Part shown: in pieces, positions 1-64,000 of the stretch | Layout: each line of letters opens with the position of its first letter | Position numbering within the stretch: position 1 is the stretch's first letter | Source of the DNA: Sordariomycetes sp. S80-01Y | Taxonomy: Eukaryota; Ascomycota; Sordariomycetes | Length of the DNA: 64,000 nt | Reading direction: 5' to 3' | NCBI GenBank assembly: GCA_037042185.1 | Contig: JAXQJY010000033.1 | Coordinates: forward strand, 2,294,001-2,358,000 | The notes under the pieces: model-generated | The model's database searches: none | What the model saw: only the letters and a program-made list of their open reading frames with translations | Told to the model about the DNA's origin: nothing | Position numbers and translations under genes: made by a program

Positions 1-357
1 GGATCCGGACTCGAACATACCTCGGCACCTGGCGACCCCAGCCCTCGCCCTCCCAGCACCTCAAGCCCCCAGACCGGTGGCCCTACGAACAGGGTGTTTG
101 AAGGCGTTCAGAGCCGTACGAGCACCTCGAGCCCAACGGGCGGCTCGCCTCCTCGCGACCTCGCCCCCGGCTCCAAGCCTGGTCAGAGTGGCGCTTCTGT
201 TGCGCCCATCGGCACTCGCCCGTCCGGAACCCCTACGAATGCCTCGTCATCTAAGCGCTCGACCCCGCCCATCGGCTCGTCTGGTGGTTGGGGCCGTGGC
301 GGAGGCGTCTGGGGTCAGTCATCCGGGCTCGGTACGCAAGCCAGCGTCTGGGGCTAG
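1..357 (+). CDS. 3' end of a Gly/Ser/Pro-rich protein (5' partial)
   Basis: The frame is open from the first base of the window to a TAG at 355-357, giving the last 118 residues of a gene that starts to the left. The sequence is low in complexity and rich in Ser, Pro, Gly and Thr. Its final ~27 residues carry three Trp-Gly pairs in a glycine-rich context (GGWGRGGGVWG, and VWG at the very end). Such tails occur in RNA-binding and translation-associated proteins and resemble Argonaute-hook WG motifs, but there is no folded domain here to name the protein. The strict bias for C or G at third positions and the clean stop support real coding sequence. The product is not identified. Confidence 0.55.
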   Translation, partial: GSGLEHTSAPGDPSPRPPSTSSPQTGGPTNRVFEGVQSRTSTSSPTGGSPPRDLAPGSKPGQSGASVAPIGTRPSGTPTNASSSKRSTPPIGSSGGWGRGGGVWGQSSGLGTQASVWG

Positions 358-1529
358 GGGTCTGTTGACAAGGAGGACGCTGATCCGGGGGACGACGCGG
401 AGTCGGCGGCTAGGTCCAAGTCTGCCGAGTAGAGGATCAAATTGCTTTCGCAGTGTATTGGCGCTGGTGGGTGCGGCTCGTGTGGGTACTCGCAAGCTCA
501 ATTGTTTCGGTGTTTTTGTCTTTGGACTTTGACCTGGATGGGATTATGGGTGTTTGTTATTCCGGACGTTTCGCGGCATCATGGTTCATACTGGGTATGG
601 TATGAGTTCGCGTTTGGTGGTTCGGGTGTGACGGAATACGGCATTCGGGTCGGAGTTGGACTGCTTTGACTCGGGTTCGATACTCTGCGAAAGGTTCCGT
701 GCGGTGGTTGGGGAGGTAATGGACGGATACCGACACGGTCTGGATGGGCATTCTCAGGGGTTGCGGACATTGGCGTTTCATGATTTTGGAGTCAAGCACC
801 ACAGGGGTTCAATGATGGCACTCTCTGCACGTGTGGGAACAAGGGAAAATGAGAAAAGCAAACAAGACAGGTGCAGGCAGGTGTTTGGGGGGTTGGATTC
901 ATATACTATCAAAGGCAAAGCCGCGGTCTGGGGTGCTTTGTCGGCTGCTTCTCGGGTTCAGGGACCGCAGTGCAGGTTATCAGGCTGGGGTCAATTGACA
1001 CTGAATTTGAGCAGGAAGTGCTAGGCGGGGGCTATGATGTTTTGTGAAGTGGCGAGCAGGGGCTTGTCGTGCTGGCGCGCGGTGATGTGCTCACGGCTGA
1101 CCAGGAGTTGTGTTCACGTAGCCGACCTCAGGCCATGCCGAGAGCCAAGCCAGGACTTTTGGACGGCGATTGCCCCTTTAGGCGTTGAGTCAGGAGTCAG
1201 GGCCGTGCAGCGCTCCTTTTAGCTGTGGCACCAGCGCCAGACGGCAGGCAGCGTGTAAGCGAGCGCGCGCCCCAATTTCCCGGCATTAAAAGGCCGCCTG
1301 GGAAGGCCAAGGCTCCAAGTCTCGACACGCTGCTGCGCCGCGTGGCCAGAAATTTCGGGTCTGGTTGTGAATTCGGAAATAAAAATAGCGGCGTCCCTCG
1401 CTTCGGCTCGCCGTCGCTCACCTCTGTCGATCCGGTTCACTTACACCATTTCACTCGCTCACCCACCCGCTCGCTCGCTCGCTACCATCGTCACTCGTTT
1501 TAAACAAAAGAACAATAATTCAAGTCAAG
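358..1529. other. Intergenic: 3' UTR of the first gene and promoter/5' UTR of the GPI-protein gene
   Basis: No convincing gene is seen; the open frames are short and carry no recognisable motif. Base composition drops in GC after 358. A pyrimidine-rich stretch with a CTCG tetranucleotide run at about 1468-1484 lies just before the ATG at 1530 and looks like a fungal 5' UTR. An AT-rich TTAAAAG at about 1285 is a weak TATA candidate. Confidence 0.5.
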
Positions 1530-2213
1530 ATGAAGTACGCTCTCGCCCTCGCCGCCATGGCCTCGAGCGCCCTGGCCAAGACCGACATCGACGGCTGCAC
1601 CTCCTTCACCAGCATGGTCACGGTCCGCGACGAGCCTGGCTACGGAAACACCTACGCCAGCGTCATCTGGTACGTGCCCGACAGCCTCGAGATCTGCCAG
1701 GGCGTCGACTGTGGTGGCGGTCGCGCTCCTCCCAAGAGCGTCCCCGGCTGCCCCCTATACAAGGGCACCGAGACCGTCACCCCCGAGTTCCTCGACTCGG
1801 ACCCCATGAAGCCCACCGAGGCCCCCGAGAGCAGCGTCGCCACGGCCACTGCCCCCGAGACCAGCACCCAGGCCGAGGAGACTGAGGCTACCACTGCCGT
1901 TGAGACGGCCACCGAGACCGAGACCGAGACTGTTGCTACCCCGACTGCTTCCAACACCAGCTCGGAGTCTGGCGCTGTCACCACCACTGCCACTGCCACC
2001 GCTACCGTCACCACCCCGATGACTGGCACTGGCCAATCCGAGTACACCGGCTCTGCTACCGACGTTGACGGTGCTGAGTCCACTTCTGACGACGGCGAGG
2101 GCGATGATGCCGCCACCAGCACTGGCACCGACGAGCCTGGCGCGGCCATGCCCACCGCCTTCGTTGGTCTCAACATCGTCGCCGGTGTTGCCGCTGCCGC
2201 CGCTTTCCTGTAA
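1530..2213 (+). CDS. GPI-anchored Ser/Thr-rich cell-surface protein
   Basis: A single exon encodes 227 residues. Residues 1-16 form a signal peptide ending in ALA. A short folded N-terminal module (about 20-85) contains four Cys, an IWYVP stretch and a CGGGRAPPK motif. Residues 90-200 are a Thr/Ser/Glu/Ala-rich stalk that is probably O-mannosylated. The last ~18 residues are hydrophobic (FVGLNIVAGVAAAAAFL) and follow small residues, the pattern of a GPI-attachment signal. Relatives of the N-terminal module are widespread in Sordariomycetes and are often labelled 'siderophore biosynthesis enzyme' in databases, with no biochemical support that I know of. The likely location is the plasma membrane or cell wall. 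Its stop lies 185 bases from the tail of the minus-strand cyclase gene. The exact role is unknown. Confidence 0.8.
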   Translation: MKYALALAAMASSALAKTDIDGCTSFTSMVTVRDEPGYGNTYASVIWYVPDSLEICQGVDCGGGRAPPKSVPGCPLYKGTETVTPEFLDSDPMKPTEAPESSVATATAPETSTQAEETEATTAVETATETETETVATPTASNTSSESGAVTTTATATATVTTPMTGTGQSEYTGSATDVDGAESTSDDGEGDDAATSTGTDEPGAAMPTAFVGLNIVAGVAAAAAFL

Positions 2214-2398
2214 AAGTTTGCTATTGAATGTTGAATATGCACATATGCTTGGGACGCATGTACAAGGAAATTCATGTCTGGTAACGGCTGCTTGCATAGC
2301 GTTGGTGATCAATTCAAAGAATGGGTTTTAATCAAGTCATCTTATGCTTTGCGCTTTCTCTTATCCTGAACCTTTTATCTCATCTCTCAGATGTTATG

Positions 2399-3904
2399 CT
2401 AATTCTTCCCGTCTGCGACGGCTACCATTTCAACATGATTGTGCTCACAACCTCCCATGACCTGCTTCAAATCCTCAGCAACCAGGGCGTGGCCATTACC
2501 GTTGGTGGCCAGCCCATTGCCGCTGACATGGCCATTGCCCATCTTGAGGACCTCCTCGACGGGCCGGCCCTGAACGTTGTAGCCGGTATCACTGCCGTCA
2601 ACGTACGCCTCGAGACCGTCTCCGGCGCGAGGATACTCCTTCATCAAGCCCTTGTGCACCTCAAGCGCCGCGCACATCTCTTCGTGCGTCACATCGTTCA
2701 GGAAGACGCACTTGCCCATGGGGCTGACCGGCACGGCGGCTCGGAGCAGGCCGTCGCGCGTCTTGAGGATGGCGGCCGTGGCTTTTTCCAGCAGCGGGCC
2801 GTCAAACTGCGGGTGGTCCATGGAGAGACCGGCGCGGGAGAAGAGATTGAGGACGCGGCGATGGTCTTCGGTGGTAAGGAGCCCGCGAATGTGGGAAAGA
2901 GTCGCCGAGTAGGCCATGTCGATGGAGATGGCATGCCCGTGACGCAGCGGTGGGTCGGGAACCAACTCATGGAGCGGCGACCAGCTAGTTACATGTGAGT
3001 CGGAGCTGTGTCAAAGAATGGTAGACTCTTACGTGTGGCCGTAGGCAATGACACGGTCCAGCATGATCTCATGGAGATTGGGCGTCTCCAGCTTGAGCAT
3101 CTCGTAGATACCAGCCCTACAGATCCTGTCCGCAGCCTTCTTCAACTCCGCACCGGCATTGTCAGTCCTGCCGAAGCCAGTACCGATGAGGTCCTCACAG
3201 TACTTGTCGAGCAGATCAAAAGTCTCCCCGTGGGCGCACGAAGAGATCTTGATCAACTCGGCGAAGCCGTTGCGGATCTGAGCCTCTGGAAGCGTGCGGA
3301 GGAATGTGAAGTCGAGGAATGTATGGATGGGAGCGTGGTAAGCCCCCAGACGGTTCTTGTACCGCCCGTAGTTGACAGCAACCTTAATGGAAACGGATGC
3401 GTCGATTAGGCCGATGACCGTGGTGGGGATGCGGATGTAGTTGGTGTTGCGGCGATACGCGGCACACGCGAAGCTGGGTTATCTTAGTGAGGGGCTCGGG
3501 GGGGAAAAGGGGTGAGGGCTTTCTCACCCAGCAACATCAGTCACTAGACCGCCACCGACGACAAGCACGGCCTCCTTGCGGTATACGCCAAACTCGTTCA
3601 TAGAGTCGACGATGCCGAGCAAGGTGTCCATGCCCTTGGCCTTTTCTCCCACCATGGTCTGATGAACCTTGAGTTCAATGCCGTGGTGATCCATGTACCT
3701 CTGGAGCTGCGGGCCGTACAGACCGTACATGTTCATGTCCATGACGGCCAGGCAGCGCTTCCACCTGGCATAGCACTCAGCCAACTGGGTGTTGGCCTGG
3801 TCAAAGACATTGTCAAGGAACTCGAAGTCGTACTCGATCTTCTCGTATCCCGTGACGGAGAACCCCTTGGTGGTGGGCTCGACGGAAGCTTTCATGTCGG
3901 ACAT
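2399..3904 (-). CDS. mysA: Sugar-phosphate cyclase, desmethyl-4-deoxygadusol synthase type (MysA-like)
   Basis: Exons 3904-3528, 3473-3033 and 2984-2399 join in frame to 467 residues. The protein belongs to the dehydroquinate-synthase-like family. It has the NAD-binding [10 protein letters not shown] segment (about 117-126), then [17 protein letters not shown], a GAYHAP segment, the FAELIK metal/active-site block, and the C-terminal zinc-binding HTWSPLHE and [13 protein letters not shown] blocks. It stands alone, whereas fungal shikimate-pathway DHQ synthase is part of the pentafunctional AROM protein, so a secondary-metabolite cyclase is expected. GAYHAP and the linked methyltransferase and ATP-grasp genes fit DDG synthase, the first enzyme of mycosporine synthesis, which in the cyanobacterial route uses sedoheptulose 7-phosphate. 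The last ~40 residues are a Gly/Asn/His-rich tail not needed for the fold. 2-epi-5-epi-valiolone synthase is the main alternative. Confidence 0.85.
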
Positions 3905-5133
3905 CTTGGCTGAGGATTTCTGGGTGAGCGGCCAAGGAAAGGACCAACTCGGTGTGTTTGGGGTAGATCTTGGGAAGAGTAGAGGAGATGTGATGGAGGC
4001 CTGAATGAGAATAGAGGATACTTGTTACATGGGTCATGGAGGTTTATATGGGCAACCAGAGCACAGCATCTGGGGGCAGGTTGGACGACACGAGATCGTC
4101 ACATGGACACGTTCGGAATGGACAGGCCAAACAAGCCTCGAGTGGAGGCTACAATCGATCTGACCGCGTTTTCAAGGTTCAATGGAGCTTCCAGACCGGT
4201 GTTTCCTGGCCAATGTGCCGATTGAAGGTCGTGAATCGAGAGGCGGGCCGTGTCAAGTACAGAGGACTCGTCCGCGGCGAGGGAAGGGCTACTAGCGAGA
4301 GGTATAGCCTACCTCAGCATGAACATCGGGAACTTTGGTCCAGATGGAAAAGTGATGATGTCCATGATTATGTGCCGTGCTGGATACAATGGGTCGCGAT
4401 CGATACCAATGGGTTAAGCTAAGCCCGCTCACCGAAGTCATGATGCCTTGACGCTTCGAGTGAAACAAGGCCAATGCGGCCAACGAGAGCTCCCCACGCA
4501 ACCAAAGTCAATCCGCACGACGGACTGGTTCGACTGGATCTCTGCTCTGGGGCGCACAAGGCTCGGCATCCGATGGTGTGTCTGTCGTAGTGTCATATAT
4601 CCATGGCGGCGTCCGGCCGTGTCATTGCCGGCCACCACGTTCCTACAGCATCGACGGCAGAGATGTCTCGCAGTCTCGGGCGATCAATTCTAGAATTGCC
4701 ATTGGCGCACCTCGGATCAGCGCCGGTTGCTAAGAAAAGGTTCAGATGGTGCGGCCCCTGGCATGAGAGGCAGCGAAGCTAATTGTCCGATGGAGGGGGA
4801 GGGATGAGGGGGGACGCACGGCGTCGAGGACGGGAGACACGAAGCGTGTCGTGGGAGTGTGCGCGTCATCCACTAGGGAGACATCGCGAAAACAGGTGAC
4901 TTGACCGACCCAAGAAGCTCCGGCCCACGCACTCATTGGAAGTGGCTACATATGTTGTGGAGCAAGGCGGCGTTTTCCAGCATATGTAAGACATCGGCGG
5001 TGTTGGAGAAGCATAGGTCGAAAGTGGGGAGCTCTACATGGAGCTTGCGTGAGGGAGGGGAAGGGGAGACAACTCTGGATACCCGAGCTTCGCCTTTGTT
5101 TCACTGTTACTGCAGACACAGAAAATACTGAAC
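3905..5133. promoter_or_regulatory. Divergent intergenic region between the cyclase and methyltransferase genes
   Basis: These 1.2 kb separate two start codons facing away from each other and contain no credible gene. They must hold the promoters of both pathway genes. On the minus strand a TATA-like CATATAAAC (4042-4050) lies about 140 bases before the cyclase ATG. On the plus side the 60 bases before the methyltransferase ATG are CT-rich, as in fungal 5' UTRs. Sharing one region would allow co-regulation, which is inference. Confidence 0.5.
4042..4050 (-). promoter_or_regulatory. TATA-like element upstream of the cyclase gene
   Basis: The minus strand reads CATATAAAC, about 140 bases before the ATG at 3904. 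It is the best TATA match in this intergenic region. Spacing is plausible only with a 5' UTR of roughly 100 bases. Confidence 0.3.
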
Positions 5134-6090
5134 ATGGCAGCACCTTTCGACGAAAAGAAGGCCTACGTTGCGCAGGAGGAGGTGTACTTTGACGATGGCA
5201 GGGAGATTGAATTGCTGCACTTTGTCTACGGACGGCCCAACATCGATGAGCTGCGAGGAAACCCCCAAAAGGTGCTTGCAGCCATTGACGAATATGGCCG
5301 AGCCAAGAAGTATCTCATGAATGTCGGAGAGGACAAGGGCAGGATTGTGTCGGATCTCATCGCAAAGGAGAAGCCGGAGACCATGGTGAGCTGGGCAGAC
5401 ATCTCACGCTTTAATCGCCGTTACTGACATAGAACAGGTTGAGCTTGGAGGCTACGTTGGCTATTCAGCCGTTCTTTTCGGCGACGCTTTCCGCAAGGCC
5501 GGAGGCAAGCAGTACTTCTCTCTGGAGCGCAATCCCGAATTTGGCGCCGTGATCTCCTCCCTCGTGGACCTGGCAGGTCTCAGCGACATCGTCAAGGTCA
5601 TTATCGGCCCTAGCGACAGCTCGCTGAGGCGGCTGCACAGGGAGAAGCGCTTCAGCAAGATCGACCTCATGTTCCTGGACCACTACAAGCCGGCCTACCT
5701 GTACGACACGAAGCTGAGCGAGGAGCTGGGGCTCATCCAGCTCGGGACCGTCCTGGCTGCCGACAATGTGATCAAGCCCGGCAACCCTCCTTACCTGGAG
5801 TACGTGCGGGCTTCGGTGGAAGACAAGAAGGCTGCGCTGCAGGACAAATCCCGCGGGAAGCCAGACCTGGAGTTCGACGACAAGTACTCCAAGATGTACG
5901 AGAAGAGGGAGGGCAAGGAAAAGTTCGACGAGGACGTCAAGGGCGTTCCGACCATGGTCTATCAGAGCGAGTTGATCAAGAGTTTCGAGCCAACTGGCGT
6001 TCCGGTACGTGCTGGAAAGCTCTATTGCTGATTTTTACTAACATTTCTTAGGACGGCATTGAGATCACGAGGTGCATAGGAAAGGAGTAA
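5134..6090 (+). CDS. mysB: Catechol-type O-methyltransferase (MysB-like)
   Basis: Exons 5134-5385, 5438-6004 and 6052-6090 give 285 residues. The SAM-binding motif VELGGYVGYS is at 85-94 and an acidic SLERN follows at the end of the second strand. The metal-binding residues of animal COMT are all present: Asp165 in MFLDH, and Asp193-Asn194 in AADNV. It would therefore be an Mg-dependent O-methyltransferase. Placed head-to-head with a DDG-synthase-like cyclase and just upstream of an ATP-grasp ligase, its likely job is methylation of desmethyl-4-deoxygadusol to 4-deoxygadusol, as MysB does in cyanobacteria. All three exon joins keep phase, and the last exon adds only 13 residues. A generic catechol or flavonoid methyltransferase role cannot be excluded from sequence alone. 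There is no signal peptide, so it should be cytosolic. Confidence 0.85.
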
Positions 6091-6491
6091 TTCCATAGTC
6101 AAACCAACCGTAGTCCTCATCTCTAATTAGTTCGTCTGCGTGGCCGCCGTCCTGATGTGTGGAGTTCTCCCCTTCTCTTCCCCAAGTACGCCGCGTCTGA
6201 TGGCGTGCATGTAAATCACTCCACCAGGAGCGGAGCAACATGTCCTGCCGATGGCATGTATGAGGACCGCTGGAATCTGCCGTCCAAGATGCATTCACCA
6301 GTGGGTTCACGATTCGCTCCACGATCCATGTGAGACGGGAATTGGAACACGATGACGTCTTACACTCACGCCGTGGGACGGCGATTGTGGGATCATGAAA
6401 TTTGCAGGCTTGTAGCACATCGCTCTTACGACCACCGTTCTTCCATCATCTGTGACCGTGGTAGAATCCAGGGTGTTCAAGGCGCGTCACG
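6091..6491. other. Intergenic between methyltransferase and ATP-grasp genes
   Basis: These 401 bases separate two genes on the same strand. I see no gene and no clear TATA box. The region must contain the 3' end of the methyltransferase transcript and the promoter of the ligase gene. Confidence 0.5.
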
Positions 6492-7967
6492 ATGTTCGAC
6501 TTCATAAGGCACAGGCTCAAGAACTTCGCCCTACTCACTCTCAGCCTCGTCCTGCTACCCATCAACACCGTTGCTGTCCTCGTCATCGACCTTTGGAGCA
6601 GATGCACCGTGAACCGGCATACCAACGATGCCATTCCCAAAAGTCTCAGGAAGACCGTTCTGGTCACAGGGGTGAGCATGGCGAAAGGTCTGTCCCTCGC
6701 CAGGTTGTTCCATCGCGCTGGGCATCGAGTCATCGGCGCAGACTTCCACCCGCTGTCGCTGGGCCGGGCATCCTCTTCAATCGACAAGTTCTACGCCTTG
6801 CCGTCTCCGAGAAAACAGCATCTCGCCGATGACGACGAGTTCGAGGACGACCCTTATGCGCTGAAACTGCTGGAGATTGTCAGGAACGAGCATGTCGACC
6901 TCTGGGTGTCGAACTCAGACGTCAGTGCTGCGATCCAAGATGCTGTGGCAAGAGACATGATGGAGTCGCAAACGACGACAAAGGCAATTCAATTGAGCGC
7001 ACAACACGTGAGGCTGCTTCATGAAAAGGACACCTTCATTGACCATGTGCGAGGTCTCGGCCTGGACGTCCCAGACACCGAGATTGTTCAGACTAGATCT
7101 GCCGTGATCGACTTCCTCAGCAAGCGCGGTGGGCTGAAAGCGCAGTCTGCTTCATCCAAAAGGTTCCTCCTCAAGCCTGTTGGTGTGAACGATGTTGCGA
7201 GGTGCGACATGCCCCTACTTCCATTGGCTTCTGAGCACGAGACGATTCGGAGGATCGACCAGGCCCCCCTCGAGACAGGCTCGTGGATCATGCAGGAATA
7301 CGTCCGAGGTTTTGAATTTTGCACCCACGCGCTCGTCGTCAAGGGACAGGTCCGCGCATTCGTCGCCTGTCCCTCGGCAGACCTGCTGATGCACTACAAG
7401 GCACTGGACCCGGACCTCCCCCTCAGCAAGGCAATGCTGGGGTTCACCCAGAAGGTTGCTGCTGCGAACGGTGACGACTTCACCGGGCATGTAAGCTTCG
7501 ACTTCTTGGTCAAGAGCGGTCTCAGCCATGCCAAAGACGACGAGGTTAAGCTTTACCCTATTGAGTGTAATCCTCGCGTCCATACGGCGACTGTCCTCTT
7601 CAACGACACCCCTGAGCTGGTGGAAGAGTATCTCGCAGTACTCGACCCTGGACTCAAGGCCACAGATAAGGCCATCGTCACGCCCACCAACCCGAAGAAG
7701 TACTACTGGGTCGGTCAAGACCTCGTTGAGCGGCTGCTCCATCCGATGTGGCGCTGCTTCCCTCGACTGCCCCAAGCTTCCGCAGAGACTCGCTCGTTTG
7801 TCAATCACGTCAAGAGCTGGAAGGATGGTACCTTTGAGACGTGGGATCCGTGGCCTTGGTGGTGGCTGTATCACGTGTACTGGCCAGTGCAGTTCGCTCA
7901 GTACATTGTCTGGGGTAAGTGGCAGAAGCTCAACGTGAGCACTGGCAAGGCATTCCAGGCCAAGTAG
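6492..7967 (+). CDS. mysC: Membrane-tethered ATP-grasp ligase (MysC-like)
   Basis: One exon, 491 residues. Residues ~12-35 are a hydrophobic helix (LLTLSLVLLPINTVAVLVI), suggesting an N-terminal membrane anchor. A preATP-grasp Rossmann-like segment (TVLVTGVSMAKGLSLARLF, about 55-73) follows. The ATP-grasp core shows KRFLLKPVGVND, SWIMQEYVRGFEF and the metal-binding IECNPRVHTA (about 357-366). Near the C-terminus is a Trp-rich segment (TWDPWPWWWLYHVYW), perhaps a second membrane-associated element. Family members form a phosphorylated acid and couple it to an amine; cyanobacterial MysC attaches glycine to 4-deoxygadusol. The two upstream genes make the same role likely here, with an unknown amino acid. 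Fungi are known to make mycosporines with alanine, serine, glutamine or glutaminol. There is no evidence in the window for the later MysD or NRPS-type step. Confidence 0.83.
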   Translation: MFDFIRHRLKNFALLTLSLVLLPINTVAVLVIDLWSRCTVNRHTNDAIPKSLRKTVLVTGVSMAKGLSLARLFHRAGHRVIGADFHPLSLGRASSSIDKFYALPSPRKQHLADDDEFEDDPYALKLLEIVRNEHVDLWVSNSDVSAAIQDAVARDMMESQTTTKAIQLSAQHVRLLHEKDTFIDHVRGLGLDVPDTEIVQTRSAVIDFLSKRGGLKAQSASSKRFLLKPVGVNDVARCDMPLLPLASEHETIRRIDQAPLETGSWIMQEYVRGFEFCTHALVVKGQVRAFVACPSADLLMHYKALDPDLPLSKAMLGFTQKVAAANGDDFTGHVSFDFLVKSGLSHAKDDEVKLYPIECNPRVHTATVLFNDTPELVEEYLAVLDPGLKATDKAIVTPTNPKKYYWVGQDLVERLLHPMWRCFPRLPQASAETRSFVNHVKSWKDGTFETWDPWPWWWLYHVYWPVQFAQYIVWGKWQKLNVSTGKAFQAK

Positions 7968-8088
7968 CGGTACTCGTTCATCGCGCAATCAAATAGTAAT
8001 TTCAGACTTTCGTGGTGTGTCCGCGTGATATCATCCTGTCAAATCCAATGAGGCCGCCGACGCCTTTGCCAAATCCGATGCCCAAGCC

Positions 8089-8998
8089 CTATAACTCTAA
8101 GATCCTCGCGCCCTCTTCTAGATTCATCATATCATCAGATCTCAAGGCTTTGCCGCCCCAGATGACCGTCCCCTTGGAGTCGACGGCAAAAGCGCCAGCC
8201 TCCTGCCACTTGCTGCCCATGACGGTCGCATTGTCGGGGTCGTCGTCGTCGAAGGCACTCTTCTCGCGCTCTTGGAAGTTGGCCGTCCTCGTCACCGCTG
8301 CGGCGACTTCATTACCGAGCCATCCTTTCTCCTTCCATCCTTGCACCTGGGCCTCGGGATGGAAGAGGTACATGAAGTTGCCGGTCCCGAGACCCCACGC
8401 AGCGTAGACGGACCGGTCCTCGTCGATGATAACCTCAACATCCCAGGAGCCGCCCATAAGATCAATCCACTTTCGAGTTGCGTGGGCGGACGAGTGAGAC
8501 ACCGCGACGCAGCGGATTGTGCTGTGGTGTCGGTTCGCTATCGATCGTAGAGCCAGGAAGGTCTTCTGCGCGACTACGCCGATTAGCATACTGTCTTGTA
8601 CAGGTCGATTCTCAGTACTCACAAGCACACCCCACGCAGCGCAAGAAGACGACGAGTGTCCTCTTCCCCTCAATCTTCAACCTCCCATCCCTGTCCACCG
8701 GCGCCTTGTCACCAACGTTTGGCACGCGGCCGACTGCGACTGGGGGCGGCGCAGGCTGGAGCCAGGGATGTATCGTCAAGGGCAGGCTCTTCACGTTCCA
8801 TTGCGACATCCAGCTCGCCCAGCCATTCTCGCCGTCGTCGGCATCGTCGTCAGGGTCGCGCGGCGCAGGCTGCCGCTTGCGCAGCTTGTTCGCGTGCGGG
8901 TCCGAAACGGTCCAGGAGGAGAAGTCGAGCGAGTTGGAGGGCAGGCCGACCTTTGCAAGGGCGACCTTGGTGCCGATGCTGGAGAACATGCTGTTCAT
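8089..8998 (-). CDS. Thioredoxin-fold AhpC/TSA-like antioxidant protein
   Basis: Exons 8998-8623 and 8573-8089 join to 286 residues. The first ~80 residues look disordered and charged. They are followed by GRVPNVGDKAP and the strand KRTLVVFLR that leads into RCVGCAF (Cys121 and Cys124). This is the position of the redox motif in peroxiredoxin-like and selenoprotein-derived thioredoxin folds. Downstream blocks (CVAVSHSS, VEVIIDEDRSVYAAWGLG, GAFAVDSKGTVIWGGKA) match the rest of that fold. It would be a thiol-dependent redox protein. Its stop is 121 bases from that of the ATP-grasp gene, tail-to-tail, so any link with the mycosporine pathway rests on position only. The acceptor TAG before 8573 was chosen because it alone keeps the frame. 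Confidence 0.75.
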
Positions 8999-10016
8999 GG
9001 CGGTGGAGGGTTCGTGGAACTACATGGTGAGGAGGAAGAGGAGGGCAGGTTCCGACTCGCGTGTCAGATGCGAGTTTTGGACCATCTTGGCTTCCAATGG
9101 GCGGGTGCCGGTGCCCGAGTGCCAGTGTGCCAGTGCGGAGGAGGTTTCCGGACGACCCCTGAACACCGCGTCGGGACAGGGGTTCGCATTTGTCGAGACT
9201 AAATTGCTGAAGATGTGGGGAGCCGAAGGTATGTATGTATCCGGTATGAGAGGAACAGACACGCTCCGAAACAAGTCAGCGAAGACACGAACCCGCTCCA
9301 TCTTCCTCCATTGCTTGTTGAAGGTATTTTCTTTAGATGAATAGGCATAGTGACGCGGAATCGTGCCGACGCACAGCAAAATTGACTAGACAGTACTAGT
9401 AGGTAGACGAACCGTTGCACATTGGCCTCATCGCCCGGGTCGATCAGCTAAGACGCGACTGTCTTGCAACTGTAGCTAGTTAATAATACATTGCAAAGAA
9501 CCCAGGTCTAGCACTTGGACCTGTGCTTTTGTAGGTCGTAAGTTGGGATGGAAAATCGACCTTGTTTTTTCCAGACAGGCGCAGTCTTGTAGGGGTGGAC
9601 GGGTGGCCCCCTTCTCCCTCCATCACATGTTGGGAACACACCTCCCCGCAATTATGCCTTGATCACGATACTGTGAATATTATGAATGCTTCGCCTGATC
9701 TGCCTCGGCCTCTCAGGGCTTGACTCGGCTCATGCCGGATACAGCCCCGGGCGACGCACTGGATGCGATCGGATTCATCAAGGCTGAGCCGACTCCACCC
9801 GGGTTGATCAATCCGCGCCGTCACCAATGATTGAAGAGATAAATCTGTATCGAACCTAATAGGGTTGAGTCCTTGGAGTCATCCATGTAATGTGCGGCAC
9901 AAGCCTCACGCTCCAAGGCCGGAGTGGCTATTTAAACTCCACGCGCGTGCTGTGATGCCGAGTCCTTCTGGACATCCTAAAGCAGTGAGCTCAAAGGCAC
10001 TTCGAGAGCTTACACT
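8999..10016. other. Intergenic, divergent promoters of the AhpC/TSA-like and PhoD genes
   Basis: One kilobase without a credible gene. It holds the promoters of both flanking genes, including a TATTTAAA at 9929-9936. Confidence 0.5.
9929..9936 (+). promoter_or_regulatory. TATA-like box of the secreted phosphatase gene
   Basis: TATTTAAA lies 81 bases before the ATG at 10017, a suitable distance for a TATA element with a short 5' UTR. Confidence 0.45.
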
Positions 10017-12533
10017 ATGCACGCTATTCGAGTGTTGAGTCTCCTGGCAGCGTGCCTTTCAACAGCAACAGCCTCTTTCGAGAGCAACCTCAACTTTGGC
10101 AGCCCCTCCCATCGACATGCTCAGCTCGGTATCGACGTCGCGGCCGTCGAAAGACGCTCATGGAAGCGAGGCAACGTAGCATTTGAGCCCTCTGACTTGA
10201 GCTTCACTCACGGTGTTGCCTCTGGCGACCCCTGGCCCAACAGTGTCATCCTCTGGACACGCGTTGCGCCGTCTAATGCCTCCGAGAGCAGCACGGCGCC
10301 AATTAGCGGCACCGAGAAGCTCTTCAGCCACGAGACGGAGAAGTTTATTGAAGCTGACCCGAATCCTGTCTGTGTCGATTGGAAAGTCTATGAACACGGA
10401 AAGCCTGACGAGATTGTGGAAGAAGGAAAGGCATACACGACCGCAGACATCGACTACACTGTCAAGGTGCTTGATCCAATTGTCGCAAGGGAGATAACCA
10501 GTGCTAATGGTGGTAACAGGTTGAAGCAAAGTGTTTGAAGCCACTGACTGTGTACAACTACCAATTCACCATCTGCGGCTCTGAGAAGTCGAGCCCCATC
10601 GGCCGAACCAAGACTGCACCGAATGAAGACGACGATGTGTCCGAGATTAATCTGGCTGTTTTCTCATGCAGCGGTTACCGTAAGTTCATAACTTATGAAA
10701 CAGCTCCCTATGCTGATATGAATGTTTCTAGCGACCGGCTACTTCAACGTATACGGTAACGCGGCCAGAAAGGACAAGCATGATTGGGTCCTCCATTTGG
10801 GCGACTACATCTACGAGTACGCAATGGAGGGCGAGCGCACAACCGCTCCGAATGTAGTACTTAACAGTCTCTACGACTACAGAACACGCCACGGTCAAGT
10901 AAAAAAAATAGGTAACCCCTTGCGTTTTGTTTGTTGGCTGATCGCTAAATAGCATCGGACTGATCCCGATCTCCAACTGCTCTCCCGCGACTTTGGATGG
11001 ATCCCAACTTGGGATGATCACGGTAATCCAGCAAGACTGCGAATTTAGAGAAGTGAACTGAGAATGAACAGAAGTTGCAAACAACGCCTACAGGGACGGC
11101 GTACAGGATTTCTTCGATTACCCGTACATCCTCAAATACCAAGGCCCCCGAACGTCGTTCGACTCGCGCAAGGCAAACGCCGTGCGCGCTTACTTTGAGT
11201 GGATGCCTATTCGACAGACGGACATGAACGACGGTCTTCGCGTCTGGCGCTCGTTCCAGCTGGGCAAGTTAGTCGACCTCATCATGCTCGACACTCGACA
11301 GTATGACCGTAGCATAGCCCAGCTACGTAGGTGCCGCCCATTCCTGCCATGTGTCGAGACTAGACTGACGGGAAACCTCCAGAATACAACGACAAATATA
11401 TCGAAATGATCAAGGATGACCCTGCCCGCACGCTAATGGGAGCCAGGCAGGAGGCGTGGTTCTACGAGTCCTTGACCAAGTCCCAGGAACGAGGGGCCAT
11501 ATGGAAATTTGTTGGCAACCAGATAGTATTTTCCCGCACAGAAGGCGCTGGTCAGGGCCTGGATGCCTGGACAGTGAGACATGAACTTTCCTCGGTGTGA
11601 TGTGCGCTAAAAGGGCCAACAGGGCTACGTTGCGAACCGAAACCGAACACTTCAGCACCTCTACGACAGTGAACTCGACAATACCGTCTTCCTATCGGGC
11701 GATAGTCACTCAGCATGGGTCTCTGACATTACCTGGCACGGGATCAAGGACTATGATCCCGAGACGGGCAAGGGTGCCATTGGTGTTGAGTTCGCTGGTA
11801 CAGCTGTCACCTCGCCTCCTGAGCCGCGATTTGACGTGATCGAGCCGGATGCGACCAACCACTCCCGGTCGATACTGGAACAGAACGAAGAGATGTTCTG
11901 GCAAGAGGGCTACTATCGTGGGTATTTCCAACTCAAAATTACCCCTGAGGAGCTCACCGCACAGTACTTTGGTAAGCTGTCTTATGCATATTAACATGGT
12001 TTCACGATGATGAGTTAACACGAAATCAAGGCTCGCCGTCCCTTGCCACTCACAATGCGTGGGACATCCCGCTTGCGAACTTCACCGTCTACCCTGGCGA
12101 CAATCACATCCACCGCCCTGAAGGCGGAAGCAGCGCGGAATCAGGCGCTCTGAAGAGCGGCAAGGTCACCCAGTCCAACCTCACGCTCAACACCGAGACG
12201 GGAGAGTGGCAGGTCAAGGGGTTCGACAAGATGTATCTGGACTACAGTGTCACTATCAACTTGCGGGACATTTTCAAAGGGGTAATCTCGGATAAGGTCT
12301 TGGAGCAGCTTGACGAAGCGGGAATCCTCGATCTGCTTGAGGACTTCCTTTCCGATATCGTGGATAGCATTGTTCCGGGGAGCGGCGGCAGTGCGGGAGG
12401 TGGCGGCATAGACTTTGGTCTTATTGAGGATGTGTTTGGCGACCTCATTGACAAGATCTCAGGAAGTGAAGAGGTGAGCTTCGAAGATATCAAGGAGGCG
12501 ATCGAAGGGCTCTTGCCTTTGGGGGATGACTAG
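10017..12533 (+). CDS. phoD: Secreted PhoD-type alkaline phosphatase/phosphodiesterase
   Basis: Eight exons: 10017-10466, 10520-10679, 10732-10898, 10953-11022, 11072-11326, 11383-11573, 11623-11971 and 12031-12533. They encode 714 residues. Residues 1-19 are a signal peptide. The PhoD N-terminal module begins at FTHGVASGDPWPNSVILWTRV (about 62). Metal-binding blocks of the metallophosphatase domain follow: LHLGDYIYEY (about 226), TWDDHEVANNAYRDG (about 280), VGNQIVF (about 412) and SGDSHSAW (about 456). The C-terminal ~90 residues are acidic with a Gly-rich linker. The family hydrolyses phosphate mono- or diesters outside the cell using Fe and Ca. The donor after 10898 (GTAAAA) is the least typical, but it is the only choice that keeps phase and restores the family sequence. 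Confidence 0.9.
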
Positions 12534-13270
12534 TAGGCGGCCTAAGGTCTGGGGAGTATATTATTCACCTAGAAGTAACTTGCTCAGACCTGGATCAAAA
12601 CGCATCTATGAGACTACTGTAGGAAAAATAGTAGGCCACTTAAGGGCTAACTTGATTCAAAAGACCTGACACCTAGCTCAGCGAATTTCTTACTTCTGCG
12701 TGCTTGGGATACCCGTCCAACGTCCGCGACTTTATCCGCTGTAGGCTTTACAACTCATCGTCCCCAGCAACTCTCTGTGAATATACTCTGACATAGGAAC
12801 TGTCAGATTAGCAAGTATGATACGTCTCGGCCGCGAAATACGTACCCAGTCACCACAGCGTCGATTCCGAGACCGAGCGCATCACATGTCCAGACATGTG
12901 AGCGCTCTCATCAACATCGCCAACTTCGGCCTAGCGCTGGTAGACCCCAACATGACCGTCCACCCCGCAAAGCATCTCCAAAATGATTTGGGGGCGTCAT
13001 TAAGTTCCTGTGAAAGCAGGCAAACTAATGAGCTCTCGTCACCAGAGGCGAATTCTTCCGGTTATTGTTCAAAAGTCGCGCGCGTTGCGATGAAATCACG
13101 GTTGTCCTAGGACCCCCCTTTTCTCACGTCAATTGCCCGATTAGGCAATTCTGTCAAGCTCCCCCAAACGCAGCACCGAGCTTCAAAATAAGATGAGCCC
13201 CTACTCGAGAGCAACACGCCTGAACAATTTCGAGACAGCTGTCCAGCTCTCGGGATGTCTGTAAGCTGCA
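12534..13270. other. Intergenic between phosphatase and amine oxidase genes
   Basis: These 737 bases carry no supported gene. A 97-codon open frame at 12817-13110 lacks any motif or typical codon use. The region serves as the 3' UTR of the phosphatase and the promoter of the oxidase. Confidence 0.45.
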
Positions 13271-14747
13271 ATGTTTGACGTCGTCGTCGTCGGCGCCGGC
13301 CTCAGTGGCCTCCAGGCCGCCCTGTCCGCCAAACAAGCCGGCCTCTCAGTCGCCGTGGTGGAAGCCCGCGAACGCATCGGCGGCAAGGTATGGAGCGTGC
13401 CCGTCGCCTCGGGGCGCGGAATGGCGGATCTGGGCGCCGCCTGGGTCAATATCTACACTCAGAAGCGTATGGCTGCCTACGTCAAGCAATTCGGCCTCGA
13501 GACCACGGCGCAGCGGCTGGTGGGCAGGGCGGTAATGCAGGTCTCCAGCAGCGAGAGGAGCGAGTTCCCCTTTGGCATCACCCCTGATGTAAGTCATTCG
13601 AACTACACATGGCCAGGCCTTGTTGATGTTCGCTAGTTCCCGGCGGAAGAGAAAGCCGACCTCGAACGCATACGTGATCACATCCAGGCAGAGTCGCTCA
13701 AGCCCGAGTCGCCCAAGCAAGCGGACGACGAGGTGTCGCTGGACCAGTACATCCGCAACCTGAGGGCAAAGGAAAAGACCATCAGGATGATCAACATATG
13801 GGTCCAGGTCATGCACGGCGTTGACTCAAGCGAGGAGTCTGCCGCCTTCTTCATCGACTACTGCCGGAGAAACAAGGGGCTGTTCTCGATTCGCGCTGAC
13901 GACGAGACTGGGGGAAACCACCAGCGAATTCTGACTGGTAGGTCCCCTGTATCTCCATCCGAGTATCTATGTGCTAATTCTCGAGGCAGGCACAATCTCT
14001 TTTGCCAATGGCATGGCTGACCTGCTCGGCCGGTGGCACATCCACCTCGGCCAGCCCGTTGCGTCCATCCAAGACCTCAAACACCACGTCACCGTCACCA
14101 CCACCACTGGCAGGACCTTCAAGTGCCGCAAAGCCATCATCTCGCTCCCGAGTGCCATGTACAAGGGCCTCAACATCCAACCGCCCCTTCCCGCCCCGGC
14201 CCGCGATGTGTACGACTCCGCCAGGCTCGGCCACTACAACAAGTGCCTCGTCATCTACGACAGGCCATGGTGGCGGGATCTGGGCTACAACGGGTTCTTC
14301 ATCAGCTACGAGGGCCCATCAAATCTGGGCCGGGATACCTCCGTCGACGAGAAGGGGCTGTGGCAGCTGACGTGCTTCGTCAACGGCAGCAACGGCGAGA
14401 AGTGGAGCAGGCTCTCAACCCTTGAGCGCCGCAAGTTCATCTTGGATCAGCTAGCCAGGATTTACAACGTAGGTCCCGAATCCGAGGTGTATAAGCCGAT
14501 CGAGGTGTTTGACCAGATCTGGAAGCACGAGCCCTTCAGTCAGGGGGCGCTTGCACCCATCACCAAGATTGGACACTACGTCAAGTATGATGATGTCTAC
14601 GGGAAGCCGGTCGGAAATCTGCACTTTGTGGGCACAGAGTACTCGAAAGAGTGGAAGGGATACATGGAGGGTGCGGTGTGCTCAGGGGAGGCCGGGGCGA
14701 AGGAGGTCACGGAGGCGTTGCAGGCAACGCCGAGATCACGTCTGTAA
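13271..14747 (+). CDS. Flavin-containing amine oxidase
   Basis: Exons 13271-13588, 13637-13937 and 13990-14747 give 458 residues. The N-terminus is the FAD-binding VVVVGAGLSGLQAAL, followed by the acidic VVEARERIGGKVWS and then the MADLGAAWVN block. The C-terminal FAD-binding segment HFVGTEYSKEWKGYMEGAV (about 418-436) is typical of the monoamine oxidase family. Where MAO-A and MAO-B carry the covalent-FAD cysteine (SGGCY), this protein reads SQGAL (about 389), so FAD should be bound non-covalently. It would oxidise a primary or secondary amine to an aldehyde, releasing H2O2. There is no signal peptide or C-terminal membrane helix, so a cytosolic or peroxisomal enzyme is likely; the C-terminal SRL is a possible weak PTS1. 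It lies 117 bases from the tail of a Zn2Cys6 regulator. Confidence 0.88.
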
Positions 14748-14864
14748 GAACATGCTATCGTATCATCATTACTACCTATCATCACAAACAGGATTTGCAC
14801 CATAATCATAAGCTCCCGAAACGACCCTCCACCAGCACAATCTAGCCAACAAACACCCAACTTA

Positions 14865-16780
14865 TTACATGATAAACACCTGAGGCTCCGGCAGGAGGGC
14901 CGGCCAGTCTCGGTTCGAACTCCTCGACCATATCTTCTGCAGAAGCTCCAGGCCTTTCGGGATGTTCGCAAAGCCGTTCCGAATGTACTGCTTGGAGAAG
15001 AATTGCCTGAAGTACTGCTGCTGGGCGACGTCACGGCTCTCGGACGCCGCGATGAAGCACGACCATATAAGGATGTGCTCCCCGGGCAGGCCCTGGGGGA
15101 ACTTCCTGAGCGTCCGCAAGAAGGTTTCGACGTTCTGCGAGTGGTAGTCCTCCATGTCATCCTGGCCGGTGCACAGCACCCGTTGGAGGTAGATGTTGAA
15201 CGCCTGTCGGCGGAGGTTGGCGATGATGTCGAAGGCCGGGGCGTACTCTGGGTACAGCCGGGTGTAGTATGTCAGGCAATCGAAGCTCTCGTCCGCCTGG
15301 GACATGAGAGCACGTAGACCATCGTCTTGGCTCAGAAGCGGTGCAGCGTAAACTTTCATCCTGTCATCGTCAGCACTCGATCGGAAGAGCTGAGCCTCAG
15401 TGCCTTACTTTCGGATCTGTCTCAGCGAGAATTCAGCGACCTCGCCGCCGTGCTTCAACCCGTTCTCTCCGCCGATGGCATCGATGGCTGACTGCAGCAT
15501 GCGAAACATGACTGGGAAGTCCGAACAGCCATTGATCATCACGACGACCAACAAGACCACGATAGCTAGGATGATCATTTGCTTAGTTTCGGCGTTATAG
15601 CCCGTCAGCTCGCGTCGCTGTTGCAGTTTCCTCAACGCCCCAACGTAAAGAGTTCTTGGGTTCGCAAGGACATGATAGTCGCCATTGCCTGATATATGGA
15701 AGGCAGAGGCGGCCAAGACGGCACTCATCACGAGGTCGTCCGTCAATGCAATAGGCAGGATGAGGTGGCGCCATCCGTTGTACTGACCGTCTATGACGAC
15801 CATCTCCGGGGCAATCTTCTCCGAGACTGGAAGACATCAGTGAAATTCGAAACGACTTGGGAGTGGAGCTATACTCACAGTGTCTCAACAAGAAGAGCTT
15901 TGAAGGTTCCACAAGGTCGATCTCTCGGCTTAGAGAAGGGCTATCCATGCAAACTGGAGAGGATCCAGGAGACTGATAAGGTTGAAATTCCACCTCTTCG
16001 ACATGCCCCGTCTCGAGGGGCTCCCCCTCTGCCGAGAAATCTTGGTCACCAATCATTGAGGCAAACTCGGATACAATCTCAAGTACCGCATTGGTGTTGC
16101 CCAGGAGCGAGGGCCCTTCAAACGATCCTCCCTCCAGCACATCAAAACTCGCATCCCAGACGGAGGGAGAGAACTCTGTCGTTTCAACTTGCCCATCCTG
16201 GCCATCAATCTGATAGTTGAGGAAACACAGAGGTACTTCACTCTCCGCGGCTGTCCAGTCCTCGGTGCCGATCGAGTTGGGGGATGTGAACTCAACGTCA
16301 CCCCAGTCAACTGTCGCCTGGACACTTCTGTCATCGGCGTCAAGTGTGCCGTCGGACTCAATGCAAGCATCAAGGCTCGCAGATCGCACCGGAGCATCGC
16401 TGGGCTTGAGGGTGAGGGATGATGCCGCGTCTGCAGAAGCATTTACCCATCCACTGACCCTTCCACCGCCCTTGGAGCCCTTCCGCCCAGGCCGCAGCCC
16501 ATCTCGAAACCTGTACTTGACGCCGAAGCCGCTGCAAGAAAGGCCCTTTGAATCGCACTTCTTGCAGTGCGGGTGCGTGTTATCGCAGTCTATCCTGCGC
16601 TGCGAGCACTCGTAGCAACCTGCGGCGGCGTGTCAGCATCCCGCACCCAGCACGAGTTCTTGACTAACTGCCTCTTTTTTTCACCACTTTTTCTGCGAGA
16701 AACATCCCAAAGTCCTCCCGTCAATTTCGCCTGGGCGTACCTTTGACTTTCGGAACATAGCCTCGTTTCTTGCGGGCCAT
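14865..16780 (-). CDS. Zn2Cys6 transcription factor with fungal-specific domain
   Basis: Exons 16780-16741, 16619-15879, 15826-15409 and 15360-14865 join to 564 residues. The binuclear zinc cluster is complete: Cys15, 18, 25, 32, 35 and 42 (CX2CX6CX6CX2CX6C), flanked by basic residues (MARKKRGYVPK and RRIDC). Residues ~80-260 are acidic and disordered, a possible activation region. The C-terminal half resembles the Fungal_trans_2 type, with LILPIALTDDLVMSAVLAASA, a hydrophobic helix IILAIVVLLVVVMI, and repeated Leu-rich helices. A first exon of 40 bases splits the zinc cluster from the start codon, as is usual in this class. The tail-to-tail neighbour is an amine oxidase. Regulators and targets are often linked in fungi, but no target is shown by the sequence. 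Confidence 0.88.
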
Positions 16781-17924
16781 GATCCAGGCGATAACAGCTC
16801 GATTCCTTTTGTCGTAGGCCTGGGAAGGCGTCGTGACAGGTTGCGGATGCGCCCAGAGAGTGCTACGTCTGTCTGATCAAAGGTAGGAAAGACCGGGAAG
16901 GTTAAATCGTGACGGCTGGAGGGGGTCAAGCTTTCACATTCCGATGCCGCTCCAGCTGACTTGTGGCGATAGCGCTGGTGGTGGTGGTGGTGGTGGCAGT
17001 TGGTGCCGGGGCCGCTCCCGAGAGGTCCCATCCTTACCCCGCAAGCGCTTGGGCATCGTGACAGTCATAGAAACCCAATGCCCGGCCAGTGAACATGTCG
17101 GTGTGTAGGGCCCGGGCGCTGCGTCATGAGATAAAGCGAGTTCTCCTCTTGTGGACGGTTCGCTCCGGCTTTTTGGAGGTCGGACTTGGATTGGGGATGA
17201 TGTATATGCGGCGTATGCACAACGATTCCCGTTTTCGGCATGGTGGCTCAACCCTACCTTATCTCAGGCTGGCCGAAAGGCGGGCAGTGCACCAGTCTGT
17301 AAGTCGAGACGTCCAAGCCTGGGATCTTATCACGGGAGCCCACAAGACAGTGTCGGCGTGGCTGAAGGTTCCCTGCACTGATACGGCCCTGGCACGTTGC
17401 CTACCTCTGTCAGCCCAGCAGGTGAACAGCGAAACCCCTTCAGATAAAATGAGATGCTAGGGGCCTTTGGCTTGTTATCTCGAATTGCCGAACCTAGTGA
17501 GTTGTTCCTGGGCTTCCGGCTATAGCTTGCATGAACGGCGCCCATCCTCCTCTCCTCGTGCACCACTCAATCATATACTTCTATTGGCGCGCGCTGGACC
17601 CAACACACCCAACTTCGACCAACAACGGCGATCTAGTAGTCTTGGCGCTTCTACTTCACAGCCAAAGGATTCATAATGGAACTGCTTAAAGAAGTATTTC
17701 AGCCACAGGGGACGGTGTGTTGCGTACGATAATGGAGCATCATGATTTAGAGCCGCCGCACATGCGACGCGGAGTAAGTAGTGTATCAAAAAAAAAAAAA
17801 AATTCCATGCCTTGATAAGCTATCGTTACAATTGCCAGAAGCGCCGTGGCCCATCTCTCAAAACATTGAAGAAACTCATATCTCCCCTATGCTCGCTTTT
17901 ATATACCAGCCCCTCCATGCACAT
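16781..17924. other. Intergenic: promoter of the Zn2Cys6 gene and 3' region of the fumarate reductase gene
   Basis: These 1.1 kb have no supported gene. A GGT triplet run (16977-16997) and an A14-15 tract (about 17788-17802) are the only simple repeats. The region upstream of 16780 must hold the regulator's promoter. Confidence 0.45.
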
Positions 17925-19899
17925 CTACAGCTCCAGGCTGGGCTCCTGGCCCTTGACACGTCCAATGACCTGCTGCGGGGCATACTTGGGGATAACCTCG
18001 TCGTCGTGCAGCATCTCGAACTCCTCGGTGGCATCGCGGCCCATGAAGTTCATGATGGCCTGGGGGCCACCGGGGTGCTCGTCTAGCCAGTCGCTCAGGT
18101 CCATGACAACGCCCTTGACGACCACCCACAGGTCCTCCTTGGTGTTGTGCTTGGCCACCTCCTCGAGAGTGAACTCCTTCTCGGGGATCTTGAACTCCTT
18201 GGGGTTGTTGGGCTTGGAGGCGGCGGCGCCCTCCTTGACGGGGGTGGGTCCAGCGGCGGCCGTCGCGGCTTGCTGCTGCAGACCACCAGAACCGGAGGCA
18301 CCGCCGTTGGCCCACTCGACGGTGAGCTTGCCGGGTGCCGAGGGGTCGAGGTGAAGAGAGATCTGGCCGAGACGCTGGGCGGCGCCGGAGGAGCCGTTAA
18401 GGGCCTCCTGGAAGAGGAAGCTGCTGGCGGAGTCACCAGCAACGCGACCGTAGACAACACAGCCGAGAAGAGACGAGCCACCAAGACGGTTGGCACCGTG
18501 GACACCACCAGCAAGCTCACCACAGGCGAAGAGACCTTCGAAGGGCTTCATCTCCTTGTTGAGAACCTGGGCCTTGTCGTTGATCTCGATACCGCCCATG
18601 GTGAAGTGGAGAACGGGCTCCATGACGGCAACGTGGAAGGTGTCGTCGACGTTGAAGGGCAGGTTGTGGAAGAACTTCTTGCCCCAGGGGTCCTTCTGCT
18701 TGCCATCGGCGATGTCGTTGTAGGTGCTGAAGGTCTTCTGCAGGTGGTCGGGAGAGCAGCCAATCTCCTTGGCGAGCTCCTTGCCCGACATCTTCTTCAT
18801 CAAGCCACGGCCGGAGTAGTGGCGAGTGTGGAAGTCGAGGACGTTGGAAGCCTTGGAGTTGAGGACAAGACGGATGGGGAACTTGTCCTTCTTCTTCTCG
18901 TCCCACATCATGCCGGAGACGTAGTCACGGTGGCCGAGCTCGTCGCAGAAACGGTCACCGTCGGCGTTGAGCAGCAGACCGCCCTCACCACGGAGGGCCT
19001 CGGCAGCCAGGAACTTCCACTTGGACCCGGGGTCCTTGGGGTCGACAAGACCAGTAGGGTGGACCTGGACCTTGTCCATGTCGATGCCGTTTCCACCAAT
19101 GGCCATGACCATCTTCTGACCGTCACCGGTGGCGTGGGTGCCGTTGGTGGTGGCGAGGCCGAAGGTGTCGGGGCGGTGCTGCTTGAGCAGCGAAGAGTCG
19201 CCAAAGTCGGCAGCGTAACCACCGGTGGCCAGGATGACGGGGCCGTCGAGCGAGGAGCTCTCTCCCTGGTGCTCAAAGGTAACACCGGTAACTCTGTTGC
19301 CGTCCTTGTTCAGCCCGGTGACGCGGGCCTTCTTGAGGATGGTGACGCGCTCAGGCTCGGTCTCGGCGAGCTCCTCGAGGCGCTGCATGAGAGCGTATGT
19401 GATGGCCATACCCGGGAACTTGGCATCGTGGCCACGGTGGGTTCTGGGCTGGGAGTGACCGCCCAGGCGCGAAACCAGGGTCAGGTCGAGGTTGAAGACA
19501 TCCTGCAACCACTCGACGGCGGCGGCGGACTTGTATGTGAGGACCTTGATGAGGTCGGGGCGGGCCTTGTCACGGGCGGACTTGAGGGTGTCGTCGTAGA
19601 ACTGCTTGACGCTGTCGGCGATGCCCGTGTCGACCTGGGTGCGGGTGAGGGCACCGTTGATGCCAGAGGTGGCCTTTGTCGAGTTTCCGCCGAAGAAACC
19701 CTGCTTGTCGAGGACAGTGACGTTGCCGCCGGCGAGGTAGATGGTGTGCGCGGCACTCAGACCGGAAACTGCGAGCGGCGACAATTAGCGACGGGGACCT
19801 CAAGATGGGCAGCTTGGGGCAGAGCGCAGCATGACGCAAAGGACTGGGGGAGGGGAGAGACTTACGGCCGCCGCCCACGACAATGACGCTGGGAGCCAT
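17925..19899 (-). CDS. OSM1: Soluble fumarate reductase (Osm1-type) fused to cytochrome b5
   Basis: Exons 19899-19866 and 19768-17925 give 625 residues. The first exon encodes only the start of the dinucleotide motif; splicing restores VVGGGLSGLSAAHTIYLAGG. The flavoprotein catalytic blocks are present: HPTGLVDP, EALRGEGGLLLN with RFCDELGHRDYVS, HFTMGGIEI and the C-terminal GELAGGVHGANRLGGSSLLG. These are the hallmarks of FAD-dependent fumarate reductases, which reduce fumarate to succinate to reoxidise FAD or NADH under low oxygen. Residues ~545-615 form a cytochrome b5 domain with both haem histidines, in DEHPGG and FEMLHDDE. Yeast Osm1 and Frd1 lack this domain, but the fusion is frequent in filamentous ascomycetes. 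No obvious targeting peptide is seen, so cytosol is the default. Confidence 0.9.
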
Positions 19900-21480
19900 G
19901 GTGTGGTTGTGTGTGTGAGGATAGAAAAAGGAAGGGGGTATCAAAAGGCGAGAGGGAGGACAGGAAGGGCGATGGGGGGGAGAATGGGAGAATGAAGGAG
20001 GAGGAAGACGACGAGAAAATGCGGCTCGCTAATGGAGTTTAAAGGATGGCAGTGGCCGAGGCGTTGGCGTTGGCGTCGACAGTTGACTTGACCTGACCTC
20101 CACTGTCCGGCTCGACTGCGCTGTGGGGACCCGTGGGACCGAGCTGCCACTCCGACTCGGGCTACTCCAGACACGCCTGGGCCGAGGCTCGCTGCTGAGT
20201 GCTGACCATGGATGGCACCGTGACTTGCTGTCTCCCGGACACGCTGTGTTACATAGCCGGGCTGCTCCTTTGCTCCTTTGCAGGCGCTCCATGACGGCTG
20301 TGTTCGTTGCATCTTTTTGCTGCTCACGATCGCTTTGTGTCAAATTATCGCTGGCTACTCTCGTAGTCGCCGTCTCGCACCCTTCTGTCCCGGACAGCTG
20401 CGTCTGGACCCACCAGGAAAGCCTCGCCGAAAGCGTCCCAATGCAGGTGCTGCCATTAGACAATCCGCGACCAGCTCAGCAGCATCGCAAGCAAATCCCA
20501 AAGTCGTCAGCGTCAGATCGTTGAATCATCCCACAGCTCGCCGAAATCGCCAGGTTTCCGCAGCCTCCAACTTCGCCCTAGCCTTTGCTGCCGGGCAGAT
20601 CAACATCGCCCTCGCTCCTCGGCGACAATCCCGAGGTCCCTCCAGTCCCCCTTCCCCCTCTCGCGTAAAGCTACGCCGAAGTCGCCGTCGGCCAAAAGCC
20701 CAGCGGCCCGCCTCAGTCAACAATCAACAATAAGGGTCCCTCGCGAACGTCTTCCAGGCTGCCTTCTCATCTTTTGGTCTTGAATTGCATTTCACGGGTG
20801 TTTCAACCGCTTTGGGACCCCAAAATTGGACTTTCACATGCTACCCCGCGAGTCACACGCACCCCACAGCCCGCACACCCCAGATCATTTGACTGCCCAC
20901 GAGCGCCGCGCCGGGTCTCCCTGACAATTGCCATTTCTGCACCCTCTTATTGGCCGCGTCTCCAATATGCGCCCTGGGCTCTGGCATGTGAAAGTCCATG
21001 ACGTGAAGAGAGGGTGCGTCTCATGATCTATGCTACCAATCTTTCATGTGCAATGCTCGTCAGCATCTCATCTTAATCTTGGTGCTCTAGGTAGCATTGA
21101 AAAGCAACCATGATGCCGTCGGACTTTGAGAAAGGCCCTGATGAATCGTCGACGCGATCCACGGCAATTGCGGATGCTGCGGACCCGGCTCCAATGAGGA
21201 TTGGGGACCAGCCGACGGAACTGTGCATCCAAGTAAACAAACCGTTTATATCCGTGACTGTCCTTAGGCATCCGAAAATATTACCCGAAGCCCTTTTTGT
21301 TTTCCATTGTAGACTTCGAGCAAGTCATGGCGCAAGATCGTTGACTCGAATAGTTGTTTGGCTGGAAGACACGTGACTCAGCCATGCCGCAACGCGGGGT
21401 GGGTAGTCCAAGCCGATGACGTCTCTGCAACTCCCTACCAGCATAGCAACTCCAAAGCCAGACAACCCCAAGGCGACATC
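19900..21480. other. Intergenic, divergent promoters of the fumarate reductase and fasciclin genes
   Basis: These 1.6 kb hold no convincing gene on either strand; open frames are CT-rich and motif-free. It separates two divergent start codons and so contains both promoters and leaders. Confidence 0.45.
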
Positions 21481-22120
21481 ATGAAATCCACAGGTCTCAT
21501 AGGCGCACTCATTCCCCTGACCCTCGCTCTATCTCCCTTCCAAGCCCCTCTACAGGGCATCCTACCCGTCATGTCCGACTCCTCGTCGCCCTTCACCCCC
21601 AAATCCCAGCCCTCCGTACCCCTTGCCGACATCCTCGGCACCCACCGTTCATTAACAACCTTCTCCTCCCTCACCCGACTGCACGCCTCAACGTCCAATC
21701 TCCTGTCCAACCTCTCCGTCAACACCACCGTCCTCGCGCCGCTGAACTCCGCCATCGAGGACCTGCCCAGGAAACCGTGGGAGGAGGCCGGCGCCGGCGT
21801 GAACGCGTACGAGGGCGAAGACGGGAGGAAGAAGGCCGAGGACAACCTGAAGAGGTTCGTAGAGGCGCATCTGGTGCAGGGAAGCCCGTGGGACGGGAAG
21901 CTGAGAACGGTGAGTGGCGGGGAGCACGGCAAGGGTCGGGAGGTTTGGTGGGAGGAGAGGGAAGGGAAGAGGTATGTTATGCCGGATGGAGTCGAGGTTG
22001 AAAGCGTCGCTAGCAGGGTCGCCAATGGCGAAGTCGTAAGTTCTCAACGCAACAGCGCGTCGCAGATGCCACTGACATTGACGACAGTGGATACTAAAGG
22101 GCGTTTTGAATTACGTCTAG
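21481..22120 (+). CDS. Small secreted FAS1 (fasciclin) domain protein
   Basis: Exons 21481-22035 and 22088-22120 give 195 residues. A signal peptide covers about residues 1-26. One FAS1 domain follows: LADILGTHRSLTTFSSLTRL, the H1-like NTTVLAPLNSAIEDLP, the H2-like FVEAHLVQG, and the closing strand VANGEVWILKGVLNYV. That last strand is created only by removing the 52-base intron. Fungal relatives such as fission yeast Mug57 are single-domain FAS1 proteins of the secretory route or cell surface, with roles in adhesion inferred rather than shown. There is no GPI signal. The downstream neighbour rlm1 is convergent, 701 bases away. Confidence 0.85.
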
Positions 22121-22821
22121 ACACCTTGACTTTGGGCCAGGGGGGTCGGGCTTAGATGGCGCTCAGGGGTTTTACGGATTCGCGGAACATGACATACGAT
22201 ATCGATGCACCAGTACATAAGTAAATCAGAATATGAATATCACGAGTTTGAATTGCATAGCATTCAAAGTGACTCAAGTTAGTAGTCGACTTGATAGGAG
22301 TCACAGTCAATGCTGGGAAGAAATCGAAGAGCAGAAACAGATCCATTGTCTTGTAATTTGCAACCGTAAGCCGGATTCCTCTCAGTCAAATCAAACCCAA
22401 ACCTGGAAACAAAAACTCCGTGAACGCCAGCACGCCGCTCATACCATGCCATTCCATCACAACACGTTGGTATCATCAACGAGCCCATCCTTCGTGGTTC
22501 CTCCCATGTGTCCCGATGTTTTCCTGTCCGTCCCTCACAAGTCATCCATGAATCGTATAGAAGCAAAATCCCGCCAAATCTTCATCCCCAAATGATTGTC
22601 GTAAGAAAAGGACGCTGCAGATTGCGGCCGTGAAAGGTGAGAAGAGTAGTAAAACTTCAAGTCAAGCACATCTAATCCAACGCCCTGGGGCAAGCTTGGT
22701 TGCCGCCCATGCTGAGACAGAAGTCATAAGAAAGGTGGTATCTCAAATGAAAGAAAAAGAGAAACGGGCAAAGTAGTAAATGTGGGTATACGCAATGGCA
22801 GAAGAGTGGCAGCCAGAATGA
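22121..22821. other. Convergent 3' region between the fasciclin and rlm1 genes
   Basis: These 701 bases lie between two stop codons facing each other. No gene is seen; it should contain both transcript ends. Confidence 0.45.
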
Positions 22822-24698
22822 TCACTCAACGCGGAGGCGCTTGGTCTCACCGGCGAGATCCTGGCCGTCACCACGCTCGTTCTCAGAGTCGGGGCTCTTG
22901 CGCTTAGGGCCACCGGCAGTGGCAGTCAAGCTGCTGCCGGCGGCGGTGGCACCAGTAGTGGTAGAATTGTCCTCCCGCAGGAAACTCGGTCCAGAGGGAC
23001 CAACTGGGGTGGCAAAGTTCAAGGGGCTGGGCAAGGTGTTGCTGTCGGAAGCGCGGAAGTTCCAGTCGTTGTAGAAGCTGCTCGGACTGGGAAGGAATTC
23101 GTTGCCAAGGAAGCGGGATGGTAAGGCTGATGCAGGGGTTTCGGCGACGTTCTGCTGAGGTGGAGGCTTCGCGAAGGGATTCGGGGGACCAGAGGCGCCC
23201 GCAGACAGAAGTGCCGAGGCAGACGGGGAGGGAGGTGGGAGCACGATTGACGAGTGAGAGTTTTGGCGTTGCGCGCCGGCAAACTCATTTGAGTTGTCCG
23301 TGTTAACCTGAGGCGAGACAGACTTGTCCGCTACACTGCCGGTTTCAGAGCCACCGTCGGGGATTTGCACGGTCAGTCGAGGGCCCCTAGGGCGAGCAGA
23401 GCCAGTCGTGCCGCTGTTGGTACGCGACGGGGGAGTGAAAGTTGTCTCGGGAATGGAGGATATGGACCCGCGGCCTTTTTCTTGGTTCTTTGGAGACGAA
23501 GTCCTCCGGTTTGGGTTCATCGGAGGTCGGCCGGCTGTCCCATCCTTATTCTGAGGCTCCGAGCTGAACGAGGCCAGGTGCTGGGACAAGATAGATCGGT
23601 TCTCCTCAATGGGCGTAAAGATACTGTGCCCCTTGCGCTGAGGCAGCTTCTTGATCGCAGTGTCGGTATTCAGCAGGGGTGGCTGGGGTGGCTGTGGCCG
23701 TACTTGTTCGCGAGGTTCGCTCTTGACTTCGGCAGGTGCTGAAGGCTGAGGCTCACGAATTTCGGGTTGGGGTGGCGTCGTCGAGATTTGAGGAATGTTC
23801 TGTTGAGCAGGCTGGGGAGGCGATGTACCGGCACGGGTCACGATAGGCTGAGCAGGAGGTCCAGAAGTGTAGGCAGGAGGAGCAGAAGTGTACGTGGGAG
23901 GGGCGGACGGGCGGCGCTCCTCCATCTGTTGCTGCGGCTGTTGCCCATGGGTCTGCTGGTAGGAGTACGGGACCTGCATACCATGGGGCAGCATGCCTTG
24001 CTGGTTCTGGGGGTTGTAGATCGGCGGAGTCGGCATGTAGGTGATGCCTGGATGAGGGCCTTGCGGTGCCATGTTAGACATGCGGCCGCGGCCGTCGTTG
24101 CGAGATACCGGTCGAGAGGCGACGCTCTGAGGCGTATGGCTGCGCTGGTGCGCATGGCCAGGGAAGACAGCGCCGTTGGGAATCGGAGGGGAGGCAGACG
24201 GAGTGTGGTGACGAGCGATCTGAGGCGGGAATTGGGGTTGCTGGCTATGGAAGCCTTGAGCCATCATGGGGTGATCCAAGTGCTCGTGGCCCTGTGGCGG
24301 GCTGCCGTCGCCCTCTTCGTCGTCTTCGTCGTCGTTGCCGCCGTTGAAGTCAGCGGGGCCCTTGTGTTCGTTTGGTCCGCCGTGCTGTGGCCACGTTAGT
24401 AGATTGACTTTGCCATCCCATGTGGCGCAACGTACGAATTGGTAGCGCGCGATGAGGTCGCGCATATCGGCCGAAGAGTACTCGTAGAGTTTCTTGTTGT
24501 TACCAAAGACAAAGACAGCAACGTCGACTGAGCAGAGCACCGAGAGCTCATGTGCCTTTTTGAAGAGACCACCCTTGCGCTTCAGAAAAGTCCTATACTT
24601 TGTTAATCGTATACATCAACAAGGGCGCGGCGCAAGACGTACACTGAGCGATTGCGGTCATCCTTGATGGCCTTGATCTCAATCTTTCTTCGACCCAT
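22822..24698 (-). CDS. rlm1: MADS-box transcription factor Rlm1 (MEF2-like)
   Basis: Exons 24698-24643, 24592-24436 and 24384-22822 join to 591 residues. Residues 1-60 are a MEF2-type MADS box: [40 protein letters not shown] and VDVAVFVFGNNKKLYEYSS, followed by the DNA-proximal extension to RYQFHGGPNEHKGPADFNGG. The rest is a long Pro/Gln/Ser-rich region. It carries one conserved-looking block (KGHSIFTPIEENRSILSQHL) and a basic end (KRKSPDSENERG, TKRLRVE) that may be a nuclear signal. In ascomycetes Rlm1 acts downstream of the Slt2/MpkA MAP kinase in cell-wall integrity. The 51-base second intron has a perfect CTAAC branch site, and its removal joins the MADS extension. Both exon phases match. 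Confidence 0.92.
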
Positions 24699-26237
24699 TG
24701 TGAATGCGGTAACCGCGCGTCGCGATTAGGTGGTTTGAAAGTTGGAATGTGTTCCGGTAGACAGGGGACCGAATCGTCGAGGCAACGACGAGATCGGTCG
24801 CAATAAAAGAAGAGCGTGTCGCGCCAGTTCGTCGCGTGGCAGGGGTGGACGGTCGAAGGTGGTCGCGATGGTTCGGTTCCGCAAGGCAGAGACAAGCAAA
24901 GCAGCAACGAATGTCTATATGCGGGAAATAGTCTTGATGTCGAGTGAAGGTATCCGTAAACAGACAAAAGAAACAAGACAAGAAAGGAAACAGGGTGCTT
25001 GAAAGCTAAGGCTTGCGGCGCTGATTGATGGGAAGGATCGAAAGGAGAGCTCTCGGACTCGGGGGCGAGCGACGCTTTTGACTGATGCGAGGGCTGGATG
25101 TCGCCGGATGGGCAACAGGGCTGGAGATACTTGTGGGCGAGGTGTAGCTACGGTGCAGCTATCGCGTACTCGGCCGTTGCAGGCGGCGGAGGTTGTGCCA
25201 GGTGCGTGGTGGTGCAGCACGATGGGGCTGAATCTGGCGTTGGGTGATGCTAAAATTAGATGTTGATCGTGACAGTCGAGTGGGAAGAGAGGGAGAAAGA
25301 AGGGAAAGGGCGGGAGGCAGGTGCCAGTGGAGCCTGCCTGCCTGCCTTGTCTTGTCGCGGCGCTCATTGGGCGCGGACGGTCCACTCCCCGCTGCTCAGA
25401 GAACTGCCCGCCCGCACGCACTAAGACCGTCCACTGAAGGGCGGAAGGTACGGTCTGCACAGGGCAGTCGAGTGCTAGCAGCCATGCAGCGGCTGCCCAC
25501 TGTAATTAAAGCGAACTGACTGCCATGATCACATATGATATCCTCGCGCAACTCACGCTACTTGATCGCTGCGAGCTGCTCGAGTCTTCCCCACGTTTCG
25601 AACCTGACTCCGCTACTCGAGACTCGAAATCAAAACGTATAAGTGAAACCCAAACCAACCCCGGAAACCCTTCCGCGGTCAGTGCTCCAAGCCGTGCCCA
25701 CTCTGTGACGGCGAGCTCAAGGAAGCGCAGTTGCTCATTCTCCCCGCGTGCAGAGTGGCAGTGCTCGACCCTGCGACAGCGCCCGATCCACAGACACCCG
25801 GAGCCGATTCTCTGCAATAACGCATCACTATCTGGTGTCCTTCTTCTACGACCGTTCTGAAAGCAATAAGTCACAAATTTGCAAGAATACAGGACTAGAC
25901 GAGATATCACACCCGTGCTGCTGGATGCCCCGTCATCGAACATCGTATCTTGAGATAGACTGTCGCACAACATTGGCGTACGAACGTTCTATGAAACCAC
26001 CAGACTTCCGTCTCACGTACGCTACTCTGTACCTCCAGCAGAATGATATCAGATGCACGCTGTAACCCTCGAGCTGACCTTCTAGAAAATGAGGCTTCAG
26101 CTTCCACACATCTCGAGCTTCCGCAAGCAGTAGTGATCCATCTAAGACAAGCATCTCTCATCTTAAACCACCCTCCAGCCCGCTCATCGCCATCAATAGG
26201 AACCTCTGCCGCAAGTCAAGACAGACATATCCAGCCT

Positions 26238-26259
26238 GCTGCTGCTGCTGCTGCTGCAG
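26238..26259. repeat. CTG trinucleotide microsatellite
   Basis: About seven tandem CTG units in non-coding sequence upstream of rlm1. Confidence 0.8.
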
Positions 26260-27131
26260 GCTACCCTGTCCACACAGCGAGAAGTGCAATACCAGTGCTC
26301 TGCCCCGCTACCCTTTCACAGCCCCGAAGCCCTGCAGGGCCATCCAATCCCATCTAGCCAACTGCACCCTCCACCACCAGTCTGCCGGTGAACATCTCAG
26401 ACACCTTGCACTTCCGGGGCTTTTGTCCTGGTTGGTGCATCACGCAGCAACGTAGTCACATTCTACAGCCCTGCGTTCTGTCAAAACACGTGGGAGGCAT
26501 GTGTCCATCGCCGGCTGAGCCCCCTTCTGCTCACCGGATGTAGTAATGCATCCTACTTCTCGAGACACGATTGGCAGGACTTGCAAGATTTAAGCGCCGG
26601 CGCGCTTATTCTCTGTTGCATTCCACGATGATGCCCCTGATATTCCGATCTAGCCCTCAGGTTGCGTTCGAATTCTTGTCCAGCCAGTGTGTTGCAGGTC
26701 GGGTGCTACCAAATTAGGAAGGGTGGACGTCTGGTGAGATGGTTGAATGCTGCCGTCGTGTTTTAGCCCCCGACAGCCAGCCTTATTTCTTGCGAAGGAT
26801 TTACGCGGAACTCCAGTAGGTATGAGATCATTGATCTGCTTATGCTATTATTCCTCGCAGGGGAGTATTGATCTGGTGAGTGTTGATTGTCGACCTCCAA
26901 ATCAGGGTGGGATGACCCCCGAACTGTTACAACTCCTCAAGTTATCGTCACTGTCAGCTCTGTCAGTGAACTCACTGATCTCGATGTAATCTCGAGGTCA
27001 CGCAGACAGCCGTTCCCTTCACCAGTCAAGAATCTGCTCACCTTGTCCCCTGCCGAGACCCAAGCCTCGGAGCCATGTATCGTCTCGAAATCCCCAACCC
27101 CCACTCTTTCTTCGGCCCCCAGGTTGCCAGG

Positions 27132-27157
27132 GTCTAAAAATAGATCTAAAAATAGAC
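27132..27157. repeat. Tandem 12-13 base repeat with inverted ends
   Basis: The unit TCTAAAAATAGA occurs twice in direct succession, and the outer bases GTCTA and TAGAC are inverted copies of each other. It is non-coding and its role is unknown. Confidence 0.6.
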
Positions 27158-27524
27158 CACTTCGCCAAGCCGGTCTAATTAGCCCACTTTGCGCGGGAAG
27201 CGAAGCATGGGCTTATCTGCCCTCCCTTGCTGTGACGCCCTCTTCGAACTCTAGTTTCACGAGCATGGTTGCATGACAATATGACCATAACGCACTTGGG
27301 TATTTACACGTCTTCCAATTTTATGTATGGCCGCAAGGGGCAATTTCCATTCACTGTGGTACGGCTCTCGAGCCAAAACATGCCTCTCGCTGACAATGCG
27401 AGCAGAATTGAAAGGCCAGCCCATGACTCCTACGCCGAAACTCCTTGTTCAACAAGCAATCCTAAGCCCAACACCAGTCTCCCTTCTCATGATGGAACCA
27501 TGCCCTTCATACCCATGGCTCTGA

Positions 27525-30500
27525 TCAGCTAGGCGATCCCGCCCCGCCCGCAGGGGCGCTGTAGGCACCAAAGCCTCCGTGTTCTGCTGCTCCATTGTCG
27601 TTGCTCCTAGTACCGTTGAGCAAAGGACACAGTCTAAAGGAAGAAAGGTTAGCATTCTGTCTGCGGAAGTATCTGATGCGAGGTGTGATGTGTCCCGAGG
27701 CAGATCCAGGCCTCAGGCAAAGTATTCGCTCGATTTCAAATTGCGACCCAGGCTGTGAGTCCGGGCTGCGGGAGGTTGTCGTTGAGTTTCTCGGCCTTGT
27801 TGAGCCCTGGACAGCAGTGTAGAGTGGGCTTGTCGATTTCCGGGGGCGGATCCGACCTGGTTGTGGCCAATGATTGCTTGTGGGTTGCCGGTGCGTGAGC
27901 CTTTGAAGTGCGGCGACAAGACGCGACGGTTCCCAGCTGCTGCTTTTCGACACCCTGCATCCGTTGGTTGAAGTGCCCTTTTGAGAGCTTGGCCACTGAA
28001 AACGGGGTTTTTCGGTACTGCCTTGCTGTGTCGTCCGAGCTTTGCTTGTTTGCCCTGGTTCTTGCGCCACTGTCTTTGGGCGGCCTTCTGGTTTTCCTTG
28101 TTGGCTTTGGACACAGACTTGATCACCGGATGGGTTTTGCGCTTCACCTTCGTGGGGAGCGTGACGCCATCGGGGCCGGATCTGAGGTTGCCCACTCCCC
28201 ACCAGTCGAATTGCAGCGTAGTGGAAGGCTTGTGCCGGTGTTGTTTGACGCGGGCGTTGAACAGCCCAACGGGAGCATTGTCCTTGGCCATGGATTTCAT
28301 GGCCTTCTTGATGACACCTACTGCCGTGTGTTCTCCCCTGAAACGATACCTGGCCTTGCCGTCGTCCTGGAAACCCGGGATACACCACCAATTGAAAGGG
28401 ACTCTTGGGGGAAAGGCTGGAAGGGAGGGGTGCATACTTCTTGTTCGTCTTGATGTGGCCGACTTGCCCACAGTTAGCGCACTTGCGGGTAGTCCCAGTG
28501 GCGACCTTATCGCCTGGTGTGTTTGGCCCTGGCGATCCTGCTTCTCCAGCGTTAGTCTTGTGGTGCAGCTCCTTCTGCTGTTCTCGGGCTTGTCGTCGGG
28601 CCTTGTTCTTTTCGAGTCGCTCGAGTTCCCTCTTGATGCTACGAGGAGATATTAGTGAAGCTCTTGCGGTGGCTCTGAAGGGTGACTTACGCTGCGTCTG
28701 CCATCCGGTCGTGGTTGGCGTCGCCGGTCGGCCGCGAAGAGTAGATACTACAGCAGGACAACAGTCAGAATCCGAGTCATCATCAGAAGTAGAATCAGAG
28801 TCAGAGTCAAGGGTGATTGTTTCGGGAGCAGAAGGGATTTCAGCGACCGTATCATCGCCAGCCCACTCGTCAAGGCTGCAATAATCGGTCGGCTCCTCAT
28901 CACACGTGGCTCCCACGCCATAGGTACAAGGACTTCTTGCACCGTAACGTTCGAAGAAAACTGCCAGCTCTACAGCACGCTTGTACTGTTCGGGGCATCG
29001 ATGCCACCTCTTTCGCGTGGCTGGGGTGGGGTTCTTGGTCCTGAAGAAGTGACTTCTCCATTCCCATTTGACGTACTCTTTAAGCTCTAGATCTGCTTGC
29101 GCCCGACGCTTCATGTATTGCGCGATAACGACCGGGTCTTGGACGACTTCGGTTCGGTTTTGGATCGAGCCGTCGGGCAGGCGTACCTCTCGCGTGATCC
29201 GAATCGTTCGTTTGTGTCGGCGACTAGCCGACGTGAAACCACTAATCTGACTCGTTCCGTCGTCGAATTGTGCCGGTGTCGGTGCCGCGTTGAACCGATC
29301 GTCCTCGTCTTCAATCGTAGCGATATCCTTATCATCGTGCTCCTGCGGATCGGAAAGCGTCGACTTTTGCTTTTCCCAGATTTCTCGAATACCTTCCTCG
29401 TACATTGCTTGCTGCTTCTTGACGTTGTAGGCGTGCCCGCCATTGGCTCTCTTCTCACGTTCCATGGCGTCAGCAGATGTAGCAAGAGGTCCTTGGACAG
29501 TCTCGATGTATCCTCCCTTCATACTGGTCCGAATGAAGCTGAAGCCAAGACCGTGTCCCGTCGGGTCACCCTCACCGTGGAGCTGAAGCATCGCCTTGCC
29601 GGCGCAAGCATCGATGAACGCTTTTGAGGTCTTCCATGGCGCCAGCTTATCCGCAAGCGTCTCCTCTGTCTTGTCTTGACCTTTTTTACCTCCCGCTCCC
29701 TTGGGTGCTTTGCTGGCCTCTTCATCATCGTCGTCCTCTGCGTCTGCGTCATTCTGTATTTCCTCCTCGAAGTTGGCATTGCGGGGGTCGTAGCCAGCAT
29801 CTTCGAGTTCCTTCATGCCGAGCTGCATGCTGTCCAGGAGGCAGACTTCTTCGGCTTTGATCATAGCGCGGACGGCAAGCTCATCCGGGAGAATTTCGCC
29901 CGGCTTGAGGCGCCACATGCCCTTTTCGCTACTCTCACGATCGTATTGAAGGAATTCCTTGAGCTTCTGGCGATTTTGAGTGTCGGTGCTGTCGGCTATG
30001 TGTCTTGTTATGTCCGCTAGCTGACAGTTGTTGTTGCGGTTGTGACGGATCATGCGGAAGGCCAACATCTTCATGCGGTTCTTCGAGGCGTTTGTGACCT
30101 TGCGAGAGTGCGGACCTGGTACTTCAACTGAAGGAAAGGTCTGCCCGACCACATGTATGTGGTCGATTTTGTGGAGATACCAACTCGGACCTTCGCCTCC
30201 GGTCGTATTGCGCACGATGAGGAAATCGGTGTTTCTGGGTGAATGTTTGAAGACGGGCGCACGATACATCTCGTTGTGCAGTGTAGGCACAGTCTCGCCG
30301 GGGTCGACGGTGCCGAAGAGAGCAAAAGGCGACCGATCTTCCGGCAACAGAGGACGGAACTCTCCAAGATCTTGTTTCGGCTGCTGCTCGTCGTCCTTTG
30401 CATCCTTTCGTCGATAGTAATTGATGAGTTTACTACCCATGCCAAAGTTATTCAGAACGCGTGGACGAGGCTCACAGTACTCAAAGAGTACAGCTGTCGA

Positions 30501-32078
30501 GTTATCGCTGATACTAAGGTCTTTGGCGGTCTTGAACACCTCGGGTGCCTTTCCACGCATGTGCTTCCTCTTGTGACTTTGGGGTTTCTGGAAGCGGATG
30601 GTGTGTCCCACAAACCTCTTGTAGCGGAACCTGGGCCTATGATACTCGTCTGTGGTGCCCGGTAATTTGACCTTGTAGTATGGCCATGTAAGCTTGATGG
30701 CAGGAAGACTATGCTCGACCGAGATGTTGCCCAGAGTTGCTCTGACTTTGCTTTGGTGGTTTTCCTTGAGCAAGTCGTACGCTTCGTCATTGGACATATT
30801 GAACCGCGATGCAAGATCGCGGCTCATTTTCCCATTAGCCACCCTCTTCGGGTCAGATCCGTCGCGTCGAGAACGTTTGCTTGCACGACTTGGCTCAGCA
30901 GTCTCGATGAGCAGATTGGGGTCGCTGACATCGAGATGTACGCGCTTTGCGCCACGTCGAGTCGCTTCTTGGAAGTTGTCGAAAGATGGAGCGGTATAGC
31001 GGGGAATCTCTGGTAGACCAGAATGTGTTCGACGCTTCTTGGTTTTCGGTTGTGCTGATTCTTCGACGTCCATGAGAAACTCCGCATCCCAGTCATCGTC
31101 CTGATCGGCGTCAAATTGTTTCCTATTTGGCCTGCTATCGGGTGCCTCTGCAGCTTCTTGTGCGGCAAACTGGACCTCAATTTCACCGATTTGCGACGCA
31201 AAGTCTTGACAAGCCAGTTCGATGTCTCGAAGTGAGAATCCTTTGACCGATTCTGAGTCAACAGATGGGCCCAAGTCCCAAATGACCGTATCCTCCTCTT
31301 CTTCGTCCAGTTCCCCCTCACATCTGACCAGCCACTTCCCAGGGCCGCTGTCCGATCGCTTGGGTGCTGAGACGTGTGGCCCGGGAACTCGAAAACTGGT
31401 GACATCGTCTTGGTCGAGTTCGAGGACCAGCTTGCTAGTGACCAACCGTTTGGGCTTCTTAAGCGGCTTTTTGTCCTTGTACGTCGCATGCTTGGGTGGA
31501 ATGATCTCGCTCCAAATGGGCATGTGGCCCTTCTTAAACCCAGGGTATGCCGCCTTAACTAGCTCCTCCTGGTTCTCGGCTGGTGCTGGTATGTCGGGGT
31601 CTTGATTCGCAAGTCCGTTCGCGTGAGGGTCCGGGTCGAAATTAATACCTGGGTCAAATACAGGCCCCGGGAAGCTTATTGTGGCATCGGTTGGCTGGGT
31701 CTCGTCACCGTTGTCGGTGTCACGGACGTGCGCGCCTGGTGAATGCGACGCAAGGACTGGGTCGGTGGGTGACGACGGGCCTTCGCCGAAGAGGTCGTCT
31801 GGGTCGTTGCTAGTTCCCCCGTCGTCTGTGAGCCCTGGAAGCTCGATGGAGCCACCTTGAGCTGGCTCCTCGTCCGGCAGCTCGCCGTCGCTGATGTCCT
31901 CAAAGTCCTCCGCATCGTCGGCTTTGTCGGTCTGATCGAATGGCCCGCTCAGGTCGAGCCCTCCACCGGCGCCGACATCTTGCTGCTCGGAAAGAAGCCT
32001 TGCGATTTCTCGGTCGTCGTTCGCTTTCTGTGTCTCCCAGTCGGGCTCGGGTGCGGGTGCGCTGCTGTCATCGGCCAT
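27525..32078 (-). CDS. TAF1: TFIID subunit TAF1
   Basis: The start is at 32078. The first coding exon runs about 3.1 kb to a donor I could not fix (28906 or 28987 both keep phase). It is followed by exons 28747-28691, 28638-28438 and 27633-27525, giving 1152 or 1179 residues. The N-terminus (DWETQKANDDREIARLLSEQQ) and the acidic stretch after it fit the TBP-binding TAND region. The central part is the conserved TAF1 core, with MAFRMIRHNRNNNCQLADIT, GLGFSFIRTSMKGGY and LKEYVKWEWRSHFFRTKNP. Near the end is a coiled segment (IKRELERLEKNKARRQAREQ), a CX2CX4HX4 zinc knuckle (CANCGQVGHIKTN) and KKLCPLLNG, which is reached only by splicing out an 804-base intron. No bromodomain is present, as usual in fungi. 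It nucleates TFIID at promoters. The frame between 28907 and 28691 needs the extra intron. Confidence 0.9.
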   Translation of the reverse strand: MADDSSAPAPEPDWETQKANDDREIARLLSEQQDVGAGGGLDLSGPFDQTDKADDAEDFEDISDGELPDEEPAQGGSIELPGLTDDGGTSNDPDDLFGEGPSSPTDPVLASHSPGAHVRDTDNGDETQPTDATISFPGPVFDPGINFDPDPHANGLANQDPDIPAPAENQEELVKAAYPGFKKGHMPIWSEIIPPKHATYKDKKPLKKPKRLVTSKLVLELDQDDVTSFRVPGPHVSAPKRSDSGPGKWLVRCEGELDEEEEDTVIWDLGPSVDSESVKGFSLRDIELACQDFASQIGEIEVQFAAQEAAEAPDSRPNRKQFDADQDDDWDAEFLMDVEESAQPKTKKRRTHSGLPEIPRYTAPSFDNFQEATRRGAKRVHLDVSDPNLLIETAEPSRASKRSRRDGSDPKRVANGKMSRDLASRFNMSNDEAYDLLKENHQSKVRATLGNISVEHSLPAIKLTWPYYKVKLPGTTDEYHRPRFRYKRFVGHTIRFQKPQSHKRKHMRGKAPEVFKTAKDLSISDNSTAVLFEYCEPRPRVLNNFGMGSKLINYYRRKDAKDDEQQPKQDLGEFRPLLPEDRSPFALFGTVDPGETVPTLHNEMYRAPVFKHSPRNTDFLIVRNTTGGEGPSWYLHKIDHIHVVGQTFPSVEVPGPHSRKVTNASKNRMKMLAFRMIRHNRNNNCQLADITRHIADSTDTQNRQKLKEFLQYDRESSEKGMWRLKPGEILPDELAVRAMIKAEEVCLLDSMQLGMKELEDAGYDPRNANFEEEIQNDADAEDDDDEEASKAPKGAGGKKGQDKTEETLADKLAPWKTSKAFIDACAGKAMLQLHGEGDPTGHGLGFSFIRTSMKGGYIETVQGPLATSADAMEREKRANGGHAYNVKKQQAMYEEGIREIWEKQKSTLSDPQEHDDKDIATIEDEDDRFNAAPTPAQFDDGTSQISGFTSASRRHKRTIRITREVRLPDGSIQNRTEVVQDPVVIAQYMKRRAQADLELKEYVKWEWRSHFFRTKNPTPATRKRWHRCPEQYKRAVELAVFFERYGARSPCTYGVGATCDEEPTDYCSLDEWAGDDTVAEIPSAPETITLDSDSDSTSDDDSDSDCCPAVVSTLRGRPATPTTTGWQTQRKSPFRATARASLISPRSIKRELERLEKNKARRQAREQQKELHHKTNAGEAGSPGPNTPGDKVATGTTRKCANCGQVGHIKTNKKYAPLPSSLSPKSPFQLVVYPGFPGRRQGQVSFQGRTHGSRCHQEGHEIHGQGQCSRWAVQRPRQTTPAQAFHYAAIRLVGSGQPQIRPRWRHAPHEGEAQNPSGDQVCVQSQQGKPEGRPKTVAQEPGQTSKARTTQQGSTEKPRFQWPSSQKGTSTNGCRVSKSSSWEPSRLVAALQRLTHRQPTSNHWPQPGRIRPRKSTSPLYTAVQGSTRPRNSTTTSRSPDSQPGSQFEIERILCLRPGSASGHITPRIRYFRRQNANLSSFRLCPLLNGTRSNDNGAAEHGGFGAYSAPAGGAGSPS

Positions 32079-33088
32079 GACTGTGGAGGTGTCGACGCGC
32101 GCGACTGACGGACTAGCACCGTACGCGTTGATGTATAAGTTTCGCTAGACCATGCTTTGGGGACGCTACTGTAGTCGTGAAGCGCTTTCGATATTGCTCC
32201 AGACGATCGTGGAAAAGGGAGGCTCACGATGTTAGAAGTAGCACAAGGAATTCACGGTGCGGTTCGTAAGGTTGGAGAACAATGGGCGATTCGGCTCGAC
32301 ATGCAGGTAGATTTGATGAGTCAGCAGCGCCAACGCCACCGACGGCAAGAGCGGGCCAAAACCCACTGCAAGCCTAGATCCTCTGGACCTCCTTATTCCC
32401 AAGAGCTCCACAGTTCTGTAAGCGGCTCTAATGTTTTGAGTCATAAGAGAAGCTACGCCACACAGCAGACGTTGCATCTGTCGCTTCGATATTTTGAGGG
32501 GGTTTGCAGGTTAAGGGAAACCTCCAAGCACATCTCTGCCGAGGCTTTAAGTCACTTGCACAAGGCTAGTCCAGCGTATAGGATATAAACTGCACTCTCC
32601 TGACTTTGACGGGACTCTCTTGGAGTCGCTCATCTTACAGGAGTATGGTGCTGAAATATATACCGAGTCCAAATTTGATGTAGTGCACCCGACCTCGAAA
32701 TTTTCTGAAAAGGTGCATCCCCGGTTCTGCAGTCCCGTGTCTCCAGCATCCCAGCTCTCTTGACGGCTGCCCGCGCTTCAGGTTCGCTTAGCAGTGTTTG
32801 CTTGCCTGGCGCAACAGCTTTTTTCTGCCATAACTCATAATATTGTACGTCTGTGCTCTCCACATCATTCATCCCGTCGGGCTCATGTACAGTCGATTTT
32901 ATGATGTTTTTGACTTATGGCTTAGGCTTCATCATCTAGTCCCGATGCTCTGTGTACCGTGTTCGACATCAAGACGAATTTCTCGCCAGAGCTCCGCCAC
33001 GTTAGACTCAAATACTTGTGTTTGAATTCGGTATAATATGTAATCCCTCGTATTTACAGCTGAAGTCAACAATAGTCTTCTGATCCGT
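32079..33088. other. Intergenic: TAF1 promoter and metalloprotease 3' region
   Basis: One kilobase between the TAF1 start and the metalloprotease stop, both minus strand. No supported gene or strong motif is seen. Confidence 0.45.
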
Positions 33089-34090
33089 TTACCAACCGCG
33101 GTTGCGGGAGAGCTCGTACCACCAGTTGCGCAGCATCCAACCATCAAAGTCCGTGATTGACGGAGAAGAGCCCGCGAGCATAATGAAGTTGGTAATGCCT
33201 GTGGGAGTCCAATCGTAGACTGTGCACTAATCAGCACTCGAGCTCTCAAAGTCACTGAAAGGGGAACACTTACAATCGTCGAGACCAAAGGTGTGACCCA
33301 TCTCGTGCAGAAGGATGGTCATCTGCTCCTGGTTGATGCTATCCATGAAGTACTCTCTTCCCATCCTTTGTCCCCAATCACCGCCGGCACCGCCACTGAA
33401 GCCGTCAGTCAACCAGAGACTCTGATCGTAGTGCCTCGCCTCGCCACCAGGGCATTCGCTGTAGTCTCCATCCTGGTGGAAGAAGCGCCCACAAGCGGGA
33501 GCACACTCTGGTGCGCCTCCAGAGTCCGTGCTGGTGTAGATATCGATACCCTCGGTAGAGCCCTCGAGGAGGCCCTCGTTGCTGACAGCCCATCCGACGA
33601 TGCTAACGTCGATGTTGCTGAAAGGGAAGTTATCGAAGCCGTAGAGCCATTCAAACCAGAGCTGGTATTGCTCAGCGGTTTTGGTGGCGATTTGGTCCCG
33701 CTGGGCCTGAGTCACGGGTGTGTCGGATTCCCAGCGGACACACATTTGGATAGACCTGCTTTGTCAGACTCATTTCCACTCCTGGTTATACTCAGAAACG
33801 ACCTACCCCTGAGTAGCCATTATCTGGTCCCAGCCATAGTTGGTGAAGCCGTAAAGTCCTCCCGTGTAGGTATCCAGCTGGTGCTGCCAAACCTCCTGAA
33901 GAGGAGTGCTCAGCTCGCTGGGAGGACTCCATCCATCCTGCCTCTTGAATGGGCGGTTGTTTGGGCGAAGGGTTCGTGGCGAAGCATCGGTGAGGAACTC
34001 CCAGACGGAGGCATCGCTGTCTCCGACAGAAGCGTCCAGCGCCACTGCCGAGCCAGCAAGGGCGGTCAAGGAGAAAAGAGTCGCCTTCAT
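33089..34090 (-). CDS. Secreted zinc metalloprotease (HExxH)
   Basis: Exons 34090-33807, 33755-33274 and 33219-33089 join to 298 residues. Residues 1-18 are a signal peptide (MKATLFSLTALAGSAVAL). A possible propeptide follows up to a Lys-Arg at about 49-50. The catalytic motif HEMGHTFGLDD starts at residue 245, giving HExxHxxGxxD with the two histidines and probably Asp255 as zinc ligands. It is preceded by a Gly-rich loop and followed by a Met-containing segment, then a Trp/Tyr-rich C-terminus (FDGWMLRNWWYELSRNRGW). This is a secreted metzincin-like endopeptidase; the exact family is uncertain. A TATA box lies 123 bases upstream. The second intron interrupts the codon just after the active-site helix, and its removal gives LDDFYDWTPTG. 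Confidence 0.85.
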
Positions 34091-34212
34091 ATCGAGGGTT
34101 ACTGGGAGAAGAAAAGAAGGTATGCACAAATTTTGAAGTGGAAAGGCTCCTATGTGTTGTCAGGCCAGCTGTGGGAGGTTGAAGAAGTCTTTGGATCGCA
34201 ACGAACCGAGGC

Positions 34213-34220
34213 CTTTTATA
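34213..34220 (-). promoter_or_regulatory. TATA box of the metalloprotease gene
   Basis: The minus strand reads TATAAAAG, 123 bases before the ATG at 34090. It matches the TATA consensus well. Confidence 0.55.
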
Positions 34221-35233
34221 AGATTCCAACCTACGGAGGGAATCTCCGTGGCGCGTTCGACAACACAGCAACTATGGAGTTTGACGTTTCATTCCCCTAG
34301 GCATGTTGTTTTACGTTTCGACAACCCCCGGCACTATTGGCGGAATATCGTCCAAATCGGCACTCACACGCCTGCATTTTGCGGGGAGGCCCACCCTGTC
34401 TCCCTGCAACATTGTTCAAGTCCGTTGACCATCAGCGCATCCTGCATAGTAAAGAATCTTGTCCACGATTACCTAAAAAGCTTCTCAACCCAGCTTTGTT
34501 GTGTTGCCTATTGGTGGGACAGTGTTGAAAGCACCCAAAAGAGTGTTGACGGACGGTGGCCGAGAGCTTGGCGCTTGCCAGAAGGAGGTTTCAGGGGCTA
34601 GGGTCCCGGTATTTGGTCACATTTGCGTTTCGAACACGCGTGGTTTCCCGGGGCATCATTCGAGGATCCACGAATTGAAAACGGGTGTTTGCCTGGATTA
34701 AACAAGCATTCCCCCCTGGAAGAGTCTACTCCGACAGGTTTCCCGACGGAGCGAAACTGGAAGATCCATATTCTCGGATGTCACCATCGGGGTTCGGGCT
34801 ATTGATGGCGGCGTCGTCTCTTCTCCTTTCCCGTAGGTTGGTTGTTGACCGTTAACTCGTAGCCATTCGAGCACATATGAAGGGGGAATTCTTTGCCTCA
34901 TCGAGAAGGGCTCGAGTCATACGGAACCCAAGGTCGGAGATGGATATCTCCCACGGTCAAAGACAATCCCCTTCCCACGCCGGGTTTTAATATGCTGAAG
35001 GGCTGAAATTGCTAGAGGCAGTCACATCTTCGGCTCCCTCGCTTACCATCGTCAAATTGTCCTGAGAAACTCCGCTCATGTAGCCATGTAGCTTCCCCAA
35101 GGAGTAGCACACCTCGGCAGCGGACTCGGCGCTCGGTGGAGCCTCCGGCCCGGCCCCACCCAGCGCCGACATCTTGAACTCCGCCGCCGAGCGACACTCC
35201 CGATTCGTACTCTGTCTTCGGTGCTTGGTGTAG

Positions 35234-35241
35234 TATAAAAG
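35234..35241 (+). promoter_or_regulatory. TATA box of the MDR oxidoreductase gene
   Basis: TATAAAAG lies 67 bases before the start codon at 35308. Confidence 0.55.
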
Positions 35242-35307
35242 GCAGCCTTGGGCTTTCTCAGATCCATGTTTTCAGTCAGAGAATTCCTTCCCTCAGTTTA
35301 GCGTCAC

Positions 35308-36475
35308 ATGATGGCCAAGATGGGAGACCTACCTCCGACCATGCGGTCCCTCGTTGCTCCGAGAAAGGGCAAGCCAGCTCTCTACGAGATTCAAAGCGTT
35401 CCTACCTCGAAGATCACTCAGCCGACCGAGGTTATCGTCAAAGTTCACTCGGCCAGTATCTCCATGGGAGATACCATAATCGCGAACCACGAATTGCCTA
35501 TGTTCTCCAAGCCAACGTAGGACCATTACCCCAGGCACTTCAAAATCCGAGACTAACAGCAATAGTTTCCCAGTACCTCTGTCTATGGAGGGTAGCGGCA
35601 CCGTTGTCCAGATCGGTTCGGGAGTCAAGCACCTGCGTGTCGGCGACGAGGTTTACGGTCTCGCAGTCGAGAAGCCCATGTTTCGCGGCCCCCCTGCCGC
35701 TTTTGGCTCCGAGTACGCTGTGATAAAGGAAAACTTACTCCTGCGCAAACCCCCCGGTCTCTCTTTCGAAGATGCCTCATCTATCGTCGGCAGTACCGTC
35801 ACAGCCTTCCAGGTCATCAACCGGGGTCTACAGCTGATGGGCTGCAGTACGCTGGAGGGGAAGACAGTCTTCGTACCTGCTGGGCTCAGCGCCACGGGTT
35901 CGATCGCGATTCAAGTAGCAAAGAACGTGTTTGGAGCTAGTCGAATCATCACGACAGTCTCAACACCAAAGGTGCCGTTGGTAGAGAAACGCCTGCCAGG
36001 CATGGTAGACCAGGTCCTCGACTACAAGACGCAGCAACTGACGGATCACGTACGCAGAGGGAGCGTGGATTTCATGTTCAACACGCAATTCTCTTCCCTC
36101 AAATCGGGCATTCCTCTCGTCAACCCCACAACAGGTGTCATCATGCTCATTGCGGGTATCCCTAATCGTTCCGTTGTTCAGAAGATGTTGGGTGACAGGA
36201 TGCCATGGTGGTTTGGCCCAGTGCTTGATCTGGCGCAGCTGTACTACAAATGGTTGTTCTGGGGGACCAAGATCAAATACGAGTTCTTGTCTGGTAGTCC
36301 TGACATCAGAGAGGATTTGGAAAGGGTCGGTGAACTCGTTGCGCTTGGCAGAGTGGTTCCCGTAACAACAACTGTCAGCTTTGCCAACTTAGAGGTCATC
36401 AGGCGGGAATGTGAGAAGACTCGTACTGGGAAGGGAGGGTTTGGACGGCTTGTTATCAAGATTAATGAAGACTGA
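35308..36475 (+). CDS. Zinc-free MDR oxidoreductase (quinone/enoyl reductase type)
   Basis: Exons 35308-35516 and 35566-36475 give 372 residues. ATGs at codons 1, 2 and 5 (MMAKMG) make the exact start uncertain. The N-terminal GroES-like part has EVIVKVHSASISMGDTI, then SMEGSGTVVQIGSGVKHLRVGDEVYGL. The Rossmann part has GKTVFVPAGLSATGSIAIQVAK followed by SRIITTVST. Catalytic and structural zinc cysteines are absent, as in quinone oxidoreductase and enoyl-reductase-like MDR proteins. These use NADPH to reduce a C=C bond or quinone. A hydrophobic amphipathic stretch (WFGPVLDLAQLYYKWLFWG) is unusual and may contact membrane or substrate. The substrate is not predictable. No biosynthetic core gene lies beside it. 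Confidence 0.82.
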
Positions 36476-36798
36476 GGAAGCTGAACTCCGTAAATATTGC
36501 ATATCATACTTCGAAATGAATGATCTTTTCAGCCGAGGGTTAAGTCCAGGGTAGTGCTGCGACCTGGAGATGCTAAGTAAGTGCGAGTGTTCGCGATGAC
36601 GATGGTGGACCTGACGCGACGTCCCGACGCGGAGCGGATCCACTGTAACGCGCGAGGTCGCGTAAATGACCTCCGCCTCCAGCCTCTAGTTTGCAGCTCT
36701 CTCCTCCGTCCAGTCAACATTAAGTCAATCACTCAATCAATCAATCATTTATTATTCAATTCGAGTAGCGCTCAAATAAACAGCTCAATCCCGTCAAG
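36476..36798. other. Intergenic between MDR and Cys-rich protein genes
   Basis: These 323 bases hold the MDR 3' end and a TCAATCA-repeat-containing leader just before the next ATG. No gene is seen. Confidence 0.45.
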
Positions 36799-37464
36799 AT
36801 GGTCCTTAAACGCAAACGCTCCTCTTCTGAGCTCTGCTCCTCACCAGCGCCGTCATCCGGATCCTCCACGTCCTCATCGCCGCCGCGACATAATGCGTTC
36901 AACTTCAGTATGATGGGCGGAGAGCCATCATCCGGCGGCAGCGGACGGACTATGAAGAGATTGAGGAACAGTCGACCGACAGAGCAGATTGTCCACCGTA
37001 AGTCCAGGTGGCGTGTGTTTTAAGGGAGGATGCTGACTCTATGGGCAGAGAGGACTCTGGGGTTGCTGTACTCTGCGCAGCAAAGACCGGCGCATGTGCA
37101 AGAGATGATGGACGACGCGCCGATGGAGACACCTGTTAAGGAGCCCGTTGTCAGCCCCCAGGGTTCTTTACATCGGTTCTGGAACATCAACTCCGCACCG
37201 ACTCCGTCACCTGCCCAGCATGAACAGAACACACCTCTCGCGACCTCATGCGATGACTGCGGAGGGCATCTGGGTGATGGGGGGGACGGTATGGATATCG
37301 ATGGCTACGTGGGAAGTGACTCGGCGTGCGGCGCTTGCGGAAAACATGTGTGCTTTAGTTGCTCGGTGAGCAACTTGGGAGAGCAGAGGAGGTGTCTACA
37401 CTGCGCCGGGAGGAAAGTGTGGATCGGAGGCATTGGCTGGGCTGACAATGGTGTTGTTGTTTGA
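36799..37464 (+). CDS. Small Cys-rich, probably zinc-binding protein of unknown function
   Basis: Exons 36799-36997 and 37049-37464 give 204 residues. The N-terminus is basic and serine-rich (MVLKRKRSSSELC, a possible nuclear signal). The C-terminal ~75 residues contain paired cysteines: CDDCGGH, CGACGKHVCFSC and CLHCAGRK. They look like a small treble-clef or zinc-ribbon fold, with WIGGIGW close to the end. I do not recognise the family beyond its resemblance to uncharacterised Sordariomycete proteins. The intron has canonical ends and is in phase. Confidence 0.75.
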
Positions 37465-37643
37465 GGTCAAGGATCATGACGGGGTTTCTGGGTGGGCATG
37501 GCGTTTGCGGAGTTACGGGTATACCTTGGGAGTATCTTACAGATACATGACAGTTGAACGTTGCGCTCGAGCATGCGTGCTTTACCGAGAAGAATCAAAT
37601 TAGGAGCATTACAAGTGCTATCTATCAACTACGAACCGAGCGC

Positions 37644-38549
37644 TCAACCACGGCGGCGCGTAGTAGGGGCTTTCTTAGATGTCGAGCTCGACGAAGCCGT
37701 AGGTTTGGCCCCAACGGCTTGCGCGACCTTGCGCTTGCCCTTGGCCTTCTCAGACGGCGCGTTCCAGTAGTATACCATCTGCAGGGCAAGGATCGCGTTG
37801 AGCACAAAGCCAGAGATGAAACCGTACAGGATGAGCTTGTCGTCAACCTCTTGAAGGGTTGTAAAGATGCGCGAGAGGGAACCCGCAAGGTAGTTAAAGA
37901 CCTGTTCGTTGTTAGTCAAGCGTGAAAGGCAAGGCGGGGAGGCTGTACGGACGGCAAAGGCGCTGAGCTGGCCGGTGCTGCCTTGCTGGTAAATGGCAGC
38001 AATCTGGGGCACCTTGGCCGCGACGCCCAACAAGCCTGCAAAAGCCTGAAGATATCCCAAGGTCTGCATATCGAGCAAGTTGGGCGCAAAGAGCGTCGCA
38101 ACAGCCGCGGCGAGCGCGGCGATGAACCCGGCAGCCACACCCTGCCTACCACTCAAATCCAGCACCAGCACACTGATGACGACATTCTGGCCAAGGATCA
38201 ACGCCGTCTCTCCGTAGGTGCTGAAGGGGAAGCCGTTGCGGAAGTTGTACGCCAGGGTGATGAGGTATGCGCTCGTCTCGAGGAGGTAGGACAGGAAGCT
38301 CACGCCATCGGCGGACTTTGAGCGGACAAGCTTGAGGATCTGCGGGACCTTGACAATGGAGGAGGCTGCGATGATGCCAACACCGAGGCCTTTGGACACG
38401 GCGAGCTTGAGGCAGGACTCGTCGCTGAGGTCGACATCGAGGAGGAGGGTTTTGTAGCAGACAGGGCCGATGAGGGAGACGCCGAGGTCGCGGATGGGGG
38501 CGGGGAGGTTGTGGGTGATGGGCGTTACAGCGGAACGGAGAGCGTCCAT
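37644..38549 (-). CDS. MPDU1: Mannose-P-dolichol utilization defect 1 homologue (PQ-loop membrane protein)
   Basis: Exons 38549-37953 and 37901-37644 give 284 residues. It has several predicted membrane helices and two PQ-loops, at KVPQILKLVRSKSADGVSFLSY (PQ 69-70) and KVPQIAAIYQQGSTGQLSAF (PQ 181-182). A helix with NYLAGSLSRIFTTLQEVDD follows the second. This is the MPDU1/Lec35 pattern; the protein is needed in the ER for use of dolichol-phosphate mannose and glucose in N-glycan and GPI assembly. The tail is basic and Ser/Thr-rich. I chose the ATG at 38549 over an in-frame one at 38663, because the extra 38 residues are low-complexity and the family starts near MDALRSAV. The donor GTCCGT is unusual but gives SAFAVFNYLAGS. 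Confidence 0.88.
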   Translation of the reverse strand: MDALRSAVTPITHNLPAPIRDLGVSLIGPVCYKTLLLDVDLSDESCLKLAVSKGLGVGIIAASSIVKVPQILKLVRSKSADGVSFLSYLLETSAYLITLAYNFRNGFPFSTYGETALILGQNVVISVLVLDLSGRQGVAAGFIAALAAAVATLFAPNLLDMQTLGYLQAFAGLLGVAAKVPQIAAIYQQGSTGQLSAFAVRTASPPCLSRLTNNEQVFNYLAGSLSRIFTTLQEVDDKLILYGFISGFVLNAILALQMVYYWNAPSEKAKGKRKVAQAVGAKPTASSSSTSKKAPTTRRRG

Positions 38550-39689
38550 GTTGGCGACGTTGACTCGGCGACGACTCGAGGTGGTTTGGAGAGGCAAAGA
38601 ACAGGCGCGTTGGGGAGGAGGAAGTTGGTGATGCCACGCAGCAAACGCGCCGAAGGGGTCCAACTCAGGGTGGAGAAGCTCAATGGAATTTGCCAGTGCC
38701 GCTTAAGGTACAGTGCTTAGTACATACAGTACCTGCGGGTAAGGCTGCAATGACATCAGACGCGCTGCAAGAGCACAACATTGGTCCAGTCTCGTTCACT
38801 TGAAGAGTAAAAGAACACCCCGTGGACCTCCTCGCCTTCTGTTGAATGTCGCGATTGCGCTGGTTGGAAAGTGCCGGGCACCTTCGGCTCTCTCTGTCTG
38901 TGGCGGTCCGCCTTCCAGGCTCCCAGGTGCCTGTGGCCGGAAGACGGTTGGCGGGCCTCGGCCGGTGTTGGTGTCAGTGACGGCTCAGCCATTGCCTCCA
39001 TCCACTCCCGGGCTGACAGGGCACGGGAAGTACCCGTTGAAGCCGTCGCGCTGTCTCGACTCGCAGGTGAAAGTATCCTGCAGCCTTCCTGGTGCCAGCG
39101 GACCAATGAGCCGCACGAGCCTCAAGTCGCGACGGGCTCTTTGTCGTGACGGACGGGCCGTGATTTGTGTTGCGACGCAGAACAAGTCGAACAAGGATGC
39201 ACGGGTCACAGGCACAGTCAGCCCACGCTGCCGCTGCCACTGCCAGGCTCTGGTGCCGCGCCTCGCATCGACGCTGGCGACTCCGACTCCCTCCAAGGTT
39301 CCCGTCTTTAGGTCGTCCATGACCAAGATTTCCCACCCGCACTAGACTACCTAGAGGTGCTCGTGCCATGCCAGTCGGGCTGCTCAGGCCGCGACCAGGC
39401 AAACAACTCAGTTCACTTCACCTCACCGCACCGCGCCCCAACTCTGGATCCTGCGCATCTCCCCATCGTACATGCCATCACTTGTACGCTGCAGCTGTGC
39501 AACCCTCCTTTGTTTTGGCTTCATCTTGCACATTCGCTCGTCCTGGCAACTCACGATAACCGCCTCCCTCGCCCCCACCGTCCCGCCCCGCGATATCGAC
39601 AACGGCTGGAGATCCCACCCAGTTCCCCCGCCGCTTGAGCTCAGCTTGAATGTCGGTCGGCGCCCAACTTCCCTCACCACGCGCCCATC
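38550..39689. other. Intergenic, divergent promoters of the MPDU1 and Ser/Arg-rich protein genes
   Basis: These 1.1 kb lie between divergent starts. A 181-codon open frame (38800-39345, plus) has no motif and is not called. The last 250 bases before 39690 are strongly CT-rich, as in a leader. Confidence 0.45.
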
Positions 39690-41511
39690 ATGGCGACGGC
39701 CACCAAGGAAGCGCCGCCCAAGGCCTCTACCTCTTCCAGCCCCGGCATCAAGTACGAATACATGTTCGAGAAGAACAAGAGCCCCACCAAACAGCTCGAC
39801 GCCATCCTCAGGTCCATCGCCCGACACATTGTATGCGCCTCCCCTCCCCCTTGCGCATCGTGACTGACCGGCTCCAGGCTTGCGAGGTGGGCGACAAGAC
39901 CGACAATCACCTGACACCCACCAAGATGGCTGCCTTTTACAAGGCAGTCGGCGGTGACTATGACCGTGCGCCATCCTCGCCTTGGCCATGCGAAGCCCTG
40001 GCTAATCCTGCGTAGGGCTCTTTGTCACCATGGACAACCAATCCATCTCCTGGATGTGGCAGGTCACCGGCTGCCAGCACTCTCTCCAGCCTCAACCCGA
40101 CAACGACTTCGCTGCGCCCTGCATCCCCGCCCTCACCCCCCGCGGCTTCTCCCGCTGGGAAGCCCTCGAGATTCTCCTCGGACCCGAAGAGCACGTCCCC
40201 TTCTTGCAATATGCCGTGCGCAACTGGAGGCTGAGGCACCCGGAGACCGGCGAGCCGTTTCCAGAAGAGCTTCCCAAGGACCTGTTCCCCCTGCAAGCCG
40301 ACCCGGATGTTGATCGATGGCACCAGACTTGTGGTGAGAAGCTGAGAGAGGATGCTACTCAGCATCAGAAAGCCGAGGACTCCGCCAAGGAGGCCAAGGC
40401 GAAGGCTACCCCGCCAGAGTATCCAGAGCCCAAATACGCGTACGTCGACCCCTTTAAGGGTCAGAAAGGACCACACAGCCGTCCGACACCGCACAGGACT
40501 AGCAGGCCGTTCTCATACGTCCATGTACCTGGAAGACACCCTCACCCGAGTCATCGCCCCGCGCGATCGCCAGATAGGGATGCGCGCGAGCCACCACCGG
40601 ACGAACCCAGGAGAAGGAGCTTCTCGGACTATTCTTCTCCTATTCAGGAGCGAACGCCCCCTCAAACCTCTCACTCAGGCAGCACATTCTTAGACCCCAA
40701 TGCTCCTCGACCAGGTCCGGCTGGTCGAAGGCACAGTCACCCGCGTCCCCACTCTTCTGATGACTCCGAGCCAGAACCCCCACGCCCGCCGCAAGTAAGG
40801 AGGAGGAGTCCTCCCCCAAGCAACAGGAGGCACGCCGCTGCCTCGGCGCCGCAACCGCCAGTGGTGAACAATGGGCGCCTACCGCGATCTGACCGTGTGG
40901 ACGGAGGGCTCAAGAGAAACAACGGGAACAGTCCGTTGGGAAGCATAAGAGACAAACTAGGCGGTGCGGTGTCCGGTATCTTTGGCAGCGGGAGATCAGC
41001 CGAACGCCCCAGGACCGATTCACGCCAGAGCTCCTACATCGAGTCGCCGCGGCCGAGACAGAGTCCGCCTCGACGACATCAGTCACAACGTATTCCCCAT
41101 CGCTTCTCCGATGTGGACTCGACAGAGACATCGGATCCCGAGACCGAGGAAGACGACATTCGCCGGAGGAGGCGTGCACGAGAGGACCGGCAGAAGGAAT
41201 ACCACCGCGATGGTCGCGACAGCAGGGGCCGTCCCTACGAGCTAGATCGCGAACTAGATGATGACATCGATGACAGACGGCGAGGCGCTAACCGTCCTCC
41301 CCCCCGTCGGCCAGACCCTTACCGACGCACGAGCAGCCACGCCGACATTGATAGAAGAAGAGACCAGCCTGTTTTCGATCCTCGAGGACGAAATCGCTTC
41401 AGAGATGACCGCAGAAGGTTCGATAGACGGTCACCAGATGATAGGGGGTCAACTAGCCCGATGACCGGCGTGAGCGGGAGGAGATATCCCTCCGAGGCGG
41501 CGTACGCCTAG
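39690..41511 (+). CDS. Conserved fungal protein with DUF7514-like domain and Ser/Arg-rich tail
   Basis: Exons 39690-39830, 39878-39965 and 40016-41511 give 574 residues. Residues ~20-190 form a conserved module containing LTPTKMAAFYKAVGGDYDRLF, LTPRGFSRWEALEILLGPEEH and FPEELPKDLFPLQADPDVDRWH. It resembles the fungal DUF7514 family from memory; no function is known. From ~200 the chain is disordered and very rich in Arg, Ser, Pro and Asp, with many RRR, SR and DR pairs, resembling an RS-type or RNA-associated tail. It converges on an FMN oxidase gene 195 bases downstream. Coding evidence is strong: three exons with canonical splice sites and matching phases. Confidence 0.8.
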
Positions 41512-41706
41512 AACTCACGATGGGTTACGATGACATGATAGCGATGCGTTGATCTTTCGAGCTGCATGAAATGAGCGGGCGATGCATTGACACGACGGCC
41601 TGACTGCACATTTGGGATAGCATTCCACTCAGGGCTTTAAATAAAGAATTTGTCAAGTCTATTTACGTGGGTCCTGCGTTTACTACAAGCACAGCACGTC
41701 GGGCAA

Positions 41707-42938
41707 CTACAGCTTGGCCACGCCAAAGCCACTCGTCTTCGCCCTCCCCAACATGCCCCGCTCAATGTCCTTTAGGCTCCTCGCACCCATCAACGCCATT
41801 GTCCTGTCCAGCTCCCTCTCAAGGATGTGCAAGACCCCCTCGACGCCCTTCTGCCCATCCCACGCGAGCCCCCAAAGCGCGCTCCTCCCGACCAGACACA
41901 GATCCGCCCCCAGCGCAAGCGCCTTGAAGACATCGCTGCCGCTCTGGATTCCGCCGTCGAAAATGACTGGGATCCTCCCCTTGACGGCATCCGCAATCTC
42001 AGGGAGGACTTCCAGGGTGGAGGGTGTGCCGTCCAGCTGCCTCGCTCCGTGGTTCGAAACGACGATGCCATCTACACCCGCCTGCACCGCCAGGAGCGCA
42101 TCCTCGGCAGTCATGATCCCCTTGAGTATGATCTTCATGTTCGTCTGGCTCCTGAGCCAGGGCACGACGGAGTCAAAGGTGATGGTATTCTCGACGAGGG
42201 AATCGTGGTATTCGGCTTCAACGGCCTTGGCCTCCTTCGCGGTCTTGGCGTTGAGTACGAGGCGGCCCTTGGAGGTGCCGCCGGCCTTTCCGCCAGCCAT
42301 GTTGGCGCGGCCAATGCCTTCCGGAAGCTTCAGGGGTTCGCGCCTTTCGTGGATTCTGTTTCCCAGGACGACCGTGTCGACGGTGAGGACCAAGGCCTCG
42401 TAGCCTTGGGCTTCGACTCGTTTGATGAGCTGCTCGGCAAATTCCCTGCTTCTCATCAGGTAGAGCTGAAACCATGGCCTGGGGTGCTCAGCTCCCCTTT
42501 CCGGCAGGCAAGCGGCGACATCCTCCAGCGCCGTGGTCGAGCTGCTGCTCAAGGTGAAGTTCGTGCCCAGCGCCCACGCGGCCCTCGCAACGTCAATCTC
42601 GCCATTGAAGCCCGCGAGTTTCTGGTAGCCGGAGGGCGCGACGGCGATGGGGATGTTGTAGCGCTTGCTGAAGATGGTGGTCGAGGTATCGATGTTGCTC
42701 ACGTCCCTCAAGATGCGAGGACGTAGAAGAACTCTGCGTGTTTTGTGAGCAGGATGCCATTGGAAGGTAGCGAAAAGACGCACTGGTCGTAGATGGCCTC
42801 GTTCCGAGCAAGTGTCTTTTCCTGATCCGCACCGGTGGTGTAGTAGTTCCATGCGCCTTCAGGAAGCTTGGACTTTGCTATGGCTTTTATCTCGGGTATG
42901 GTGATGGGGTCCTTCTGGATGTCGTCCGGGTTCCCCAT
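41707..42938 (-). CDS. FMN-dependent 2-hydroxyacid oxidase/dehydrogenase
   Basis: Exons 42938-42784 and 42733-41707 give 393 residues. The whole length matches the glycolate oxidase/lactate oxidase TIM-barrel family. The N-terminal helix region has LPEGAWNYYTTGADQEKT. FMN-binding follows at IAVAPSGYQKLA and PWFQLYLM. The catalytic His280 sits in VVSNHGARQLDGTPST, and the phosphate-binding IPVIFDGGIQSGSDVFKAL and GADLCLVGRSALWGL come after. No cytochrome b5 domain is present, so it is not flavocytochrome b2. Electrons would go to oxygen or another acceptor. The substrate (L-lactate, glycolate or a longer hydroxyacid) cannot be told from sequence. The C-terminal AKL is a plausible peroxisomal targeting signal. 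Confidence 0.9.
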
Positions 42939-44377
42939 GATGGTTTAGTGTGCTGTTCAATCTCGAATAGCAGGGAGCAGAGACAGAAGAGACCTAGCGA
43001 TGACGCTCAGGTCCGTCAAAGGACCTCGGTTCGTCTTATGCGGGAGATGCGCAGGACCGACATCGGTGACAGGAGGTTGGGGACGCAGTTCGGCCGGGGC
43101 CCCGTCCGCTATGGAAGACGGGCGGAGGAGGTCCTGCGGAACCGACATCCGTGGGGCACCAGCCCGTCCGAGATCCATAACGGCTCCGAAAAGGGTTGAG
43201 GCACCCCGGGGTTCGGAGGGGATGTCTGGGGAACAGTGGAAAGCTGAATATTTAACCCGGAGCTTAGCATTGTTTTCGCTGACAGCGGATTGTAAGTAGA
43301 TTAGCGCAATGAGCTGGGAGTCTGTCTACGTGGCACTCTCGGTCAGCCTGGATGACGGATGCGATGTCATCGGCGACAAACGGGTTGTTGCGAGGACTCG
43401 GGAAGGGGACATGTCCAGATATTAGACCTGGCAATACCAGAATGCCTCGAGCATGGCGTTGTTGACCTTGGGTAGGGACATCTTGATTATGACCGCGCTT
43501 TGGGCCAAAGTATTAGCTGCTTAGGACTGTACAGCAGCACTGAATTGCCATAGTAATGTGATGTCAGGCTCAGGCAGCCATTGTTCATTGTTCTCCAGCA
43601 ATGGCATGGCCGTCGTAGCGCGCCTTGGACTCCCGCCGCTGCCAGGCGCACAGGCGCGCACCACAGGCGCACCACAGGCGCACAGGCCGCATGCCAGTGA
43701 GCTGCCTAAAGGGTCGTCGTACTCGTGGAACTTAGTGGAAGAGAAAGAGCGATGGATCCACCAGGGTCCTCCGTGCTTTCCCATCCTGAGTCAATGGAAA
43801 TCACAGACACTGCCCTGTCAGCGGCACCCGAGCTCACGCAACCTGAACTGAACTGAAGGGACAGCCACGACTCCCTCTCCAGTTCCCTTCCCCAAGACAT
43901 CATCACCAACTTCGAAACTCAGCTCAGCTGCGGCCACATCCCGTCCCGAACCAAACAGCGCCAACGCCTCCAAACAACCAGCTGGACGTTTGGACCGCCA
44001 GACCACCTGGTGGCCACCCGCATCAACAAACGTGTCGCACGATTGGTTCACTTGTCATTTGACACCGACCACCAGCGCCCGGCCTCTGCCGCCGTGACCG
44101 CCCTGAGCCAACCATCCATCCGTTCCGCTGCCTGCGCCGCGACTCCTTCTCCCTTCCACAACACTCTTTTCTCTTCTCCCGACCCAACTCCCGAGCGCCC
44201 AACCCCAAGACTCTCCTTATCGTAGCACGACGCTCATTAGTTGCTGTTGGATCCGGAACCTCGCATCCCGTCCCAGCTGCGCACCACCCGGCCGCATCTC
44301 TTCTGCCCGCCTCACCGGTCCCTCTTTGCGCCAAAACCTGTCGTCAGCCTAACCGCTGCCCAACGACAACCGCCATC
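42939..44377. other. Intergenic, divergent promoters of the FMN oxidase and the acidic protein
   Basis: These 1.4 kb hold no supported gene. It contains a CAGGCGCAC-type tandem repeat (about 43642-43687) and a long CT-rich leader before 44378. Confidence 0.45.
43642..43687. repeat. Degenerate GC-rich tandem repeat
   Basis: Several copies of CAGGCGCAC or CCACAGGCGCA follow each other in non-coding DNA. Confidence 0.65.
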
Positions 44378-45403
44378 ATGCTCGGCACGCCAGTCGAAAA
44401 GCTCATCTACGACTACATGTTCCCCAAACCTCGAGCCAACGACCCGCAGAACTTCCAAGCTCTCCTTACCCGCAGCCTCATCGCCGAGGTGCGCACGGAG
44501 ACCCAGGCCTTCTACGGCCACCTCGAGACGCACGAAGCCAAGTACCCAGGGCTCGACTACAACAACAGGACCCATCGCATTCGCCTCTCGAGATTTCCGT
44601 GGCATAGACGCCTCTTTCGCGCCGTCGATGGCCTAGGGCTGACGCCGGCTGAGGTTTCGAGTATCACAAGATGGGAGGGCACCAAGTGGGCGAAGGAGAA
44701 GTACGAGAGGGAACAGGGTGTCAGCATCGAGGATACGGCTGATGCGGCGGACGAGAGCTTGCCAAGAGGAATTCCAACCTGGGATGATGAGCTGAACCGC
44801 CCCGTCTATCAAGGGAACCCAGAACTCACTGCAGAGCCCGAAGGCATCGTCGATGAGGAAGAGGAAGAGGACGAGGACCTAAGGGCAGTGCAAGACCCAG
44901 GCGAGGATGACGAAGACGAAGAGGAGGAACAGTCGGAAGAGGACGACCAGACCGAGCCGGTGGCAGAGAGTGTAGGTGTTGGTCTCAACGCGCGGCTCCG
45001 CGAGCGCGCCGCGCGCCGTGAAGCAGGGGAGACCAACGTAGTTCTCGATGAAGAGTGGGAACAATGGCTCAAGTCAGTCCTGGACTCTGGCATCCTTCAT
45101 GACGACATGAGCGACGATGCATTCCGCAGCTTCTTCCAGTCGACCGTCGTTCCCGCGGGACTGGTCCCCGTGGACATCATGTGCGCTGCCCGCGAAGGCC
45201 GTTGGGACGATGTCCCAAGCTACCTTCACAGCCTTCTCCGCCACGCCTTGGGCGTGGATCAACGTTTCGAAACCGCCCCTGTCATCCCGAGGAGCGTCAT
45301 CTCGAGAGCTACCGAGGGCACATCTCGAACAAACTACAGATCTATCCGTTTCCCTTGGGACGAGTCCACTGGCCGAACAGCGACCGATGCTTCTGAATCC
45401 TAG
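44378..45403 (+). CDS. Acidic conserved fungal protein of unknown function
   Basis: One exon, 341 residues. The N-terminal ~120 residues look folded (KLIYDYMFPKPRANDPQNF, RFPWHRRLFRAVDGLGLTPA). Residues ~155-200 are a Glu/Asp run. A second folded-looking part follows (EEWEQWLKSVLDSGILHDDM, AAREGRWDDVPSYLHSLLRH). I do not recognise a named domain. The stop is TAG at 45401-45403. The same frame then stays open for 67 more codons whose product looks like real protein, so the annotated end may not be the true one. The downstream gene GCN5 is convergent. Confidence 0.7.
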   Translation: MLGTPVEKLIYDYMFPKPRANDPQNFQALLTRSLIAEVRTETQAFYGHLETHEAKYPGLDYNNRTHRIRLSRFPWHRRLFRAVDGLGLTPAEVSSITRWEGTKWAKEKYEREQGVSIEDTADAADESLPRGIPTWDDELNRPVYQGNPELTAEPEGIVDEEEEEDEDLRAVQDPGEDDEDEEEEQSEEDDQTEPVAESVGVGLNARLRERAARREAGETNVVLDEEWEQWLKSVLDSGILHDDMSDDAFRSFFQSTVVPAGLVPVDIMCAAREGRWDDVPSYLHSLLRHALGVDQRFETAPVIPRSVISRATEGTSRTNYRSIRFPWDESTGRTATDASES

Positions 45404-45607
45404 AGAGGGTCCGAAGGAGGGCGTGAATACTTGCTCATGGATGAGCTGCGCCGAGAACTGGTGCGACGACGGCTGGCACGATTGGAGGCTGCGGCGGAGC
45501 GTCAACGTGTCCAGAACACGTTGACCCTCCATACCCAGGCCACGATCGCTCCCGTTTCTCGTCATCCGAGGCTGGTCTCGGATGAACGAAGTTTGCACCG
45601 CGAATGA
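45404..45607 (+). other. In-frame coding-like extension past the TAG stop
   Basis: Directly after the TAG the same frame continues for 67 codons to a TGA. The product is helical and charged (EYLLMDELRRELVRRRLARL, then EAAAERQRVQ), unlike a random 3' UTR translation. It may be reached by stop-codon readthrough, by an unrecognised short intron that removes the TAG, or the TAG may be a recent mutation or a sequence error. An AG at the TAG itself (ATCCTAG) could serve as acceptor, but no good donor is seen upstream. Confidence 0.45.
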
Positions 45608-46274
45608 AATGATTTCTTACTTTACGCATGGATATAGGATGGCGTTAGGGGGTGGGAACGGAGACTTGAGCGCCCATACCGGCACTCCTTTTATGTGTCA
45701 ATGAACTCGAAGGGGGCTAGGATCAAAATTGCTTTTCGTTTCTCTGATATTCTCAGCAGCATTAGATCGAGCAGGGGAACTGGTTTATTATTTTTTTTTT
45801 TACAGTCGACTTCGAAGGGTCGTCGAGATAGAATCTGCTGCACCGGTCAGCTCAGCAGACCAGCATCTTGTTATTTTGGTTCAGGTCAAATTGAAATATG
45901 TACTGAACTGCCTTGTGAAACGTATCAATAAGTTCTGTCCCATGCCTACTCCTGTCCCTACCTGTAACGCCTCGCTTTGAACATACATAAAACCCAAGCA
46001 CCCGCTACCGTGGTAATCTTGCGGTTGGCACGTGTAGTCAGTGACCGTCTCTTTGCCTCCGCCGGCCACTGCCGTAACGCCCTGGGATGCCTCAAGATGA
46101 GGTCCCTCTATTGTTTCCTGCCCTTCGGCCCAAGGGTTCCGTTTCTGAGGTCCCTTCTGCTTCGCTTGCAGACGAGCCTGTTGCTCTGCTTTCCTAAGAC
46201 CCCGCACCAACATCAATCTCTCGATACCTTTCTTCCTCCGTGCGCCTTGGAAAGCCCTTCCTCCGACCGCCTTT
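45608..46274. other. Convergent 3' region between the acidic protein and GCN5
   Basis: These 667 bases are AT-richer than the flanks and include a T11-12 tract near 45790. No gene is seen. Confidence 0.45.
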
Positions 46275-47520
46275 CTACTTGCCGTCCGGTTCGAGGTGGG
46301 ACCACTCGGGCACGTCCTTGATCTTGGACCACATGTGCTTCTCGAGCCTGTTGGCCGACTTCGCGTACGGGGTGCTCTCGTTGTTGTACTTGCGACAGTT
46401 GTTGAAGATGAGGTTGGCGTCCCGGATGAAGTCCTCGGGCGTCTGGTAATTGTCTGCCTCGAGCTTCGTCTCCATTGTGCTGAGATCCATGGGCTCCTTA
46501 ATGACGTCGTAGTAGTCGGCCACGTCGTCCTTGTTGACGGGCACGAGGAAGGGCCAGGCTGCCTGGTGGTTCTGCAGGTCGTTGAGGAGGTGCAGCAGTT
46601 GGTTGTAGTTGGGTCCGTGGCGCGGTTGTCGGGCAAGCTCGTCCATCTCGGGAGACCAGCCCGAGGCGCGGATGGCGGGGATGTCCATCGGGTCGATCTT
46701 CTTGACGCCGCTCTTCCATTCTTTTGGCGGCGGGTGGACGATATGCGATTTCGAGTAGGCGCGAATCTTGGCTTGGACGCACTCCTTTTGCTTGAGGAGC
46801 ATCCGCCCCATCTCGAGATATCGTATCCGCGGCAGCATCGAGCACTGCATGATCGTTCCGCCTTCGTAGTCCTTGATATATCCCATCCACACTTTACGAT
46901 CCAAGGTAATCTCTTTTGTGAAGCCTTGCTTCTTGAAGTACCCAATAGCATAGTTATCCGCGTACGTCAAGAAGTGCATCACGTCGCTCGTCGCCTTGAC
47001 ATAATCCTTCAGGTGGCTCATCAGATGCGCACCGTACCCCTTGACCTGTTGATCCGAGCTAATCGCACAGAACACAATCTCGGCAAACTGCCTCCCCTTG
47101 AAAGGCCTGTACGTGATGCCGCCGACAACCTCGAGCGGCTTCTTGACAATCGCTATCGACAAGTGCGTGCGGTCGTAGACGAGACGCGCGATGTAGTCCT
47201 TGGGCATCTTGGGGAGCTGTTTCTGGAAGATGCATTTCAGGCCGGTGAGGATGATGAGGGATTCGCGGTCGTTGTCGTTGTTCACTACGCGGAATTCGAT
47301 CTCGCCGGTTCGCTCCTCGATGACTGCCGGTTTCTCGGGGAAAGGGATGCGCTTGAGGGCGCCCTTTTCCGGTTCGGAGGGGGCGTCCTCGTCGTGCTTG
47401 ATGCGCTTCGCTGCAGATGGGGACTCGGGCTCTTCCGAGGCCTTGCGTTTTGCGCCTGAGTGCGTTGGTCAGTAATGAACGTGGGAAATCAGGTCGCGTT
47501 GACTGACTCTCTTCCGACAT
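46275..47520 (-). CDS. GCN5: Histone acetyltransferase GCN5
   Basis: Exons 47520-47508 (13 bases) and 47455-46275 give 397 residues. After a charged N-terminus comes the GNAT domain, with [20 protein letters not shown], the catalytic Glu130 in [12 protein letters not shown] and the acetyl-CoA loop [11 protein letters not shown] (about 139). The Gcn5-typical [13 protein letters not shown] block and a linker lead to a C-terminal bromodomain (about 290-395: [20 protein letters not shown] and NCRKYNN). It is the catalytic subunit of SAGA/ADA and acetylates histone H3. The tiny first exon (MSEE plus one base) is supported by GTCAGT and CTCAG splice sites and by phase. Domain order and length match the yeast protein closely. 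Confidence 0.96.
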
Positions 47521-47907
47521 GGCGCCTGCTAAGCAACGGCTAGATGGAGAGCTGCTGCAGTGTGTGGTGCTGATGAAAAACGCCGTAAGGGGATATCAGC
47601 TCCAAGTGACGACGATGGAAGTCGTGTTGATTGCGGAGTGGCCGCGTCGGGATCGTGGGGCAAGCGTGCTTATGTCAGCGGGGCGCGTCCTGCCAAGACC
47701 CTGGCGTGGCACCGGGGGAGTTTGGAGATCGGGCCAGCTTGACTTTGGACGCTGGAGCTCCCTCCTGGATCACCACCAACTTGACCTCGACCTCATCCAC
47801 CGTTCACTTCATCAACCGCAGTCCGCGGCCGTGCAGAAACGTACATTGGAATCGTTCAGAACTTCACGCTCTCCAATTTGCCTCACCTTCTCCCTCGCAG
47901 ACGGCCA
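47521..47907. other. Divergent promoter between GCN5 and the small membrane protein
   Basis: These 387 bases lie between divergent start codons, with no room for another gene. No clear TATA box is seen. Confidence 0.45.
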
Positions 47908-48246
47908 ATGGACTCTTCACTGCATGAGGTTTGGCAAGCTGCTGCTGGCAGTCCATTCCTCCCCGCCATTGGCAAAGGCAGCCAGTTCCTCGTCGCATTC
48001 ATCCTGCTGCTCTTGGGAGCTCTCTTCACAGCCTTCTTTGCGTTGAGTGAGTTCCTCCCTTGCCTTCGGAAGCTAGCTCGTTGCTGACTCCCTGCAGACC
48101 GATCTCTGGTCAACGTCCTGCTCCTTGGGATACCAGCATCACTTACGATCGCGTACGTCTCCTCGAACATCGATTAGTATAATGCAGCTAACCAGGGTAG
48201 ATACGGCACGGTGTATATGTTTTGCGCGGTCGGAGTCTACGTCTGA
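47908..48246 (+). CDS. 79-residue two-helix membrane protein
   Basis: Exons 47908-48046, 48098-48152 and 48201-48246 join to 79 residues. The model is supported by canonical splice sites (GTGAGT/GCAG and GTACGT/GTAG), a CTAAC branch site in the 48-base second intron, and the resulting hydrophobic C-terminus. Helix one is FLVAFILLLLGALFTAFFAL; helix two is IPASLTIAYGTVYMFCAVGVYV. The N-terminal ~22 residues have a SPFLPAIGKGS stretch. The topology recalls small ER proteins such as the V-ATPase assembly factor Pkr1, but the identity is not proven. It lies 125 bases upstream of RAD1 on the same strand. Confidence 0.72.
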
Positions 48247-48371
48247 TATCCCTTTCGCGCGACCGTCGAGTGTGCCTGTACATATAGCAACCAAAAGAAG
48301 CATTGAGCGATCGTTTCCAAGTTACTGCATTTACTTCCCGAGCCTACATCCGCCTCTGACAGCTAGTCAAC

Positions 48372-49392
48372 ATGGCACCTAACCCCCCACCCATCTTCCG
48401 AGCAGTGGCAACGTCCACCAGACCGTTGTACCAGCTGCTCAAATGTATCAACTTCTCGCCCCGCGTCCATGTTCAGATCACAGAGCAGGGCATCCGATTC
48501 GCCGCTGATCATTCGAGGGTCTTTCAAGGTCAGTTAGAGTAACCACACCGTCAGATGTATAGCTGACTTGTCAGGCGTTTCTTTCCTCGATGCTGCACTC
48601 TTTCAGTCATACAACGTCAACCTTCCGGCCTCTGAAGATGGCGAGACGCCCGAGCCCGTCAACTTTCAAATCCCCCTAGCCTCTCTCCTTGAAGTGCTCC
48701 AGATTTTCGGTGCTGTCGATGGTGCCACACGAGCTCAAAAGGCCGACCAGGACCCCTATCGAAGCAACCTACGCAACTACCGCCCTGATGCCTTTAGCAA
48801 CCAGACGCTTGGCCTAGCTGGCACATGCACATTCCTCTACACCGAGGAGGGCGACAACTTCAAGGTTACGATTGAGGAGTCTGGTGTCAAAACAACTGCT
48901 GGCATGACCACCTACGTCCCCGAAATACCCGAGGAAATCCCCTTCGACCGTGACGACATGGCGTTCAAGATCATCATGCCCTCCCGGTCACTGTTGGACT
49001 CCTTCGCCGAGATTTCACCTACGGCACCTACGAAGCTCACAATTACCGTCTCTAAAAACGCACCCTTTCTCCACCTTGCTGGGCTAGGTGACCTTGGCGC
49101 CTCATCTGTAGACTTCGCCCGCGGCCGCGACATCATGGAGACCTTCAGCATCCAGGAGAAGTGGTCACAGTCTTACAAGTTCGACTTCATCAAGAACTCG
49201 ACCGAAGCTATGCGCATCGCTAGCAAGGTCAGTCTGCGAGGTGACAGGCAGGGCGTGCTGAATCTGCAGCTTATGGTGAATACGGAGGGGGACAAGCACA
49301 GCTTCTTGGACTTCCGATTTGTGCCCTTCCTTCAGCAGGAAGATGACGAGGAGGAGGAGGAAGACGGTGGTGAGGGAGGAATGTCTGAATGA
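48372..49392 (+). CDS. RAD1: DNA damage checkpoint clamp subunit RAD1
   Basis: Exons 48372-48528 and 48575-49392 give 324 residues. The sequence follows the Rad1/Rec1/Rad17 family of PCNA-like clamps: ATSTRPLYQLLKCINFSPRV, VQITEQGIRFAADHSRVFQG, VSFLDAALFQSYNVN, and later TTAGMTTYVPEIPEEIPFD and LDFRFVPFLQQEDDEEEE. The acidic tail is common in this family. The protein forms the 9-1-1 ring with Hus1 and Rad9, which is loaded at damaged DNA to activate the checkpoint kinase. The 46-base intron removes an early stop and keeps phase. Confidence 0.93.
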
Positions 49393-49946
49393 TGTTTGTC
49401 AAGGTTGATGCGTCTCGCGGCGGTGACACCTCAACCTGGGGGTTGATTGCTGAAAGCTGGTCCAATAGTATCAATGCGCATTCACATAAGTTTCACCTCC
49501 CCTCACTCATGCTCAAGGGCCACTCACCCTGATATCTGCATCGCCTGTCCGGCCCCCCTACGCCTTGCCGTCCTGTGCACCATTGGTAATGCACTTCTCG
49601 GAACTGAAACACAAGGGGGTGAGACGCAGCCCTTCTCCAGCGCTTCAAGTCACGAGACACACCGCAGATTCGAGACAAAACGCATCAGACCGCCCGGTCA
49701 ACGGATGAGACTTTCTGCTCGTCTTTGGAATGCTGGCCATGGGCTCTTGCCACCTTTAGTTGCGTTGCTCCTCGTTACGTCCCGTCCTTTTGAGCGCAGA
49801 TTCCTCATTCTTTCAGCATCGCAATCATACCAAAATCCAGACGTTTAAAAGCCAAGTCTTCTCTTTCGCTTCCGAATTCCGAACCTTTCTTCTTGGCACG
49901 ATCTCTCAATACTATTCATTCGAGTTTGAGAAGGACTATATTCAAA
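49393..49946. other. Intergenic after RAD1
   Basis: These 554 bases hold the RAD1 3' UTR and a possible promoter for the small frame at 49947. No gene is supported. Confidence 0.4.
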
Positions 49947-50372
49947 ATGCGCACAATCTTCACCATGACGAGCAACGTCTCCAACGACAGACCGATCGCC
50001 ACGACGAAGCTTCACAGACGTTCACACTCACAGCCGGTAGTAGCGCCCCGCCGGGGGACAAGAGTCTTGAGGGGGATGAGGGATTGGTTCGGCATGTGCT
50101 GGGGCCGGGCACGGGGGAGTGACGATGGCGAGACGATTGGAGAGAGGGAAAGGTTGTTGGGTCCAGGTAAGCTTGACGAGGAGAGGTGGGAGAGTGACGA
50201 GGAGACTGAATGCGAGTACGACGATGATGGCGAGGACGAAGACAGGCGATTGATTGGGGTGGAGCAGGACGGGGCTGGCAAGCTTGAGCAACATGGCCTC
50301 CCCAACAGAATGGGCGGGAAGAGGTGGAAGGGGATGCTAACGGGAGTGAGGAGGTGCTCGAGGTGGACTTAA
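49947..50372 (+). CDS. Possible small charged protein, 141 residues
   Basis: The frame begins MRTIFTMTSNVSNDRP and is rich in Arg, Gly, Glu and Asp, with an acidic run (DEETECEYDDDGEDEDRR) in the middle. An in-frame ATG lies 54 bases further upstream. An AT-rich leader precedes it and GC rises inside the frame, which is the main support for coding. No motif, intron or secretion signal is seen. It could be a non-coding region or a lineage-specific gene. Confidence 0.35.
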   Translation: MRTIFTMTSNVSNDRPIATTKLHRRSHSQPVVAPRRGTRVLRGMRDWFGMCWGRARGSDDGETIGERERLLGPGKLDEERWESDEETECEYDDDGEDEDRRLIGVEQDGAGKLEQHGLPNRMGGKRWKGMLTGVRRCSRWT

Positions 50373-53300
50373 GGCGTAACTGTTTCAAGGGCGGGAGGAT
50401 TGGCATGATTATGCTTGCAGGCGTTGTAAGGACACCACATGTTGCTCATTTGAATTTGACGGCGGGCAGCTTGCTCTGATTCTGCTATGAAGACTACACA
50501 CATGGACGTGATAATTTGAGATGACTATTCTGCTGCTGGTGGCAGTCTTACCATCGTTGCCTTTACTACCGGACTGACTGACTGTTCGTGGCCTACTACA
50601 TCAGTCACCGCAAAGGTAGGGGACAATGGCAAAGTATTGATAAACTTCGATGAGCGTCTCGAGCTCCAAACCAGAATCGACACTGATGCCCCCGGCACTG
50701 GTACGCGATCATCAAACATGCAGAAAGCGTGGAAAAGCAAGAAACCAGGGACGAGGCCATGGAGGACTACCAAACCTGCTCCTCATCCCTGGGGGCGGTT
50801 GATCAGGCAGTATGGTTAAGAGTTCACGTGGCATGAATTCATGTACGCCGAGATAGATAATTGCGAACACCTGAGCCGTTCACATCACACAGCTGCTATC
50901 ATGTCATCCAATGTCAAGTAAACTAGACTAGAAGCTTTGGATGCTCCGGCGAGCACCGCAACACGCTTCGAGGCATCACGCTGATGCATGCTTGGGGACT
51001 TCGTGTAAGTGCTACCCGATGAGATGCACGTCCGGGGCCGATAGGCGAGTCCAAGCGTTCGCACCTTATGCCAATGATGTTGACGACACTGGTCTCAAAT
51101 ATTATGTGTGATGGGTTCGGAGACCCAGAGGTGGAGCGGCTTGAGTGCCGTCGGAGTGAGTGGTGCTGGTCACCGTTCCTACGATCCCTATACCACTGCG
51201 GCATCTTGAGAGGTACCCGGTGGTGGCTTGAGGGCTGTAGAAGTCCTCATGCCTAAGGAGATTTGCATATCCTCCGGATATATCGAAGTCCTTAGAGGGG
51301 TAGTTGAGTGTTATGCATTTGTGGCCTGAGAAAGACATCACCCTCGGCCGGGACGGCTGCTATCTAACGAAGTTCTCGCCTCACAGCACTGGCTAGACCC
51401 ACGATAACCGACTGTCGCATCTACTTCGTATAGGACCACTAGCCTCCCACCGAAGACGCAGAGCGCGGCGAGTAAGCCTCTGAAACCGTCCAGCCAGCCC
51501 GTGAAGCTTACCACATATCGAATCTGCCTTCATACCTACGCCAGGGCACATTGGCGTGCGCCCGTTCGAGGCTCGACGCGCAAGACACACACCTGCGCGA
51601 TCGACACATGCAGCACTCGAAACTCGGGCTCACCGGATGCTGGTTTCGCCCCCTCTCTGGACAGTAATAGTGCGACTCTGAGTGCACACACATTCGCATC
51701 GACACGAGGGAAGCCTCCGCTGCTTGACTTTATGGAGATGCCGGTGGAGGCAGCACACGTGAGAAGACAGCACGGCGGGTTATACGATGATGGTGAGATG
51801 AGGGGCGTTTAAAAGCGTAGAGTAAGAAAATGGCAAGGGTCCTTCTTCAGGCTCAGGGTCTCGGAATCGACGCAATGCTTTTTCGTGATGCATGCAGCGA
51901 TCGCCGCGCCGCAACGGCTAGGGGTTACATTGGGTTGTGGCAGTGGTCAGCGCCCTCTATTTCGGGGCCGCGCGGGCGACGACGGAGGGCTGCTGGAGAC
52001 GAGGACAGTCCGCCGGGGCCCGAACAAGCCGCATTGCACGGGCTCGGACAGTGTTTTGCGTGTTTGTTTCTTCCTTTGGTAGGATCCAGGGTCTTCGTTG
52101 GCGCAGGACAGCCCTTGACAGGTGGCCCGAGGTCGAAGGCGGTATGCCGTGCAGCTGTCGACACTTGGCACCTGGCACCCGGCACCTGGCAGCGACTAGG
52201 CTAGAGATTCCTGTGGTCAAAGTCGGTGAGAAGAGGAAGTACAGACCAGATGTACCGGCGAAGCTTCAGTGATAACTCCACCGGCAGTCGCACTGCCAGT
52301 GAGATGCCCGTGACAGGGCCCTCGGGCTCCAGGTTCTGGCACTTCCCGGCGCCGTTTGGTGTGGGGGGTCGCCAATAGACCAATCAGGTTGGGGAATTGC
52401 CGTACTGGCTTGACAGGGTAACGTCAGCGAAGGCAGAAGGATTCAGCTTCCCCGTCACTTTCATCATCTCCCATCCTTCCCTCCACTGTGACAGCAACTC
52501 GGCCTAGGACCCTGTGAGCTGTAAAGGATGAGGCCGATGACTTCATCGTCAAGAAGCACACCGCAGCTGCTCTCTCTCGACATGAAGCCCCGGATGCGAC
52601 AGAGAGGATTGCTTCGCCGAGCATCGTGAAGATGGGACAGCCGTGCGGCCCTTCTCGACAGGTAGTGCCGGCCGTGCAGATAGGCGCACAGCGAGCTGCT
52701 CGATTTAGCAAGGCTGTTCGAGCTCAGGCTGGAGCTGAAGCAAGCAAGGCAAGGCCGCGCGATGATCGGATCCAACAAGGGTCTTTGTTGTCTGCACGCA
52801 TCCATGCATGGGCCACCTCACAGGCAACGGTCAAGGCCCAAGCAGCAAACACCCTCTCAGTCCGTACGTCGTATGGACCCCAATTCGAGGGAAGGAATCG
52901 CAATCCTTTGCTCGAGAACTTGATCCCATGCTTGCCATGCTGCCAGATGATCCCTCTTCCTCTCCCCCACTTACGTATCTCGCAGTCCCCGCCGCCACCT
53001 CTTCAAGTCGACCCTGATCGTCACTTTCATCCTCACCGTCATCGCGACAGTAGCTAGATGAATCAACCCCGACTCCGACTCGACTCGCCACGGCCACGTT
53101 TTTTCGTCTTTGATCTACCCTTGGTCCCCATTGTCTCCATTCTCAATCATACATTCTTCTGCTCTGTTGCGCTTCTCAACCATCCACACGCGGCCATCAC
53201 AGCATTGCCTTCAGTCTTGATTCTTCAACCTGCAGCGACCCGAGGCCTTGGACTCCGTCACACGCGACACGTAGCTTGACGCTGCTCCCCATCTGAACGC

Positions 53301-53576
53301 GGCGCAAGTTCGTTGGCTCCCAACGGTAGAACTGTCGGCCACCTGCTTGCCTTGGCTGGCCTCGACCAGAAAACGCGAAGCAGCAAACTCGTCCTGTTAG
53401 ACGAGTCCGCGCAAGCCTGATAACCCAGCTACAAGACTTTCGAAACAAAACTCACATCCCTCAATCTTTGCAACACTCCAGGCAAATTCGAGGAAACCAC
53501 CAGCCTTTGGTGCTGCTGTGCACCCATCCGCGCGCGCCCAGTCACTTACACCAGCCACACCCTGTCAGCCGCAACC
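50373..53576. other. 3.2 kb without a supported gene
   Basis: This is the longest apparently gene-free stretch in the window. Open frames are short, occur on both strands and show no motif. A tandem of GGCACCTGGCAC (about 52167-52192) is the only repeat noted. The last ~500 bases before 53577 are CT-rich and look like the promoter and leader of the next gene. A non-coding transcript is possible but cannot be shown. Confidence 0.45.
52167..52192. repeat. Short tandem repeat of GGCACCTGGCAC type
   Basis: Four imperfect copies of a GGCACC(T/C) unit follow each other in non-coding DNA. Confidence 0.5.
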
Positions 53577-56111
53577 ATGGCCACCACCTCGACATTCAGC
53601 CTGCGGAAACTCATCCAAACACGCCTGCACCAGGACGACGAGGCCATCGCAGAAGACGACTCCTCTGCAACCGCAACGTGCCATGATGACCACAACAGCC
53701 CCATCAAAAGGCGCCTTACCACCTGGCTCGCCCCAGGCCGGCGCGGATCGACATCGGGTACCGCCCTCGGCCGGAGCAGCCCAAGTCCAGCTTTGCCACC
53801 CGACCCCAGCAGCCCATCGGCGGCACAACAGGCGCAGCCTGATGACAACGTGAACGGCACGGCTGGAAGTACCCCAACCGGAGTGTCTGCTAAGACGAGC
53901 AACCCGAAGCGCAGGACCCTGAATGACGTCCCCTCCCACTCTAGCCTTGGGCGGGATGACGCCAATCAAGAACAGGAATACTTCGGCACAGGTGATTCCC
54001 AGTCGCTTCACAAGAAACGTCCTCGCCCAAGAACTTTCCTCGCCAGTCCTACACCTTCCTCCATCTTTGAGCCCGTCACGCCTCCGCTGGGTACCAATGA
54101 GTCTGACTCGGCATCAACGGCGTCAGATCGAGCCCACATGGACACCACATTAGATAACAGGTCGGATCCGACCTTGAATCGGCAAAGCCTCGCTAGGGAT
54201 TGGTCAGAAGGAGTACGACAATTAATTGCGGAAACAGATCAGGCGTTTGAGGGTGTGGGCAGCTCGCTCGCAACTCAAGGCGGCCTGGAGATTCCCAGGT
54301 TATCGCAAGACATGTCGCGATCAAATCCAGACCTCACGCAGCTGGCACCGAAGCCTTTGGCGGTTGAAAAGACTCCGAAGACCCAGGAAAATGTCGGTCC
54401 CAAGTCTGAGGTCCAACTGGATGTACCTCCCCGTCGCTCATCGCAGCGCGATGCTGCTCTCAAGTCGGAGCATCGCAAGTCGCGATCAGTACCGCCGCCT
54501 ATCCAGGTTCGCAAGGCATCACCGCCGCCGGGCACGGGAGCCTCGTCGGCGCGGCCTATACCCCCGGGTCCCAAGTCTGCATCCCACGGCATGCACACCA
54601 ACTCTCACAACAAGACTCCGCCACTCAAGGCAAGCAGTATCATCCGCAAGGCCTCCGAGAGGCAACAGCAACGACGACCCTCAAAGACCACCCGTTGGGC
54701 TATTCCGGAGAACGTCTCGGATCTACTCGCCGGACGCAACATTTTCAAGCACACCGACGTGGAAGAAATCCTGACACCAGAGGAATTGGAGAGGTGCAGG
54801 CGGGAGCGCGAGGAAAAGAAGAGGAAGGAGAGTGAGCCGAAGCCAGCGCCTCCTCCCAAGGATGACCCGGCTCCTTCGGCCAAACTTGAGCAGAAGGCGG
54901 GTGAGGCCATCGAGGAAAAGCCCGCCGAAGAGAAGGCTGAAAGCTTATCCGCAAAGGACGAAGCGCCCCCTATCCCACCTAGGCGAGGGCCATCCCTGCG
55001 CAGTAAATTCTCCCACAAAAGCCAGCACTCACAAGCCAGCCACGCTTCTCGGCCGTCCAACCCTTCCATCATTCACCCGGACTCTACGCTCCACGAAGAG
55101 CCCTCATCATCCGAGGAGCGCAGCTCGGAAGACACCAAGGCCACGTCTGTCTTTGAGGACGATAAACCCCCGGTCCCCCGCAAGAACAGCAACCGCCGCC
55201 GTCGCCAAAACAGCGACGACTCCGAGGATGGAAGCGGCAACGAGGCCGACGACGACTCTGAGCCTGATGGTCTCGCGACCGTCGACCTCCTCGACGAAGG
55301 TCCGTCGCCGTTCACCATGCCCGAAGAACCTAGATTCCCTGCCCCGCCGCCAAAGGACCCTCGTCGCTCTTCTCCCCCAACGAGAGGCCTTCCCGCTCTG
55401 CCAAAGTCTGCTCAACGAGCCAAGCGCCGCAAGACTGCGGCTGCGACACTGAAGGGCGAGGAGGATGAGGAGTACTACTACCTCAAGAGCACCCCATACT
55501 CAATCACCGCACCGTGCTTCAAACATGGGCCTATCTCGTTCGCGAAGAGCGAGATTGGTCGTGGCCCCAAGACCATGGACGATACCCTCGATTGGACAGC
55601 CTTCCAAATGGCTATCTTAGGTGCCGGTGAATTTCTGCCGGACATGTACGACGAGGGGGACAGCCGATACGCCGACGAACTCAGAGACTGGTTCCACGAT
55701 TTCGGCTTCGAAACCCACGGCGTGCTCATCCCTGAAGTCTGGCCCGCCAGCCCGCGCTCTTCGTCCCAAAGCACCGTCTCGTCCTCCGGGTCGGCTGACA
55801 ACGACCATCCCGTAAAGGACAACTCCGGCTACGACACCACCAAGTTCTACAGAGGCAATGGCTTCTCCAAGCGCTGGACCATGGAGGGCAAGCCCAAGGA
55901 CGGGTCCTTCTCCACCACAGCCAACCACAAGAGGAACGTCAGCACGCCGGACGCTAGGAGCCCGCTGATCGTGGACAACGAGGACGGCAAGATCAGCCCG
56001 GCGCATCAGGAGGACGTGAAGATGGGGTTTAATTTACAGGGAGACCTGGGAGACTTCCTCCAGTGGGAGGCGCAGCATGCTTACGCCGGGGGATACTACG
56101 GCGCGCATTAG
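53577..56111 (+). CDS. Large mostly disordered fungal protein of unknown function
   Basis: One exon, 844 residues. Most of the chain is Ser/Pro/Lys/Glu-rich. Three parts look conserved: the start (STFSLRKLIQTRLHQDDEAI), residues ~380-410 (RWAIPENVSDLLAGRNIFKH, then EEILTPEELERCRRER), and a folded-looking C-terminal module (~640-745: EEYYYLKSTPYSITAPCFKHG, DWTAFQMAILGAGEFLPDMY, LRDWFHDFGFETHGVLIPEVW). Poly-Pro stretches such as APPIPPRRGPS could bind SH3 domains. I do not recognise a named family. The long open frame with fungal codon bias makes the gene itself certain. Confidence 0.82.
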   Translation: MATTSTFSLRKLIQTRLHQDDEAIAEDDSSATATCHDDHNSPIKRRLTTWLAPGRRGSTSGTALGRSSPSPALPPDPSSPSAAQQAQPDDNVNGTAGSTPTGVSAKTSNPKRRTLNDVPSHSSLGRDDANQEQEYFGTGDSQSLHKKRPRPRTFLASPTPSSIFEPVTPPLGTNESDSASTASDRAHMDTTLDNRSDPTLNRQSLARDWSEGVRQLIAETDQAFEGVGSSLATQGGLEIPRLSQDMSRSNPDLTQLAPKPLAVEKTPKTQENVGPKSEVQLDVPPRRSSQRDAALKSEHRKSRSVPPPIQVRKASPPPGTGASSARPIPPGPKSASHGMHTNSHNKTPPLKASSIIRKASERQQQRRPSKTTRWAIPENVSDLLAGRNIFKHTDVEEILTPEELERCRREREEKKRKESEPKPAPPPKDDPAPSAKLEQKAGEAIEEKPAEEKAESLSAKDEAPPIPPRRGPSLRSKFSHKSQHSQASHASRPSNPSIIHPDSTLHEEPSSSEERSSEDTKATSVFEDDKPPVPRKNSNRRRRQNSDDSEDGSGNEADDDSEPDGLATVDLLDEGPSPFTMPEEPRFPAPPPKDPRRSSPPTRGLPALPKSAQRAKRRKTAAATLKGEEDEEYYYLKSTPYSITAPCFKHGPISFAKSEIGRGPKTMDDTLDWTAFQMAILGAGEFLPDMYDEGDSRYADELRDWFHDFGFETHGVLIPEVWPASPRSSSQSTVSSSGSADNDHPVKDNSGYDTTKFYRGNGFSKRWTMEGKPKDGSFSTTANHKRNVSTPDARSPLIVDNEDGKISPAHQEDVKMGFNLQGDLGDFLQWEAQHAYAGGYYGAH

Positions 56112-56698
56112 GGAGCTGCAGACTTGCACGGCGATCGAACCTTTCCTTTGTTGATCTGATATTATTGTGTTATCTTTGCGTTATAGTTTGGCGTTGGGGT
56201 CTTGAGCGGCTTGAGTGTAGAGCTCGCCGTCTGGGATGGGCGATACCTTGGATGATTAGGTGTTTGTGGTTCGCTGGGTTAGCGTATGCCTCGCACGTCA
56301 ATTTCAACCTTTCACAGCAACTTTCTTCACTGCATGGTGCTTGATCTATTACATTTGTGACTGAGAATATTAAAGACCGTACGTAGTGTCCCTGACATAT
56401 GTACCGGTGAAATGCACCCAACAAGAACTCGAATATCATCGTGGAGCGGGAGCACTTACATCGTCCACCGCGACCTCCGCAGTCCCCACCTCAACTCACA
56501 CTAACTCACCTCACACTCAGCCTCTCAAACGCGAACCTCAAATCACCAGCACCATCAACACTCTATCCCCCACCCGCGTACAAACCCCACATCCACGCAG
56601 CGGCAGATCTTCAAGCAAAGCAGGCAAGCAAGCCCCCCGTTTCCTTCCTTCCACCGAGTACAATCTCCCTGGGGAACAAAACCGAAGCAAGGGAAAGG
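56112..56698. other. Intergenic before CDC26
   Basis: These 587 bases hold the 3' UTR of the large gene and the promoter/leader of CDC26. The CDC26 frame is open upstream to an ATG at 56441, but that part is Pro/Ser-rich and not typical of the family. Confidence 0.45.
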
Positions 56699-56929
56699 AT
56701 GCTCCGTCGCCCCGCAACGACCCTCCAGATAACGTCCGAGGACGTCGCGGCCTACGAGGCGCGACGCGTCCGCGAGGCGGCGCAGGCGCACGCCGAGGCC
56801 CGGGCGGCAGCGCAGCAGCAGCTGCACCAGCAGCGCGAGGAGCAGGGCGAGGACACGGCGGCCATGGAGAGGGAGGACAGGATGCGCAGGCGGAGGGATG
56901 AGAGGATCGGGGTTGGACGACGAGGTTGA
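56699..56929 (+). CDS. CDC26: Anaphase-promoting complex subunit CDC26
   Basis: 76 residues. The start MLRRPATTLQITSEDVAAYE matches the conserved CDC26/APC12 N-terminus (MLRRxPTxLxLxxxDIxxyE) that inserts into the TPR groove of Apc6/Cdc16. The rest is a single charged helix rich in Ala, Arg, Gln and Glu. I chose the ATG at 56699 because the family begins with MLRR; an in-frame ATG at 56441 would add 86 low-complexity residues. CDC26 stabilises the APC/C ubiquitin ligase. Such short genes are often missed in automated annotation. Confidence 0.85.
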   Translation: MLRRPATTLQITSEDVAAYEARRVREAAQAHAEARAAAQQQLHQQREEQGEDTAAMEREDRMRRRRDERIGVGRRG

Positions 56930-57272
56930 GGCGGATGGACCTGGTGGTTGTCTTTGCCCTTGACGATGAGGATAGTCTTGGAGGGGTGGCCAATCAATGG
57001 GTTGTGCTCTTGGGATGCAACAGCGATGGCCAGCGGAAGCATGGAGGGATTCGAGGACTGGTGTTCAGCACGAGTATGGGCGACAGCGATTTGAAAACGA
57101 TTATGATGATTACGCTATTTGCATGACATATATCTATCCTACAATGCGGCGTGATTTTGAGGTATTTGCCATCTTGAACCCAGTAAATCCAGCCGTGGCT
57201 ACCATGCCTCGTGCCAACCCTTTGCCATTCGTACAACATTACTCACTTGTATGGTATAGTACATGCCATCGA
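56930..57272. other. Convergent 3' region between CDC26 and the Cdc1-type gene
   Basis: These 343 bases lie between two facing stop codons. No gene is seen. Confidence 0.45.
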
Positions 57273-59313
57273 TCATCTCTCCCTAGCAAGCCAGATCCAG
57301 AAGACGACAGCCATCCAAGCCACCCTCCAAGTCGTGGTCCACATCTCCTTGCCGACCACGCCCAGCACCCTCCTCCCGTCCGTTCGGCCCCTCCTCGTGT
57401 CGTAGAAGTCCTCGTCGAGGTTGATCCTCGGACCCAGACCCCCTCCCCTCCGCTTCGACGACTGCCACCGACCGTTGGCCGTGAGGCTCGAAGCCCTGTT
57501 CCTGGCGCCCAGAGACGAGGAGGAGGAGGAGAGGTTGGCGCTAGAGTTGTGAGAGCGGAGCTCTGGCGGTTCGAGCTTTGACTTCGAGGATGTGGGTAGG
57601 ATGCTGTGCGCCGGGGTCGTTCGGGGCTCCAGAGCGAAGGGTGTAAGGTTCAGGACAGGAACTAGCATGGCTCGAATAGCTAGCAAGACCAGCGAGAAGA
57701 TGATGAAGCCGACGTACTTCATGTATGTGTGCAGTTGATTCGGCAACAAGCACAGGTGTGTCTGCACGGTCTGTGACTTCGCTCCGGCGATGGTGTTGCC
57801 ATTCTCGTCCACCGGGTTCCATAGACTGACCATCTGGAAGCCAGGCGTGGGCACACCCATCGCCATGCTCAGACTCTTGACGGTGATTTCCAATACGGAG
57901 CCTGACGAATGTGCGTGAACGACCTCACAGTAGTCGTGGTCATCGCCGGAGAAGACGTTGATGACGTTGCCGATCTTGTCGAGGAGCTTGTTCGAGTCTG
58001 CCGGGCTTAGGACGTTCTGATATTGGTAGCCCGCCGCTATCGTCAGCGCGTTGCGGTGATCTGGAATGACGGGGTCCGTCGAGCCCTTTGGCGGCTTGGT
58101 AGGCGGCCAGTGTTCGCGCAAGGGACCGCACGGCGTCCCAGCCTCCCTCCACAGAGGGACATGGCTGAGCAGAATCGTGGGAAAATCAGCCGTCCCTGGC
58201 CCCGGGTCGTGCTTTGGTAACCTGTCCAGATCCGCGCCGACCAGGTCCTCCACGTGATGATCGTACCGCATCCCACTCTCCAAGCCGTGCCACAGAGCCA
58301 GCTCTTCCTGCACGGCCTTCCTCTTCATACTCTTGACGCCGTCCAGGAAGTCGTTGACCGGCCCGTAGATAGGCGCGAGGTCCTTCATGTCTTTGTATTC
58401 TGAAGAGTCCGCGCTCAGCGAGACAGTGTCGACCGAGACGATGGTGTGGTTGCCAACCACGTCGACCCGGTTCGCATCCCCAAAGAAGGCCTCGAACCTG
58501 TCTCGGACCGGTACTTGCACTTGGGCGCCAAACCCGAGGTCATGATTCCCCGGCAGACTCGCGACCAACTTTTTCCCCCTCTGCCAACCACCGGGCACAT
58601 CGCCGCCCTCGTTGAAGTGATCAAAGAAGATATCTCCGAACCTCTCATACTCCGCCAACCAATAGTCCTCGCCGTATTTACTGTGCCACGTATCAACCCA
58701 CCTCTTCTCGTCGCTGCCGCGCTGGCGTCCCCATTTCGGATCGACAAATTTTCCGCGCGATGTTTTCCATTCCCGTCCACCGTCGAAGAGATCGCCGAGG
58801 AAGAAGACCGAGTCGGGGGACAGCCGGGATTGCAGGGCCCGGTAGGACCGGAGGAGGTAGTTGTCCGTAATAACGGTCGTGAGGGTCGAGAGGGGCCAGG
58901 GACGGCCGGGGTAGCTGTGGGGGTCGATGATTTGGGGATCGGCTACGAATATGAGGCGATGAGGATGCGCACCTCTAGGCTGTTGCACTGACTGTCAGCT
59001 TCTCTCTTCGTTGCACTCTCTACTCCGTAGATCTTACCCAGTCTTCCCAATGATCCCAATCACACCTCGCAACCTTGCTGTCAAACACCCAGCGTTCCCC
59101 CCATAGCAAGATCACCATCCAAATCAAGACCAACAGATGCGGAAAGCTAAGCACCCTCCGTGGCGTCAAGTTCGCCCCCAAACGCGCCAACGCCCGCTGC
59201 CCGACCCGGGTCGCAATCTGCCGTCCTGGGCCGCTGGCATACGTCCACGCCCATTGAAGACGTCTTCTGAGGTTGAGAGCAATGTCGTCGGCGCGGGTGG
59301 TATGATGGGGCAT
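57273..59313 (-). CDS. CDC1: Cdc1/Ted1-type metallophosphoesterase of the ER membrane
   Basis: Exons 59313-59038 and 58979-57273 give 660 residues. A membrane helix (HLLVLIWMVILLWG, about 58-72) follows a basic N-terminus. Splicing joins WDHWEDW to PRGAHPHRLIFVADPQIID, the first metal-binding block. The calcineurin-type motifs follow in order: VFFLGDLFDGGREW, SLPGNHDLGFG, LLSHVPLWRE and FSGDDHDYCEVVH. Two more hydrophobic helices lie near the C-terminus (VGFIIFSLVLLAIRAMLVPV and WRVAWMAVVFWIWLA). This matches yeast Cdc1 and related PGAP5/Ted1 enzymes, Mn-dependent phosphodiesterases that remove ethanolamine phosphate from GPI glycans. Cdc1 versus Ted1 assignment is by overall layout only. Confidence 0.88.
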
Positions 59314-59916
59314 GACTAGGGGGCCATGGGCCGAGGTGTGGCGGTTCGTTGCGTGGGCGCGGGTGGTGGGATGCTTGCGATGCAGAGAACGTGGAGCAGA
59401 GAAGCTTCAGTGGCCGTCAAAAGGAGTGGAAAGAATGGAGGGAAAAGAAAGAGCGAAAGAGAGCGTCGCTTGCGGTGGAAATGGTGAAGAAGGAAAGGTT
59501 GAGGGGATCATGTGGTTGGGAAAGGAGGCCGAGCTGGGTGACGGTGGTGTATGGAGGAGCATTGCTTGACCCCTGCAGCTACCCTCGGGCTACCCTGCGC
59601 GGGTGCCCGTGAGCCACTAATATTGTTTCTCCACAACCCCAGTGCGAATCCCGAGATCGACCAAAAAAGGGGTCAATCATATCGTCAGCATCTTTGCTTG
59701 ATCTTTGCTGAGTCACAGGTCCTGTCAATCTTAGTGGAAAACAATGCTTCGTAAATGTAAGCCAAAACATGCTGTCGCCATGTGTGCTGAAAAGCTAAGC
59801 TGCTAACTTAGTACTACCACGTAGTATTCAGGTCCCAACGCCCGGTGATGCTTAACGCTTCGTAACAATGTAAATCCAATGCATTATTCACAGTTCGTCC
59901 CACAACCGTCGCAAAT
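59314..59916. other. Intergenic: promoter of the Cdc1-type gene and 3' region of the PhoD-family gene
   Basis: These 603 bases carry no supported gene. A purine-rich stretch (59380-59520) lies immediately upstream of the Cdc1-type start, which is its CT-rich leader on the minus strand. Confidence 0.45.
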
Positions 59917-62900
59917 CTACATCCGTCCACTCTGGTACTGCTGCTGCTGCTGCGAACGCTCATGCTGGTCCATAACATCATCGTACTCGTTCCCCCCCAG
60001 TGGCGGCGGCGGCGGCGCTTCCTTCTCCTTCTTTCTGAAGCTCAAAAGTCTCTTGAACCCAGTTGGCTCCGCTGCAGGAAGTTCATCTGTTTCAGGCGTG
60101 TATTCGTGGAACAGTTTTGGCACCAGTAGGCGGAATGGCACCGTAATACCAGTAGGGTCGCGGGGGTTAACCTCGACATTGAGGCAGATGTCCAGACCAC
60201 CTTCGAGGTCGACTTCCATCTGATCTCCGGCTTTCTTAAGCTGCTTGACCGATAAGCCGGTTGGTGTGCGATGGAACGGGCGCATGGCTTGCGGTGGAAT
60301 CTCATCCTCGCGAGGGGTTGGTCGGGCGCCCAAAGTGTTTGCCCTGCGAGGCGGGGCGGCAGTGAAGTAGTCCTCGTCACCCTCCGAGTACTCATCGTGA
60401 GCAGGTGGTGCTCCACCTCGGAGACCAAAGGTCTGAGGTTGCGGCGGCGGTCTGGCAGCCCGTGACTGGGGAGGGTAGTCGTCAAAGTCGTCCTCGCTTT
60501 CGCCCCATGTGCCATTGATACCGCCATCATCTGGGCGACGCTGGCTGGCGCGACGGCCGAAATTGAAGAACCCTCGCTTTTCACCTTCGCTAGGCGGGTT
60601 GCCTCCTCTGGCTGCTCCCAGCGAAAGAGTCCGCGTTAAGCCTCCAGAAGGGCGCTCCCCGGAAGTCGAGCCACGTCGGGAGAGACGGTTGGATAGGCTA
60701 CGGAACAATCCACCTCCAGAGGAGACAGGAGGTCGAGAGCCTCGAATCGACTCCTTTGACATGTCGGGGCGAGCGCCGCCGCCTATAGAGAGTCTTCGCA
60801 GAAGACCACCGCCGCCGCCCTGGGGCGGTGTCATACTGCCATCGTGCGAAAGGAGAGGCGGAGTAGGGGGCGGGGTGCTTCCTGGTACCCATTGTCTAAT
60901 CGAACACCAGTTGCGATGCGGCAACAGTCGCTTGTTGTTTCTGGGCTTACCATCTACGCCATGTTGGAACATAGGGATCATGCTTTCATCTGTCTGATCA
61001 TCGAAATGATGCACCTTGTGCCGCCTGTTGAGGACGTCTGCCATGATGTCGGGTGGCGGCGCATTGGCAATGGCGGACGAGATAACGTTGGGCATGTAAC
61101 GGGGGTCCTTGTGCTTGGGCAAGCCGAGTTTTGGGTTCGAGTAGAACTGGCCTACCGCTGCCATGTTGACATCACCACTGAGGATGGTGATTCGCAAGGA
61201 TTTGTCAATAGCAAGATCTTGGAGATCTTCGACGACAATGGTCCTTTCGTGCTTGTGGTTTTTGGCGGTCCAGTGATCACGGAGGTCGTCCATGACTTCA
61301 GTCCCGCCATCGATGTTGTTTAAGGCGTTGCCAAGCAGCCCCTTTTTGCCTAGAGCCTTGACTGGATTCATCACTCTCGAGGTCAGACTGTCGAATTGTT
61401 AGCATGCGTCCGTCGTGAAGGTAGTTACATCGAGCTCACATGTTCTCAAGCCATACCAGGCGGGGATAGGCGATAGGAACTGGTAACACTACAAGCAAGT
61501 GCTCGACTTGGCCCCGCCGGACCTCTGCATAGAGTCTGTTCATGATCTTTTCCCAAGTCTTGTCGTTGATTACGTCGTCTTCAGTCCTCTCCGTACGGCA
61601 GTCTGCAGCCAGGAGCGCCATCTTTGAACCAAGGGAAACGTATACGTTGCGCGCTAGTTCGTTGACGTATGGACCGGGTTCAGATCCCAAGATCCAGCTG
61701 GGCTCTGTTTCCTCTGTCTCTGGGATGATGCTGTGATGCTGGAAAAGCATATAGTATTTGAAAGCCACAGCACCAAGACCTGAGAGAACAGGGGAGTACA
61801 TGTCCCTGTGTGGGTACGACCCGTATCCATTAAAGCTCTCGCGATCGGACCAGATGTTGACCATGGGAATCTGAGAGTTGGCCAAGCTGAACAGACCCAT
61901 CGAGAACCACATACAGTAATTCTCAAAGTAGAAGTCCTCCAGCTGAGTCTGCATTTCCTGGGTGAAAGGTGCATTGTGCTTGTGGAACGGATTTCGGATC
62001 TCGAGCCACTCGGTGAAGAGATCGCAATCATCGCCCACCTCATCGTTGTAAATTTGATCACCACCACCGATCATGACATGGAAAGGCCTGGTCTGATGGT
62101 TGTTGAGCACATCGCGCCACATAGGATCAGGTCCGCTGAGGGTATTGGCCTTTGCTCCGATACTGAAGCCATTGCAGCTGTGGAACATGGTGTTCATGGA
62201 CTGGCCCTTGGCAGGCACCCAGAAAGAGTTGCACGGCCCCCTATTGATGCGATACGCAATCCGTTGCTGCCGATCCCGAAGCTCAACTTCGATGTTGAAT
62301 CTCCAGAACGTGCACCCACGCTCGGCGTGGAGTCGAAAGCCTCTGACATCCTTAAATTTCTGGAGCTTTTCGCCATCCAGCTCTACGCGCTTCATTCGAC
62401 TGGCGAAGGTCCCTGGGTAGTCGTTTGATCCGTCTGCTGCGACTCCGTCCGGCATGCTTCTGATGCTCTCGAAAAGGCCATCGTCATTCTCAATCTGGGA
62501 CAGGTCCCTGGCTTCCTCGAGGTGCTCCACGGGCCGCACAAACAGGGTCTCCCCCTTCCGTCCAAGCTTGGGATGTCCAGCAATCGGATCAACGTATTCG
62601 GGGGACAAGTCGCCGTTGATGTGATGTGGCGGCGCCGGTAGGAGCTCCAAGTCTTGCACGAACATGCGGAGAGTCGGAGCTATATCGTAGATGGAATCCG
62701 AATCTCGTGTCACAATCATGACACTGCCCCTCCAGATCTCCTTGCCAGTCGTAGCCCCCCTGGACATCCTCGCAGAAGCCTGCTCCGAGCGCATGCCGCA
62801 ATACCTGAGAAGGGGCCCGCACTCCAGGTACAATGCTGGCTTAAAGCGAGTAGGACCGTTCAAGTCATCGTACTCCCCGTCCCCACCAAAGGCTTCAGGT

Positions 62901-64000
62901 CTGGGCTGAGAGGCACTGGGCCTACGTCCGCCTCCTTCCCACCAAGCCTTGTTCTTATCGATGGTCGGCAGCTTCTCTTTGCTGAGAGTCAAGTTCTGAC
63001 CCCCTAGAAGTCCCACGGGAGCCTTCTTCCACTCGTCGAGCCATACTGGAGGTTGATACAGACCATCTCCCGGAGCCATATTCTCTCGGCCTTTGTAAAG
63101 CATACCAGATATGCGATGATGATGTGAGCTTTCGGAAGAATTGTCGCTATCCTCTCTTTCCAGCTTCCTACGCTGGGCAGCATGAGCAGGAGTGGCAGGA
63201 GTTATTGGCTCCTCGGCACCCATCATCTTGAATGCCTTGGCCTGTCGCACAGGTGGGAAGTAGCTGTCTTCCTGACGCTGTGGTTTCCGGTGGATGGGCT
63301 CAGTCGCTCGCCTTTGAACTGGCTGGACATCCTCATCATTGTACGGCATCTGGCGAGGAACGGCGTAAGCGGCCGGATCTCTAACCATTGGGGATTCCAT
63401 GCCGCTCTGGTCTTGCGGCCAGAGCTGGACATCTGGAGCCTGTTGCGCCTGCGGAGCTCGCACCGGTGGCGCCCTAGCCGCGGCTTGCTCTCTCGCTGCG
63501 CGCATTGCTTGCTCTCGATCGTTCTCCGCGGCGACATCATGCCAAGTGTTGACAGGACGCTCTTTTTTCAGCTTGTTGCTGCCACCTCGCATCAGAGAAA
63601 AGCCGCCGCCGTTTTGACCAGCCTGCTGTGGCTGGTACGATGCTTGGTCCGCAGACTGGAAGTTCACGTCATCTCGAGCAGCACGTTCTCGAAAACTTAG
63701 GTTGCGCTTGGGTAAGTCGATGGGTGCATCATACACAGGCTGAGTGTGTGTCTTCTGGAGCACTCGTGGGCCCTCTTGGTATTGGCGATCGTCGTACTGA
63801 TGACGGCGGGTGGGAATCTGAGTAGGTGGTAGATCTTGGAGAGGCGCCTGTTCCTTGGCTGCCTGTGGCTCCCTAGCTGCCGAAGGGGCAGCCATTGATC
63901 TCGAGCCTTCGTAATTGGCCGATTGGCGTCTGTTGTGTGAAGACGGCTGAGTGTAACCGCCTGTAGGGTCAGCCGAAGCCTTGCCAGCCCGTTCCCTGGC
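59917..64000 (-). CDS. PhoD-family phosphatase-like protein (5' partial, runs off the right edge)
   Basis: Two exons are visible, 64000-61440 and 61387-59917, with 1344 residues. The frame stays open to the window edge in coding-like sequence, so the true start lies beyond 64000 and the ATG at 63895 is probably internal. The N-terminal third is Gln/Arg/Pro-rich and disordered. The central part is a PhoD-like metallophosphatase: YLECGPLLRYCGM, RPFHVMIGGGDQIYNDEVGD, IWSDRESFNGYGSYPHRD, and after the intron ITILSGDVNMAAVGQFYSNP. Aspartates in GGDQIYND and SGDV are the expected metal ligands. The C-terminal ~300 residues are disordered, Gly/Ser/Arg-rich, and end with a Gln-rich run. It has no visible signal peptide, unlike the other PhoD gene here, so it is probably intracellular. 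Substrate unknown. Confidence 0.88.
59934..59955. repeat. CTG/CAG microsatellite coding for polyglutamine
   Basis: Five tandem CTG units on the plus strand encode a five-residue Gln run near the C-terminus of the PhoD-family protein. Confidence 0.7.

Follow-up and report, generated by a model that had tools for sequence, protein, structure and literature searches.

Do three neighboring genes in a 64,000-nucleotide stretch of DNA from Sordariomycetes sp. S80-01Y (the whole stretch analyzed, referred to here as the window) encode a pathway for mycosporines and, if so, how many amines, and which, would the product carry? Gene models predicted from the sequence, with GT-AG introns and zero internal stops, give three open genes within 5.6 kb, all inside positions 2399-7967, so that the side-by-side trio proposed in a first-pass annotation stands. 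The first is a stand-alone sugar-phosphate cyclase of the DDGS (desmethyl-4-deoxygadusol synthase) type (467 aa; 2399-3904, minus strand), with three exons (3904-3528, 3473-3033, and 2984-2399). It is separated by a divergent intergenic region of 1,229 bp (3905-5133), a candidate bidirectional promoter lying between opposed starts, from a COMT-type O-methyltransferase (OMT) of 285 aa (5134-6090, plus strand), also with three exons (5134-5385, 5438-6004, and 6052-6090). A second intergenic region of 401 bp (6091-6491), as delimited by the gene models, leads to an intronless ATP-grasp ligase of 491 aa (6492-7967, plus strand), with a predicted hydrophobic N-terminal helix, which we class as MysC-like from its bacterial relatives and its AlphaFold2 fold.

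Ten types of regulatory motif were counted in both intergenic regions, and none is clearly above first-order simulation; the rarest count belongs to a CreA-like motif in the shorter region (401 bp), and 23 of 200 simulations reached it. The cluster genes are unremarkable in third-position GC (0.77, 0.77, and 0.71) against three other window genes (0.58-0.83). The scan of flanking genes covered selected, unspliced open frames. Across the genome of 30.87 Mb, DHQ_synthase matches elsewhere at AROM alone, and lossy searches revealed neither a second OMT at E≤0.001 nor a second ligase, for which the next match has an E value of 0.17. By our own arithmetic, the chance of random proximity of three single-copy genes is ~1e-7.

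The gene set and the number of amines

For comparison we used 65 bacterial loci, drawn from 182 stretches that match either of two cyclase peptide patterns, a set that leans towards DDGS because the patterns were taken from the window cyclase itself. In 63 of the 65, tblastn finds a ligase relative downstream of the cyclase on the same strand, and 59 of these 63 also have a MysD or MysE match. In the window, together with 10 kb to its left, the corresponding queries give no credible match, in agreement with the first-pass claim that a MysD or NRPS gene is absent nearby; the MysE and MysH queries give only 36-residue matches in the window, near 41-42 kb (E values of 0.82 and 0.72), which we take as chance. 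The end product is thus likely to be a mono-substituted oxo-mycosporine, as that annotation had suggested.

A challenge to this is a doubly substituted product (an imino-MAA), its second amine ligated by the enzyme of an unlinked gene, and PF07478 does match the genome nine times, each time above its cut-off. Six of the nine lie in open frames of more than 700 aa, however, which would fit carboxylase or carbamoyl-phosphate synthase genes, and a genome-wide search with a bacterial MysD query, run without a positive control, returns zero matches at E≤1. Moreover, fungi are described as makers of mycosporines and not of MAAs (PMC10057719), and we regard a two-amine product as very unlikely.

The cyclase is of the DDGS type

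The cyclase matches Pfam DHQ_synthase at 104.5 bits, and among PDB sequences it scores 468.8 bits against 5tpr, which we take to be the Anabaena DDGS Ava_3858, compared with 243.9 bits against 4p53 (the EEVS ValA) and 114.3 bits against the best DHQS; it is 54% identical to the 5tpr piece. In a tree of 32 rows, it falls in the DDGS set with support of 99/98, and DHQS and AROM, whose DHQ synthase domain is of the same fold family, lie on a separate side (100/100). The rows comprise the window protein, the AROM of the same genome, four pieces from the PDB, 11 DDGS-type loci out of the 63, L064, L066, and 13 of the 17 loci L081-L097, with L081-L084 omitted because they come from the same genomes as L013, L016, L027, and L064. 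The three EEVS rows form no single clade, and for two of them (L089 and L090) the label is taken solely from 53% and 48% identity to ValA. The phylogeny that the first-pass annotation had named as a check therefore places the protein with the DDG synthases and outside the EEV and DHQ synthases. A DHQS identity is rejected on the PDB scores and on the tree, in which the cyclase does not group with AroB or AROM.

All 29 residues that are invariant across the sugar-phosphate cyclase superfamily, to which EEVS also belongs, are kept by the window cyclase, as are 139 of the 161 invariant across 12 DDGS rows. Among residues that separate DDGS from EEVS, it keeps 33 of 45, the other 12 deviating from DDGS. 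Residues A269 and T348 are of the DDGS type, whereas the three EEVS-type rows show D and H there; these positions are presumably the fingerprint sites by which DDGS and EEVS are told apart in the literature.

It is nonetheless reasonable to ask if the enzyme is of the EEVS type, given that EEVS is the next most similar solved-structure cyclase (4p53, 244 bits) and that the Phaffia gene was first named EEVS-like (PMC5103461). We consider this extremely unlikely, and reject it on the PDB scores, the grouping with DDGS, and residues A269 and T348. The cluster neighbors also speak against it, as the cyclase lies beside an OMT of the COMT type and an ATP-grasp ligase, whereas vertebrates make gadusol with an MT-Ox gene (PMC4426668).

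The methyltransferase and the ligase

The OMT matches Pfam Methyltransf_3 at 50.2 bits, but scores 151.3 bits against the COMT 5zy5 in the PDB and only 46.3 bits against the best family-3 OMT. In a tree of 14 rows, including 10 of 57 extracted MysB proteins (L009 and L031 are absent from the extracted set), it groups with COMTs and apart from MysB, and reciprocal PDB scores agree; the earlier description of it as COMT-type is thus confirmed. The same result excludes a one-to-one identity with cyanobacterial MysABC, as bacterial MysB is of the family-3/caffeoyl-CoA subfamily. The trio had been called exactly the cyanobacterial one, which it is not, given this difference in the methyltransferase.

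The ligase has zero Pfam matches at E≤0.001, and its score against NCBIfam PRK06849 is 177.6 bits, under the model cut-off of 406 (Anabaena MysC scores 568). Its AlphaFold2 model has a mean pLDDT of 81.0, and the best 50 of 240 Foldseek matches (E≤0.001) are ATP-grasp enzymes by name, with TM-scores of 0.37-0.47 over the query. It is 28-32% identical to bacterial MysC (40 compared). Of 108 positions near-invariant in MysC, as counted against 61 bacterial ligases after dropping two short ones (L034 and L046) and the own-genome L069, it retains 52, and the 56 changed ones include an Arg-to-Val change at 283. Judged by sequence, homology to MysC is clear despite the missed PRK06849 cut-off. A structure alignment contained 40 of the 61 together with the window protein, and a profile built from the ligase alignment finds one match among PDB sequences, a short-chain dehydrogenase (E value of 1.2e-4), over the N-terminal part only. 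In a tree of 23 ligases and the window protein, the latter joins eight cyanobacterial rows and one actinobacterial row in a set supported at 95/93, but with an end branch of 8.7, too long for safe placement, and we therefore draw no inference from this tree.

That the three are chance neighbors, with a diverged cyclase lying beside a catechol methyltransferase of housekeeping function and an ATP-grasp gene unrelated to either, gains a little from the COMT-type OMT not being MysB, but is extremely improbable, as each gene is detected once genome-wide (AROM aside) and all lie within 5.6 kb, the cyclase-ligase pairing recurs in the bacterial loci, Naganishia yeast mycosporine genes bear printed catechol O-methyltransferase names, and in Phaffia these three genes together have been shown to work (PMC10057719).

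A proposed mycosporine pathway

With high confidence, we read the locus as a MYC (mycosporine) cluster of the fungal kind, because the cyclase is of the DDGS type by bits, tree, and residues; relatives of the ligase accompany bacterial cyclases (63 of 65); the genome has a separate AROM DHQS elsewhere; the Phaffia trio, with the same layout, makes mycosporine-glutaminol; and there is no credible MysD or MysE match. The DDGS grouping and the missing MysD/MysE match likewise uphold the overall first-pass reading. What counts against it is the divergence of the ligase (28-32% identity, 52 of 108 positions, 177.6 of 406 bits), and of the cyclase at 12 of 45 positions.

In the pathway that we infer, the cyclase would convert sedoheptulose 7-phosphate to desmethyl-4-deoxygadusol, the COMT-type methyltransferase would convert this to 4-deoxygadusol, and the ATP-grasp ligase would activate 4-deoxygadusol and join it to one amino compound, giving an oxo-mycosporine that absorbs near 310 nm; the genes would presumably be expressed and the product serve as a sunscreen. 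As a first guess, by analogy, the amine may be glutaminol, added directly or as glutamine that is later reduced, with alanine and serinol as alternatives. The compact, complete gene set offers a route to the amine used by such ligases. The amine of fungal ligases had been described as poorly defined, which is no longer so for Phaffia, where it is glutaminol (PMC10057719).

Comparison with known systems

The cyclases of the 63 bacterial mysABC(D/E/H) loci are 52-58% identical to the window cyclase, and an ATP-grasp relative lies downstream in all 63, but cyclase and ligase are codirectional there and divergent in the window. The fungal cluster could perhaps be a mosaic and not a transferred bacterial operon, although we hold this only tentatively and lean against it: it would combine a close DDGS relative with a eukaryotic COMT replacing MysB and a far-diverged MysC-like ligase, its amine site rebuilt for an amino alcohol or another non-glycine amine.

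In Colletotrichum graminicola, mycosporines regulate spore germination, and their biosynthetic pathway is described as largely unknown (PMC12445352); a survey of Colletotrichum genomes is reported to have listed no mycosporine cluster, though the compound is known there (PMC4974774). As the window cluster has neither NRPS nor PKS, mining anchored on these could miss such clusters, which in our view could explain the survey result. A parallel with the mycosporine-alanine of Colletotrichum is a guess.

The closest counterpart is the MYC cluster of Phaffia rhodozyma (GenBank OQ547787), compared here from the printed text, in which a divergent DDGS gene is followed by OMT and ATPG; single knock-outs lose mycosporines, and S. 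cerevisiae carrying all three genes makes mycosporine-glutaminol (PMC10057719). Gene set and divergent layout are common to both clusters, both are without a MysD or NRPS gene, the proteins are of similar length (477, 284, and 500 aa in Phaffia; 467, 285, and 491 aa in the window), and the peptide used there to call fungal DDGS is identical at 24 of 30 positions in the window cyclase by hand count. They differ in exon numbers (14, 7, and 6 in Phaffia; 3, 3, and 1 in the window) and in the intergenic regions (1,568 and 621 bp, compared with 1,229 and 401 bp), and Phaffia is a basidiomycete yeast, whereas the window host is probably a filamentous ascomycete, to judge tentatively from its AROM. 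With the function of the trio already known from Phaffia, the present locus is a further and largely expected example, but one by which a pathway established experimentally in a yeast of the basidiomycetes now extends to an apparent filamentous ascomycete.

Organization of the locus

Gene models place three genes, for a cyclase, an O-methyltransferase (OMT) and an ATP-grasp ligase, across window positions 2399-7967. The cyclase gene (467 aa; 3904-2399, minus strand) and the OMT gene (285 aa; 5134-6090, plus strand) are divergent, with 1229 bp between their starts and two introns in each, and the ligase gene (491 aa; 6492-7967, plus strand) is intronless and separated from the OMT gene by 401 bp. 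A gene for a peroxiredoxin-like protein (PF13911, AhpC/TSA_2; 8089-8673, minus strand) is convergent with the ligase gene, ~120 bp from its stop codon, and could be either a co-located stress function or a mere neighbor. A Zn2Cys6 transcription factor gene (15598-16632, minus strand) lies ~8 kb from the trio, near an amine-oxidase gene (13971-14747) and a FAD/cytochrome b5 gene (17925-19784). The 10 kb left of the window (L098) carries a dihydroxyacetone kinase gene (Dak1/Dak2; L098 5401-7127, plus strand), with a DHDPS-like gene (L098 1523-2227) to its left.

The cyclase groups with desmethyl-4-deoxygadusol synthases

Among solved structures, the cyclase scores highest against 5tpr (468.8 bits; 54% identity to the 5tpr piece), followed by 4p53 (ValA, an EEVS; 243.9 bits) and the best DHQ synthase (DHQS; 114.3 bits). 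The first-pass annotation had proposed its grouping among DDG, DHQ and EEV synthases as a test, and in a 32-row cyclase tree the window protein falls within a 16-row set containing all 12 desmethyl-4-deoxygadusol synthase (DDGS) rows (99/98), although its position inside that set is not settled. The DHQS rows separate at 100/100. None of the three EEVS rows falls in the set, yet they do not form a single clade. The cyclase retains 139 of the 161 residues invariant among the DDGS rows and all 29 that are invariant over 22 compared rows, and is DDGS-like at 33 of the 45 positions separating DDGS from EEVS rows. It has Ala269 and Thr348, both in the DDGS state, at positions that we take to be the published DDGS/EEVS fingerprint. 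The only other DHQ_synthase match in the host genome (16 contigs, 30.87 Mb) is AROM, an 801-residue part of which matches the PDB AROM chain 6hqv best (1171 bits; presumably from Chaetomium thermophilum), then 7u5s (881 bits), a weak pointer to a host that is probably a filamentous ascomycete and perhaps a Sordariomycete. Elsewhere in the tree, the cyclases of loci L064, L095 and L096 form their own branch outside the DDGS set (100/100), and that of L066 is deeper.

The ligase is related to MysC

The ligase has no Pfam match at E<=0.001 and no credible full-length match among PDB sequences; it scores 177.6 bits against NCBIfam PRK06849, under the cut-off of 406 (Anabaena MysC, 568). A significant relative lies downstream of the cyclase, on the same strand, in 63 of 65 bacterial loci found by the cyclase, the two exceptions (L064 and L066) having cyclases only 35% and 33% identical to that of the window. 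Compared with its bacterial relatives, the ligase retains 52 of 108 near-invariant positions, among them Lys228, Asp337 and Glu358-Cys-Asn-Pro-Arg362. Its AlphaFold2 model (mean pLDDT, 81.0; pTM, 0.86) is weak at 232-235, 406-428 and 484-491. All 50 fold matches listed, the best 50 of 240 at E<=0.001, are ATP-grasp by name, and include carbamoyl-phosphate synthetase, PurK, PylC and GAR synthetase, with TM-scores of 0.37-0.47 over the query.

The methyltransferase is of the catechol O-methyltransferase type

Against the PDB, the window OMT scores 151.3 bits with 5zy5 (named probable catechol O-methyltransferase 1), 142.4 with the next COMT and 46.3 with the best family-3 OMT, whereas cyanobacterial MysB shows the opposite pattern (O-methyltransferase 3cbg, 130.1 bits; best vertebrate-type COMT, 43.5 bits). 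Both share Pfam Methyltransf_3 (50.2 and 190 bits, respectively). Because these reciprocal scores and a 14-row tree, in which the window OMT and COMTs split from MysB and 3cbg at 100/100, set the window OMT apart from MysB, the methylation step here is assigned by homology to an enzyme subfamily other than the bacterial one. The locus had been described as exactly the cyanobacterial MysABC trio; this does not hold for the OMT. In Naganishia, mycosporine genes are named catechol O-methyltransferase in the published text available (PMC12204325, PMC8875396), and a narrow search of open-licence papers on fungal mycosporines and catechol O-methyltransferase turned up no statement that it takes the place of MysB. 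At the Mycobacterium gordonae locus (L027 6001-8558), the ligase match starts ~200 bp past the cyclase match, and there is therefore no space for MysB between them.

The predicted end product and the amine

Relatives of MysD or MysE are present in 59 of the 63 bacterial DDGS-type loci at E<=1e-20 (MysD, 51; MysE, 11). A search of the window plus its 10-kb left flank at E<=1 gave only two 36-residue matches (MysE and MysH queries), taken as chance, and a bacterial MysD query, run without a positive control, gave none in the whole host genome; PF07478 matches at nine places in that genome. Because no MysD/MysE partner was detected, a mono-substituted oxo-mycosporine is the likeliest predicted end product, in agreement with the first-pass annotation, which had argued this from the lack of a MysD or NRPS gene nearby. 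In the bacterial loci (e.g., L004 9380-11175), counts being pooled over all genera, a D-Ala-D-Ala-ligase-type gene (MysD) lies downstream of the ligase in 51/63 and a TauD-family dioxygenase gene, which may be MysH, in 42/63.

The amino acid added by fungal ligases had been called poorly defined. This no longer applies to Phaffia rhodozyma, which couples glutaminol according to the available text (PMC10057719), but it stands for the window ligase, whose amine cannot be told from sequence alone. Mycosporine-alanine is reported by mass in Beauveria pseudobassiana in the accessible part of one study (PMC8952764), and is named in the title of a work cited for Colletotrichum graminicola (PMC12445352). 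Neither alanine nor glutaminol is a fungal mark, since both mycosporines were also obtained from terrestrial cyanobacteria, according to the part of a review available (PMC3083659).

Comparison with known fungal clusters

Our literature searches, confined to open-licence papers, listed no experimental work on the trio from an ascomycete. A Hypoxylaceae survey mentions, in its available text, that most of the family's genomes have mycosporine-type clusters of an NRPS-like kind, which may or may not correspond to this trio (PMC8403587). The first-pass identification as a mycosporine cluster is borne out by the DDGS-type cyclase, the MysC-related ligase and the match to the Phaffia cluster, which its authors present, in the accessible text, as the first functional one to be reported from a fungus (PMC10057719). 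There, knock-out of any of the three genes abolishes mycosporines, the ligase mutant yields 4-deoxygadusol, and the genes expressed in Saccharomyces cerevisiae yield mycosporine-glutaminol (PMC10057719). The points of note in the window trio are one step assigned to an enzyme subfamily unlike that of bacteria, and a ligase whose amine the sequence leaves open. The layout and protein sizes match those described for Phaffia, and 24 of the 30 residues of its DDGS-versus-DHQS diagnostic peptide are identical in the window cyclase by hand count (PMC10057719); the trio is a further example of an already known type of fungal mycosporine cluster.
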